Shown one piece after another: positions 1-64,000 of a DNA stretch of 64,000 nucleotides. The DNA is from Aspidapion aeneum (lineage: Eukaryota; Arthropoda; Insecta; Coleoptera; Brentidae), in contig OY755042.1 of the NCBI GenBank assembly GCA_963576565.1, positions 14,607,272 to 14,671,271 of the forward strand, in the 5' to 3' direction. The stretch's first letter is position 1. Every line of letters begins with the position of its first letter. The translations under genes were made by a program, and so were the position numbers. Under the pieces are notes generated by a model, which was not told where the DNA came from, did not search any database, and worked only from the letters and a program-made list of their open reading frames with translations.

Positions 1-1221
1 AGATATCTCAAAAATTATGATATAGGGTTTAAAACTTACATAACTTTGTTCTGGAGCATTTGACATGGCATAGCACTTTTTATTCCGATATTTTTTTTGT
101 ATTTCCGGGTTAAAAAGTGACACCTTTACCCCTAAAAATCGGGATGAAAAGTAAATTTTTTATGCCAAAAGTGTGAAAATGCATTTATTATCATTATTAT
201 AATAAAGATTATGAAACATCATTTTTGTTGGCAGTTCTACCTTCAGAAAAAAGAAAAACCCTACTATAATACTGGCTGGTATCCGACTATCAAAGAAGTT
301 TTTTTTATATTATAAATTATTTTGTTTTATACTGGGGCTTTTCATCCAATCAGGATCAATGTTTTGCAAAGATACAGCAAAGTGAAAGCATTTTAAACAA
401 TCACATTATTTTTTTTTAATGAAAGATGTGCACATCATAATTTTTATTTTAATAAACATTTTTTTTCAAAGAACTTCGACCTAACTTAAGTAGGTTTTTT
501 GCGTTTAAAAGTTTAAAAAAAAATTGTGAGTGCTTAAGACCACACTGCAGAATTGTAAACTTCAACAAGGCGAAATTAATAATACTGGCCTTCATCTGCA
601 TCATCATATCGCTCGCTGAATGTTCCTCTCATAGTTAGTCGACTCGAGCCGACTTCACCCGAATGAGCGTTACATAGCCGAGCCTGACGGCTCAGTTCAA
701 TTCACTACCCACAAAAACCGCTAAACGCGCCTAAAGAAGTTTATACTTCAAAAACATTTCTCTAATACAAAGTTTTATTTTTTCAATCCATTTTATTTTA
801 AGTTGATTGAATAAAATATGTTTGGTAAAACTAAAAAGGAAAGTAATAAAACATAATTTAAAAGAGACAACAGGTCACAAACCAGAAGTTATTTTAATAT
901 GTCATGGCAAACATCAAAAATTAGCACTATATGGAATAAAATCAACTAAATACGTTTAACATTAATTCACAAATATGTACTTGTTATTTATCCAAATAAG
1001 TCTCAAGTATCCAAACAAAACGTGTGTTGAAAAAAATCGAAATGTACTTAGTTACTTTTCTTAAGTTACGTAACGCACAAGAGGGGGTTTCGCCTTGCGT
1101 TACACGCTATATTTTTATAATGTGTGTTGTCCTGAAAATGCGTTACAAAGGAAGACGGGGGGGGGGGTCAAAAATCCTGAATTTTTGTTTTCCCTTAATA
1201 TGTGTTTTTATATCTGTTTAT
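1..1221. other. region 3' of the F-box/LRR gene
   Basis: AT-rich sequence beyond the last coding exon. On the minus strand an AATAAA (1222-1217) overlaps the stop codon, so a very short 3' UTR is possible. A TTACGTAACGC-type repeat occupies about 1055-1200. A long C-run on the minus strand (G-run at about 1158-1167) lies in it. I see no other gene. Confidence 0.4.
1055..1200. repeat. TTACGTAACGC-type MITE, copy 1
   Basis: Contains TTACGTAACGC near the left side, 'GCCTTGCGTTACAC' and 'AAAATGCGTTAC', then a G-run and 'TCAAAAATCCTGAATTTTTG'. The same order of motifs recurs at 62050-62200 and about 63800-63925, so this is a dispersed short element. The ORF across it (1024-1287) is therefore not a gene. 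Confidence 0.55.
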
Positions 1222-1357
1222 TTAATTAAACACAAGATCTTTGTAGTTCGAAAGGAGATAGTAGTTGGAAACTCGGCAATTGGTTAATGTCCTGACCACT
1301 GTCATTCTGTCAGCTCGTTCAAAGTTCGCTTTGGTTACTTCATAGTATCTGCCATCA
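1222..1357 (-). CDS. F-box/LRR protein, last coding exon
   Basis: Eighth shared exon: 1 base completes the split serine codon, followed by 44 codons and TAA at 1222-1224. The acceptor is TTTTTTAG at 1358-1365. It reads SDGRYYEVTKANFERADR and later CRVSNYYLLSNY, ending DLVFN. This is the conserved basic/aromatic tail expected after the LRR domain of this family. It is 6 kb from the previous exon and was found by extending the open exon end there, not from a long ORF. AATAAA overlaps the stop. Phase agreement and a clean acceptor make this a strong call. Confidence 0.85.
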
Positions 1358-1912
1358 CTAAAAAATAATAGTGTTATTTTTTAGTCAAGAGAAGTATATG
1401 ATGAATAGAACGTTTCGGCCCTAGTTAATACCGCTATACTCTCGCCACAAAAAGTATCGCTTAATTGATGTGACTAAATGTTATTAATATTATCTCATAA
1501 AACTTTTTTGCAGTGTTTGTTTGACTAAAATTAAAAACCAAGAAATAACAGGTAAAATGAAACTTTACAATGTTTTGCAGTGTTTGTTTGACTAAAATTA
1601 AAAACCAAGGAATAACAGGTAAAAATAATGTAAATAACAATAGGTTCGCTTATTTGGCACATCGATCGGTATTGTTATTACTGAGTTTGCGCATTATAGC
1701 AACTTATCACTCCTAATATGGTTGTTTACAATAATGACGTCCTACAATAAAGTTTTTGTTATTATTTTCTTATTAACAATTTCTTTTTTATGGTTTTGAC
1801 GGTTTATTGTAAGGTGAGTTGTATTGTTTTTCAATACTCGATTTTTTGTTTTGTTTTGTGAAAAGCTATAAATCTAATACACATTACAAAAAACATAAAT
1901 AAACAAAACGTT

Positions 1913-1990
1913 CCCAGCTAGCAAGATGACGTCTTTTAAACGTCAAAAAGTGGTATTTTTTAATAAGGCGCTGACTGTGACGTAGCACGG
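1913..1990 (+). repeat. GACGTC-rich TIR element, end fragment
   Basis: Starts CCCAGCTAGCAAGATGACGTC and continues with 'AAACGTCAAAAAGTGGT' and a later 'TGACGT'. This matches the terminal 60-80 bp of the element at 25716-26447 (CCCAGGTAGCAAGGGGTCAT, then GACGTC and GAAAAGTGGTCAT). It is a truncated end only. Confidence 0.5.
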
Positions 1991-3310
1991 CACCCGACAC
2001 AAAAAAAGGATTCTCGAACGTATCACCATCTAATCTAATCGTGTCATTGACTGAACTTACACATTATTATCCGATTATTTACCATCTCTTTTTATATTAA
2101 TGTATTAGTAAGGGCGCCTAATAATCTTAAACAATCATGATATCAATAAACTAACAGTGGCCTACTCGTTTTATTTACTAAACTCACACATTGTCGTAGT
2201 TACTTACTCTCCCTTTTTAACTCAAATTAGTGGGACGGGCGCACCCAATCTAAAACAGTCTTGGAATTAGTTTGCAATTAGAATTATTTATAAGATGTCA
2301 TTTTGACAATCAATGTCAATCGACGTTCTTCCATCAGCACACAGTGGGCTCGCGGACCTGATTTTTCTCCAAAAAGGGTTAAATGAAATACATACTGAAA
2401 CTTCTGAGCATCTTTACTCAAAAAGAAGAGATAGTCCAGTAGGCCTTGAAAAAACTATTATTTGATTGACGCAACTTTCAGAAGTGTCATGTTTCCTTTC
2501 AACGGAACGCGTTAAAGTACCATATTTGCATGGCGATTTGATCCAGATTTAAAGCGACAATATTTTATGTTGTATAAAGTTCTCATAAAATAAATCTTGT
2601 AGAGGGAGGTAACTGGATTTTATCCCTGTACATTTTGATTTCAATTTTGATGTATAGACAGGTATGGTAATGGTTTTTGCTTGGGATTTCTAAAATTCTA
2701 TAAAAATATAGATTTCTTATAAATGGATAAAAGTCAAATAAAAAGAAGGTCACTCCAATAAAAAATACATACTAAAAAATCTCAAAAATTACAGATGAAG
2801 TTAACTTTAACAGGTGGATTGTTTAAGAAAAAAAAGGTAAAAAACTTTTAAAGAAACGGTTCTATTTGGAATCATCAGCAGTTTACCAAACCTGACAATA
2901 AACTAATATAATTATTTTGTTGGACTTAAATACAAATTTTTCTAGAAAATCATTATTAATTTATTATGCAGTCGTTAAACTTGCAGGTTGTTATCCGCTA
3001 CAAAGTCACGGTTACGTTCGTATTATTTTCTAGTTTTTGGTACAGCCAAAGAATAATATTGTTTAACTCTTTTTAATATTTAAAATGTTGTTACGCATTA
3101 CACGATGAGCTCAATTTAACCTTAAACAACCCCAAGTTTGACACAAATCGGTTTATAAATAGGATAGTCTATTGGATAAGGATTTTGGGTCCGCCGTGCT
3201 AGTTTTGTTATTTTGAGTAAAAAATTATAATAAGCGACGTAGAGTTCCAAATTTAATACATATCGGTTCATAAATGTAACCGTGCTCCATTTCGGATCCG
3301 CCATGATATT

Positions 3311-3450
3311 TTAGCTCACACATATACTATACTATAGTAGTGTGAGCTATGGTGATCCTAATTTTTTCGAGAAAAAAAAAGTTGCTCCGATTTCAAAAAT
3401 TTTTATATATCTTTGCGTTTCAGATGATTTTGAAACTTTTTTGTTGCGCC

Positions 3451-3484
<34 letters not shown>

Positions 3485-3485
3485 A

Positions 3486-3516
<31 letters not shown>

Positions 3517-4095
3517 GTGTCTGTATGTCTGTCTGTAACGACCAACGCGCATAACTCAAAAACGGCTTGCCCGATTTTAATAAAATTTGGTACCCAGGCT
3601 GGGTTTTGGGTCGAGATGGTCCCATTTAAAAATGAACAAAATCCACCAAGCACAAGCCAAATAAACGGGTGGGGGTAGATTTCAAAAATTAGAGTTTATG
3701 AAAAAATATGGCTTGTGTGATATCAAACGAAAGGTAATTGAGTCTGGAGTTAAGCAAAATACATTTTAGTTTATTTAAAAAAAGGAGGGGGGGGGTAAAT
3801 TTCAAAAATTAGTGTTTAAGTGGAAATATGGCGTGTGTGATATCAAACGAAAGGTAATTGAGTCTGGCGTTAAACTAAATACATTTTATTTTAAAAAAAA
3901 AGGGTGGGGGTAGATTTGAAAAATTAGAGTTTAAGTCAAAACATGGCTTGTGTGGTATCAAACGAAAGGTAATTGAGTCTGGAGTTCAATAAAACATACT
4001 TCAGTTTTTAGTTATATTAGCTTTCACGTAGATACACTATAACTATAGTACCCAGTGTGAGCTTAGGTGCCCATAGATTGGCAGAGTATTTTTTT
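3311..4095 (+). mobile_element. Helitron-like (HINE/DINE-type) element, copy E1
   Basis: Begins TTAGCTCACACATATACTAT with a subterminal palindrome (AGCTCACAC...GTGTGAGCT). A core follows with a (CTGT)n microsatellite at about 3449-3535, then the block 'AACGACCAACGCGCATAACTC'. Three diverged internal ~80-bp repeats come next ('TATCAAACGAAAGGTAATTGAG'). The second subterminal hairpin (ACTATAACTATAGTACCCAGTGTGAGCT) and the end GGCAGAGTATTTT close it. Eight copies share this plan. Subterminal inverted repeats, a CTGT tract and insertion in T-rich sites are typical of Helentron-associated short elements. The MITE alternative is not excluded. No coding capacity. Confidence 0.7.
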
Positions 4096-4619
4096 TAGTT
4101 TTGAGTCAGAAATCTTAATTATCAGCTTTATACACTCCAAAGTTCCAAATTTGATACATATCGGTTCATAAATAGCAAACTCTGCCCTTTTGAATCTGCC
4201 ATGTAATATTTTTACAGTTTGAGTTCATAATTATAAACAGCGATTTTAGACACGCCAAAGTTCTAAATTTGATACTTCTTGGTAAATGAGTTTTTTTAAA
4301 ATTTAAGTCAAAAATAATATTTAGCGACTATTAACACTCCAAAGTTCTAAATTTCATACTTATTGGTTCATAAATAGGAAACTTCGCCATTTTGGATCCG
4401 CATTTTGATTGATAATTACTTTTTTCTCATTTTAAAACAAAATATTGTTACAAAACCTATTTTTCTAATTTTGGTCAAAAATTAGGTCCGGGAGCCCATT
4501 GTGCAGCTCTATGAGTTAAACAGTAATAAAAAAATTACCTGTGCTTTAAAAAGAGATGCAAATGAGTATGTTCCAAAATTACAACTTATGTCGGGGCGCA
4601 GCTTTTTAGTGACATCACG

Positions 4620-5180
4620 AGTCAGCGCCTATTACCTATGACATCTCTAACCTGACGTGTAGATGACGTTTGAAGAACGTTCCAAAGACACACCCAAAAT
4701 GACTTCATTTTTAGGCGTCAGTAATATGACCTATTTGGGACTAAAACAGAACATTAATGACCTCTTTATAACTTCTTTTAAAAACTCGTCTGAATATATA
4801 AAATATTCCCTGCAGGTGGGAACAAAGAAAGAAACTTAGACCTGGAAGAGCTGGAACAGGTACAGATCAAAATAGACCCTAACTTAGGCCTAGACCTAGA
4901 CTGCCTGGACATCTCCACCTCGAAAGCCTCAAAGTTTTATTTAATTTATTTTCGTACCTACCTACCTTTACGTCCCGAATAATTCCGATGAAGTACTGAC
5001 TGGGGCACTGTCTATGTAAGTATGAATGTACCTCCCTTCGACAAAGTGTGTTGTATTGGTAGTGACCAATAATAAATTTTAAAACGTCAAAAACTACACG
5101 GCGCAAAGCCGTTAAAAAACTGACGTCTTAAAGACAACAGTTTTTGGTAGATGACCTGTTGGTCCAGGGCTATCAAAATG
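4620..5180 (-). mobile_element. GACGTC-rich TIR element, diverged copy
   Basis: Inverted relative of the 25.7-26.4 kb element. Shared blocks include 'GACACACCCAAAATGAC', 'AAAATATTCCCTGCAG', 'GGTACAGATCAAAATAGACC', 'GGACATCTCCACCT' and 'AAAACGTCAAAAACTACAC'. The ends are too diverged to define. The small ORF at 4879-5106 is a by-product. Confidence 0.55.
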
Positions 5181-6140
5181 GACGGGCCACAATCCTCCAC
5201 TTTGTTGGCGTCACATCGGGGGCTGATTTATTTTTGGATTGTCGCGTCACGACACAGCTGATTGTCTTTAAAATATTGAAGTTGGAATGACGGTTCATGA
5301 ATATTTGATTAAAATAAAGCAGGGTTTGAAATTGTTTTTACTATATTCTTGCAGAACAGTTTTTTTAAATGCACAGTAATCCTTAATTTTTCAGAGCTGC
5401 TTTATTAACCCACACAAAAATTAAATTTAAAGCAGAAGCGAATGTGACAAACAGATGACATGTCAAATATAACAGTTGCCATGCGGCATATGGCGGGTAA
5501 TTTGAATTTAAAATAAGGAATGCTAAATCTTGAAGATTTTAACGTTTTAATGATCTTGAATTCTTACAAAAGTTTAGTGAAATATCGGGATGGTGTCTAA
5601 GAATATTTCACTAAAGTTTGGACTGGAAGACTCAATAATGCCCCTTCTTAATGGAAAAACAAACGAATGCACTGCGCACAGGAATGTTTAAAATGCGAAT
5701 GATATAATAAAATGTAGATTGGTCTTTTTCTTGCTTAGTTTTTTTTATGGAACAAATCGCTGTATTTTTGGAATTTTATACGCCTAAAAAGGGAATTATA
5801 CACGGTTGTTAATATATGTTGCTAAAAAAATGCGATACTTTTTAAGACGAGTGTATTTTGAGCCTTGACAATATTAGTTAGGTCAGACCCCTGATCTGAT
5901 CTGGGTGCTTATTCTGTTAGTCTTTCCCGAGAGTGAATGTTCACATCCATCCACGGTTAGTGTAACCATTCGTCGAATTCAAACTTCTGACATAAATTTG
6001 AAAGTAATGACATGTTTTTGTGTGTTTTTAATAGAAGTCTCACTACAAATGTTCTTAGCAGAAAAACAGTTTATGTCAAATATTCACCCAAAAACAATCT
6101 ATTCGCGTCAGCTTAACGTCAGATACAAACTGATCAATGA

Positions 6141-6345
6141 CAGTGGCGTACGCAGAGAGAGGTGGGCCTGGGGGCTGAAGCCCCCTCCCCCAGATCTACC
6201 CAATATTAACCCCTAAAACATGAATTCATATTAAAATCAAGATTAAAATGTATCGATCTTCACTCAAGCCCACCTAGGATCCATCTCTGCGTATAGGTCT
6301 GCGCTCAAGCCTCTCTTCAGGATTCATTTCTGCGTAGGCCACTCC
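6141..6345. mobile_element. CAGTGGCG-type MITE
   Basis: Left end CAGTGGCGTACGCAGAG and right end CTGCGTAGGCCACTCC are inverted repeats enclosing a G/C-run segment ('GGGGGCTGAAGCCCCC'). The 8 bases outside each end (ATCAATGA and CCAATGGA in the best offset) agree only partly. hAT-type by resemblance to the copy at 33086-33368. Non-coding. Confidence 0.55.
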
Positions 6346-6559
6346 CAATGGATTGAAGTGAATATTTACTCCCGGGAGAGACTTTACAGAATAAGCACCC
6401 AAACTTAAGGCTTGACATTTTTTACTATAGCCGTCTGCAATTATTTTTACCTGAACGTGATTTATGTAAATGTTTAATTCAAGAGTGCATCGGCTGACTT
6501 CTGAAAGCTAGTGTGGCAATGCCTTGCTGAACTAGTGAAATTGGCGTAACGTAAAACTA

Positions 6560-7050
6560 ATATGGGTGCCAGGGCACAGAAGGTATTCAAGGTAATGAAA
6601 AAGCTGACGAATCAGCAGAACAAGGATTGTCAGAAAAATATATTGGACCAGAGCCAGCCCAAGGGGTACCAAAGTGTACTAAGAGTTCCCAGGTCAAACT
6701 ATGGGTAAGGAAAAAATATGAAAACCACTGGTTCGAAAGACACAGCAGAGCCTTTATCAATGCCAAACTCACAAAAGACCTGCTCAGTTACAGTAGGATG
6801 CAAGTAAGAACCATAACAGGAATTATGACCGGCCATATGGCGGTCAAAGTTCACCTAAAGAGGATGGGCCTGTATCAAGGAGACCTAACGTAAAGACTAT
6901 GCAATCAGGAACCGGAAACAGTAGAACATGAGTAATATATGCCATTGCGAGGCACTCGATCGCAAAAGGCACCTAACTAAGGAAATCGAAATAGCGACTG
7001 GAGACTACTCCATTAAAGACCTATTATACAAGCTTGTTCAGTGAACGAAA
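6560..7050 (+). pseudogene. non-LTR retrotransposon RNase H domain, C-terminal relic
   Basis: Decayed end of an I/R1/Jockey-type polyprotein. A WVPGH motif at about 6565 is followed, after a one-base slip, by GIQGNEKADESAEQGL. This is the RNase H segment carrying the late catalytic aspartate in G-N-E-x-A-D. Downstream codons give RMQVRTITGIMTGHMAVKVH and then, after a stop, a Cys-rich remnant (RLCNQEPETVEHE), as in the usual C-terminus. A further shifted frame continues with CHCEALDRKRHLTKEIEIATG to about 7045. Several frameshifts and stops show it is dead. It lies antisense to the host gene inside intron 7. Confidence 0.65.
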
Positions 7051-7416
7051 TTAATGAACTGGTTAGCCTAGGAATCAAGAGGGTGCACAATAAGCCAGTA
7101 ATGACTGCAGTGCAGTGACTGTGGCTTGGCTAGGCAAGCCGGAGTCACAATCGAGGGGTTTTGTCAGTAGGAATCCGACACTACTTGGGTAGGAAAGTAG
7201 CCCGGGTGTCTTATGCAAGTTTTCCCTTTGAGACCCTTGAAAGAAAAACGGCTGACTTAGTTCAAACATAGGTGATAAAGCCCCATCCCTTGCCTCTGTA
7301 AAGCGAGATGTATAACGAGTTTAATCTTGGCCATCGTTTGTTCACCTTGAAAGCTCCTAAAGGTCAAGGTCAATTGTTGCTCCCAAAAACATTGATGTGT
7401 TATTATTATTTTTTAC

Positions 7417-7620
7417 CTGAGGCACAAGCATTTTAATTTTAAACATTTCACTCGAAGCGTGTCAATCGCTTTCTGGCTTTTGTCTGAAAATCTGAGATTA
7501 TCTGGATCCCATCGTAGCTCTATTCGTTCCAGCTGCAAGCAATTTTTGGCAATGCTGTCCATCAGTTGGTCCACTAGGATGTTGACTCCAAGTCTTTCCT
7601 GTGTACCCATGATCAAAATT
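7417..7620 (-). CDS. F-box/LRR protein, seventh shared exon (C-terminal LRRs)
   Basis: Acceptor TTTTAG at 7626-7621; donor AG|GTAAAA at 7416-7411. The exon starts by completing a lysine codon (phase 2 in) and ends in phase 2, which matches the serine split into the last exon. It encodes ILIMGTQERLGVNILVDQLM, then LERIELRWDPDNLRFSDKSQ and a Leu-rich KCLKLKCLCL stretch, giving C-terminal LRR-like strands. An in-frame TAA directly after the donor would end the protein here if unspliced. The 45-codon continuation at 1357-1222 argues against that. Confidence 0.88.
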
Positions 7621-7863
7621 CTAAAACATAATAATAGCTATAAATAATATTGTGCTTAGTTAAGCATCAACGAGTCTTGCTGTTTCAATACAGTTTTACT
7701 GAATTAAGTTTGTAAGACAGTTTTACTGAAATAAATTAAAATTAGGTAACAATTAAGATAAATTGAGGGATAAGGATATTGCGGCGATATAGTGAAAAGA
7801 CTAAAGAAAAAGTGTGTGGACATGTCTTCAATCACCACTACTGTATTCCATAAAAAACCTCTA

Positions 7864-8572
7864 TTAGCTCACACATATACTATACTATAGTAGTGTGAGC
7901 TTTGGTGATCCTAATTTTTTCGAGAAAAAAAAGTTGCTCCGATTTCAAAATTTTTTATATATCTTTGCGTTTCAGATGATTTTGAAACTTTTTTGTTGCG
8001 CCGTCTGTCTGTCTGTAACGACCAACGCGCATAACTCAAAAACCGCTTGGCCGATTTTAATGAAATTTGGTACCTAGGCTGGGTTTTGGGCCGAGATGGT
8101 CCCATTTATAAATGAACAAAATCCACCGAGCACAAACCAAATAAAAGGGTGGGGGTTGATTTCAAAAATGAGAGTTTATGGAAAAATATGGCGTGTGTGA
8201 CATCAAACGAAAGGTAATTAAGTCTGGAGTTCAACAAAATACATTTTAATTTATTTAAAAAAAAAAAGGTGGGGGTATATTTCAAAAATTAGAGTTTAAG
8301 TGAAAAAATGGCGTGTGTGATATCAAACGAAAGGTAATTGAGTCCGGAGTTTAACAAAATACATTTTAGTTTTTGTTTTTTAAGGGTAGGGGTAGATTTC
8401 AAAAATTTGATTTTAAGTCAAAACATGGCTTGTGTGGTATCAAACAAAAGGTAATTTAGTCCGGAGTTGAATAAAATATATTTTAGTTTTTATTTATATT
8501 AGCTCACACGTACACTATAACTATAGTACCTAGTGTGAGCTTAGAGGCCCATATATTGGCAGAGTATTTTTT
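7864..8572 (+). mobile_element. Helitron-like element, copy E2
   Basis: Complete by the family plan: TTAGCTCACACATATACTAT start, subterminal palindrome, core, internal repeats, second hairpin (8506-8541) and GGCAGAGTATTTT end. The CTGT tract is reduced to about three units (near 8003-8015), compared with more than 15 in E1 and E3. This shows how fast the tract changes length. Confidence 0.7.
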
Positions 8573-8957
8573 CTTTTAGTTTTTTATTTTTGGCAATTTT
8601 TCATGGACTAATTTTATCTTGATGAGTCACTCAAGCTCTTATGGAAGGTTGTACAACCTTGAGCCCTGGTACAAAACACACACATTTTTTTCTCTTTCAA
8701 TTTTACGCAGCAATTTTGCTTCTTTCCCAATCCAATCACCATCGAAGTGCAATATCACTAAACTAATTTGTAAATTAAATATATTGATTTGAATATTTAA
8801 TGAAATGAAAGAGATATTGCGAGAATATAGTCAAAAGACCAAAACAAAAAATATATTTCTGCAGCGGTAAGTAGCATTGCCTTAATTTTTTATCGGTGTT
8901 GGGTAGAATGAGTTGACGTTGTGTTCCTCCAAGAATATTTTAAATTTAATTATGTTT

Positions 8958-9098
8958 ATTAGCTCACACATATACTATACTATAGTAGTGTGAGCTATGG
9001 TGATCCTAATTTTTTCGAGAAAAAAAAAGTTGCTCCGATTTCAAAATTTTTTATATATCTTTGCGTTTCAGATGATTTTGAAACTTTTTTGTTGCGCC

Positions 9099-9156
<58 letters not shown>

Positions 9157-9852
9157 GTGTCTGTATGTCTGTCTGTAACGACCAACGCGCATAACTCAAA
9201 AACCGCTTGCCCGATTTTAATGAAATTTGGTACCCAGGCTGGGTTTTGGGTCGAGATGGTCCCATTTAAAAATGAACAAAATCCACCGAACACAAGCCAA
9301 ATAAAAGGGTGGGGGTAGATTTCAAAAATTAGAGTTTATGAAAAAATTTGGCGTGTGTGATATCAAACGAAAGGTAATTGAGTCTGGAGTTAAACAAAAT
9401 ACATTTCAGTTTATTTAAAAAAAAAGGGGGGGGTGTAAATTTCAAAAATTAGTGTTTAAGTGGAAATATGGCGTGTGTGATATCAAACGAAAGGTAATTG
9501 AGTCTGGAGTTAAACAAAATACATTTTAGTTTATTTAAAAAAAGGGGGGGGGGTAAATTTCAAAAATTAGTGTTTAAGTGGAAATATGGCGTGTGTGATA
9601 TCAAACGAAAGGTAATTGAGTCTGGAGTTAAACAAAATACATTTTAGTTTTAAAAAAAAGGGTGGGGGTAGATTTGAAAAATTAGAGTATAAGTCAAAAC
9701 ATGGCTTGTGTGGTATCAAACGAAAGGTAATTGAGTCTGGAGTTCAATAAAACATACTTCAGTTTTTAGTTATATTAGCTTTCACGTAGATACACTATAA
9801 CTATAGTACCCAGTGTGAGCTTAGGTGCTCATAGATTGGCAGAGTATTTTTT
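8958..9852 (+). mobile_element. Helitron-like element, copy E3
   Basis: Longest copy. The CTGT tract spans about 9100-9175. It carries one extra internal ~120-bp repeat relative to E1 (the G-run plus 'GTAAATTTCAAAAATTAGTG' block occurs twice, at about 9430 and 9547). It is very close to E1 in the tract and right end, so E1 and E3 are sister copies. The SVCLSVCL ORFs here are microsatellite translation, not protein. Confidence 0.7.
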
Positions 9853-9921
9853 CTTAGCTCTCTTTCAGGCATGGACGATTTGATAGCTTGCACACAATAG
9901 AATGCAAAATTGACAACTTAC

Positions 9922-10082
9922 TTAGCATTGGTCAATATCGGTAGAATCGACTGCCATAAGGAGTCTGTAATATGGGTCATCCCTGACAGCCCTAATCCCC
10001 AAAGCTGATGACCATGCTTGCACAAAAACTTGTATATAGCATCCTCTGTAAGATTGTCTGAACTGTCAAGATCTAGAGCTAC
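9922..10082 (-). CDS. F-box/LRR protein, sixth shared exon
   Basis: 161 bp, phase 0 in and phase 2 out. Acceptor TTTTTCAG at 10090-10083 and donor GTAAGT at 9921-9916. It encodes VALDLDSSDNLTEDAIYKFL, then a GLSGMTHITD segment and ILPILTNAK, i.e. one LRR of the cysteine-containing/F-box LRR type (LxLDxSxNLTD). The hammerhead array begins only 68 bp upstream of this acceptor. Too short and split for an ORF search, but phases fit on both sides. Confidence 0.88.
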
Positions 10083-10306
10083 CTGAAAAATATATTGATT
10101 ACAATAAACATTTTAGGAATTGTAATCATAGGTAAGTTAATTTATAATATTAACAAACGTGGAATTTCGTACCCGTGAATTTAAAAATCAAACAAGTTTC
10201 GTGGCTAATCGGGCAAAAAGGAGTTTTTTTGTTTCCCTTATATTTTTCCGTGGGTAGCCTGAAAGCTAAACCTCACGGGGGTCCAAGATCTAATGGACAC
10301 CTAATA

Positions 10307-10354
10307 AGTGTTGACAGTTAACCGTTTCGTCCTTATGGGACTCCTCAGAACACT
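10307..10354 (-). ncRNA. type I hammerhead ribozyme, copy 1
   Basis: On the minus strand, stem I AGTGTT/AACACT (6 bp) is followed by core CUGAGGA. Stem II GUCC/GGAC has loop CAUAA; then core GAA, and stem III ACGG/CUGU with loop UUAA (one G-U pair). The cleavage triplet is GUC. All invariant core positions are present. Predicted cleavage lies between 10313 and 10312. Sense to the host gene. Confidence 0.85.
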
Positions 10355-10826
10355 GCTGGTCGATGTGACAAATCTTGCGAAGTTAATCAGACGGTTTTGT
10401 CTCTAATTAAATGTAATTAGTGAGCGAACTATAGCAAGAGGCGCCATCTACCGAGATACGAGAGAAACAAAAAAACCAAAAGCAGGCGAAAGAAAACACT
10501 GCTATACAATATCGATCAATGAAAAGATCGAATGCAAATAAAAGAAAACAACTATAGTCCGTGACCTACGACAGCTCTTTGTCTTTCAGGCCGGATCAAC
10601 ACAGATTGCATTTTTACCCGTCTTCAAGACAGTGAGCGTCAATCAACGGAATTTTTAAGCCGAATAATACTAACAAACGTGGAATTTCGTACCCGTGAAT
10701 TTAAAAATCAAACAAGTTTCGTGGCTAATCGGGCAAAAAGGAGTTTTTTTGTTTCCATTATATTTTTCCGTGGGTAGCCTGAAAGCTAAACCTCACGGGG
10801 GTCCAAGATCTAATGGACACCTAATA

Positions 10827-10874
10827 AGTGTTGACAGTTAACCGTTTCGTCCTTATGGGACTCCTCAGAACACT
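10827..10874 (-). ncRNA. type I hammerhead ribozyme, copy 2
   Basis: Identical in all 48 positions to copy 1, with the same intact core and stems. Predicted cleavage after the GUC, between 10833 and 10832 on the minus strand, exactly one 520-nt monomer from copy 1. Confidence 0.85.
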
Positions 10875-11346
10875 GCTGGTCGATGTGACAAATCTTGCGA
10901 AGTTAATCAGACGGTTTTGTCTCTAATTAAATGTAATTAGTGAGCGAACTATAGCAAGAGGCGCCATCTACCGAGATACGAGAGAAACAAAAAAACCAAA
11001 AGCAGGCGAAAGAAAACACTGCTATACAATATCGATCAATGAAAAGATCGAATGCAAATAAAAGAAAACAACTATAGTCCGTGACCTACGACAGCTCTTT
11101 GTCTTTCAGGCCGGATCAACACAGATTGCATTTTTACCCGTCTTCAAGACAGTGAGCGTCAATCAACGGAATTTTTAAGCCAAATAATACTAACAAACGT
11201 GGAATTTCGTACCCGTGAATTTAAAAATCAAACAAGTTTCGTGGCTAATCGGGCAAAAAGGAGTTTTTTTGTTTCCCTTATATTTTTCCGTGGGTAGCCT
11301 GAAAGCTAAACCTCACGGGGGTCCAAGATCTAATGGACACCTAATA

Positions 11347-11394
11347 AGTGTTGACAGTTAACCGTTTCGTCCTTATGCGACTCCTCAGAACACT
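11347..11394 (-). ncRNA. type I hammerhead ribozyme, copy 3 (stem II variant)
   Basis: One base differs from the other array copies: stem II is GUCG/GGAC, so its loop-proximal C-G pair becomes G-G. The conserved core is untouched. It may fold with a 3-bp stem II and be weaker. Predicted cleavage between 11353 and 11352. Confidence 0.8.
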
Positions 11395-11866
11395 GCTGGT
11401 CGATGTGACAAATCTTGCGAAGTTAATCAGACGGTTTTGTCTCTAATTAAATGTAATTAGTGAGCGAACTATAGCAAGAGGCGCCATCTACCGAGATACG
11501 AGAGAAACAAAAAATCCAAAAGCAGGCGAAAGAAAACACTGCTATACAATATCGATCAATGAAAAGATCGAATGCAAATAAAAGAAAACAACTATAGTCC
11601 GTGACCTACGACAGCTCTTTGTCTTTCAGGCCGGATCAACACAGATTGCATTTTTACCCGTCTTCAAGACAGTGAGCGTCAATCAACGGAATTTTTAAGC
11701 TAAATAATACTAACAAACGTGGAATTTCGTACCCGTGAATTTAAAAATCAAACAAGTTTCGTGGCTAATCGGGCAAAAAGGAGTTTTTTTGTTTCCCTTA
11801 TATTTTTCCGTGGGTAGCCTGAAAGCTAAACCTCACGGGGGTCCAAGATCTAATGGACACCTAATA

Positions 11867-11914
11867 AGTGTTGACAGTTAACCGTTTCGTCCTTATGGGA
11901 CTCCTCAGAACACT
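11867..11914 (-). ncRNA. type I hammerhead ribozyme, copy 4
   Basis: Intact core, stems I-III and GUC site, matching copy 1. Predicted cleavage between 11873 and 11872 on the minus strand. Confidence 0.85.
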
Positions 11915-12391
11915 GCTGGTCGATGTGACAAATCTTGCGAAGTTAATCAGACGGTTTTGTCTCTAATTAAATGTAATTAGTGAGCGAACTATAGCAAGAG
12001 GCGCCATCTACCGAGATACGAGAGAAACAAAAAAAAAAAACCAAAAGCAGGCGAAAGAAAACACTGCTATACAATATCGATCAATGAAAAGATCGAATGC
12101 AAATAAAAGAAAACAACTATAGTCCGTGACCTACGACAGCTCTTTGTCTTTCAGGCCGGATCAACACAGATTGCATTTTTACCCGTCTTCAAGACAGTGA
12201 GCGTCAATCAACGGAATTTTTAAGCCAAATAATACTAACAAACGTGGAATTTCGTACCCGTGAATTTAAAAATCAAACAAGTTTCGTGGCTAATCGGGCA
12301 AAAAGGAGTTTTTTTGTTTCCCTTATATTTTTCCGTGGGTAGCCTGAAAGCTAAACCTCACGGGGGTCCAAGATCTAATGGACACCTAATA

Positions 12392-12439
12392 AGTGTTGAC
12401 AGTTAACCGTTTCGTCCTTATGGGACTCCTCAGAACACT
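12392..12439 (-). ncRNA. type I hammerhead ribozyme, copy 5
   Basis: Intact copy in the truncated fifth unit, 15 bp before the inversion point. Predicted cleavage between 12398 and 12397. It faces copy 6 (12728-12775) in opposite orientation, 289 bp away. Confidence 0.85.
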
Positions 12440-12727
12440 GCTGGTCGATGTGACTTGAAGACGGGTAAAAATGCAATCTGTGTTGATCCGGCCTGAAAGA
12501 CAAAGAGCTGTCGTAGGTCACGGACTATAGTTGTTTTCTTTTATTTGCATTCGATCTTTTCATTGATCGATATTGTATAGCAGTGTTTTCTTTCGCCTGC
12601 TTTTGGTTTTTTTGTTTCTCTCGTATCTCGGTAGATGGCGCCTCTTGCTATAGTTCGCTCACTAATTACATTTAATTAGAGTCAAAACCGTCTGATTAAC
12701 TTCGCAAGATTTGTCACATCGACCAGC

Positions 12728-12775
12728 AGTGTTCTGAGGAGTCCCATAAGGACGAAACGGTTAACTGTCAACACT
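12728..12775 (+). ncRNA. type I hammerhead ribozyme, copy 6
   Basis: First copy of the inverted part, readable directly on the plus strand: AGTGTT, CTGAGGAG, TCCCATAAGGAC, GAAACGG, TTAACTGTC, AACACT. Predicted cleavage between 12769 and 12770. Antisense to the host gene. Confidence 0.85.
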
Positions 12776-13247
12776 TATTAGGTGTCCATTAGATCTTGGA
12801 CCCCCGTGAGGTTTAGCTTTCAGGCTACCCACGGAAAAATATAAGGGAAACAAAAAAACTCCTTTTTGCCCGATTAGCCACGAAACTTGTTTGATTTTTA
12901 AATTCACGGGTACGAAATTCCACGTTTGTTAGTATTATTTGGCTTAAAAATTCCGTTGATTGACGCTCACTGTCTTGAAGACGGGTAAAAATGCAATCTG
13001 TGTTGATCCGGCCTGAAAGACAAAGAGCTGTCGTAGGTCACGGACTATAGTTGTTTTCTTTTATTTGCATTCGATCTTTTCATTGATCGATATTGTATAG
13101 CAGTGTTTTCTTTCGCCTGCTTTTGGTTTTTTTGTTTCTCTCGTATCTCGGTAGATGGCGCCTCTTGCTATAGTTCGCTCACTAATTACATTTAATTAGA
13201 GACAAAACCGTCTGATTAACTTCGCAAAATTTGTCACATCGACCAGC

Positions 13248-13295
13248 AGTGTTCTGAGGAGTCCCATAAGGACGAAACGGTTAACTGTCAACACT
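13248..13295 (+). ncRNA. type I hammerhead ribozyme, copy 7
   Basis: Second inverted copy, identical to copy 6. Predicted cleavage between 13289 and 13290, exactly 520 nt after the copy 6 site, so a 520-nt monomer would be released from a plus-strand transcript. Confidence 0.85.
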
Positions 13296-13559
13296 TATTA
13301 GGTGTCCATTAGATCTTGGACCCCCGTGAGGTTTAGCTTTCAGGCTACCCACGGAAAAATATAAGGGAAACAAAAAAACTCCTTTTTGCCCGATTAGCCA
13401 CGAAACTTGTTTGATTTTTAATTTATAATATTTGACCTTGAAGTGCAATAGAACTTGGGAGTGAGATTTCTATCGAAAACACTCACAGAAGCATTCTCAT
13501 TACCATTAAATTTATGTCAGATGTTTAATGATAAAAATGTCATTTTGTATTATTATTAT

Positions 13560-13790
13560 AATTTCTATTTGGTCCAAATAGTATCATTTTTTACAAAAAA
13601 ACAGCGTGCGTAAAAAAAATTTTCACGCACGCCAAACCAGTTTTTTACGCACGCCGTGCGTGAAAATATTTTTTTACGCACAGCATGCGGGAAGTTGAAC
13701 TTTCCACATGAAAATTGGTGCGGAAAAAAGTGTTTTACGCTCGCAAGTAGGAAAAAGTAATAAAAACTTAACAAAACCCAAGTGACACGT
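13560..13790. repeat. GCGTGCGTAAAA hairpin cluster
   Basis: Short inverted motifs around TTTTTTACGCACGC and GCGTGCGTAAAAAA, with a self-complementary ACGCACGCCGTGCGTG core (13646-13661) and further TTTTACGC copies. It can form several nested hairpins. Similar CCGCACGC motifs recur at 31110-31450. The two short minus-strand ORFs here are artefacts of the repeat. Confidence 0.5.
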
Positions 13791-14278
13791 TACAGACGTG
13801 ATATTTTTATGTTTCATTTCTTTGTTAGTTTCTTCTAATTTTTTGGCGACTTTACGTGGATTCATAACTAAAGTTATCCGTATACTTTATACTTAAATTT
13901 AAAAAACTTCGGTAACCCTGTAATAAATATTGTTTTTTGTCTGTAACTACCAAAATCCGGTTTTGTTTTAAAAAAGGGCCATAAGCATTTTATGTCAGGT
14001 GGTGTGCAACTTTTAGAGTCAAACGTCCAAAACTAATTTTTTAAAAGAAGGCTTAAGATTATGTAGAGTCGTATTGCCAAAAATATTAGCCCTTCCTCCC
14101 GAAAAAAAAATCTTTTTTTTCTGGGGAGAGGCTCAGGAAAAATAAACAATGTAGTTTTTTTATTGTATTTAAAAAATCATTGTTGGGCTAATATGCTTTC
14201 CGTTTAATTAAAATGTCATTCTAAATTCCCGCAGCTCTTTAACGAATTTTTTGAAGTAGAAAATAGCTACACACCTAC

Positions 14279-14487
14279 CAAGTTTCTTGCATTTCCAGCT
14301 TCCAACCAAGCCTTTAATACCGAGTCGTTAAATCCATTAATTTGACCAGCACTTAGAAATCTTAAATTCGGTATTCTAGTCAACATATCGATTAAACATT
14401 CGGTTGATAAATCAGTTGCAGTTATATCCAGTTCTTGTAGGAAACATTTTTCCCATTCTGCTTGCATAAGATACTCGCTTTGTAAAT
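14279..14487 (-). CDS. F-box/LRR protein, fifth shared exon
   Basis: 209 bp; acceptor TTTAG at 14492-14488 and donor TTG|GTAGGT at 14278-14273. Two bases complete an asparagine codon split from exon 4, then 69 codons leave phase 0. It encodes LQSEYLMQAEWEKCFLQELD, then ITATDLSTECLIDMLTRIPN, and ends FNDSVLKAWLEAGNARNL: two LRR units with the LxxLDITxTxLS pattern. Phases agree with both neighbours. Confidence 0.9.
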
Positions 14488-15936
14488 CTAAAGTAATAAG
14501 TATAATAAATATATGTATATGTTTCTATGTGGATGGATTTTTACCATGATCTAACATATTTGAGAAAAGTCTGTTCAAATTCTTTGCTTTATTTATTACT
14601 TTTGACAGATATAATTTAGCAAATTAACTTGTTCACATAAAAATACAGTTCAATGTGGTTAGTTGTAGTAAATTAGAAGAGGGCAATTAGAGGACTAACT
14701 ATCTTTCTTGGTCACGTTATTAAGTTTCATGTAGTCGGCACAGAATCTAAAACGTCCTTCTTTTTAGTGACAGACAACTAGAGATGATCAAGGGTTTGTG
14801 CTGTGAACAATTTGACAAGATCATGATAACATTGATAGTGTTCTTGGTGACCATCATGGCCACAATAAAGGGTATAATTTAAATGATGCACAAACTTTAA
14901 GGAGCGGTAGGTTAAAAAAGGAAAAAAATCCTATTACATTTAAAATAAACCTCTTTGTTTTTTAGAAACAATGTGTCAAAGTTTAAAAACATCGATTTTA
15001 ACATTAAACAGACAATCGAAATTTTGTGAACTATGCACTACAGTAAAGAGTGTTAAAATTATTAAAAAAAAAAAGAATAATACTTAAAATTAAAAATGTT
15101 TAATGTGTATTTATTAAGGTGTAGATGTATGTACAAAAACCTATCCAAATTTTTTTTGTAAATTTAATAGCTCAGAAAAATTAATTCCTAAAAAAATTGA
15201 TAAATTTATACCCACTACAAAGGTTACCTCTCTTTAATATTTTTTGATCATATTATATCACAAAATTATTTGACCCTGTAAACTTTACAAATGCTATTAC
15301 TTAGAAACAAAAACCTTTTTGTCTACTTTATTGACCGTTCCTACCACCCCTTAAAGTTTTGTAGATCATTTAAATTACACCCTGTATATTTTCTGTATAG
15401 TAAATTATAAAAACCAAATACCCACCACTGAAACCATGGATGTAGTGAGGGTGTTGTCAATTCTGGGTGGAGACTAACTTTCTTTTTTGGTCACGTTATT
15501 GCGCTTCATGCAGTCGATAAAAAATCTATGACATCATCGATTAGAATGCGGCAAATCTTTTTAAAAGCTCTTTAGATAAAAGGAATTCTAGGTGACCCTG
15601 CGTACGTAGACTGTGGCGTTCCGCAGGGAACGGTCCACGGTCCTATTTCATTTAATAATATGTAAACGATCTGTACCAAATTGAAAGTCGTGCGGAGATT
15701 ACTACGTTCGCTGATGGTGCCGAGATTCAGTACAAAATTTATTTTTGTTAAGTATCAATTTTCAAAAAACATTTTTTATGCCCTTTAGCAGCTATGCAAA
15801 TAGACTGCCGGCATATGACAATTTGACCTTTTCCCACATGTCAAAAAATATAATATAATATAGGAATATTGACATAGTCACCTCAAATGGGTTTACCACG
15901 TTGAATATACAAAAACTGATCTAAGTAGTCTTGATG

Positions 15937-16600
15937 ACAAGACGCTAGCCCTACCAAGTCCACTTACAATCCCTGACTTCGCATGCGCAGATCTACCAAT
16001 ATTATTTACCTCATATATTAGAATAGATGAATACAGGGTGATTTTCACTTGAATGATTCTAACCACATGAAAATAATAAGTTTCAAAAACCTAACCTAAC
16101 GAAACCTAATCAATTCTAACCAAACCGAACCAAAGCAAACTGAACCAATATTTTTTTTCAAAAAAAAAAACTTTCCTGCCTTCCTACCTGGGATCCTAGA
16201 GGATGTGAATCCGAACCGAACCGAACCTAACTAAACTGAACCACACCTAACTTAACCAAACTAAACTACAACACTGCTAATTCGGTTTAGTTGGGTAGGG
16301 TTAGGTTTGGATAGGTTCGGTACGGTCCGGTTCGGATTCACATCCGGATCCCGGGTAGGAAGTTAGGAAAGTTGTTTTTTTTTTAAATTATTGGTTTAGT
16401 TTGATTTGGTTCGGTTCGGTTAGATTTGATTAGGTTTCGTTAGGTTAGGTTTTTGAAACTTTCTATTTTCATTTGTTTAGAATCATTCAAGTGAAAATCA
16501 CCCTGTTCATCTATTCTAATACATGAGGTAAATAATATTGGTAGATCTGCGCATGCGAAGTCAGGGATCGAAAGTGGACTTGGTAGGGCTAGCGTCTTGT
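15937..16600. mobile_element. 664-bp near-perfect palindromic foldback element, 9-bp target duplication
   Basis: The arms run from ACAAGACGCTAGCCCTACC inward and mirror each other to the centre near 16270. GTCTTGATG flanks both sides (15928-15936 and 16601-16609). Removing the element and one duplication restores the reading frame of the interrupted RT tail (SLD to VVQK), which fixes both boundaries. Arms are rich in CCTAA, CCGAACC and AACC motifs. A 9-bp duplication with long TIRs fits Mutator-like or foldback (FB) elements. No coding capacity. Confidence 0.85.
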
Positions 16601-16820
16601 GTCTTGATGTGGTGCAGAAATGGCTTTTAAAATATTTTACAAGAAAGATAGAATTTATCTAACTGACATGCTGTTTGCTTATAGTGAAATCTCTGATGTG
16701 AGACCATTATTTTTTCAAAGTATGGCATTGAGAATATTTATGAAAATAATTACAACCCGAAATATAGAACATGAATATAACACAAGGCACAAGCAAACAG
16801 GCATTATAATACCCCAAAAG

Positions 16821-17540
16821 AAATACTCTGCCAATATATGGGCCCCTAAGCTCACACTAGGTACTATAGTTATAGTTTACGTGTGAGCTAATATAACTAA
16901 AAACTGAAATATATTTTATTCAACTCCAGACTAAATTACCTTTTGTTTGATACCACACAAGCCCTGGTTTGTCTTAAACTCAAATTTTTAAAATCTACCC
17001 CACCCTTAAAAAAAACAAAAACTATAATGTATTTTGTTAAACTCCGGACTCAATTACCTTTCGTTTGATATCACACACGCCATATTTTCACTTAAACTCT
17101 AATTTTTTAAATATACACCCACCCTTTTTTTAAAATAAATTAAAATGTATTTTGTTTAACTCCAGACTCAATTACCTTTCGTTTGATATCACACACGCCA
17201 TATTTGCACATAAACTCTAATTTTTTAAATCTACCTCCACCCTTTTATTCGGTTTGTGTTCGGCGGATTTTGTTCATTTTTAAATGGGACCATCTCGACC
17301 CAAGACCCAGCCTAGGTACCAAATTTCATTAAAATCGGCCAAGCGGTTTTTGAGTAATGCGCGTTGGTCGTTACAGACATACAGACAGACAGACAGACAA
17401 ACGGCACAACAAAAAAGTTTCAAAATCATCTGAAACGCAAAGATATATAAAAATTTTTGAAATCGGAGCAACTTTTTTTTTCTCGAAAAAATTAGGATCA
17501 CCAAAGCTCACACTACTATAGTATAGTATATGTGTTGGCT
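16821..17540 (-). mobile_element. Helitron-like element, copy E4 (first of a tandem set)
   Basis: Inverted orientation: AAATACTCTGCCAATATATG at the left, CTGT tract as ACAGACAG near 17380, end ATATGTGTTGGCT in place of the usual ATATGTGTGAGCTAATA. Inserted in the RT tail. More diverged from E5 and E6 than those are from each other. Confidence 0.7.
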
Positions 17541-18389
17541 AAAAATCCGTTGGACAAAGATGCTTTGTATATTTATGTACCAGTGTATTTCAAAAATTCA
17601 GATTTATTAAGAACTACACAGTCGTTACAAACCTTTAAAAAGTCATCAAAGGTCATGCTTTCAAAGGAAATACTCTGCCAATATATGGGCCCCTAAGCTC
17701 ACACTAGGTACTATAGTTATAGTGTACGTGTGAGCTAATATAACTAAAAACTGAAATATATTTTATTTAACTCCAGACTAAATTACCTTTTGTTTGATAC
17801 CACACAAGCCATGTTTTGACTTAAACTCAAATTTTTTAAATCTACCCCCACCCTTAAAAAAAACAAAAAACTAAAATGTATTTTGTTAAACTCCGGACTC
17901 AATTACCTTTCGTTTGATATCACACACGCCATATTTTCACTTAAACTCTAATTTTTAAAATATACCCCCACCCTTTTTTTTAAATAAATTAAAATGTATT
18001 TTGTTTAACTGCAGACTCAATTACCTGTCGTTTGATATCACACACGCCATATTTTCACATAAACTCTAATTTTTGAAATCTACCCCCACCCTTTTATTTG
18101 GTTTCTGTTCGGTGGATTTTGTTCATTTTTAAATGGGACCATCTCGACCCAAGACCCAGCCTAGGTACCAAATTTCATTAAAATCGGCCAAGCGGTTTTT
18201 GAGTAATGCGCGTTGGTCGTTACAGACATACAGACAGACAGACAGACAAACGGCACAACAAAAAAGTTTCAAAATCATCTGAAACGCAAAGATATATAAA
18301 AATTTTTGAAATCGGAGCAACTTTTTTTTTCTCGAAAAAATTAGGATCACCAAAGCTCACACTACTATAGTATAGTATATGTGTTGGCT
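17541..18389 (-). repeat. 849-bp tandem unit 1: captured RT flank plus Helitron-like copy E5
   Basis: 17541-17667 is 127 bp of RT-tail coding DNA beginning AAAAATCCGTTGG. 17668-18389 is a full element copy with the altered end GTTGGCT. The next unit starts exactly 849 bp later with the same flank. The two units are nearly identical by eye, which indicates recent duplication. Confidence 0.8.
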
Positions 18390-19241
18390 AAAAATCCGTT
18401 GGACAAAGATGCTTTGTATATTTATGTACCAGTGTATTTCAAAAATTCAGATTTATTAAGAACTACACAGTCGTTACAAACCTTTAAAAAGTCATCAAAG
18501 GTCATGCTTTCAAAGGAAATACTCTGCCAATATATGGGCCCCTAAGCTCACACTAGGTACTATAGTTATAGTGTACGTGTGAGCTAATATAACTAAAAAC
18601 TGAAATATATTTTATTTAACTCCAGACTAAATTACCTTTTGTTTGATACCACACAAGCCATGTTTTGACTTAAACTCAAATTTTTTAAATCTACCCCCAC
18701 CCTTAAAAAAAACAAAAAACTAAAATGTATTTTGTTAAACTCCGGACTCAATTACCTTTCGTTTGATATCACACACGCCATATTTTCACTTAAACTCTAA
18801 TTTTTAAAATATACCCCCACCCTTTTTTTTAAATAAATTAAAATGTATTTTGTTTAACTGCAGACTCAATTACCTTTCGTTTGATATCACACACGCCATA
18901 TTTTCACATAAACTCTAATTTTTGAAATCTACCCCCACCCTTTTATTTGGTTTCTGTTCGGTGGATTTTGTTCATTTTTAAATGGGACCATCTCGACCCA
19001 AGACCCAGCCTAGGTACCAAATTTCATTAAAATCGGCCAAGCGGTTTTTGAGTTATGCGCGTTGGTCGTTACAGACATACAGACAGACAGACAGACAGAC
19101 GGCGCAACAAAAAAGTTTCAAAATCATCTGAAAAGCAAAGATATATAAAAAATTTTGAAATCGGAGCAACTTTTTTTTTCTCGAAAAAATTAGGATCACC
19201 ATAGCTCACACTACTATAGTATAGTATATGTGTGAGCTAAT
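18390..19241 (-). repeat. tandem unit 2: captured RT flank plus Helitron-like copy E6
   Basis: 18390-18516 repeats the 127-bp RT flank. 18517-19241 is the last element copy and ends with the canonical ATATGTGTGAGCTAATA. Only this copy has the standard family end, so the array has one normal terminus and two read-through junctions. Confidence 0.8.
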
Positions 19242-20277
19242 AAGCAGAGACGAAATTCATGATTTACCTGATTGAATACACATGTAGTTTAATTCTTTAA
19301 CTTTTTAAGGAGCCAAATTAAAAAAGGTATATTCTCAAAATATATATATATATTTTTACTTCTATTTTTATGCAAAAAGATTTACTATCTAAATTCAATA
19401 TTATTAGATTTCTCGTTGATAAATATTTAATTATTGTAGCGTTCTTTGACTCCATCAAACAACGACTGTGGGTATACTGGTTCATTTTTTTGTAAAAAAT
19501 CCATAGGTACTCTTAATTACTTTTCTCCCCCATGCGCAAGAATACTGTTGTGGGCGTAAACGTATTTATTGTAAAGAACATTGTAAACAAACAAAAAATG
19601 CTATATAATAATAAAAAATAATTGCTAAGCATTTTATTGCAAATATATTAAAGATTCTTTATGTTTGGCCATTGATATTTGGTCAGGTTTGTTTTACAAC
19701 AATCAATTCAATACCCATAAAGCCTCATGTAGTTACTTTTATCTGTTACACATTTCAGAATAGGTCGGATAAAAAAAGTGAGCCAATATCTACAGGCCTT
19801 TTCAACATATCGAAAATTTTTTTTGCGAAAAGTTGAATTATCGTAGCCATCTTCTATAAACAAATTTAATACAATTTGGTAGTTTTGTATTGTATTAAAT
19901 TACGATAACAAATTTCTATAGGCCTTTTACTCCTTTTTAGAAAACGTTTACAAATCCTACATACTACAAAATAGTAGTTTTCTTAATCAGTGCGCAAAGT
20001 AATGTTTCCCGCATAAACCAAAACAAATCCACACTTACTCGATCTACTTCCAAAAAAAAACAGTTTTGTTATTTTAAATAGGTGAAAATGCTAGTGAAAA
20101 TGTTCCAGATGTGCTCTAAACTAACCTGAAAGCGTTGTTTGACAATTTTGGAGGGAGTGCTACTTTGAATATAGAAAAGTGTGCGCAAAGTAGCTTCTTT
20201 GCGGTCAGTCATAGAAAAAGCTATATTTTAAAATTTTTAAAATGTACCTGATGCGCAAAATTTGCAGTTTAACTTAC

Positions 20278-20383
20278 TTGTGCCGTTCATTAGCAAACAT
20301 GTCAATCTTCGGTTCCTCTGGAAGAGTGTTTTAAGCGTGCTACCAGTTACCTTATTGCAGAAGTTTACCGCCAAACATTCTAA
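20278..20383 (-). CDS. F-box/LRR protein, fourth shared exon
   Basis: 106 bp, phase 0 in and phase 1 out. Acceptor ATTTTTCAG at 20392-20384 and donor A|GTAAGT at 20277-20272. It encodes LECLAVNFCNKVTGSTLKTL followed by FQRNRRLTCLLMNGT, a classic LRR-CC unit (L-x2-L-x-V-x2-C-x2-V-T). The ORF around it continues into intron on both sides, which hides the true ends. Confidence 0.9.
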
Positions 20384-20459
20384 CTGAAAAATATCAAAGA
20401 ATTTGAGGCTATAAATTGGCAAATTCCAATTTTTGATAAATAACATTTGACACAAATTT

Positions 20460-21100
20460 TGTTTTTGCGATTTGTAACAATTAACTATAATAGCTAACAA
20501 AGTATAAAAGGCAACTTCAAAGTCAACCACGGACACCGGTGTTGCGCCTGACTACAGTAATCAAACTACAAGTTATAAGGTATATCAAAAAAAGTAAAAA
20601 AATTGGTGTAACCTATTTTTTTATTCAACGAGTGAAACGACAGCGATCCAATGAAACTAAGTGGTCCATGGCGGGACGAAAAAGTTCACCGGTCTATAAG
20701 GAAGAAAGACATTTCGTCGAAATTTCTTGCTTCCTTATAGACCGGTGGACGTTTTCGTCCCGCCATGGACATAGTTTTCTTGGTTCGCTGTCGTTACACT
20801 CGTTGAATGAAATATAGATTTGATTACTGTAGTCAGGCAAGTCATGCTGAGGATGGAAATGCCTTTTTCCGAAACACCGGTGTCCGTGATTGACTTTACC
20901 CCTTGGAAGTTGCCTTTTATGCTTTGTTAACTCATTGTTTTCGGCTTCGAAACGACGCCGTGGAGACGGTGATAGCATGGTCTGATTGAACTGTGACGAA
21001 ATGTCTTTCTTCCTTATAGACCGGTGGACGTTTTCGTCTCGCCATGGACTTAGTTTCCTTGGTTGGCTGTCGTTTCACTCGAATGAAAATCACACCACTT
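20460..21100. repeat. compound palindrome next to exon 4
   Basis: 20470-20715 and 20720-20950 are inverted copies. Shared blocks include GACACCGGTGTTGCG versus AACACCGGTGTCCG, TATAAAAGGCAACTTC, and CATGGCGGGACGAAAA versus TTTTCGTCCCGCCATG with CCGGTCTATAAGGAAG at the tip. A third arm copy (ATGTCTTTCTTCCTTATAGACC) lies at about 21000-21085. It begins about 80 bp upstream of exon 4. The ORFs at 20539-20978 are palindrome artefacts. Confidence 0.7.
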
Positions 21101-21550
21101 TTTTGATGATTTTTGATTTAAATTATAATAGCGTTTGGATTGATACCAAAAAGTCTTAAGCTTATGATTCTTTTAGATTTAAAAAATGCAGCTGGCATCC
21201 GATTTTGGAAATCTCGCGTGTATAGTGCTTCTATATTGCTAAGAACGCTTTTACAATGCTAAATGATAAAATCAATATTATAAAAAGCTCTTGTTATAAT
21301 ACCTATTTATTAAAAAACTCAATAGCCCAACTATACGCGCGTCTTTTTTTTACTCTAACCTAAAACCTAGACATTATAGACCAATTAATATAGCATCTAA
21401 ACAAATGCAATGCAACAAAACCTGCCAAGGTCACTTGACGTCCCACAACCTTAAAATTTTTAAATCACTCTTGAATTATATTGGAAATAATTTCGTGTAA
21501 ACATTGATGGAAATGAGTATAATTTTGATTAAAGCCGAATGTTGACACTA

Positions 21551-22297
21551 TTAGCTCACACATATACTATACTATAGTAGTGTGAGCTATGGTGATCCTA
21601 ATTTTTTCGAGAAAAAAAAAGTTGCTCCGATTTCAAAAATTTTTATATATCTTTGCGTTTCAGATGATTTTGAAACTTTTTTGTTGCGCCGTCTGTCTGT
21701 CTGTCGGTCTGTCTGTATGTCTGTCTGTCTGTCTGTCTGTATGTCTGTAACGACCAACGCGCATAACTCAAAAACCGCTTGGCCGATTTTAATGAAATTT
21801 GGTACCTAGGCTGGGTCTTGGGTCGAGATGGTCCCATTTAAAAATGAACAAAATCCACCGAACAGAAACCAAATAAAAGGGTGGGGGTAGATTTCAAAAA
21901 TTAGAGTTTATGTGAAAATATGGCGTGTGTGATATCAAACGAAAGGTAATTGAGTCTGCAGTTAAACAAAATACATTTTAACTTATTTAAAAAAAAAGGT
22001 GGGGGTATATTTTAAAAATTAGAGTTTAAGTGAAAATATGGCGTGTGTGATATCAAACGAAAGGTAATTGAGTCCGGAGTTTAATAAAATACATTTTTGT
22101 TTTTTTTAAGGGTGGGGGTAGATTTCAAAAATTTGAGTTTAAGTCAAAACATGGCTTGTGTGGTATCAAACAAAAGGTAATTTAGTCTGGAGTTAAATAA
22201 AATATATTTCAGTTTTTAGTTATATTAGCTCACACGTACACTATAACTATAGTACCTAGTGTGAGCTTAGGGGCCCATATATTGGCAGAGTATTTTT
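21551..22297 (+). mobile_element. Helitron-like element, copy E7
   Basis: Complete copy, close in sequence to E5/E6 ('GAACAGAAACCAAATAAAAG', 'CTGCAGTTAAAC'), so they are probably from one subfamily. The CTGT tract (21691-21748) is interrupted by CGGT and ATGT. Lies in the intron between shared exons 3 and 4. Confidence 0.7.
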
Positions 22298-22782
22298 GCT
22301 GCCATTTAAAACAAAAACGGATATCTCATTCTAATCTAAGAAAAGATCTCCACAATTTATATGGTCGTAGATCGCCATTTTGGGCGAAAATTTAATCACT
22401 TTTTTACTGATTTACTGAGCTAGTATTCCCAAACTCTAGATTGTAAGTCAAAATTTTTGTAGGACAACTTTGGGTGGAGGTTTTTTGTACCTTGAGTGGA
22501 TTAACGAATGAAGTTTTGTAAGCGAGAATTGTTTCATGCATTTGCCACTTCTTTTTAACTTGGGTTTAATCTTTTTTAACGACAACATTTTTAGTTAGCT
22601 ACATTAAGCACTTGTGGGAAAATAATTTGTATCGAATGTATAAAACTGTATTTTTTTCTCGTTTAGAAGTGTTTGCAATTTCTGCTATGTCTGAAAAACT
22701 CGTCTAGCTGTATGTTTCATTAAGTATTGCAAAACTTAAACTTAAAACGGCTTTTAGATATTTGTTGCGGTATGTATATGTG
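22298..22782. other. unassigned intronic sequence
   Basis: AT-rich sequence between a Helitron-like copy and a TIR element. No gene, repeat end or hairpin that I could support. Confidence 0.4.
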
Positions 22783-23104
22783 CGCAGCCTTCGTAAACTA
22801 ACGAGCCACGAACCAGAAAAGGCAACATCGCAAATGGGCCGGCTGGTGGGCCGATATATACATGGGAAGATATAAACATCTGCTATTTGTTTTGATTGTA
22901 GTTTGGCGATTTTGTATTTTTTTTTTTGTAAAAACTAATAATCTGTGTTTAGGCGTGTTACATTTAATTTTTAAAGACAAACAAAACATTGATCTTTGGG
23001 CTTTTGTTTGTCTGGGATCCATAGGTAAGTACAGGAAGGATACATTGGTTATAAACTTTCGTTTTGAGGTACTGAGGATATTTTTTCTTTCTTAATATGT
23101 AGCT

Positions 23105-23605
23105 TAATTTACCGAATGCTGCACAGGCCACTCTTACTCGTCTCTTGATTTCAGCTGTTTGGTTTTCTTTTTTCAGTTTAATAATTTATCCCAGGTATAC
23201 ATATTCCTCTACTTGTTCTATTTTCTTTTAGACTAATTGATATCATCAGCATATCTTAGGTGGTTCAGAATTGTCCATTTACTTTGATGAATATTTCTTT
23301 CCAATCTAAGCTTTTAAAAACATCTTCTAGCGCCTGGTTAAATAATTTAGGGAATATTGTGTCACACAATTTCTGACACCTCTTCTTATGAGGATTAGCT
23401 TGGTTCCTCTGTGGATTTTGAATGATGTTGTTGCTTCACTATAATTATTGGCTATTATGTCTGTATATCTGCGATTTATTCGGCTATTAATTATACATGC
23501 TTTTACTGCCCAGTGCTCAATGCTATCGAAAGCTTTTTCGAAGTCTATAAACGCAATATATGTTTATATATTTCCATAGCCTACCTTTCCTCGATTTTTT
23601 TTCGC
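23105..23605 (-). pseudogene. RTE-clade RT fragment
   Basis: Reads AFIDFEKAFDSIEHWAVKAC, then YTDIIANNYSEATTSFK, RRGVR, then after a gap TILNHLRYADDI and an EEYVYLG-IIKLKKENQTAEI tail. The first RT catalytic aspartate block (FIDFEKAFDS) and the YADD active site are visible. The RTE/BovB/craft pattern is clear. Stops, frameshifts and an internal deletion show decay. It is embedded in the TIR element 22783-24301. Confidence 0.65.
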
Positions 23606-23698
23606 CTGTCGTCAGGATTTTCTCTTACAGGAGATTTGGGGTTTGACATATACTTGGGTTGAGATTCAAATAGCCGAGGTATTGCCCCATTGTTTAAC

Positions 23699-23963
23699 TT
23701 AGGGAATGTTAGCCACCTCCTTTTGTACTCCCTCTTTATCCCTAATTATCTCGGTTCTAACAACGTCACTTTTATCAAAATGTTTCCAACAAACCAGTGA
23801 AGATGCAGTCACAACATAATCTTCTCTGTGTATGGCCCGAAGACAAGCATTTTTTAGGTCATTTTCTTTTGGGAAGCTAAAAGTTGTTTGGTGACCCTCT
23901 TCATTAAACACAGATGTATACCTAGTTACTTTTCCAACCGGGAACACAACACTTTCACGGCAT
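23699..23963 (-). pseudogene. THAP zinc-finger domain remnant
   Basis: A candidate ATG at 23963-23961 begins M-P-stop-K-C-C-V-P-G-W-K-S-N-stop. It then runs open: FNEEGHQTTFSFPKENDLKN, AIHREDYVVTASSLVCWKHF, DKSDVV. This matches the C2CH THAP fold: first Cys present, second Cys replaced by Trp, final C-x2-H present as CWKH, and the Phe-Pro motif present. Two in-frame stops and the lost zinc ligand mean it cannot work as a DNA-binding domain. THAP domains occur at the N-terminus of P-element transposases. Confidence 0.65.
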
Positions 23964-24326
23964 GTTTAAAATTTAAAAAGAAAAACAGACAAAAAATTCC
24001 AAACAAAAACAAACATCTAACCTCACTTATTACCGGTGTACAAAAGGTCTTTTTTACACAGCTTTAATTAAGTAGGTAATTTAATTTTAAGTTCACCACA
24101 CATCTCACTAAAGCCAGAACAGTTTTTTTATTTGGTAACGCGATTTGAAATTTACTAAAAGTTAAAAAAAACATTATCTGCGCGGAAACGGCCAGTAACT
24201 AGCGTTGTAGGCGACGCGACGCACGTGGACGAAAATGATCGGCCCACCTGCTGTGTTGCCGTTTCTTCTGGTTCGTGGCTCGTTAGTTTAGAAAGGCTGC
24301 GATATGGGGGAATAAATTTTACATAC

Positions 24327-24511
24327 CTGTATACAATTTGAACTAAATGCATCAATATGACTGTCATCAACAAAATTAATACCATAAAGATTGATCACTC
24401 TTAAATTGGGTGTTGCTGACTTTAACTTGTGTACATTTATTACTTCGTAGACCTCTTCTTCTTCTTCTTCAACTTTTTCATATGTACCAATCAGATGTAA
24501 AATTTCTAAAC
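24327..24511 (-). CDS. F-box/LRR protein, third shared exon
   Basis: 185 bp; acceptor ATTTTTAG at 24519-24512 and donor CAG|GTATGT at 24326-24321. Two bases complete a glycine codon, then 61 codons leave phase 0. It encodes LEILHLIGTYEKVEEEEEEV, an acidic loop of six glutamates, then VINVHKLKSATPNLRVINLY and DDSHIDAFSSNCIQ. Leu/Ile spacing is LRR-like on both sides of the acidic insert. Confidence 0.9.
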
Positions 24512-24555
24512 CTAAAAATATCGGTAACATAATATTATCTTATGTCTTTCTTAAC

Positions 24556-24716
24556 TCGCACGGTAGGGGAAATTCCCCCCCTCCCCCTAAATCTCAAACT
24601 ATATTTGGTTTTTACACAAAGAATACACCTCTTGGTCAGTGTGCAACGTAGTTGTATGCAGTATTTATTATGATATCCCCCCCCCAAATAAAGTTCCTAG
24701 ATCTGCCCCTGCACAA
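24556..24716. repeat. short C-run MITE, homologous to 52488-52650
   Basis: A 'GGGGAAATTCCCCCCCTCCC' end, 'ATCTCAAACTATAT', 'ACCTCTTGGTCA', then a C-run and 'CTAGATCTGCCCCTGC'. The same blocks appear in reverse orientation at 52488-52650, so this is a dispersed element of about 160 bp. Confidence 0.5.
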
Positions 24717-24904
24717 CACAGAAAACTCTCCAGTAACCTCAACAATCACCAACCCGGATGACATTTAGTATTGTCTTAAAGGCAATATCTTTAAATCAAT
24801 AACACTTACTATTAAACGAATACCTAATTAACGTTTATTCAATATTAAATCATTTAAATCACTCAATGTTGTTATTAATTGATTTTTAATGAATTTTACA
24901 TGGA

Positions 24905-25645
24905 TCACAGCACGGTTTGTGCTATTGCGCTCCACTAACGCGAAAGCTTTTGATACAGTGGCACACCCAGTTCTATTGAAAAAATGGAACACATGGCCAT
25001 AAGGAATACTGAATCGAGAATTTTTGAATCATACCTTGAAGGTAGAACACAACATGTTAATATTGGGAAAGTCTTAATCCAGAAGGAATTAATGGAACTG
25101 TGGATGCCACAGGGCACAGTGCTGGGGCCGAGATTATTCTCCATATTATATTAACCATTTAACTAAAATCATAACAGAAGAAAAAGGTCTGCTATGCTGA
25201 CGATTCTGTCATACGGATAAAAGCAAAAACTTGTTAGGAAGTATATACGCAAGCCGAGAAACTATGGATGGGCCAATTTCCTAACCTTAAACAAAACCTT
25301 TTTTATTTAATTTCCTATGAATTTTAAAAAATATGCTGAACTGACAAGCATAAAGATACATAACTTTAGCTTTTTGAGCAAAAAATGAGGAAAGTGATCT
25401 ATAAGTTCTATAAACTACGAGAATTCATGCCAAAAAAATTGTTGAGAAATATATATCAAGTACTGATTGAATCAGTACTTAGCTATGGGGTGAGAACTTA
25501 GGGTATTGCTGGTAACACAACTCTGGCGAATCTAATTTTAGCTCAAAAATAAATTCTGATCAATAAAAAACCGAAAAGATATCCAACAAATGATTTATTT
25601 GATGAAATTAATGCATTGACAGTAAGAAATTTATATACATAATGT
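24905..25645 (+). pseudogene. non-LTR RT relic
   Basis: Translation in shifting frames gives AFDTVAHPVLLKKW, then IFESYLEGRTQHVNIGK, MPQGTVLGPRLFSI, a CYADDSV-like remnant and VLIESVLSYGV. These are the successive RT palm and thumb segments of a CR1/Jockey-type element. Many stops. It is antisense to the host gene in the intron between shared exons 2 and 3. Confidence 0.6.
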
Positions 25646-25715
25646 CCTTAAGTATATGAAAATAAACAAAAAATATATACAAATTTCTCACCATAATACT
25701 AGGTCTCTATAAGTT

Positions 25716-26447
25716 CCCAGGTAGCAAGGGGTCATCAGATGACGTCTTTTTTTCGTCGAAAAGTGGTCATTTGGATGACCAGTAGGTCATCTACCAAAAA
25801 ATGTTGTCTTTAAGGCGTCAGTTACTTGACGTCTTTTCGTAGTGTAGTTTTTGACGTCTGAAAAACGTCATATATTGGTCACTACCCACACTGCACACTT
25901 TGTCCAAGGGACATACACTCATACTTACATAGATGGTGCCCCAGTCAGTACTTGACCGGATTTATACGGAATGTGGGGGTACGTATGTAAAATAAATTAA
26001 ATATTAAATCAAGACAAACTTCGAGGCTTCTTTCGCTTCAAGGTGGAGATGTGTAAGACTAGGTATAGGTCTATTTTGATCTGTACCTCACAGACGAACA
26101 CCGCTGTACCTGTTCCAGTACTTCCAGGTCTAAGTCACAGAAGAGTCAGTCACCTTCTGTGTCTAAGTTTCCTTCAGTGTTCTAAACTGCAGGGAATATT
26201 TCATATATTCAGACCAGTTTAAAAAAAAGTCATAAATAGGTTTGTGTCTGTGTGTGTGTCTGATGTTCTGATTTGGTCCCAAATACGTCATATTGCTGAC
26301 GTCTTTAAAACGTCTAAAAATGACGTCATTTTGGGTGTGTCTTTTGAACGTCATTTGAAGGTCATTTACACGTCAGGTTAGAGACGTCAATGGTCATTAA
26401 AAATGACCTGTTTTTGACGTTTAAAAAACGTGACCTTGCTACCTGGG
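25716..26447. mobile_element. GACGTC-rich TIR element, complete copy (732 bp)
   Basis: Ends CCCAGGTAGCAAGGGGTCAT and CGTGACCTTGCTACCTGGG are inverted repeats. Subterminal zones are filled with GACGTC, AACGTC and GGTCAT words in both orientations. The middle is unique and shared with 4620-5180. No transposase. I cannot define a target duplication with confidence. Confidence 0.65.
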
Positions 26448-28131
26448 TTATAATCAGTTAATAGTTAATAGGGTAGAATTTTCAGTAAATTAATTATTAA
26501 TAGTTCACTATTAAAACCACGTAATTAGCGCCAGTCCTGTAGGAGTGGTAAGACTGTATTTTGCGCATACCTATGTACTAGAAAAGCGGCATCTTATGTT
26601 ATATTCCTATTTGTATATAATAGAAGGGCGTATAAGAAAACAAAACCATGTAAGCAGTTGTCTTTGTCGTACGCGTAGAAAACGAATAAAAATTTATTGA
26701 CTGTCGGTCTTGATTTGACCCGAGAGCAGGGTCCCTTTCGCGGCTCTTTGCGTTCCACAAGGTAGATACATTTGCGTCCCTCGTTAGGTAAAATATAGTG
26801 GGGGGGGTCAATGCATGCAAGCTCAATGCGAGAAATTCCGTTCGCGCCATTTAGCCTTGAAATAAGCAGTCTGTTCGATTACCTACATACGCGTTTCACA
26901 ATGACGTGCCAGAAAGAAGTTTCGGTTTCGGTAAAGGATATTGCCACGGCCGTTAAAACTATACAGTTGTATTGTATTGTATAGTGTGTTTTTTGATTAA
27001 CAAAAAGTTTTCTTCCCAGAGTTTTAATGAAAATATAAATAGGTATCATAAATAACGCTAAGCTAAAGCAAGACATTCAAGTTTTCCGAAAACTTAAAAG
27101 GATAGAAAATACAAATAAGCAAGTTTAAAAAAATTGCTTTCCTTGTTTCAAATTTTATCGGACGCCCCTGATAACTATTCCATTCAAGATTTTAATCCAA
27201 GTATAGTTTTTGCAAAGTCAGTTGTACAAAGGTTAAAGCCGACCATCGGCATATCCTTTAAGAAAGTGACATGGGCGGCGGTAGATATACTCATGAAAAT
27301 TATTTCATTTAATTATGGCGTAAACTAATGAAATAAAAATAGATAATAAAACTTTCTATTCCACACCTGCAGGTCCCAAAACGAACACCTGAAAGCAATT
27401 AAAAGCGCATCTCAAAAAAATCTGCCAATCAGGTACCGTCTATCCACCTGTGCTGGGTCGGTCAGAAAACAAATACTTTGTACTCGGACCGCCAAGAGCC
27501 TTTTCTCTGTCGGTAGGGTTGAAATTATACCAGGAAGATTTTATATGAATTTGGATAACTTTTTCAGGTGACTTTGCAAAAACTATACTTCTAAGTATTT
27601 GAAGTCTATTTGAAATGATTCTTTACAGTTTGGTAGAGAATCGACATAACAACCAAAAGGTTTATTTAGTTTTTTAAATATGTATAATTACGCAAATCAT
27701 TTTAATATACCTGTTTTGGCTTTTCTTTTTATTACTTTTTGAAATATCTTGCTGGTCAATAAGTTTTTTAAAATCGTGTTTAAAGCTTTTTAAAAAATTA
27801 ATTTTGGAATAAGAACTTTTTAAAAAAATAGTTTTTTTAAACAGTGAGTTTTGTGGAAAAAATACACATTACATACTCTTCTCTCTCTTTGTATGACCGC
27901 CGATAGTATTTTAGGGAAGCTTAACATTTAAATTTTACTTTAATACTGATTATGGATCAATAGATTGCCAAAAATATTACTATATTAGAATAAACTAAAA
28001 TAATTAAAAATTTTTTCTTAATTATTCATTTTATTAAAAAACAAAGTAAAATGCAAGGTTAAAGGTTAGTACTTTGGTTTAAGGACTGCAAGACTCCTAA
28101 ATACCTCGGGCTCTTCTTAAATGTCCCTTAC

Positions 28132-28358
28132 CGTTGATAAAATTATAAATTTTTCTCATAAACCCTTCCATGAATATTACTTCAGACAGGCAAATACATA
28201 AATATTTTAATTTTGTGGGAAACGCTTGCAGTTCACTGAAGTCGTGAAGTTGCATGGCTGTGGAAAAGTCAAGCAACATGTGGGTAAGATTGGGACATTT
28301 GTTTGCTAACTCGTGCAGAACGGTATGTGTTATGAGTTCAATTGGCAGTTCAATGTAC
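28132..28358 (-). CDS. F-box/LRR protein, second shared exon
   Basis: 227 bp; acceptor TTCTTTTAG at 28367-28359 and donor G|GTAAGG at 28131-28126. The first base completes an arginine codon split from the F-box exon, and the last base starts the glycine completed in the next exon. It encodes YIELPIELITHTVLHELANK, CPNLTHMLLDFSTAMQL and then LKYLCICLSEVIFMEGFMRK with YNFIN. LRR pattern with an N-x-T-H-M-L-L-D-F-S strand. Confidence 0.92.
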
Positions 28359-29184
28359 CTAAAAGAAAACTTTTTTTATGAAAATAATACTACATTTTTT
28401 TTAATTTAAAGTTTGAAGTTTTGGCTTTTTTGGAGAATATTTATTAGTGAAAACTCTACATCAACAACCGACGTTTCGGCCCTAGATTAATTCAGAAAGT
28501 GGACGTGATCAAAAAAATTTCATATTACATTTTTTTTGTTTATAAATCGTAGAAATAATTTTAAAAAAAGGAGTTTATCGATATCAAAAGCCAACGTTTC
28601 GACACCTTCATGGTCAAATTATCACAGGATTCAATGCTCAGAAGCTAAAGTTTTGCATAAGGAGTCGCATTGGAAAACGAAAGTTTGTTGAAGCTGCGTT
28701 TTACCAAAGATCTGGAAACCACTCCTTAAGGAAAACAAGCATGTTAGGATTTAAAAGGGTGCGGGCCGTCACACCTGACTGCACACCCAATTAGTTAGAG
28801 ATACTTACTAACCGAAACGTCGTGTTAAAAATAAATAAAGACAATGGAATTGCGAAATTTTGTTTCTAGATTTCATGTATTACATTACATTATGAAGAAC
28901 ATAGCATGGGTCTAAGCATAGTCTAAATTCAAAATTTGGCAACATAAAACAAGTAGGACAAGTACGCGAAATTGCTATGTCGTTTAAATAGTTGAGATCA
29001 AAGTATAGCCAAGTTCTCACTAGGTTGTATAGTTTTCCAGGGTGAAGGTTTCTACTCATAATGTGAAAAGAAAAGTCCGATGTTCCTTCACAAAAATGTA
29101 ATGTAATAAACGTAATAAGTGAAGGAACTTTTTTTTCTCACTAGTTTTTTAAACTTGGCTATTGTGGCTGCATTATTCTAATCC

Positions 29185-29443
29185 GGCTACTCACTACGCG
29201 TTACTTGCCAAGTACTTGCAAGTTTAGCGAGTAGTGTGTAGGGGAACCCGCACTGACTTGAAGAGTTACTTGCACTTCCCATAGCTTGTCATAAATCGGG
29301 TGCAAGTAAATGGAAATGAACTGACACTTTCAAGTAGGCACTAAATGTGTATAATTTACTAGCACGTGACTTGGAAGTCGACAATTACTTGCCAAGTATA
29401 TTCCAAGTCAAATAACTTGGCAACTCCCGCATAGTGAGTAGCC
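29185..29443. mobile_element. CAAGTA-rich MITE, ~260 bp
   Basis: Ends GGCTACTCACTACGCG and CGCATAGTGAGTAGCC are inverted repeats. The interior repeats ACTTGCCAAGTA, TTGCAAGT, ACTTGGAAGT and ACTTGGCAA about ten times in both orientations, so the whole can fold on itself. No clear target duplication. Possibly hAT-type. Confidence 0.6.
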
Positions 29444-29569
29444 TGCTTTAACTAGTAGGTAGATAAATCAGTTTGATGGTAATAGACCACTCATTATAGA
29501 ATTTTAGCTTGGTGTAGTCGCGATTATGACATATGTTAACATATGAGTCCTACAAACAAATTTGAGGTT

Positions 29570-29906
29570 TCCCCCCGCCATGCCATCTTGGTTTTAGTGT
29601 GCACAAAAACGGTTTTTTTACTGTACGTTTTAGAAACAAAAGTTGAAGAACTTAAAATTTCCTACATATTTTGTACGTTTTTTTCAGACGAACGGTTTTC
29701 GAGTTACGACGCCATTTTGGATTTTGACCAATTTTTTTTTAGTGGCCTTTAACTTCGAAACCATTTGTCTGACAAAAAAACGTGCAATAGCCTTTTTGTA
29801 GTAAATTTTATTTATTGTCTTCAAATTTTGTCTAAAACTTGTCCAGGGACCAAATAATTAAAAAAAAAACTTTTCGTGCACACTAAATCCAAAATGGCGT
29901 GGGGAG
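29570..29906. repeat. short TIR repeat with CGCCATTTTGG ends
   Basis: 'CCCGCCATGCCATCTTGGTTTTAGTGTGCAC' (two halves) near 29575-29604 is the inverse of 'GTGCACACTAAATCCAAAATGGCGTG' near 29876-29902. The inner block 'CGCCATTTTGGATTTTGACC' with 'AGTGGCCTTTAACTT' recurs at about 57850-57900, so this is a dispersed element. Confidence 0.55.
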
Positions 29907-30216
29907 CCGGTCCCCATCAAGGTCGAAAACTCAATTTTTTTTAGGACTCCAATGTAAACAACATAAATCAAAATCGCGACAACACCACCTTTGCAAGCTG
30001 CCTGGGTCTTTTTTTCGCTCTTATGTCTGGCCTATTTCCAAACTGTTAGAAATGTTTATTTTGACCTGTATTTTGGAGAACTTGTCTATATTAGTTCTCT
30101 CGATTCACTTTACTGAAGAATATTTTGCTTTTTAAATGAAATGGTTGTGTCATGATTAAACTCATTCTAGGTATTGATGACTCTTGTTTATTTTAAAAAG
30201 ATTTTTAATAACCTAC

Positions 30217-30440
30217 CTAAGTGATGGTCCAAATCGAATACTTATTAGTGCCAGCAAAGCTTCCAAAGATCCTACATGGAGACCTGATATTTCCGGACGA
30301 AGGGAAACATTTTTCCAGAGTCGAGTATCGTAGGCTATGATTCGCCATCTTTTGCAAACTCGAGCCATGCGACATATTTCTTTATGTGAAAGGTAACTGA
30401 AGATATGAAGCAAGACTTTATCTGGAAGCTTTTCTACTGT
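30217..30440 (-). CDS. F-box/LRR protein, F-box exon
   Basis: Substrate-receptor subunit of an SCF (SKP1-CUL1-F-box) ubiquitin ligase, by family. 224 bp, phase 0 in and phase 2 out; acceptor GATTTTAG at 30448-30441 and donor AG|GTAGGT at 30216-30211. It starts TVEKLPDKVLLHIFSYLSHK and continues EICRMARVCKRWRIIAYDTR with LWKNVSL. This is a canonical F-box: LPDKVLLHIFSYL, then R-x3-V-C-K-R-W and LW. It is followed by HVGSLEALLALISIRFGPSL at the start of the LRRs. The other seven shared exons add about ten LRR-like units, giving 483 residues from here to the stop. It may be the insect FipoQ-type F-box protein, from memory and unchecked, so I give no symbol. Confidence 0.95.
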
Positions 30441-30477
30441 CTAAAATCAAAAGTATAAACTTATTTTATATGAACGG

Positions 30478-31080
30478 AAAGTTTAGTAAGTACCCGTGAA
30501 TAAAGAAAACAACAATTTTTCGTGGCTAAACGGGTATAAAAAGATTTTAATCTATAAAAAAAAATTCTATAAAAATCTTTCTATACCCGCTTAGCTAGGA
30601 AAAATTGTTGTTTTCTTTATTCACAGGTACTAAACTTTACGTTTATAGTATTTTTGGCTCACACTCCGCTGTCCCGACATAAAACCTCGCGAAGCCGGTA
30701 AAAATGCAATATGCATTGATCTGACCTTTACGCCACGGTCATGAATACTGTTTTTCACTTCATCTGCCTGCCTTTTGTTTTTAGTCTGGTAATTTTTTTG
30801 TATTTGGTAGATGTCGCTACTTGTGTAAAAAACATACGAATATCGTAAGATGAGATTTATATACCGTCTATTTAGCTTTAAAAAAGTGTCACATTGACCA
30901 TGCAGTGTCCTGAAGAGTCCCTTAACAACGAAACAGTTCACTGTCAACAATTATTAGGTGTTCATTAGATCTTGGACCCCCGTGGGTGCCCAGCTCTCGA
31001 GCTGCCCGCGGAAAAATACAAGAGTAACAAAATTTTTCTATACCCGCTTAGCCACGAAAAATTGTTGTTTTGTTATTTTA
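30478..31080 (+). repeat. diverged single unit of the hammerhead satellite
   Basis: 30640-31075 aligns along the 520-bp unit. Shared blocks are 'AAAATGCAATATGCATTGAT', 'CCTGCCTTTTGTTTTTAG', 'GGTAGATGTCGCTACTTGTG', 'TTATTAGGTGTTCATTAGAT', 'CTTGGACCCCCGTG' and 'TTAGCCACGAAAAATTG'. 30478-30642 is a hairpin of the unit end (GTGGCTAAACGGGTATAAAA versus TTCTATACCCGCTTAGC). As in the big array, copies meet head to head. Begins 40 bp from the F-box exon. Confidence 0.7.
30904..30951 (+). ncRNA. decayed hammerhead motif
   Basis: Core CUGAAGA and GAA survive, and stem III is ACAG/CUGU, fully paired (the G-U pair of the array copies is A-U here). Stem II is broken (GUCC against CAAC) and stem I has a mismatch at its base. 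Probably inactive, but it supports common descent with the array. Confidence 0.6.
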
Positions 31081-31109
31081 TATATTTTGTATATTATTAT
31101 AAAATATAG

Positions 31110-31460
31110 TATATTTACTAATAAGCGCGGAAAGTGCCACTTTTCCGCACGCGATTACAGTTATTGAACCGAACCGAACCAACGTGAAGTTCGGCCAGTA
31201 ATCAAGTGCGGAAAAGAAACTTTTGGCAAGAATTAGGAACACCATTTTTCTTCGAGCGCGTGGAAAACATAAAAAAGTCAAAATATATAAAAACGTTTTA
31301 TAAATTCGCAGGTTTTGTATGCAACATACGATTTTCCAGATCGCTGTCCTGCAGATAAAGCAGTAAAACCTTTACAATTCTTGAAAACTAATTCAAAGTT
31401 GGTACTTTCAAAACTAAGATGCGTTCAGAAAAGTGACCCTTTCCGCACGCTCCTAGAAAA
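31110..31460. repeat. GTGCGGAAAA / TTTTCCGCACGC inverted-motif cluster
   Basis: Repeated words GCGCGGAAAGTGCCACTTTTCCGCACGC (as two half-sites at 31122-31151), AGTGCGGAAAAG, GAGCGCGTGGAAAAC and CTTTCCGCACGC, in both orientations. Resembles the cluster at 13560-13790. No gene. Confidence 0.4.
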
Positions 31461-32153
31461 AATATTTAAGTTCAAAACATTTTTGTAATTGAGCAGATCT
31501 GCCTAGTAGTATACAGGGTGTTTTTGGAAAATTTTTGAACACATTGATTTTCTAAAGCCCGCACATTTTTCGAGCATATTTTGAATAGGGAAATTTGTCT
31601 AAAAGTTTTTAAATGTAACACGGACCGATAAAATAAAATTTAAGTAAGAAAAATATTTAAATAATAAAAGAAGAAAAAACAATTATTTCAAAATATTTCT
31701 TTCTTTTCTTCTTTCTAATAAAAAGTAAATCGATGTGATACGGCATTTTTTTTAAATAAATGTTTTCTTCAGGGTAACTTTGGATCTAAATATCTTCTCT
31801 TTTTTCTACAAAAGCTAATTAATAAGTACGATCGAATCAACATAGATTTTTTAAATTTTTACACGGTTGTAAAGAGATTCACGAGAGGTAAAGTTTACCC
31901 CTCCCAAGAGTGTCTGCTGCAAAAATTTCAAGAAAGCAAAATTTGATCTTCTACAATTTCCTGGATCCTCGATGCGACGCTGCAGTCATTAGTAAATAGT
32001 CGATGGCGGAAGGTGAGACTAATAGAAAAAGCCCCCCCCCCCATGAAAATAAATTTCTGCGCTCCTGAATAAAGGATGTTATAGCTACCAATCGAAATTC
32101 CGTTTCAAACTATTCGTTATTAGGTATTTAAATGCGTTTAAAACAGGTCTTAC

Positions 32154-32249
32154 AGTTCCTGCAAATGGACTCGCTCCAGTTCCGTCTGTCAGGTAAACCT
32201 GGGATGCTTCTAGGGCCATTTGACCCCAAATATCAGGGTTTATATTCAT
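32154..32249 (-). CDS. candidate alternative first coding exon (isoform b) of the F-box/LRR gene
   Basis: ATG at 32249-32247 in the context AAAATGA, 32 codons, donor ACT|GTAAGA at 32153-32148, phase 0. This joins the F-box exon in frame and gives a 515-aa protein. It encodes MNINPDIWGQMALEASQVYL and TDGTGASPFAGT, with no stop and good composition. The frame stays open for about 22 codons into the intron, so an unspliced reading is possible. The upstream 150 bp is AT-rich with no clear core promoter. Alternative to the 58.4/43.5 kb pair, or an unrelated exon. Confidence 0.6.
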
Positions 32250-35030
32250 TTTGACGGATTTTCACAACACAAACAATACTATTTTTTATATATTCAAACA
32301 AAAAATCTTGAAATAACACTAAACTTTGGTTATTTACGTAACATACGTTCTTGACTAAATATTCTCTTTCCTGCCAAATAACTATACCGCCGGATATTTC
32401 TAAAAATACGCTAATAAAGCAGCACTCAATGTTTAGATTTTAGGCGTAATTCTCGCAGGTTCAGTAGGTATCTATCGACTATACATACCTATTATCCCGA
32501 GTGAAAAACTTGTAGCCTAAGCTACAATCCCCTGAGTGACAAAAGGCACTTTAAGTAATCAAATCATGAAAAAGTTGTATGAGGGGCGTATATACCTACT
32601 CGTAAAAAAATACATTCATGGTACAGATTGAGGCATACACAAAGGACGAAAAAATCGAAAATTACTTTGATTCAGGTCTTTTATACCAAAAATTTAACGT
32701 ACATAAAATTAACAGTACAAAGTGCACAGTACAAAAATTTTATAATTAGAAAAATAAGTGGATTTATGATGTCACACAGGCACTCTTACTCAAGTTTGAG
32801 GCAAACACCTGGCGACTTAAATTTGAGTGATTCATAACCAATCGATTTGGGACAGTCTAAAACCTCTTTTCAACTTTTTTTTTGGTAAAGAAAAGTTACT
32901 ATTTTAAAAAAAAAATATATTTTTGATTGCTGTTCTATTGCAAACAAAAACAAATTAACAGTTTTTCTGTAGAACTAATTTTACAAAAGTTATAAGCCAA
33001 AGTTTGTGAAAAAACATGAAAAAAGCCACTATCTTGAATTTATGACGTCACATCGGGCCTCCTACTCAAATTGGAGGCAAACACCAAGGGCGGATCCAGA
33101 GGTGCTTCTCGGGGGGAGGTGGCACTTTAGGTGACATTCTCTGTTGGGTAAAAAACGGTATATATTTTTTAAACAGCATTTCATTGAATTAGTCAAGTCA
33201 GTGGTTGCAATTTCGATGATAATAACAGTAGACACTTTCATGCGCCGCAAGCAACAATTTTGAATTTTTATTAGCAAAAACATTACTTTTTATTTTTTGT
33301 ATATTCAAAAAAATCTCGGGGGGGGGGGCAAGTGCCCCTAGTGCCCCCCTCCCTGGATCCGCCACTGGCAAACACCTGGGTAGCTATCACATGCTTAGCT
33401 CCGAGACCAGCTATGATCCGACCAACCTATGATCCGACCGAGAAACGTTCAGTAGGTACAGGAAATTCACTAACTTTGAAGAGCGCGCGACTATGCCATT
33501 GGTCCAGACAAATCATTTCGCACAACATGCGACTGCTCAGAGTTCGCTATGGGTCAAAGCGTGTAATGTGGATGGTCACATCAATTAAGACCCAGAATAA
33601 CTACCCTCGTGACTTAAAATTGTGTGATCTATCACCAATAGATCTAGCGTAGTATAAAAAAATCTTTCACAACTATCCCACGGGATACCATAGGCCTCTT
33701 AACTAGTACCTACCGAAATCATTGCGCATTTGGGTACATTTAACAATATTGTTGAATAAGTTTGCAAGGGTTTTGTACACACAAAAAATATGAAAACATA
33801 ATCAACGCCCTTTTTGCGCTTTATTTTAATATTTGGTTTCGTGCTTTTTGCTAACTGAGTAAAGGAGAGCGGGGCAAGTCGCTACATATTTGCAAAGAAA
33901 TTAATGGATCCGTAACGGAGCTTACAAAATTGCATACTGTAACAGGCGGCTGTGTGACAGTGGTACTGTCAACTCAACTGGCCAAGGCTTAAAAGTTGCG
34001 AGCTACCAATTTATGCAACTATTTGAAAATTGATAAAATTATTAAAAGTTAATATGTGTTATTAAATTTACACGATCTCGAAAGGAAATTTGACGATTCT
34101 TGGAGGAAAAGTATGCTATAAACATTTTTCTCTAATGTAAAAATAATGTAGGAAAATCATACATAACTTTTTAATTTTCTTCTTGTAGCTTCACACTTTC
34201 ACTTCTTATATTTATTAATTGAATATCAACTTTTTACTACTATTAAGCTTTTGTATTCAAATATTTACACTTCTTAAACTTTTAGGTTTTATAAACCTTT
34301 TATATATTTGTTGTAAATATATATATTTATCAACTGTTTAATTTACTTAATATTACTGTTTAGGTTTGGGATATATTGTTGATTAAAAATGCCGATTTTA
34401 GGGCAACGAATGGTTTGTATTTTGTTGTTAAAAAAACCATAAAACAGTTAAAAACATTATTTCAAAACACTGGAAACAGTAATAATTAAAAGCTTTAAAA
34501 TTAATAAACTCCAAAAGAAAAGACTAAAATAATTATGAATAATAAAGTTAACAGTTTTATACAATGTTAAAGTAGGTGATAAATTTCCCCAGTTGAAATA
34601 AAACCCCCCTTAAGAAGTGTGAACGAAAGCGTAGCCGAAACGAACCAAGCGAAGCGCAACTAAAGAGTGTTTGCTCCAACGACTGTCGAAAGTTTCAGTC
34701 ACTCTGCTCTCTAGGCGTTCTTAGCTCGCCTCTAGCTGATTGGTCTAAAATCTAAGCTTTCTTTAACGGTTTTCTTGTCCAAGACATTCTTGGCCTGCCG
34801 TTGCCGTCGTTTGAAACTTAAGATCTCTCGCATTGGCGAGAAAGACAAAGAGACAAAATACCACCGCAATTCAAAGATGCGTGGACTCAGAAAATCGATA
34901 AACTTAAAATTACACAGTGTGTTTTTAAAGAGTTGAAAATAGTTTAGCTAATTTGTTTCCAGTTACAAAATATGAATTATTTTGATGTTAGTGGCTCAAA
35001 GGACATATTAGCCGAATACAACTTTTATTA
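32250..35030. other. upstream region with MITE and GC-richer pocket
   Basis: 32720-32835 and 33000-33090 share 'CTTACTCAAGTTTGAGGCAAACACC'-like sequence (diverged direct repeat). A MITE sits at 33086-33368. 34615-34880 is GC-richer than its surroundings, with an inverted CCAAT (CTGATTGGTC at about 34737), and could be a promoter or untranslated exon. No coding exon is supported there. Confidence 0.35.
33086..33368. mobile_element. hAT-type MITE with 8-bp target duplication
   Basis: CAAACACC occurs at 33078-33085 and 33369-33376. The ends are AAGGGCGGATCCAGAGG and CTGGATCCGCCACTGG, next to G/C runs. The related repeat at 32770-32835 reads GAGGCAAACACCTGG without the insert, a natural empty site. 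An 8-bp duplication with CAGTGGCGGATCCAG ends is typical of hAT MITEs. Confidence 0.8.
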
Positions 35031-35034
35031 AAAT

Positions 35035-35785
35035 ACAGTGAACCTGAAAATATGGCAAAAAACAAGTCGCCGGAGTTGCCATAAATTTTACTTAATCTTA
35101 ACCTAGTCTTGCATATAATTAATGCTTGTTGATGTCAAAAACAATATTTAATTAAAAATATTTAAAACTTATAAATGGCAAAAATACCATTTATGTTCAA
35201 ATCCCGTTTTGTTACAATATCTACTTTTCTTTTTAAATTCAATAAGCTCCTTGAGATTGATGTAGGGACAACCAAAACAGTTCGAGTTATGGAGAGTTCC
35301 ATAAATTTTAATAATTTTTTTTATTGCATTAAAACAGTTAAAAAGTACAAACAAAAATAAATGTATACATACTTAAAAACTTGAAAAATAATTAGTTATT
35401 AAATTTTGACAAAATGTTTTTTTGCGCAGTTGGACTCAACTTTTTTTCGTATTTCAGAGATAAGAGACAAGTCATTATTTGTTGTGGCCTCATCCCATGA
35501 AAAAGCGAGCTGTATGGTTTCAATTGCTTTTAAAACTTCAGCGTTGGAAGGTTTTTGTCTAGGATTTTCTTCACTCTCATCTTCAACGTTAGAGTTTTCC
35601 TCAAATTTATCCTCTGTTTTGCCAACACTTTCCAAGATCTTATCTTCTGTTGGGCGGTCAATATCAGTTTTAATCGATTTTAAAGGTTCGTCTTAGAGAG
35701 ATCTTTACGTTGGCGGGACTGGTAATACGATTCGAGTTATAGAGAGGTTCGAGTTATAGAAATTCGAGTTAAAGAGGTTAAAATA
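35035..35785 (-). pseudogene. Tigger/pogo-like transposon relic
   Basis: Minus-strand reading 35695-35399 gives an acidic tail: DIDRPTEDKILESVGKTEDK, then NSNVEDESEENPRQKPSNAE and VLKAIETIQLAFSWDEATT. This is like the C-terminus of Tigger/jerky transposases, after the DDE domain. 'TTCGAGTTATAGAGA' words at 35735-35775 and 'TTCGAGTTATGGAGAG' at 35281 resemble the ends of this superfamily. The DDE and DNA-binding parts are missing. Moderate confidence. Confidence 0.5.
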
Positions 35786-35990
35786 CATATAAACATGGCT
35801 GGCCTCCGTACCCGAGAAGAGCCACCTCCCGTACTAAAAGGTTTTAAATCTCCACGCCTCGGGCGAACGGAGTTATTCACCTTGATGTGCGTTCTACTAC
35901 CGCGCACAATCTTGTCGCCTTTCCTCTACTAGTTTGGCTTACACAGTGGTTTGAAGCGGATCGTGCATAGCTCATTTGCCTTAATTATGA
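35786..35990. other. unassigned sequence between relics
   Basis: Includes a slightly GC-richer stretch (35810-35960). No ORF or repeat end that I can support. Confidence 0.3.
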
Positions 35991-36321
35991 CGAACGAAAA
36001 AAATGGAACAACGTATTAATTTAAAGTAAAACTCAAAAGAACAGCTACTGAATGCTAAAAGATATCTACCGAGAGCAGTGTATGTCTCGTGCAATGATTT
36101 TTATGTGGCATGAAAGCTTTTTCGCGGGTGGTGAAAAACTTAAAGATGATGAACGAGAAGGACGCTCCACACATCAGTGATTCTCATTGTTTTTTTCGAT
36201 ATAAGGGGTGGTATTCTTATTGAATGGACGCGTGAGGGTCAAACAATCAACCAACATTTATATTTGGAATTATTGATGTAGCTAAGGGAACGTGTAATGA
36301 AAAAACGTCCAGAATTGTGAA

Positions 36322-36326
36322 AGAAC
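36322..36326. other. Copia target-site duplication, left
   Basis: AGAAC immediately outside the left LTR. It is repeated at 40851-40855 immediately outside the right LTR. Five bp is the Copia norm. Confidence 0.85.
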
Positions 36327-36550
36327 TGATAAATGTTGGGTCAAAAGCAAGCTAACACACTAATTCGTTTACGAATTTTTATTTAAATTACTCAAAAATT
36401 TTTATAACTATTAGAGACAAAAACGTTCACTATCAAAAACTGACTTTGTCATATCTACTATTTAAATATAACAAGTGTCCTAATAAAAATTATAACAGTG
36501 TTCCTAACATAATATTTTAAATCAATACTTTGGAATAATAATATTTAACA
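36327..36550 (-). repeat. Copia 3' LTR (224 bp)
   Basis: Runs TGATAAATGTTGGG to AATATTTAACA on the plus strand. Read on the element's own strand it is TGTTAAATATT ... TTTATCA, so TG...CA. By eye it differs from the other LTR by one base (A/T near 36397). A near-identical pair means recent insertion. Confidence 0.9.
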
Positions 36551-36566
36551 CGGCCCTTCAATTTAA
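36551..36566 (-). other. Copia polypurine tract
   Basis: Minus-strand TTGAAGGGCCG sits directly before the 3' LTR (TGTTAAAT...). It is short but in the required position for plus-strand priming. Confidence 0.5.
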
Positions 36567-36640
36567 ATGTATTATAAAACACACACAAAAAAAATAAACT
36601 GACCTTCAATATTAAAAAATCCAAAATAACATTTAAATTG

Positions 36641-38020
36641 CTAATTAATCAAACTTCTTCTAAAGTATTGAAATTTCTCTTTACCAAGCGGTTTTGTAAA
36701 AATATCAGCACAATTTTCATTGGTAGAAACATATTGCAAAGAAATAATCTTATTGTTGCACAATTCCTTTATAAAATGATATTTGATTTCAATGTGTTTG
36801 CTTCTTTTAGAATTCACAAAATTTTTAACTAATGAAATTGCACTAAGATTGTCCAATTTTAAAATAACTGTTTTTGACTCACCGAATTCTGACACAATAC
36901 CTTTTAAATTTACAAGTTCTTGTGCTGCTGCTCCGGCTGAAATATACTCTGCCTCCATTGAGGACAGGGCTACACAGTTTTGCTTCTTGGAGTGCCATGC
37001 TATAACATTTCCATTATGAAAACCAACAAATCCATTTATACTTTTTCTGGTTTGTCTGTCGCCACCCCAATCAGCATCACACATTCCCTCTAAACCGCTG
37101 TCTCCTTTCTTAAATTCCATTCCATAATCTTTTGTTGCGCTCAGATAACGTAAAATTCTTTTTGCAGCTTTCCATAACTGAGTTGTTGGCTTGTCAAGAT
37201 ATCTACTTAAATATGATACGCTATAAGCGATATCTGGTCTGCTTACTATAGATAAGTACATCAAGCTGCAGACTAATCTTCTATATGGAATGTTTTCCAA
37301 AATTGGCTTATCGTTAGCTTGGAAATTCTGTTCCATTGGTGTAGCTATTGGTCGACATTCTGTCATATTAAACTCTTTTAACAATCTTAAAATCATTTTT
37401 GTTTGAGTCACTTTGATTCCATATTGAGTTTTTAAGATTTCCATTCCCAAAAATGATGTGACTTTGCTTATGTCTTTGACTTTGAATTCTTCATATAAAT
37501 TTTGCACCAACTTATCAACTTTCCAATCTGGTCCGGTAATCAAAGCATCGTCTACAAAAAGTACTAAGTAAACATCTTCATTTGTGTACAAACAATAGTC
37601 ATACTCTGACCTTTTAAAGTTTAGTTTCAGCATCACTTGATTGAATTTGTTGTTCCAGCATTTTGGTGCATTTCTTAGGCCATATAAAGCTCTATTTAAC
37701 TTGTAATACTTTGAGCTATCTTGCAGTCCTTCTGGCTTCTTGATATATACCTCATTGTCCAATGAACCATTTAGAAATGCTGTTGGAACATCAATTTGAC
37801 GTAGTGTCCAGTTCTTCTGAACAGAAACTGATATCAAAATTTTAATTGTTGGAAGTCGACACACAGGTGCATAACTAAATTCTTCACCTTCGTTGGGTGC
37901 TTGAAACCCTTTGGCTACCAATCGCGCCTTTTGTTTACCATTATCTTTGATCTTAAATAGCCAACGAGTGTCAATAGCTATTTTATCATCAGGTAGCTCG
38001 GCTGGTGTCCATGTTTCCAA
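36641..38020 (-). CDS. Copia RT and RNase H (C-terminal half of pol)
   Basis: 459 codons in one frame. RT begins with the linker LPDDKIAIDTRWLF and KARLVAKGF (residues 8-39). It includes the palm segment RQIDVPTAFLNGSL (about 74-87), YGLRNAPKCW and the FVDD active site (155-158). RNase H follows, with CDADWGGDRQTRKS (Asp near 313), SSMEAEYISA (catalytic Glu near 351) and IEIKYHFIKE. The first Met (38020) is not a real start. The frame joins the upstream reading one base out of phase, so it should be part of one polyprotein. Function: copies the element RNA into DNA in particles. Confidence 0.92.
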   Translation of the reverse strand: METWTPAELPDDKIAIDTRWLFKIKDNGKQKARLVAKGFQAPNEGEEFSYAPVCRLPTIKILISVSVQKNWTLRQIDVPTAFLNGSLDNEVYIKKPEGLQDSSKYYKLNRALYGLRNAPKCWNNKFNQVMLKLNFKRSEYDYCLYTNEDVYLVLFVDDALITGPDWKVDKLVQNLYEEFKVKDISKVTSFLGMEILKTQYGIKVTQTKMILRLLKEFNMTECRPIATPMEQNFQANDKPILENIPYRRLVCSLMYLSIVSRPDIAYSVSYLSRYLDKPTTQLWKAAKRILRYLSATKDYGMEFKKGDSGLEGMCDADWGGDRQTRKSINGFVGFHNGNVIAWHSKKQNCVALSSMEAEYISAGAAAQELVNLKGIVSEFGESKTVILKLDNLSAISLVKNFVNSKRSKHIEIKYHFIKELCNNKIISLQYVSTNENCADIFTKPLGKEKFQYFRRSLIN

Positions 38021-40494
38021 ATTCTTATGAGTTCTAACTCATTGTTAATAGCTTCTTGCCATTCACTGTATTTTATAGCTTCTTTAAAAGTTTTAGGTTC
38101 ACCTTCATTTGTTGTTAATAGGCAATAAGCTATACAGCAATCATATTCATCCAAGTATTTTGGTTTAATTATATTTCTACCAGCTCTGGATGTTTGTGGT
38201 TCTGACATATCTGCATCCTCATATTCACTTTGTTCATCTAATTCTTCTTCATTATTTTGAGATTCATCATTTTCTGCCTTATTTGGGTTTTCTTTTTGAT
38301 TTGGATTGTTTGCTTTATTTTCTTGAATACTTTCAATTTGACTTGTTACTTTTATGACATTTTCTGTGTTTTTGGTGTTATCATTTTCTGTATTCAGTTT
38401 TAATTCCATTGTGTTTTCATCAAAACGTACATCTCTGGATTTTATGACTTTATTTTCCTCTGGTATCCACAATCGGTATCCACCACCGCAGTAACCAACC
38501 ATAATTGCTTTTCTGGCCTTTGGTTCTAGTTTTCTTCTTTTCGGCATAGCTGTGTACCAAGATCTACATCCAAAAACTCTCAGTTTACTGATGTCTGTTC
38601 TGCCATTGTATATTTGTGATGGAGTTTGACCTCTGGGTAGTACTGAGGTTGGTGTTCTATTTAGTTCATAGGTAGAACATCTTAATGCTTCTCCCCACAA
38701 AGTTTTTGGTACACCTGATTCAATTATCTTTGTTCTTATCATGTTCAAAAGAGTTCTATTCATTCTTTCAGATTTTCCATTTGACTGTGGGCTGTATGGT
38801 ACTGTATATTCTAATTTTAGACCTTTTTGCTTACAAAAATTCTTGAAATTGTTTGATGTTACTTCTCCACCATTATCCAATCTTAATCTTTTTATTTTCA
38901 CATTTTGCTGCCTTTCAAATTCTTGAATATACTGTATAAGATTATTTTCAGCTTCATTTTTGCTTTTTAAAACTTTCGTCACCAAAAAATGTGAATAATC
39001 TTCCAAGATTACTTGAAAATATTTACCACCGTCTATTGTACTTGGGTATATAGGGCCACATACGTCACTATGTACAAGCTCTCCTAGTTGCTTAGTATAC
39101 TGTTCATTTCGTTTAAAAGGTAATCTAGTAGCTTTACCTTCCATGCATGGTGGACATATTTCTTTCATCGGTTTTAGTCCAAGTTGTACCATAGCATCTT
39201 TTCCTGCATGACCCAGTCTTCTGTGCCATTTTTGCTCTTCTGTCATAACGTTGCATTCGGCATTTTGTTTCACAATTTCATCAACTTGTAATACATACAA
39301 TCCATTCTTCTTTTCACAAATTAATTGAAAATTCTTGCCAGAAATACATGCTTTATCTTTTTCTACAATTATACTGTGCCCTCTTGATGTCATTTTTGAA
39401 GCAGATATGAGGTTATGTTTTATTCCAGGTACAATAAGTGCTTCTATTATTAAAATTTTATTTTGACATTTTGTTTTTAGTTTACCTATCTTGTTTGATC
39501 TTAATATTTGACCATTTGCAATATGTATCTCTACAGAATTATCTATTTTTTTAATATCATACATATATTTTTCTAATTTTTCTTCCACAAAGTGATTACT
39601 TGCTCCAGAATCCATGACAAAACTTAATATATTTTGATCCTCTTTACACACATTTGCTGCATACAGTATTATGTTTTCTTCTGCCACTTGTGCATCTTGC
39701 CTTGTGTAATCAGTTTTTGATATGGCGACTTGTTTTCTGCGATAATTTCCTCTTGCATTTCCGCGATGACCTCTATAGTTTCCTCTAGGCTTACCTCTCG
39801 TGTGATTTCTACCACTACTTTGTTCTCCATTTCTTTTAGGACAGTAGAACTGAATGTGCAGTGTACTGCCACATGTAAAACATCCTTTTGTGCTTGCTTT
39901 AAACATTACTTCATCTCCATTCTCTTCTTTAGCTTTAATCTTTAACTCTTCATCCAAAAGTCTTGCTTTCACAAAATCTATCTTAACATCTGTGATGGTT
40001 TCTATTGCTGTGACTACAGTGTCATACTTTGATGGCAACGATAGTAGTAAAAGGCATACCTTATCTCCATCAACTATATTTGATCTTTGGTCTTTAAGCT
40101 CTCTTATAATAGTTTCGAATTTCAAAAAATGATCTTCTAACTTTCCATCTTCTGCATGATTTAAACTTAGAAGTTTTCTCCACAACGACAGTTTTGTGAA
40201 TGCACTAGCTCTTACAAACACTTTTCTTAAATTTTCTAACTGCTGTTTTGCACTTAGACAATCTTTAATCAAATCTAAATATTTGTCTGAAATTCCCTGA
40301 ACAATAAATGATTGCGCCCTGACATCTGCTTGAAAGAATTTATTCTTTTCTTCAGTAGTTGCACTATCTGATGGTGATTCTTCTAGAGCTTCACTGCACC
40401 CCTCTCTTTTCAGTATTAATTTCATCCTGAACTCCCAGTTATTGTAATTAGTTGCTTCTAGGATGGGGACAGAAACACTGTTCAAGACGGACAT
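37978..40494 (-). CDS. Copia Gag, protease and integrase (N-terminal part of polyprotein)
   Basis: 838 codons, ATG at 40494. Gag (1-about 260) has a CCHC knuckle CFTCGSTLHIQFYC at 205-218 and a basic Arg/Gly tail. Protease active site DSGAS is at 295-299. The integrase zinc site uses H424, H429 and CPPC (447-450). The catalytic triad is D477 (HSDVCGP), D540 (RLDNGGEV) and E576 (KSERMNR), with 35 residues between the last two. Then comes the acidic N/E-rich linker, and the frame runs out after IRIWKHGHQP. The RT half continues in another frame: a one-base deletion in an A/T run near 38025. Apart from that, the usual Copia length (about 1,300 aa) is kept. Confidence 0.93.
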   Translation of the reverse strand: MSVLNSVSVPILEATNYNNWEFRMKLILKREGCSEALEESPSDSATTEEKNKFFQADVRAQSFIVQGISDKYLDLIKDCLSAKQQLENLRKVFVRASAFTKLSLWRKLLSLNHAEDGKLEDHFLKFETIIRELKDQRSNIVDGDKVCLLLLSLPSKYDTVVTAIETITDVKIDFVKARLLDEELKIKAKEENGDEVMFKASTKGCFTCGSTLHIQFYCPKRNGEQSSGRNHTRGKPRGNYRGHRGNARGNYRRKQVAISKTDYTRQDAQVAEENIILYAANVCKEDQNILSFVMDSGASNHFVEEKLEKYMYDIKKIDNSVEIHIANGQILRSNKIGKLKTKCQNKILIIEALIVPGIKHNLISASKMTSRGHSIIVEKDKACISGKNFQLICEKKNGLYVLQVDEIVKQNAECNVMTEEQKWHRRLGHAGKDAMVQLGLKPMKEICPPCMEGKATRLPFKRNEQYTKQLGELVHSDVCGPIYPSTIDGGKYFQVILEDYSHFLVTKVLKSKNEAENNLIQYIQEFERQQNVKIKRLRLDNGGEVTSNNFKNFCKQKGLKLEYTVPYSPQSNGKSERMNRTLLNMIRTKIIESGVPKTLWGEALRCSTYELNRTPTSVLPRGQTPSQIYNGRTDISKLRVFGCRSWYTAMPKRRKLEPKARKAIMVGYCGGGYRLWIPEENKVIKSRDVRFDENTMELKLNTENDNTKNTENVIKVTSQIESIQENKANNPNQKENPNKAENDESQNNEEELDEQSEYEDADMSEPQTSRAGRNIIKPKYLDEYDCCIAYCLLTTNEGEPKTFKEAIKYSEWQEAINNELELIRIWKHGHQPSYLMIK

Positions 40495-40612
40495 GATTAC
40501 AGTTTTTCTGTTTTTTTTTTTTAATTTTTATAAGATTTTATGCCTGCTTTTTGGCCACTTTTTGCACTAATTACAGCACTCTGTTACGCCCTACTAACTG
40601 CCTATAGGTGCT

Positions 40613-40626
40613 CTGGGCCCATAACC
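40613..40626 (-). other. Copia primer-binding site (initiator-Met tRNA, internal)
   Basis: Minus-strand GGTTATGGGCCCAG starts at the base after the 5' LTR. It complements the anticodon-stem and loop region (CTGGGCCCATAACC) of initiator Met-tRNA, as in Drosophila copia, which uses a tRNA half-molecule rather than the 3' CCA end. Confidence 0.85.
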
Positions 40627-40850
40627 TGATAAATGTTGGGTCAAAAGCAAGCTAACACACTAATTCGTTTACGAATTTTTATTTAAATTACTCAAAATTT
40701 TTTATAACTATTAGAGACAAAAACGTTCACTATCAAAAACTGACTTTGTCATATCTACTATTTAAATATAACAAGTGTCCTAATAAAAATTATAACAGTG
40801 TTCCTAACATAATATTTTAAATCAATACTTTGGAATAATAATATTTAACA
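40627..40850 (-). repeat. Copia 5' LTR (224 bp)
   Basis: Same sequence as the left LTR apart from one base. On the minus strand it begins TGTTAAATATTATTATTCC and ends GACCCAACATTTATCA. AT-rich; should contain the promoter. Flanked outside by AGAAC (40851-40855). Confidence 0.9.
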
Positions 40851-41167
40851 AGAACAACGCGTGGCTGCTCTACCAGGACAAAGCACCGACCCACAATGCC
40901 CTTTCCATTAAGCAGTTTTTAGCTAATAAGAAGATCCCCGTCAGTAACCACCCACCATATTCACCAGACTTGTACAAGTAAACGTTAAAAGCAACCCGTT
41001 TTGAAATATTAGAACACGTCAAGGAAAAAACAGCAAGACTTCTTAACAGCCTCTATTCTGATGATTTCCAAAATTGATTCCGAAAAAACGCATGCAACTC
41101 TGCGTCTTATAATTTTATTGTCATACCTCGTATTGCAGGTTCGAGTACTCTTTTTATAATTTTTATA

Positions 41168-42360
41168 CGAGGATCGGATGAAAAGTTTCCGGCCTAACAT
41201 ATAACGCAACACCATAGTGACTAAATAATAATTTATTTTTCTACATATTCCCCTTATAAGGTAATACATTTGGCCCAACGATGTTCAACTGATTTGATGC
41301 CATCTCTGAAGTCTGATTTATCCAAGTCGTCAAAATAGGCGTTTGTAGCTGCAATGGATTCTAAATCTGAGGAAATTTTTTTTTCCAGCGAGAATTTTTT
41401 TTAGGTTTGGAAACAAATAAAAGTCTGACGGGGCTAGGTCTGGCGAATAAGGTGGATGGTTTAACAGTTCAAAGCCTAGCTGGTGGATTTTAGCCATTAC
41501 AAGATCGGACTTGTGCCAACGTGCATTGCCCTGATGAAACAAAATTTAATTTTTTGCCAAACCAGGGCGTTTTTCGCTTATATTCTGCTTAAGCTGGTCC
41601 AGTAAGTCGCTGTAGTACTCTGAATTTAATATTTTTCATTTTTCGAGATAATCTATGAGGGGTATCCCTTTAGCGTCCCAAAAGACCGTTGCCATGACCT
41701 TTCCAGCAGACGGTACTGCCTTTGCCTTCTTTGGAACTGGTTCGTCCTTTGCCGTCCATTGTTTGAACTGTTGCTTAGTTTCAGGGGTATAATGATGAAC
41801 CCATGTTTCATAAACCGTAATAAATCTACGCAAAATCCCCTGGATTACGTCTGAACAGTGCCAAATTATCTGAAATGGTTAGACGCACGAGCTTTTGATC
41901 TGGCGTGAGCAAACACGGCACCCATCGGGCAGATAGCTTTCTCATACCTTTGTTTTGTTGTTTGGACCATGTCTTCAGAAGTTGCTGTTTTTGACCTGCC
42001 AGAACACGGAGCATCATCAGTGCTAGTACGACCATGTTTAAAGTCCGATACCCAAGTTTTAACTGTGGTATATGAACGAGCAGATTCCCCTAGTGTAGCA
42101 TCTAGTTCAGCTTTTATTTCCGTCGGCGATAACCCTTTGAAATGAAAATATTTTATCACGGCTCTTATCTTGTTTTTCCATCTTTTAAAATTGACACACT
42201 GTATAAACTTTCAAAATAAGCAGGACACAAACTACTTGACGCACTCACTTTAAACTTCGAGCATATACTGATCACAAGCAAGGCTACACAAACACGTTGG
42301 AATAGCAAAGCAAATAGGGCTTGCTGTAGGCTGGGCCGGAAACTTTTCATCCCATCCTCG
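41168..42360 (-). mobile_element. mariner element with both TIRs and TA duplication, 1193 bp
   Basis: TA at 41166-41167 and 42361-42362. TIRs begin CGAGGATCGGATGAAAAG (left) and, as complement of the right end, CGAGGATGGGATGAAAAG, and continue TTTCCGGCC. Normal mariner length less an internal loss. It lies about 50 bp past the end of the older mariner relic. The transposase inside is broken. Confidence 0.9.
41330..42190 (-). pseudogene. mariner transposase, mutated
   Basis: N-terminal helix-turn-helix part reads RAVIKYFHFKGLSPTEIKAE, then SYTTVKTWVSDFKHGRTSTD and GRSKTATSEDMVQ (42170-41970). The second helix-turn-helix region (about 35 residues) is deleted. It resumes in another frame as MRKLSARWVPCLLTPDQKLV and then WVHHYTPETKQQFKQWTAKD and VFWDAKGIPLIDYLEK. 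The end has FHQGNARWHKS and HPPYSPDLAPSDFYLFPN. Of the DD34D triad, the first Asp is lost (VYETW), the second is Gly (FHQG) and only the third (SPDL) remains. Frameshifts and stops add to this. Inactive. Confidence 0.85.
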
Positions 42361-42362
42361 TA

Positions 42363-43460
42363 CAGGATTAGCAGTTAAAGATGTAAACGTCTTTTTACTC
42401 TTCCATCAATACCTACCACTCCCTTAATATTTAGCTTTTGTTTTCGGGGATACTAGCGGAAATAAGCTATTTAATATAGTATTTTCGATATTGCCCCAAA
42501 ACAGGGAATGATTTAGGCAGTGCCGGTTTTAGGGCCTAACGAGCCCTAGGCGCTAGCGATAAGACGGGCCGGGCCGCCTTCCCCTTAACAAAAACGCTAA
42601 ATAGATTCAGTGGGACAAGTTGTATTTAAAAAAAAAATCATAAAACATTTTGAGTCGAATTTACAGAGAGCATGGATATTCAATATGTGAAACTAAACTG
42701 TTAGATGTTAACTATTATTATTATTATTATTACACAACCCTTATAAAAACATGTCTAGATCCGTAAGACGGACAAAAAAGTCCCTAGACGCCTGGAATTT
42801 TCCCTAGGAATTTATATTTAATTAACAAAAAAAATAAGTTTGGCAGACCATCTTTTCGATTTTGATAATTTTAGGTATATATTATATTATATCTAGAAAA
42901 TTTCAAACTTTTCTAATAACTATTACTTTTAAATTAATTTTTGAAAAAAATTGAATCTTGTAACAATTCCGGTTCATGCACTTGCTGTGTGTCCCCTGAA
43001 TCTGCCACTTTTTGCATGATTACCTATGCAAAAAGGCACAGATATAACTTTGGCACCATAATTTAGTCAATTCAATAATTTGTATTATAAACCAGAACTT
43101 TAGAAGCATTCATTTCTGAGACATTTACAAAAAACTGTTCAAAGGTGATTTAGCATAGAGTTTAATTGGCGTGTGCTAATGGGCTAGGAAGGAATCAGAT
43201 CCGTCATGGATCCATTTATTATTATTATTAGGTATATAATTATTTGGAAAATAAAATTAAATTTTGTGCTCTATTACAAATAATAAACCTACCAAAGAGA
43301 AACGCAGAAAAGTTATTAAATAGTTAAAAGATTTATTTCAAAATTAGCAAAAATTTTTTATCAAAAAATTAGATTTCTTTTAAATTGTTTTTAAAATAGT
43401 TTTTGCTGGAAAGAAGAATTATTGAATTTAAAATCATAAGAGACCACATATAGGACCTAC
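42363..43460. other. unassigned sequence
   Basis: AT-rich with (TTA)n at about 42714-42731 and 43216-43230, and 'GCGCTAGCG' near 42550. No gene, no clear element ends. Confidence 0.35.
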
Positions 43461-43464
43461 TTAC

Positions 43465-43550
43465 TGTTTTTCTAGATCTTCTAAAACTGCTTCCTAAGTC
43501 ATCTCGCACTAAAGCCGTTTGTAAATCCAGTTGGCCCCACGAATCCATAC
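43465..43550 (-). CDS. candidate 5' exon (isoform a, exon 2) of the F-box/LRR gene
   Basis: Acceptor ATATTTAG at 43558-43551 and donor ACA|GTAAGT at 43464-43459. 86 bp: two bases complete a glycine codon, then MDSWGQLDLQTALVRDDLGS and SFRRSRKT, leaving phase 0. Phase 0 fits the F-box exon (TVEKLPDK). Phase 1 entry fits the exon at 58494-58428. Composition and both splice sites look real, but the junctions are inferred. It could also belong to another gene. Confidence 0.45.
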
Positions 43551-43989
43551 CTAAATATTTGGCTAATTTCACATTTATTTAATATACTAAATATTAATTG
43601 CGGTGGTTTAAAATATTAATTAAAATCAAAAACAATATTTCAAATTAAATGTTCCAGACAAACTGATAGATATTCGTTTATTAAATTAACAAAGTCTACT
43701 TAGGCATGACTCCCGTCTGTGGCATTCATTGGCACAGCTCAGACTTGAGCACTGTAAAAATGTCTAATTAGTAAGAGTAGTGACAGTCCGGAACTAAATT
43801 TACATTTGCGAATCCAAATTAAAATGTCTACAGCCAAATGTTTTCTTGAATCAAAGCAGTGCACATTGGTTTTAATCGAACCTAAAGGTGGTCATAATTC
43901 AATTTCTTTGCAAATGTTAAATAAATAATTACCGTTAGTTGGGGTGTTTTTGCCCAATTTTTAAATTTAAATCGTTGTTTTGTCGTAAA

Positions 43990-46900
43990 GAACACCGCAA
44001 ACGTTTACACAGGACTTATGGGAAATTTTTGGCTGGGTGGAATAAGCTATAATTTTAGTATGTTATAGTAGGATATTTATCTAAAAAAATGTAAGTATAG
44101 TTAAATTTTTCTATGTACAGTTTTTGAGATATAAACGATCAAAGTTCGTTAAATGGTCGTTTTTGGGTATGTTCTAAAATTAATATCTCCTACATCTTAA
44201 CCGAATAAAATTCTTTGACTATCAAAATGACTTAGTAAAGGTCTAAGGATAAAGTCACTTATGTTGTCATTCTTGTCGATTTATTAAATAATATACGGGG
44301 GAAAGTCAAAAAAACATTTTTTTTATATCTGCACTATTACAGAATTTTTTAACTAGCACATTTTATTTTGGTACAGATTAATAGTTTTATATAATATTTA
44401 AAGAAAAAAAATATTTTTGTTTGTTGATTTTACTTTTATAGATATTAATTCTTTTATTGCAGTTATTTTTTCTTACTAAATAAAATTGACTTTAGCTGAT
44501 TTAAGCTGTTTTCCGTACGACAAAAATTAATTTGTTAAATATTTTGTAATAAAATACAGCTAAAGAATCTTTTTATTATATAAAAAAAATACTCTGCCAA
44601 TATATGAGCCCCTAAGATCACACTAGGTACTATAGTTATAGTGTACGTGCTAACATAACTAAAAACTGAAATATATTTTATTCAACTCCGGACTAAATGA
44701 CACTTTATTCAACTCCAGACTAAATTACATTTCGTTTAATACCACACAAGCCATGTTTTGACTTAAACTCAAATTTTTGAAATCTACCCCCACCCTTAAA
44801 AAAACAAAAACTAAAATGTATTTTGTTTAACTCCGGACTTAATTACCTTTCGTTTGATATCACACACGCCATATTTTCACGTAAACTCTAATTTTTTTAA
44901 TCTACCCCCACCCCTTTTATACAAAAGAAAATGAAATATATTTTGCTTAACTCTAGATTTAATTACCTTTCGTTTGATATCACACACGCCATATTTTCAC
45001 ATAAACTCTAATTTTTGAAATCTACCCCCACCTTGTGTTTGGTGGATTTTGTTCATTTTTAAATGGGCATCCCGACCCAAGACCCAGCCTAGGTACCAAA
45101 TTTCATTAAAATCGCCCAAGCGGTTTTTGAGTTATGCGCGTTGGTCGTTACAGACAGACAGACAGACATACAGACGGACAGACAGACAGACGGCGCAACA
45201 AAAAAGTTTCAAAATCATCGGAAACGCAAAGATATATAAAATTTTTTAAAATCGGAGCAACTTTTTTTTTCTCGATGACCATAGCTCACACTATTATCGT
45301 ATAGTATATGTGTGAGCTAATACTATAGCTTTTGGTTATGTCAAAGGGTCTTTAAAAAAATATATATATTTTTTTTGCTCTTAAATAATTCCTTAGTTAT
45401 GTTTGAAAAACGGCTCGGTGAATTTTAATTAAACTTTACCTGCTTATTTTTGTAACTTAGCGTCACACTAGGAAAATAGATGTTCTTTTTTTCTGTCTAG
45501 TTTTGAAGATATTAATTTTTGTATCTCTAATTATTCTTATATTTACAGGACAGCGATAAAAAAAAGGTATTTACCGCCCAATTTTTGCAGTACGTACCGA
45601 AATTCTAAACAAATATGAGCCAAAAGAGTAGAAAAATAAAATATATACAGGGCGTCTGAAGAAATAGGTTTATTTAATGCATGAGTTTTATTAGTATTAA
45701 TGCAGAACTTATTTTTTACTAGAAAATGTCAATAGTACGTAACTTTTTGTTAAGCACAAGCTATGGGTGTCATTCTCGGTATTTCCCGAAGCCTCTGTAG
45801 ACCAGCGTATCCTAGGATACTACTGTATACGCAAAAGTAGAGCAAGGACAGTAGGATGCTGCTCTCATATTTGCAGTGTACTATGGTACATAGGATACGC
45901 TCGTTATCAGGGGCATTTAAGGTACCCCAGGCAAAGTTTGCTTTAAAATATATTGGATGCCGCGCAAATAGACCACATAATATTTCTTATATAAGTTAAT
46001 TTCTTTAGTTATTTTCTAATTTAATATATTCCAGTTTATAGTTTAAAAAAGACGTTACTTATTACCATTATATTATTACTATTAAAATACTACAATAAAA
46101 CAAGCCTTTTCTTGAGACACCCTGTATATATTTTATTTTCCTACTGTTTTGGCTATTATTTCTTTAGAGTTTTGGTACGTACAGCAAAAATTGGGCGTTA
46201 AATGCCTTTTTTTTGTCGCCGTCCTGTAAATATAAGATAGAGCTACAAAAATTAATAACTTTAAAACTGGACATTGAAAAAAAAACAGGCAGGTAAAGTT
46301 TAATTAAAATTCATCGAGCCGCTTTCCAAAAATAAATTAAAAATTATATAAAGGCAAAAAAAAATATTTTTTTTAAAAGACCCTTGGACTTAACCAAAAG
46401 CTTTAAATAATAAAAAAAATTTTGGAGCTGTATTTTATTACAAAATATTTAACAAATTGATTTTTGTCATACGGAAATTAGCTTAAAACAGCTTAAGTCA
46501 AGTTTATTTAGTAAAAAAAAATACCTGCAATAAAAAAAATAATATCTGTAAAAGTGGGGGCAATCAAAAAACAAAAATATTTTTTTTCTATAAATATTAT
46601 ATAAAACTTTAAATTGTGCCAAAATAAAAAGTGCTAGTTATAAAATTCGGTAATAGTGCAGATATAAGAAAATGTTTTTTTGACTATCCCCCGTATATTA
46701 TTTATTAAATTGACAAGAATTACATCATAAGTGACTTTGTTTTTAGACATTTACTAACTCATTTTTATGGCCAATTAATTTTTTTCGGTCAAGATGTAAG
46801 TGTCATTATTATTAGTACATACACAAAACGACCATTTAACGAACTTTGACCGTTTATATCTCAAAAACTGTACATAGAAAACCTTCACTTTTCTCACATT

Positions 46901-47005
46901 TTTTTTTAGTTGCATATCCCACTAATAACATGCTAAAATTATAGCCAATTTCACCAAGCCGAAGATTTTCCATAAGGCCTGTGTAAACGGGTGCGGTGTT
47001 ATTTG
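43990..47005. mobile_element. 3-kb foldback element with ~0.95-kb diverged arms
   Basis: Left arm 43990-45670 (with a 737-bp Helitron-like insert at 44585-45321) mirrors right arm about 46095-47005. Matches include 'ACCATTTAACGAACTTTGA' versus 'TCAAAGTTCGTTAAATGGT', 'AAACGTTTACACAGG' versus 'CCTGTGTAAACG', and 'CCCAATTTTTGCAGTACGTACC' (in parts) versus 'GGTACGTACAGC'. The loop (45670-46095) is unique. Arms are clearly diverged, so the element is old. No transposase. Superfamily not assigned. Confidence 0.75.
44585..45321 (-). mobile_element. Helitron-like element, copy E8
   Basis: Inserted into the left arm of the foldback. The right arm gives the uninterrupted sequence, so the insertion point can be read (between TTTATTATATAAAA and CTATAGCTTTTGG). 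It carries ACAGACAG tract 45151-45191, the standard ATATGTGTGAGCTAATA end and a decayed hairpin end (CTAAGATCACACTAGG). Younger than the foldback. Confidence 0.75.
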
Positions 47006-47525
47006 TGAATTTTATAAAAAGCTTTTGATCTATGACTCAAATGACAATTAGGACAACAAAATAACATTACTATTTTTGGCTGATTAAATAAATTAATATA
47101 TAAAAAAAAATAAAAACTGGGTGGGCAAAGTCAGTTTTCCGAATTGGGGCCAATTTGCCCACCTCCTAATTTTTAATGATAAACCCATGTCTCTCCATAG
47201 CAGTTTGGAAACATAGGTTAAACAATCATACAATAGACCTATTTACTCACCTCAGTAGCTCGCCTTTAACCTTTTGGTCCACCAGGAAGTTTGAAGGACA
47301 CAAAAATGGCCTCAAAAATTACGAATCGTTTTAAACCACTCTAGCTGCCGTATATAGGGTTGCCAACCGTACTACTTATATTATATAGTATTGTACAGCG
47401 TGTCCCATTTTCGATGGGATTAAATGGGAAACTCGGTTATTATTAAAGATATCGATTTTCTGATTGCACCTTACCGTGCTCTCTTTTGGAGCCCTTTAAA
47501 ATGGTGTAATCAGATTTTTGCTATA
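47006..47525. other. unassigned sequence between two foldbacks
   Basis: Includes 'TTGCCCACCTCC' and a promoter-like nothing-special AT/GC mix. No gene or repeat end supported. Confidence 0.3.
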
Positions 47526-47529
47526 CCCC

Positions 47530-48775
47530 GTGGTTTCGCTAATACAGGGAGTTTTTGAAAAAATTGCATTTTAATTAATTCCTTGTATCTCGCTTATTTT
47601 GCAAGATATTTTTATTCTGTAAAAACCTTTCTGTGGCAACTTTTTTAGAGAAAAATAATGACGTCAATTTTTTAAAATATTGTTTAGTTTTTGAGATATG
47701 GTATTTATCACAAAAAAATTAAATACGGACCTGGATTTTTTTTATTACTACTTTCATTGGTTCCATGCTATTATTACCTTAAAATTATAAAACTTTAATA
47801 TTTTTTTGATTTAGGGTTAAAAAAAAACTATTTAATATTTGAAAAAAAAAATTATAGTCCGAACCTGAAAATTTCCAACGTAATTATAAATTAAAAATTG
47901 CAAGACACACTAGTTGAACGATTTTTAGTTTATATAAATAATAACAATAATAAAGTAAAAAACGTTAAAAAGTTACAAAAATAATATCATACTAATTATT
48001 TCATGGTAGCACAGCAGGTCGTGAAATTTACAAAACAAAAGCGTGGAATGAACATTGTCTTTTTACTTGTCATTTACGGAATGGCTTACAATTATTTTAA
48101 ACTGGCTAGAAATCGAACATATCCAGATTTTGAAAAATGTGATATGTTTGACTGCTTCATTCATGCAACAAAATCCCAATATTTAAATGGCAGAAATATT
48201 TTTATGCAAAATGCGGTAAGAAAAATTACTCAAAAATGCCAACAATGTCTTACACATAATGGTAATCAGAAAAATTAGTTATTTTTTATAATTTGTTTTT
48301 CTTTTAGTTTTTCGTAGACTTTGTTTCAAATAAATCTGTAAATTAACGTAAAACCATTTTAATATGCTAAGTATCAAAACAGTTAAACGAAAAATTGTTT
48401 ATCTAGCAATTTTTAATTTATATTTATGTTAAAAATATCCAGGTTCGGACTAATTTTTTTTTTAATATTAAATATTTTTTTTACGTTAAAACAAAAAATT
48501 TTTAAATTTTTATTATTTTATGATAATACTAGCATGAAACCAATCAAAATAGTAATAAAAAAAATCCAGGTCCGTATTTAATTTTTTTATGATAAATACC
48601 ATATCTCAAAAACTAAACAATATTTTAAAAAGTTGACAACGTCATTATTTTCTTCTAAAAAGATTGCCATAAAAAGACTTTTACAGAATAAAAATATCTC
48701 GCAAAATAAGCGAGATACAAGGGAATTCAATGCAATTCTTAGAAGCAAAATCCCCCATAGCAATGAGAAATTAAA
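47530..48775. mobile_element. 1.2-kb foldback element with ~0.4-kb arms
   Basis: Arms 47530-47935 and 48365-48775 mirror each other. Examples are 'CTTGTATCTCGCTTATTTTG' versus 'CAAAATAAGCGAGATACAAG', 'ATTTAATTTTTTTATGATAA' as the inverse of TTATCACAAAAAAATTAAAT, and 'CCAGGTTCGGAC' versus 'GTCCGAACCTG'. The loop (about 47940-48360) holds a 91-codon ORF (48003-48278). No target duplication seen. Confidence 0.75.
48003..48278 (+). CDS. hypothetical 91-aa ORF in foldback loop
   Basis: MVAQQVVKFTKQKRGMNIVF, one hydrophobic stretch (VFLLVIYGMAYNYF), then NRTYPDFEKCDMFDCFIHAT and a CQQCLTHNG end. Four cysteines. It fills the loop between the arms, which is otherwise the least AT-rich part. I do not recognise it. 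It could be a remnant of the element's own gene, or chance. Confidence 0.25.
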   Translation: MVAQQVVKFTKQKRGMNIVFLLVIYGMAYNYFKLARNRTYPDFEKCDMFDCFIHATKSQYLNGRNIFMQNAVRKITQKCQQCLTHNGNQKN

Positions 48776-49129
48776 AAGTATTTTTAAGTCCAAAAATGTG
48801 CGTACTATGTACCTACACTACGTCGCAGAGTTACGTACTATGTATGTACATGGTACGTACTTGTGCTGTCTGGGTATGTTAACAAAAAATTTTTTTAACT
48901 GGTAACCTTTGGGATCACACCAGATAACATCTATGGTAAAGAGGTTACGTTAATCTGGTGATTCTCTGAATGGATTCCGTGACCTGGCGATTCAGGAAAT
49001 CTTGACATGGGACAGGGTATATGGAGTGCCTATTTTGAGCTAGCAGCTTGTGCCGGCACACATTGTGACTCTCTGTACCCTCTTGATTATGTCAAAAGGT
49101 TTATGACCCACTGGTGGTCTAAGGCTACA

Positions 49130-49310
49130 ACCAGTGGCGCACCCAGGAATTTATCTTGGGGAAGCCCGAGGCCTCTGGCCCCGAAGCCTTATGATGGCGA
49201 ATTTTATACTCCGTAATCTTTTTATTCATGAAATATGTAGAAAATATCTAAAACAATCTTAGGCTTGGGGTGGGACCGGGCCGAACCCCCCCCCCCCCTA
49301 TGCTACAACC
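49130..49310. repeat. CAGTGGCGCACCCAGG-type MITE fragment
   Basis: Starts CAGTGGCGCACCCAGGAATT, with 'GAAATATGCAG/GAAATATGTAG' and a C-run near 49290. A similar 'TGTTCATGAAATATGCAGAAAA' block lies at about 56254-56275. Only one end is clear. Confidence 0.4.
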
Positions 49311-49899
49311 ATGGCATTATGTGGTATAAATCATGATGACTAAGTTTCTGGCCTAAAATATAATTTGAAGTCCGGGTTCTATTTACTAGATAGTATTTAT
49401 ATTATTATCTGAGTCGAACACAGTAGGTACATGGTGCAAAACGGGCCCAGAAAAGCGTGCCTAGGTGCCAGGTTAGATCATTTAAGGGTGCTAACCGCCA
49501 CTACTCTACATTCATACATTTTTATTCGCAAGATACTTTTTAGGAGGCGCGAGTGTTGAAAGGAACAGCTTAATTTTGAAAAATAATTATTGGAGCATGA
49601 TTCCCTTTTTAACAGTGTATAAGTTAGTGCAATCAAATTAACAGCAAACTCTCCAGCGGGGTCCGTTTTTTCAGAAATTGTAAAAAAAAAATTAAAAAAC
49701 CACATGTTTGTCACCAGTTCTGCCCGATTATCTTAAAAACCAAGCCCTCTATAAAAACTTGTCTTCTATAGTCGATTATAGAGAATGAAAATTCCTTTTA
49801 AACTGTGTACCATAAGGTAAGATTTATGTTCAGAATAAAACTTCACAGGCGTCCGTAAATAAAATCAATTTCAAAATTTCATCAATCAACAGAATAAGA

Positions 49900-50230
49900 C
49901 AATTACACAATGTTATTGTGTAAAAATGTTTTCATACTTGAATATTTTTTTATAAAATTATACCAAATTTTTGCACAAAATTATGCAATTTTTCCAAAAT
50001 TTTAAAAAAATTAATGCAAAATAACAACAAATTGTGCAAAAGTATGTGAATTTTTTTTTATACAGGCCTGTACAATAACATCTTACACAGCATTGTGCAA
50101 AAAAAAACAGTTGCACAATTCTAAAATTTTTCAACAAATTCCATTGCACAAATCTATTAAAAAATTTTGGAAACAAATTGTGCAAAAAATATTAACAATT
50201 AATTGTTGAAAAAAATTACATGTTTCTCTG
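49900..50230. repeat. TTGTGCAA-rich low-complexity hairpin region
   Basis: About ten copies of TTGTGCAAAA, TTTGCACAA or near matches in both orientations over 300 bp, with TACAGGCCTGTA (50061-50072) in the middle. Folds on itself. No coding meaning. Confidence 0.4.
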
Positions 50231-50399
50231 TGCGGTATAAAACCATAATACAACTATGATAAGTTAAAATAACAGAAAATTTGACAGCTGTTACCGTTAT
50301 TGTTTCTAAGAATAATGGTAACATTCAGGGCAAAAAATATACGTTATAATTTAGTACTTTTACACTCGTACACTTTTTGTTTGTTTATAATTGTATATT

Positions 50400-50630
50400 T
50401 ATTTTTAAGTGGGGGGCCAGAGGGCCCCCCCTCTCCCAAACATATAACTTATTTTTTAGTTTTGCAGCATCACTTATTTAAAATTTGTCACAAATTCTAC
50501 CTAATTTTTTTAAATTAATCTTCTTCAGTTACTAAATTTCACACCTCAATTTCTATCAAAAACCACTATTTTTTTTTATGTTGGGTGCCACTTTGGCCCC
50601 TCCCCCCGGAAATCCTGGATCCGCCAATGC
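50400..50630. repeat. CGGATCCAGG-type MITE fragment
   Basis: Right end CCCGGAAATCCTGGATCCGCCAATGC resembles the hAT-type MITE end at 33340-33368. The left side has 'GGGGGGCCAGAGGGCCCCCC'. Diverged; target duplication not visible. Confidence 0.4.
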
Positions 50631-50639
50631 ATTAAAAAA

Positions 50640-52480
50640 ACAATAAAAAACTAACCTTAAAAAATAACGGTAACTTTAAAGGACGGTAACCGTAAGTACC
50701 GGGGGCCGTTACCGAAAATAACAAAATAAGAGCGAGAAGCTGCTAATGCGCAGACTCAGTAATAACAATAACGGTAACATATGTAAAATACGTGACCCAA
50801 AATGTCCCTATTGTTAAATGCTGCTTCCGCGATCGGCGATAATAATTCTCCACGAGCAAAAATGAAATTTTGCACAAATGTACGTTAAGAAGCACGGTAA
50901 CATTGGACAGATCATAAAAATTAAAGTGCCTCATTTTGAAGCTTTTCTGAACTGAAGTCAATAGATTTAGACCAAATTTTGAACATTTATAGACCAAACC
51001 GTTTTCTCAGTAACTGCCTAATTAGTACTATTTGGTTTTTGAGTTCTTGATAACTTTTCAAGCAAAGTTTTTGCCTTTTTACGTTTGTAAAATTTCTAAC
51101 TTCCTTTTAGTACATCAGATGGATAATAACAGCTGAGAGCCAGAAACAAAAAATTTTTTACACTTCAGAGACCAAAAACGAATTTTAGTTCTCATTCCAA
51201 AGACTAAATAAAATAAATCAGCGAGGTAAAATAAATCAGCGGAGTAAAATAAAATTTGGGACATTAAACAAAAAGTGAGGAACTAAAAGACGTGACCACA
51301 TGACTATTAATGCCTAGGCGTATTAGAATAGAATAGTTATTTATTGAAAAAAAGTTTAATACTCGTACATGTTTATAGATAGAAATATCATAGCTTCCCT
51401 CTTCTCTTGTTCAGAGATGAAAATCAGTGGTCAATTCCAAACCGGTGTGTAGACCACCATTTTGCCAAAAAAACTATCCCCACAAAAAAAAATGATAACG
51501 CAAAAAAAAATTCAATAAGTAGTTTTTTAAAAAACTAATTTATAAAAATAAGGAAAATTTTAACAAAAAAATATTTTTAAGAATAACACTTTTTTTAAAA
51601 GTAGTTTTTTCAAACTAATTTATAAAAAAGATTAAAAAAAATGTTTGGAATAAATTTTTTTCAAAAACTAATTTATAAAAAAAATAATAAATTATTTTTT
51701 TTTAAATATTTTTCAAAAATATGTTTACTACACGACTTAAACAATATTGCATTCTTAAATCTCGTCGGTGGCGTATTGTCCCCCCGTAAAATTTTTTACA
51801 CATAAAACTAAAACTGTTGGTAAAATCTGTAAAAATTGCAGTTAAAAAACAAAAAGATTTAATTCCAGAAAATTCGAGAAGTACCAGTTGGGTGGAAGAG
51901 CGGGAGTCTACGGTGGCGCTGCAGTCGACAGGTCTGTGAAGCTCGAGTGACGAGGCTCTGTTTGTTTCTTTTTACCACGACATAGCTCTTCGAGGTTTGT
52001 TTGAAGGCCGTACGATAAATAAAATCGGAGTTATGAAATGGCCCCTCAGGTTAACTGTTAACCTAGGGGGCCAACGATTTTTCGAAAACGGCTGCAGCTA
52101 TAAAATTATTTGCAACGTAACAAATTAACAACAAATTAGCTATAAACTGTTGCAATAAAATTATTTGGGTACCCTTATAAATTATTTGGGCCACTTATCA
52201 TGGCCCTCTCAGGTTAACCCACATAATGCGTAATAAACTAAGCTCGGGCTTCGGAGACGGTCAGAACAGGAAGCTGACCCTGATCAGGTTTTTTCCATTT
52301 CCACCACGGGTTCTCAGAACTGTTGAGATTTATCAAAGAAATTTAAGTAAACTTGGGTTTTTGATATTTCTGATCGAATAATATAATAGGTTTTTAGTAA
52401 TTTGGTGTATATTTAAACCATAAACATAAAGTCAAAAGTTTCGTGACCCTCAGCAGGTAAAATAATGTTGTTTCTGTTGA
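50640..52480. other. AT-rich sequence with direct repeats, no gene
   Basis: 51520-51720 repeats 'AAAACTAATTTATAAAAA' four times. 51885-52010 is GC-richer ('GGTGGCGCTGCAGTCGAC') without an ORF or splice signals that I trust. Confidence 0.35.
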
Positions 52481-52487
52481 ATTAAAT

Positions 52488-52650
52488 CAGGGGGGGATGT
52501 ACAAATTATATTTAAGGGGGGAAATATCATAATAAATCTTGCATCAAACTATTTTGCATAGTGACCAAGAGGTTTATTCTGTGTATATAGTTTGAGATTT
52601 GGGAGGGGGGACTTTTCCGTTTGTCCCCTCCCGTAGATCCGCGCCTGATT
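52488..52650. repeat. short C-run MITE, inverted relative of 24556-24716
   Basis: GGGGGGATGTAC at the left, 'GACCAAGAGGTTTATTCTGTG', 'ATATAGTTTGAGATTTGG', then 'CCCCTCCCGTAGATCC' at the right. Blocks match 24556-24716 in reverse. Confidence 0.5.
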
Positions 52651-54297
52651 TAATACTGTTGACGGTTTGAAAAGCATTTCATGCCGTGAGCCAGCCACGT
52701 CACAGCATATTGCCCAAAAAACTTATTTACTTTGAAATTTTGTGTCGGACACCAACCGCTATGCACCACAGTTCTAAGCGTTTCTGATTTTTTTAAAAGC
52801 TGTCATTTAGGGTTAAACTGCTTGCAATCATTAATCCTGAAAATTATACTTATCAACTTACCCAAGTTTGCTACTTTCGCTTGATTACATCGAAAACAAA
52901 CCCTCCAGCTAGCAAAAATTACCGTAGTTGCTATCGAAAACAAGTCTCTAGGTTTCATATTTAAAACTCAATTATCGTCTTTCCCGTATAATAACGATCT
53001 AACAAAATTGAAAATTTCCTAAAAAAAAAATTGATTACCTGATTATTTAGAGCCAAGCGTAGACGAGACTCGAGGCGGGTGAAAAATTAAGTGTTTTTTG
53101 GTCGCCAAGTTTTTCCAAGGCAGATTTTTTAAAAGCGTAATTTTTAAACACTTGCTTGATAATGAAATAAATTAGTGAAGGCCTTTAAATTTTCTCCAAA
53201 GCAAATTTTCAAGCCCAATTAATCAAAGTAATGAAACCTACGAGTATCTTAAATAATTACTTTGGATGTAAGTAACGATCGGTACCGAATATGCTTGTTA
53301 TACACCAATATAAAGCCGAAAGACACTCGATCACAGTTCCTTCCCCTCCCAGTGATTTCGTCATTAATTTTAAAGGTTTGTATTAGGAAAAATGAAAATA
53401 TCTATAGTTCTCGCCATAGACAGTTACACTTTTGTGACGTTTCCAGCCTCTTTATTTATCATATGCATTATGAGAGCAAAAAAAAATATCGGAAAAACGG
53501 CATGTCTTTGAGTTGTTTTTAAATGTTCGTTTTTGAGAGTGACAGTGTTTCTCTTTTAATTTTATACCAAAATAACATATTTAATTTTTAATATATATTA
53601 TTAAGTCACAAAAATGTTATTGCGTATGGAAAGGACTATAGATTACGGGTGAAATATGGATTTTGTGATAAGGCCTCTCCTAGTGATTACGTCATGGTGT
53701 GTATCAAGAAAAATTAAAATATCTACATTACGGGTGAAATATGGATTTTGTCTTGAAAAATAATACAAATAATAACAATTTTTTTCTTAGACAACTCCCT
53801 ACCCCTCTTGTCAGTGTACGAACAGTATTTATTAAAACTACATTTCTCATCGTATTCGCGGGCAAAGTGGAACGCCGCACTGTTATGGGAGTCATGCAGG
53901 ATTTGGCCATTTATGACCATGCACCGTGTCAGCGTCCATGCTCTTGTTATAACATGCGTATTAAATTATATTTGTATAGTAAACAAATAGTATTTTTGGA
54001 AGTTATGAACTCATTAGCCACGGCCCCATTTAAATTTCTTTGGTTAAAGGTTAGGATTAAAGGAGCACTGGACACAGCAAGACCGCCGCGTCATGTGAAA
54101 TATCTTGCGAATTTCAAACTAGGCTCAATTTTTACAACAGTTTCACAAACATAGCACTCCTTGTATATTTTTACCTCCAAATAAGTTCAACTTTGCAAAA
54201 ATCAAACTCAAAACACTGATTGCGAAGGACAATACAACACCGCATTTTTCACAAACACATTTTTTTACTGTTATGCGCACTCGCAAGGAGATCCCTA
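52651..54297. other. unassigned region with a short direct repeat
   Basis: 'TTACGGGTGAAATATGGATTTTGT' (in two parts) occurs at 53643 and 53727, next to 'GTGATTACGTCAT', with a more distant copy at 53350-53420. The 137-codon plus-strand ORF (53741-54154) starts inside this repeat and shows no family features, so I do not call it a gene. Confidence 0.35.
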
Positions 54298-55870
54298 TCA
54301 CGCTCGAGAAGCGGCAAGTGCGCGGAAATGTTGGTGTATGTTGGTTTTGAAACGGTTCAGGTTGTAACCTGCAAGGAAAACTGTCGCAGGGAGTTTACTC
54401 CACAACGATGCTGCTGTCCAGAGATATGAAATCTGATATAAAGAGGTTCTTGGTGTTTCTGTTTTGACAGTAAATTGATGGTTACCGTCTGTTTAACGTG
54501 TTCGCCTAGTAGGTGCAACTCCCGGGGGGATCATACGTGCCAACTCTTCAGAGCATTTTTCGTGATAATACCTGTAGAAGAGAGATAGATCGCCCACAGT
54601 TCTTCGATGTTCGAGACTATCCAAGCTACGGGTAAGTGCGGGGTCATTGATCAGCTTGATAGCTCGTTTTTGCACGGTGTTCAAAAGCATTAAGGTATGT
54701 TTGGGTGCCGCACTTCATATATGTGAGCAGTACACCATAGTTTGTCAAATTTGGGCTTTGTAGAGTGTCAGCAGTTGGCTTGGTGTATACAGATGTCTTG
54801 TACGGAATAGCACCCCAAGTTTTTGAGACGCCCTTTTAGCCTTATCTGCCACGTGACTGTGCCAAGACATGTTGGTCTCTGCAGTGACTCCTAAGATGTT
54901 CAACTGGGTCTGCAATGTGACAGCACTTCCAGATAGCATGATGCTTTGCTCACCGGTGCTGGTCTTTTTTGAAAACAGGGCAGCTTCGGTTTTCTGCGCG
55001 TTGAACTGTACAAGGTTTTTGTTGCCCCAGTCCCCTATTATCTCCAGGTCGTTATTTATCTGCGATACTTGAGTTAGTCTAAGATGATGGAATTCACGTG
55101 CGGAGAGACATGTGGGTGGTATGAGTGAGGAGACTACATTGCCATCATCTGCAAAGCAATAAAGTGGATTTACTGTTTTATCTAGAAGATCATTTATGTA
55201 AATCAGAAAAAGTGTTGGCAACAGGATTGCTCCCTGTGGCACACCAGCATTTATTTGGTAAGAGTTGGAGTTCTGGCCATCCAGTGCAACATAAATGGAT
55301 CTATCCTTAAGGTAACTCTCAAACCAAGTGCAAAGTTTCGGCGTCAATCCCATTGCTTTGAGCTTGTTGAGCAGATTTTCATGCCAGACTTAATCGAATG
55401 CTTTAGATATAACTAAGGCAATTGTTCTTGTTTTATCCCGCAACTCAATCGCTTTTTACCATAAGTGAGTGACGTAAATCGCCAGTTGACCTATATTTTC
55501 AAAATCCGTATCGCTTGTCGTTGATAATATTGTACTTTTCCAAGTACTTGGTTAGGTGATTGTTCACAACTCCTTCCATTACTTTTGATATCACCGGAAG
55601 TAGAGCAATTGGTCTATAGTTTAACGGATCTGTCTTTTTTCCTTTCTTTGGAATGGGTTGTACTGCTGCAAACTTCCATGGTGATGGATATACTCCTGTA
55701 AGATAAATTGAATAATTCAGCGAAAGTTGGGGTGAGTTCGTTAGGACAATTTTTGAGTACTATCGCGGGAATGCCATCTGGACCCATTGCTTTATTTGTA
55801 TCCAACTTTTTGTCATGTCACTGTCAGTTTGGACATATAAACTTACAGGACCTTTAGCTAACCGTTCCTT
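54298..55870 (-). pseudogene. non-LTR retrotransposon RT, 5'-truncated and decayed
   Basis: From 5' to 3': NKAMGPDGIPAIVLKNCPNE (about 55800), a degraded middle with AFD-like and YR-x-I blocks, then an open stretch (55353-54745). That stretch has TPKLCTWFESYLKDRSIYVA, NAGVPQGAILLPTLFLIYIN and active site FADD (LYCFADDGNVVSS), then LNILGVTAETNMSWHSHVAD and ASQKLGVLFRTRHLY. After a stop, NAFEHRAKTSY-type and VQKRAIKLINDPALTRSLDS follow. The tail is SLWSKLPATVFLAGYNLNRF with ALAASRA and TGA at 54300-54298. RT palm and thumb are complete in outline. Endonuclease and gag are absent. Clade not certain (Jockey/CR1 group). Confidence 0.85.
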
Positions 55871-56059
55871 TCTTGGCGATTCACCTCATTAAACATGTTG
55901 TTTATAAGGAGATTCTTTCATCTTTTGACAAGCGCATCAAAGCTTCGGTTGTTGCCGCCTTCTCTTTTTCCTTGCAATTTTAAATTATTATGAATAAGAA
56001 TTGGGATACAGGTAAGTTAGGTCGGCGGCGGCAAATTCTTCCATTCCCTTAAACTATCT

Positions 56060-56745
56060 GTTTTCGACAATTACCTAATTATTTTTCTTTTGATTTTCAA
56101 AATATTCAGGGTGAAACCATTTTAAGTTATCACCCCGGCTCTAGCATTAACTAGATACTGATCACTGAAATTTTCGTTTGGACAGTAGCTCACCCATTTG
56201 TTTTGGTGGCCGAAGTACCCATGATGACTTGTTTCATGTTATTTTTTGCTTTTGTTCATGAAATATGCAGAAAAATCCCCTGAGAGCCCCCTTGCGTTTG
56301 CATGGTTAACAGTGCTTCAACTCTCTAAACAGAAAAGCGGCATTTTAAAAAAATAAGATAAAATATCCCTAATGCCGTTAAGAATTGTTTGATCAACGAG
56401 TAATAGTTTATCGTCCTCTATAATAGGATAAAAACCACCGGCAAACCCGGCTCTGTTAACATGGAATAACTAATATGATGTCATACGGCTGTTGCCACCC
56501 CTTAGAAAAATTGTGGGAAAAGGGAGCGGTCACAAATTATGTTTTTTAAATGAGTAACTATTGAATGATGTACTCAAAAATGCACAGCACCAAACGACGC
56601 GACGCGGCCTAATAAGCGCAGGACAAAATATCGCGTGGATTGAATAGCCCTACGAAATCTAAGCATCTGGTCAGAACTTAAACCTGATTTATTATTTATT
56701 AAATTTTAAGTAGACAAAGGAGGCGGCAACAGCGTAAATCCTTTA
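56060..56745 (-). repeat. diverged dispersed repeat, inverted relative of 63030-63620
   Basis: Shared, in reverse order: 'GGCGGCAACAGCGTAA', 'GGACAAAATATCGCGTGG', 'AACGACGCGACGCGG', 'TATGATGTCATACGG', 'TTTGATCAA', 'TTCAGGGTGAAACC'. 56195-56300 has no counterpart (an insertion). Identity looks roughly three quarters by eye. Family unknown. Confidence 0.6.
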
Positions 56746-58427
56746 TCTATATCAAAAAATTAATTAGTGGCCTGTTTGTTTTTTGGTACTCTAAGCAGTC
56801 GACTAATATAAATGACGAATGATTGCTAGTTTTGTGCAATTATAAAACATTTTATGACAAAAGTGATAATGGTTATATATATTGCGCATGTCTGGTACAG
56901 GTGTTTTCATAAAAAACTGATGCATGTATTTTGCCTATCCCGCAAAATTTCCATTTCTAATAGTATATTATTCCATTCACCTGCTTAGAAAACTAAGGTT
57001 TGCGTTAAACTGATTTTAAACATAATTTATAATGTCAAAAATACTGCAAATTAGTATATACTAACAAAAAGCCACAAAGTTTTATAGGGAGAAAAAAGCA
57101 TATATGCGTTTTTTATGAAAACAACTTTTTGTAGCACAAATGGATGCATGGTCTGAAAAACTTGCGGCTTGCAAGCACGTCGAACCGTGTCATTAAAACG
57201 GGTTCCATTGATTTTCAGGTGCCCAGCATGCGTGTTGTGTTTTCGCTCCGTACGCAAACAGAATTAAGAATGCACCTTTAGAAATATCTCCATTACGGAT
57301 TGCAATAGTGTATATTATGATACATTGGTGGAAAGCCTGCCTTAAAAAATGCTAGAAATAACGTTCCAACATTTTTTTTCTTGGACAGGTTCCCCTTCAC
57401 TTATGACGTCTTTCGTGGACAAAGAGTATGTATTTTGGAGAATATTAATATCTCCATTACCGGTGCTTCAGTTCGGTTAGTTGGGTCCCCGGAAAGTAGT
57501 CTATTAGTGACATACGACAACTTTTTTAATTTTTTAGATGAAAACAAATATAAACAAATATTACCTAACCCGCAAGAGGCACAGACATACTGAAAGTCGC
57601 CACTCTGCATATCATTGTGTTTAACCGCTATCCGCGTAATTTTCTCCCTAAATTACACTTCTGCATAAAACTTATTAGACAATGCGTTTAAGCGTAGTTC
57701 CTTTAAATACAATATTTGTTTATTTTTATATTTTGTACATTTTAGAAAAAAGTTTTAAACAACTGTTGAAGACTAAAATTACCTAAAAAAGCGCTGTTAT
57801 ATGTTTTTTGTCAGACAAACGGCTTTTGAGTTATCAGGCTAAACATTTCGCCGCCATTTTGGATTTTGACCAATTTTTTTTAGTGGCCTTTAACTTAGGA
57901 ATTTTTTTTTTTGAGAAAATGTGTAACGTAAATTAAAGAATAATTAGTAGCCTAGCTAATGAAAGCTGAAGTTTTAGCAATACACACCCGTTTCCTATGT
58001 ATTTCCATAGTATATGCAAAATAAATCGAAATTATTAAGTTTTAAGTAATACATGCATTCCTAAATGCACTCTACAGTTCTTGGATGGCCGTTTATTGAC
58101 TGGACTATCTTTTAACGTCTGTACATTGTATTTAAGAACACCCTGTACTCATGTTTTTGAAATCAAGATAACGCGGAGTCTAAAAATGTAATAAATTACA
58201 AGGCGTTTGTTAAAAATAAGAAATATTGGGGGCAATTCTTCAAAATTTGAAATAATTTGAAATAATCTGACGAAATTTGAAACAACAGAATTTAGGTGTA
58301 AATCTTGACAACACTGCAATTTCAGCTTTGTGTAAAACGTCTTACACCACACGGTAATGGGCCAACTTAGGAAATTATGAAAACCCCAAAAATTTAAAAT
58401 ATGCGGGAAAATTTAATCTAAAACCTA
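56746..58427. other. unassigned region
   Basis: 57840-57900 carries the 'CGCCGCCATTTTGGATTTTGACC' block (in two parts) shared with 29570-29906. 57381-57593 is a 70-codon ORF with no recognised domain. Nothing else supported. Confidence 0.35.
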
Positions 58428-58494
58428 CCTTGAAACTCGGCTACTGATAATCCACAAGTTCTTGATAAATTGTATTTTTCCGAGCACCTCATCA
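58428..58494 (-). CDS. candidate first coding exon (isoform a) of the F-box/LRR gene
   Basis: Tandem ATGs at 58494-58489, 22 codons plus one base, donor CAAG|GTAGGT at 58427-58422. It encodes MMRCSEKYNLSRTCGLSVAE and FQ. Phase 1 out matches the acceptor at 43551. Upstream (58495-58560) lie GACAACTGTCAGTC and inverted words, but no clear TATA or initiator. The link across 15 kb is inferred from phase and sequence style only. Confidence 0.4.
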
Positions 58495-61090
58495 TACAAC
58501 GGTTTTTCTATTTGGCAAATTTGACAACTGTCAGTCAAAGATCACCAAGGGGACTGTCAGTTACGAAATACTATGTTGCCAATTCATTGTTTCTAAGTGA
58601 AACCTTTAAAGGTACCGTTCACAAGTTGGATTCACTTTTTAAATATGTTGTTAAAATATTTTTACGAAAAACTCTTACAACGTAACGTGCAAGGTGGTAC
58701 CTAAGGGGGGATCAATCTCCCCCCGATATTTTTAGGAATAAAAAGTAATCAAACATTTAGTAGTGATAATAATAGTAGAGATATGGATAATTCGCATTTT
58801 TTACGGCGGAATTGATTCTGATTTTTGAGATTTTTGCTTATAATAGCTGAAAACTTGCTCAAACTAAAGTTTGGTTAAGTATTTTGTTTTCTAAAAAATT
58901 TAAATCTTAAAGGTATTTTTTTATACCTAAATGCATGGAGAGTGGAAAAAAAATTTGTTTTCTAAATCTCATAATTTTATTCATAAACATTTGTGTGTTT
59001 TAAATAATATTACTTGACTCTACTGCAAAATCAATCCAAGATTTGAGCAGCTGCTAAAAAATTGTTTTTCTTTGTCGTGTTTTTGAACTTGATTCTAAAA
59101 TAAATTTGAATGAAAAAGGAAGCTTGGCTGACTTATTTTTTAGCCACTCATAGGTAGGAAGGCTATTGGGGACCGTCAAAAAACCTTTTTATTTTTGCTC
59201 AAAATAAGTTTGGGCCAAAAAAATCAAAATGGCTGTCTGTCTTTATTCATAGTTCTTTTAAAAATAAAACCAAATAATTTAAATAATTAGGCACTTTGTC
59301 TGCAAGTTTATTGAAAATTTTTACTTGGTTTTATTTTTATAAGTTTAAAAAAAAAACAAATTCAATTTTTTTTACCCTTATTATATTTGTTATAATCAAA
59401 ACCTTAAAAACCATTTTATTTTTTTTATTACTTTTTCAAATTAGGTAGCTATTCAATGAACCTACAGAGTAAATAATTTTGCACTGGAATTTATTCTTTA
59501 GCTTTTTAACTATTTCTTCAATTTCAATATATTTTAATTATAGTATCTAAGGTTTTAAACCCGTTATATTTTGTTTGTGTATTTTATTCCGGGATTAACA
59601 TTAATATTGATAAAGGTACACAATTGACAGGGTGCAAAATTTTTTGCCGACTTTTTTGGACGATAGCTTTTCTAAAAGGTTCGATGTCATCACATTTCGT
59701 GCATTTCCTAATACAAAAAGCAAATTTTGCATTTTTTTTTATTAAACCAAACCTCACCTTTGTCGATTGATGGCAAACTTATCCTAACCTGTTAATTCAA
59801 CTCTGGTTAATTGATCGAAAACGTGACCTAACCGGTCCATTGGACACTTTTTTTTTGGTGGAAAAGGGGCGTGTATGGACAGGTAATGATAAGTTTGCGA
59901 TCAATTGAAGGGGCGACGGACGAAACATCGAAACACAAAATGTCGAAAGTACAAAATGTCGAAGAAACAAAAATACCAATAGTTGAAAAATTTAAAAGAC
60001 AGAAAATAAAACCTAACCAGGTCAGGTTAGGTTTTAAAGTATATTACAAAAAAAAGGCACCTGATCTGGTCAGGTTAGTTTCTATTAATATATCTAATAA
60101 CCCAAGCTTTCGACATTCTGGACTTTCAACATTTTGTAATTCTTCTTCATTCGCACACACAGTTTCCAATAGAATCTACATTTATTTTTATTTTAATATT
60201 TATTTTTATCCTTATAAACCCAACAGTAACGTCTTTTAGACGAAAATTGTTCGTAGCACCCCTGTAATCTTCCGCCGGCGGCGACTGTAGCAAGTATTTC
60301 TGATTACCCTATCCAAAACCTCATGGGCCGTCACTGAATAACAGCAGTTTCTATATGGGAGGACCCCCCAGAATAAAAAACTATATACGTGCCTAGCTTT
60401 GATAAGAAAAGTAAAAAAATAATAACCACTTCAATAATTTGACCAGTATCCCACTTAGTCAGATTTTTCTGGCAGATTTTAAAGAAATAATTTGACATTC
60501 CCTTAAAAATCCGTTCAAATATAACGGTGGCAACAGCGTAGAGCTAATTTTGTAGCGACCCTTCCACGACATGCAGTTAGACCCTCTTTGTTAATTTTAC
60601 CGTGAAAAACAAAGAAAGAAAGTAAACTTAGCTGACCTCATAAAGAAAACGCATAGGACTCATAAATTTGAAAGAAATGTGACGAAATGTGACGAAATCT
60701 GACATTTCAGTTTGTGTGGTTAATGGTTATCTGCTTTGAATTTATTTACAATTTTTAAATTAAAAATTTTTAATAAATTAGGCGTTTTTAATTAAAAAAA
60801 TATATTATATCGTGAAGCTACATCTATCAAAAAGTGGGAAATGGCCTTTTAAGTAAGTTTTTAAGTTTAAAATTGCCTTTTAAACGAGAAATCTTAAGCG
60901 CCAGATTATGTCACATTTTTTCAAATTTCGTCAAATTTTTTGAAATGTAAAGAATTGACCCCATTTTATCAAAATTTTACAGTTTCAATGACGTTTTAAA
61001 TCTATAAATTTAAAAAGGTCGCAAAAATTTAAGCATTAGATACACTCCAAGACCGATAAAACGCTTACGCCGATTTTATCAGGGCTATCA
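58495..61090. other. region 5' of the tentative first exon
   Basis: AT-rich. 59925-59965 repeats 'ATGTCGAAA'-type words, and 60013-60033 is the palindrome CCTAACCAGGTCAGGTTAGG. The 122-codon ORF at 59871-60239 covers this repeat and is not convincing. Confidence 0.35.
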
Positions 61091-61099
61091 CTGTTCGCC

Positions 61100-61450
61100 T
61101 TGAATTTTTACGAATTAGCAACATTTTCTGTCAAATCATCATCTGCGGTCTTGTCAAAGTCTTATCTAGAGGCCCTCGATACATTTGACAATTTCGTTCG
61201 TTTTCGTTTCGTTTATACTTATTGGCTCTGTCAACTTATTGCAGACAATTTGCCAGCTCAATTCGATGGACACCAAGATAATCTGACTCGAAGTCACGTG
61301 GTGCCTGGGACAATCACAACTCTAACTCTCACATTCATACTAATAAACCTAACGGGCCGGCCCGCCATGCACCTCCACGGTAGTCAATTTTCTATTCTCA
61401 AGGAGGATTTAATTAACGTTAATTTTAAACCACGGCCTTGTATTTAAAAT
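61100..61450 (+). other. GC-richer segment with E-box and 115-codon ORF, unassigned
   Basis: MNFYELATFSVKSSSAVLSK to FKPRPCI, no recognised domain. GTCACGTGGTG (E-box) at about 61294. It could be a promoter/untranslated exon of a neighbouring gene rather than protein-coding. Confidence 0.2.
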
Positions 61451-62049
61451 CATCTTTGCCTACTTAGTTGATGCCCAAACTGTGCCCAAGACAGGCGTTA
61501 CCCCTACCGCGGGTAAATCTGTATTTACAAAAGGATAGTAGGTTTTAGTTTGTACTGGTAGGCGTGGGGATCGGATCGGATTAATGTTAAGTATAAATAA
61601 AAAAAATTGGGAAAATAATACAAAAAAAGGGCCACATAGACCGGACCTAAAAATCTTAAAAATTAACTAAAATTTTAGTTCAAGTAATAAAAAATTATAC
61701 GATGTCGAAAACTGCCTGTGCGGGAAACGAAATGGTTTTTGTTTTGCTTTATTTGTCTTATTATTATTGCGTAGGTGGCAAAGGAAATGTGTGATATCAA
61801 GCACTTTAAAGAAAAGTTAAAGACACAAAGTAAGTGCCACTTATTTAAATAACCACATAGAATTTTCTATGCTAGGCAAGACTGATATTAAGTGCCAATT
61901 GAATAGTGCCTGTAGGCAAAACATTACCGAACATAATGAAAATGTGGCAAAAAATAGACATATACTTAGTAGGGTAATAGACTGTTTAAAATTCTGTGGG
62001 AAGTTGCTCTACAGGGCCATGATTAGTCTGAAACTGGTGCTAAGGGACT

Positions 62050-62205
62050 GTGCTTAAATTACGTAACGCTCTAGGGGGGGGGAGCGGGGTTTGGCCTTGC
62101 GTTTCACTCAATGTTTTTTAATGTGTTTTTTCTTGAAAATGCGTTACGAGGGGTGGAGGGGGTCAAAAATTCTGAATTTTTGCGTTACCCAATTTAAGGA
62201 CGTTC
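62050..62205. repeat. TTACGTAACGC-type MITE, copy 2
   Basis: AATTACGTAACGCTCTAG at the left, 'GGCCTTGCGTTTCACTCAATG', 'AAAATGCGTTACGAGG', 'GGTCAAAAATTCTGAATTTTTGCGTTAC' (in two parts). Same layout as 1055-1200. Confidence 0.6.
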
Positions 62206-62394
62206 TCTAATCCGAGCACTTTGCGCATGTAAAAGAAGCGCGAATAGACATGATCTATAAACAAATAAATTAAGCCTGCCTTAAAGCTGCCTGTTTGTAA
62301 AATCCTAAAATAAAATTATTTAGGTAAGTTTTTTATCTCCTTTTCCATGCAATATAAATTTCTGCACCCCCAATTTATAACGTCACCAGCCGCC

Positions 62395-62957
62395 ACTGAT
62401 CCAAGATGAGTTAAATGCTCATAAAAACCAGACTTGGGAATTTATTCCTAGAGATAAAGATTGGAAATCATAGATTCAAAATGGGTTTTCAACGAAGAGA
62501 GGATGCTAAACTGATCAAGAAAGCTAGATTAGTTGCCAGGGGCTTTTTTCAAAGTGACATCCAAGAGGAAATTTATTCACCGGTTGCTAGGATGCTCACT
62601 ATACGATTGTTGCTATCTTTAAGTGTACAAGAACATCCTGACATACACCAACTAGATGTCAAATGTGCCTTCCTTAATGAGACTCTCAGTGAACCTGTTT
62701 ACATGGAGATTCTTGATGGGTTGGAAAAATCCCCTGACTATGTATGTAAATTGAGAAAATTACTATATGGACTCCGTCAAGCACCAAAATTTTGGAAGGA
62801 TGAACTTAATAATTATTTATTGTCTATAGGATTTTGTAGGTCAAAATCTGATCCTTGCTTATATTTTTGTCAAAATGTATTTTTTTTAGTTTATGTAGAT
62901 GATATTATCTTACTTTCGAATAGTGATTCTCAAATGAAAAGTGTTAAACACTCACAG
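62395..62957 (+). pseudogene. Copia RT fragment (second lineage), truncated
   Basis: Starts in one frame as IQDELNAHKNQTWEFIPRDK, shifts, then KKARLVARGFFQSDIQEEIY, VARMLTIRLLLSLSVQEH, HQLDVKCAFLNETLSEPVYM, YGLRQAPKFWKDELNNYLLS and the intact active site YVDD (FLVYVDDIILL). It stops at 62957, shortly after the palm, so the thumb and RNase H are missing. Sequence differs strongly from the 36-40 kb element (GLRQAPKFW versus GLRNAPKCW), so it is a different family. No LTR nearby. The end abuts a poly-A-like run and a dispersed repeat. Confidence 0.85.
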
Positions 62958-63029
62958 TAAGAAAAAAAAAGAGTAGCAGTAACCTCGTTTTGGGCGGTCA
63001 TTCATTTATTTGTTGGTAAACAATGTATG

Positions 63030-63620
63030 CGTTACGCTGTTGTCGCCTTCTGTATCTTCTTCAAATTGTATAAAAGATAAATCAGGTTCAACTTGTGACC
63101 AGTTGCAAAATATATAGTGGTTTGGGTTTGTTGACCTATTCAAACCACGCGATATTTTGTCCTACTCTTATTAGTCCGCGTCGCGTCGCTTTGTACTGTG
63201 AATTTTTGATTACATCATTCGAAAACCTTTCATTACAAGAACATAATTTATGAACGGTCCCTTTCCCCACGACTTTCACAAGACGTGGTAACAACGGTAT
63301 GACGTCATATTACGGATTTTGTATTAACAGGGCCGGGACATTCCGATGGAAAGAGGGGTTCTCTATCTTATTGTAGAGGACCCTAAAGTATTTGATCAAA
63401 CAAGTCTAACCGATATTAAGGATATTCTATCTTATTATTTAATACGCGGCTTATCTGTTTATAGAGTTTAAGCACTACTAATCATCGAAATAAAAATTTC
63501 AGTGAGCACTTAATACTTAATTCTAGACATAATTATGTAGAAATATATTCAGGCTGACAATTTGAAAAGGTTTCACCCGGAATATTTTGAAAAGCAAAAG
63601 AAAGTAATTTTTTAAAAACA
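63030..63620 (+). repeat. diverged dispersed repeat, inverted relative of 56060-56745
   Basis: Begins 'GTTACGCTGTTGTCGCC', contains 'GCGATATTTTGTCCTA', 'CGCGTCGCGTCG', 'TATGACGTCATATTACGG', 'TTTGATCAAAC' and ends 'AGGTTTCACCCGGAATATTTTG'. Mirrors 56060-56745. Confidence 0.6.
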
Positions 63621-63799
63621 TATAGGACACATAATAAAAAACGCAGTTATAAACACCAAACTCAAAAACACCGAACCATACAATAGCCAACAGCACATTC
63701 CACAGAAAAAAAAATGTTCGACCGTGCTATTTTAAGCGTTGTTGCCATGTCGCGTCACCTCGCGTGTTGAACTTGCAGAAAATATAAAGGGCAGTTTAT

Positions 63800-63930
63800 A
63801 TGTAGGGGCCATAACTAGAAGGGGGAGGGGGGTGGTGGGTTTAGCCTTGCGATACACTTATTGAAATGTTGATGTATTTTTTTATTAAAAATGCGTGAAG
63901 AAGGCGTTACGTAATTTGCCCGAGAGCAAA
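63800..63930. repeat. TTACGTAACGC-type MITE, copy 3
   Basis: 'AGGGGGAGGGGGGTGGTGGG', 'TTTAGCCTTGCGATACACTTA', 'AAAAATGCGTGAAG' and the end GGCGTTACGTAATTTGCCC. Right TIR is clear; the left TIR is worn. Confidence 0.5.
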
Positions 63931-64000
63931 GTTCTTAACATTAAAAACTTCGTGACATTTTTAAGTAACCCTGTATGCCGACCCAAAAAGCAATAGCTTG

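Follow-up and report, generated by a model that had tools for sequence, protein, structure and literature searches.

A dispersed 520-nt hammerhead retrozyme of Aspidapion aeneum, probably inserted as head-to-head arms by a Penelope-like enzyme

The 64,000-nucleotide stretch of Aspidapion aeneum DNA analysed here (the window) contains one inserted element built of 520-bp units, in which two head-to-head arms stand between duplicate copies of TTAATTTATAATATT. The element is probably the product of one insertion of a non-autonomous 520-nt animal retrozyme, with Penelope-like priming on both target strands from an RNA circle. The first-pass annotation of the same DNA had read the array as a satellite; it had missed that the array is inverted, that it has two alternative ends and a target-site duplication, and that it points to Penelope-like elements. 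The satellite label is replaced here by that of a dispersed mobile element, with canonical head-to-head ends at 17 of 29 loci examined, most of them with a measurable duplication.

Architecture of the window insertion

The features of the insertion are listed in Table 1, where U numbers denote the position within the 520-bp unit. The array is bounded by a 15-bp direct duplication. Units are arranged in tandem within each arm, as had been annotated, but they do not form a single run, being divided into two head-to-head arms joined at about 12451-12454. The period of 520 bp holds, except that one unit has 525 bp. No stop-to-stop frame of at least 95 aa overlaps positions 10137-13432, and the window element is non-coding. 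A repeat search of positions 10001-13600 listed only families of the 520-bp unit.

Table 1. Coordinates of the insertion and its predicted ribozymes in the window (strand is given in ribozyme sense; scores are from a 3.6-kb search)
Feature	Positions	Strand	RF00163 match
Left target-site duplication TTAATTTATAATATT, 11-15 bp (a few letters may be the element's)	10137..10151		
Left arm, ~4.4 tandem units, outer end ~U161 (start site 2)	10152..12454	-	
Hammerhead 1, intact, predicted	10307..10354	-	24.7 bits, E 0.0073
Hammerhead 2, intact, predicted	10827..10874	-	24.7 bits, E 0.0073
Hammerhead 3, outer stem II pair broken	11347..11394	-	20.4 bits, E 0.19
Hammerhead 4, intact, predicted	11867..11914	-	24.7 bits, E 0.0073
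Hammerhead 5, intact, predicted	12392..12439	-	24.7 bits, E 0.0073
Head-to-head arm junction, 4-nt overlap TGAC	12451..12454		
Right arm, ~1.9 tandem units, outer end ~U125-131 (start site 1)	12451..13417	+	
Hammerhead 6, intact, predicted	12728..12775	+	24.7 bits, E 0.0073
Hammerhead 7, intact, predicted	13248..13295	+	24.7 bits, E 0.0073
Right copy of the target-site duplication	13418..13432		

Hammerhead ribozymes

Seven type I hammerheads were matched by Rfam Hammerhead_1 (RF00163) across positions 10307-13295, five on the minus strand and two on the plus strand. All parts that had been named from the letters (core, GUC site, stem I, stem II GUCC/GGAC and stem III) were confirmed, and the count of seven copies stands, the one at 10307-10354 included. 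It had also been claimed that every unit is intact; this is so for six of the seven copies, which keep all stem pairs, and not for the copy at 11347-11394, where a C>G change breaks the outer pair of stem II. The covariance-model search proposed as a check matches all seven copies, but every score lies below the curated gathering score of 34. The default Rfam scan of the whole window listed no hammerhead, because all seven copies fall under this value. Genome-wide (1.29 Gb), a 27-position pattern of the ribozyme core gave 5868 exact matches and its reversed control none, which excludes a chance origin of the cores. Stem I is absent from the circular minimum-energy fold of one 520-nt unit. The earlier reading of the unit as retrozyme-like is supported.

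Insertions elsewhere in the genome

In the genome, 224 matches are spread over many contigs in short, dispersed arrays. The loci examined comprised 20 fetched loci and the window, then two and then six more. Each of the 17 two-ended loci has one end at site 1 and the other at site 2, and the same site never serves both ends. Fifteen of the 17 are clearly resolved; the exceptions are L053, whose left end lies within AT-rich sequence, and L054, whose right end is cut by the retrieved segment at U156. BLAST ends reach U123-135 (site 1) and U156-179 (site 2), positions that are blurred because letters match the target by chance; manual trimming puts them at about U123-131 and U157-161, respectively. 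The start sites are placed at about U125 and U159, some 34 nt apart. The remaining 12 loci (L032, L033, L034, L036, L037, L038, L039, L041, L042, L043, L044 and L048) have one canonical end and no duplication was found in them; they may be damaged or the product of another route. L038 and L048 have a flank in common.

Target-site duplications of 10-15 bp were present in all 11 loci measured in the first two sets, the window among them. Each string, first read by eye, was also located at both ends by a script. An automatic 25-nt window returned 10-15 bp for ten of the 11 loci and 6 bp for L046, and in a control of mismatched loci the shared string did not exceed 9 across 110 pairs. The typical length is about 12 bp, and the duplications are 84% AT, as compared with 64% for the loci. 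In the later six loci the duplication is 10-12 bp in L055, L057 and L058, 8 in L053, and in L056 either 7 exact or 12 with one indel; L054 gave no length.

The order of the arms was scored in clusters containing both strands. Among the first 100 places listed in a search for matches to U42-65, all 12 mixed clusters run minus then plus; among the first 100 listed in the core-pattern search, an overlapping list, 11 of 12 do so and one is minus-plus-minus. Where the arms join, their unit positions do not correspond, and the overlap is mostly 0-6 nt. Genome matches number 10000 at U42-65 and 7694 at U175-198, a drop that may correspond to about 2300 ends lying in between (sites 1 and 2 not separated) and may in part be due to divergence. 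No poly(A) tail was seen at the outer ends of the loci whose letters were inspected. One arm, at C1:102140768-102151374, holds at least 21 exact matches among those listed, over 10.6 kb. At L050, a 1.6-kb poly(A)-ended LINE piece lies between the arms.

Variants among units

The tandem 520-bp units diverge on average by about 0.57% from one unit. Leaving aside L048, which was dropped from this count, 157 variants occur at positions covered by both arms. Twelve of them recur throughout the covered units of both arms, eight at positions with a coverage of at least three units. None of the 157 occurs in all units of one arm, where there are two or more, while being absent from the other. Such variants indirectly strengthen the case, made in the first-pass annotation, that 520-nt monomers may circularise. 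In two-arm loci 121 variants are private, and nine are common to some but not all units, seven of these in L047; four more partly shared variants lie at positions covered in one arm only. Partly shared variants are not predicted by a single circle without later conversion or repeated mutation.

Penelope-like elements

GIY-YIG gave 91 matches in the genome, and one locus (L063) has RVT_1 and GIY-YIG in one frame; judged by these domains, GIY-YIG Penelope-like elements are present in the host. A comparison of the unit, its start-site sequence included, with five Penelope-like loci drawn from the 91 matches (L059-L063) gave only short AT-rich matches and none that is convincing. Rfam found no hammerhead in four Penelope-like loci. 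A pattern match does give hammerhead-like cores in such loci, for which the name minimal hammerheads is borrowed from PMC7761336. Two candidate partners were rejected: the LINE ORF lying between the two arms at L050, which has Pfam RVT_1 alone and by eye closely resembles the LINE fragment of the window, and ORFs in the flanks, where none of the 16 scanned (from 99 of at least 95 aa) has GIY-YIG.

Proposed mechanism and alternatives

The transcript of an older array would be cut by its own hammerheads into 520-nt monomers, and one monomer would be closed into a circle; RNA circles have been reported for related retrozymes (PMC7229834). A Penelope-like protein, with reverse transcriptase and GIY-YIG endonuclease, would then make cuts in the two strands of an AT-rich target, spaced about 12 bp. 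By target-primed reverse transcription, cDNA would be started on the circle from both target ends, on one strand at about U125 and on the other at about U159, and each cDNA would travel around the template for part of a turn up to many turns. The cDNAs would be joined where they meet, often with 2-6 nt of shared sequence, leaving head-to-head arms flanked by a target-site duplication. This account builds on the architecture, the two end sites, the duplications, the shared variants and the presence of Penelope-like elements, as read in the sequence; the circle, the identity of the enzyme and the order of events are deduced from them. Several observations weigh against it: the 12 loci with one canonical end, the variants that only some units share, the lack of stem I in the circular fold, and the comparison with five Penelope-like loci that gave no convincing match. 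The anole in vitro work differs as well, with start sites alike on both strands and ribozyme mutants that still inserted (PMC11167929). We tentatively suggest, as a possibility rather than an expectation, that a dimer of the enzyme loads one circle, with two reverse transcriptases about 34 nt apart that run simultaneously, a single staggered cut supplying each of them with one strand as primer. If so, the pairing of site 1 and site 2 by strand would be the footprint of the dimer, and Penelope tails, inverted pseudo-LTRs and tandem copies would be explained in one step.

It is rather unlikely that a Penelope-like enzyme used a linear multimeric transcript instead of a circle, although in vitro the anole protein accepted unprocessed RNA and insertion was unaffected by mutating the ribozyme (PMC11167929), and although a homogeneous donor array would likewise yield homogeneous daughters. 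The variants tell against this reading, since 12 run through all covered units of both arms, no variant is confined to a single arm as a fixed one, and 121 are private, and an arm of 10.6 kb with its listed exact matches would be hard to obtain from a self-cutting RNA. Fold-back of a Penelope-type cDNA by self-priming would give the same head-to-head orientation; PMC3846280 puts it forward for those rotifer Penelope copies whose inverted junction carries a palindrome, and favours it on an antisense template. Here it appears very improbable: the two arms start at separate sites, each at a duplicated end of the target, and a self-priming palindrome is rejected because the arms meet at non-corresponding unit positions.

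LINEs also show twin priming and duplications of this size. An APE-type LINE protein could have moved a linear multimeric retrozyme RNA, the inversion arising by ordinary twin priming, and LINE-type reverse transcriptase or endonuclease fragments do lie near several loci, besides the LINE piece inside L050. The outer ends, however, lie inside the unit at two fixed sites some 34 nt from each other, with no poly(A) seen in the loci whose letters were inspected, and head-to-head order is the rule in the sampled mixed clusters, so that we consider this route improbable. The least probable of all is a DNA satellite of the classic type that spread through unequal exchange and DNA circles, its inversion being due to a replication error. 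It would account for tandem 520-bp units with such low divergence, but not for short arrays scattered on many contigs, nor for junctions at non-corresponding positions; a simple satellite is contradicted outright by the duplications and by arms with different fixed ends. Penelope-like priming on a circle is the preferred reading.

Comparison with known systems

Animal retrozymes were already known, with Penelope-like elements suspected as their movers. In PMC7229834, PMC7761336 and PMC8969392 these elements are named likely or strong candidates, on the basis of co-occurrence and shared hammerheads. Animal non-LTR retrozymes resemble the present element in having a type I hammerhead once per tandem unit, no coding capacity, high copy number, target-site duplications longer than 4 bp and Penelope-like elements in the same genome (PMC7229834). 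They differ in unit length, reported as about 170-400 nt against 520 nt here, and in the head-to-head arrays with two alternative ends found here; the words 'inverted' and 'head-to-head' are absent from the main text of PMC7229834. No description of head-to-head retrozyme arrays or of paired start sites in retrozymes was found in the literature searched, whose scope excluded most subscription papers. With thousands of copies, many of the sampled ones bearing diagnostic ends, the question of the mover becomes testable from sequence, and in any retrozyme genome.

The element shares several signatures with Penelope-like elements: ends inverted head to head, a pair of internal start sites spaced 30-40 nt, short duplications and AT-rich targets (PMC11167929 and PMC3846280). 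In the anole, the Penelope-like protein carries out extension on both strands, and its two internal start sites delimit a tail of 30-40 nt; anole Poseidon has a hammerhead at the junction of pseudo-LTR and ORF (PMC11167929). PMC3846280 describes rotifer Penelope copies whose pLTRs are inverted head to head, one of the pLTRs bearing a 31-bp tail, and reports duplications of 8-10 bp for described copies. Start sites did not differ between strands in the anole in vitro study (PMC11167929), whereas the two strands of one insertion use different sites here. Penelope-like elements encode reverse transcriptase and GIY-YIG endonuclease; the window element, being non-coding, is not one of them by that definition. 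Its copies are a natural record of the way in which both strands of a target, and a template in circular form, may be used by a Penelope-like enzyme.

The unit of Dolichopoda pDo500 is about 500 bp long, going by its name. It too comes from an insect and has a hammerhead with a G-U pair in stem III; it is described as satellite DNA in PMC2837043, where 'inverted' and 'dispersed' do not appear in the main text, and is likened here by description. Schistosome W-elements, also compared by description, are satellite-like repeats, some with functional hammerheads and with one possible target-site duplication; in the passages of PMC8490949 consulted, neither an inverted architecture with two arms nor a pairing of start sites is mentioned. 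Plant LTR retrozymes share a ribozyme-processed RNA circle as the likely intermediate (PMC4918200), but their hammerheads are of type III, they have LTRs and duplications of 4 bp, and their mover is of the Gypsy type (PMC7229834 and PMC7761336).

Hammerheads and genome distribution

Within the 3.3-kb stretch the minus strand carries five type I hammerheads and the plus strand another two, seven in all. All stem pairs are present in six of them; in the one at 11347-11394 the outer stem II pair is missing. The first-pass annotation had described a 520-bp satellite with an intact type I hammerhead in every unit. The ribozyme part is upheld. Each of the seven matches Rfam RF00163 along its entire length, with a score under the curated score. 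The satellite label falls: the element is a dispersed retrozyme. The unit length is 520 bp, with a single unit of 525 bp. The reference for unit positions (U1-520) is the real unit at window 10833-11352 on the minus strand, counted from its predicted cleavage site (U1). Features of the window are summarized in the table.

Features identified in the window
Feature	Position	Strand or orientation	Remark
Left arm	10152-12454	ribozyme sense leftwards	
Right arm	12451-13417	ribozyme sense rightwards	
115-120 bp unit array	3451-3997		
115-120 bp unit array	8139-8496		
115-120 bp unit array	9099-9765		
115-120 bp unit array	16899-17247		
115-120 bp unit array	17746-18099		
115-120 bp unit array	18595-18948		
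115-120 bp unit array	21691-22218		
115-120 bp unit array	44711-45191		
Copia-type element	36641-40527	minus	two overlapping frames: gag/integrase, RVT_2
LINE RVT_1 fragment	54745-55389	minus	
Copia RVT_2 fragment, second	62415-62957	plus	

The genome measures 1.286 Gb in 149 contigs, and the window is part of contig C5. A search with the 520-bp unit gave at least 224 matches, spread over many contigs (39 of 723 candidates scored), and exact matches to the ribozyme core pattern number 5868, against none for the reversed control. Among the first 100 core-pattern matches listed, 12 of 60 clusters are of mixed orientation (11 minus to plus, one minus-plus-minus); among the first 100 matches listed for a U42-65 pattern, 12 of 39 are mixed, all minus to plus. 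The two lists overlap, both first-100 sets span contig C1 only, and the other clusters are single-orientation by these patterns, by which short second arms would escape detection. Mean divergence is 0.57% (50,935 aligned bp) and locus L040 shows 2 substitutions in 2719 bp; some insertions are therefore recent. The retrozyme was probably active recently.

Same-strand core spacings in the genome list group at 513-516 and 518-519, which suggests at least two unit-length subfamilies. In a very long two-armed array (C1:102140768-102153277), the listed exact matches divide into 21 on one arm, where two spacings are irregular, and 3 on the second. Unit copies of about 71-81% identity in loci L036, L041 and L049 are older family relatives; one diverged copy in L049 (6444-6968) stands head-to-head.

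Insertion structure

The two window arms lie head-to-head with a 4-nt overlap, and a 15-bp direct repeat is found on either side of the array. The outer end of both arms is the RNA 3' side, at different unit points (left about U161, right U125-131). Just outside the element (13600-13690), inverted ACGCACGC/GCGTGCGT runs recur next to A and T runs.

The sample comprised 29 loci: the window, 20 around the best matches of the unit search, two picked for two arms seen in that search, and six short two-armed loci from the U42-65 list; eight were thus preselected as two-armed, without any rule on end sites. A canonical end on each arm was found in 17 of the 29 (window, L031, L035, L040, L045, L046, L047, L049, L050, L051, L052, L053-L058), and each of these pairs an arm ending near U125 with one ending near U159. 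By BLAST the ends extend to U123-135 and U156-179, because letters common to element and target blur them. Fifteen loci are clearly resolved, since AT-rich sequence obscures the end in L053 and L054 was truncated at retrieval; under free, equal site choice per arm, the probability of 15/15 is 0.5 to the 15th. Each end site coincides with GUUUG or lies a few nt from it.

Duplications measure 10-15 bp in the first 11 two-ended loci (L046 by eye only), with the longest at most 9 in 110 mismatched control pairs, and are 84% AT. In the later six they are clear in L055, L057 and L058, contain one indel in L056 and measure 8 bp in L053; L054 was not measurable. In the remaining 12 of the 29 loci, of which L038 and L048 are not independent because they have a common flank, no duplication was found, and one end is canonical, the other irregular. 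These could be damaged insertions or the product of a second route; among rotifer Penelope copies, too, some are without a duplication (PMC3846280).

Sixteen arm junctions were listed, leaving out L053-L058: 2-6 nt are shared in nine, none in four, and one extra base occurs in two. In the last, L050, a 1566-bp, poly(A)-ended LINE piece lies exactly between the two retrozyme arms (L050 1963-3528). It looks like a possible template jump during insertion; no LINE duplication was seen in the sequence inspected there.

Template and relation to Penelope-like elements

Variants were scored by comparing each unit with the reference unit and keeping substitutions at positions that three or more units of the locus cover. 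This count used 23 loci, with L048 excluded because it is a neighbour duplicate of L038. Where both arms give coverage, 8 variants were in all units, 9 in some and 121 in a single unit; where just one arm does, the counts were 3, 4 and 50. As 'in all units' covers both arms by construction, the arms were tested separately (29 loci less L048): of 157 variants at both-arm-covered positions, 12 occurred throughout the covered units of the two arms, and no variant was present throughout one arm (with two or more units) but missing from the other arm. Such a pattern is as expected from one circular template, or sister circles of one source; a homogeneous linear multimer is also a possible template.

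Judged by its insertion scar, the mover would be a Penelope-like enzyme. In vitro, cleavage and extension by the anole Penelope-like protein take place on both strands; the protein prefers AT-rich DNA and uses two internal start sites framing a 30-40 bp tail. No difference in start site between the strands was seen in that study, and insertion persisted with ribozyme mutants (PMC11167929). Rotifer Penelope copies have head-to-head inverted pseudo-LTRs, a 31-bp tail on one inverted copy and, where copies are described, 8-10 bp duplications, the authors favouring self-priming as the cause of inversion (PMC3846280). The retrozyme shares the scar of Penelope-like elements on a non-coding unit, and its arms meet at non-corresponding unit positions. 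Animal retrozymes of about 170-400 nt and their circles are already described (PMC7229834), with Penelope-like elements as candidate movers (PMC7229834, PMC7761336). A Penelope-like scar with regular pairing of two start sites is present here in 17 of 29 insertions examined; no description of such pairing in retrozymes was found in the literature searched.

Scoring 150 of 633 candidates gave at least 91 GIY-YIG matches for this genome. One Penelope-like locus, L063, has a single 627-residue frame with RVT_1 and GIY-YIG, flanked by 660-bp inverted repeats (98% identical; L063 1-655 and 2524-3181) that overlap its start. Hammerhead-like cores were matched by pattern in L060, L061, L062 and L063 and were not recovered by the Rfam scan. 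None of the Penelope-like loci L059-L063 has a convincing sequence match to the unit that would mark it as the partner. Long TA runs adjoin the L063 inverted repeats.

Other elements

The 115-120 bp unit arrays, each with some three to four copies and between them occupying both strands, look like one dispersed non-autonomous element, reminiscent of DINE-1-like Helentrons. Several adjoin a (GTCT)n or (ACAG)n microsatellite. A recent retrozyme insertion in L040 has beside it an ORF (L040 578-1243) with a match to PF21738, the double jelly roll-like domain of Pfam.
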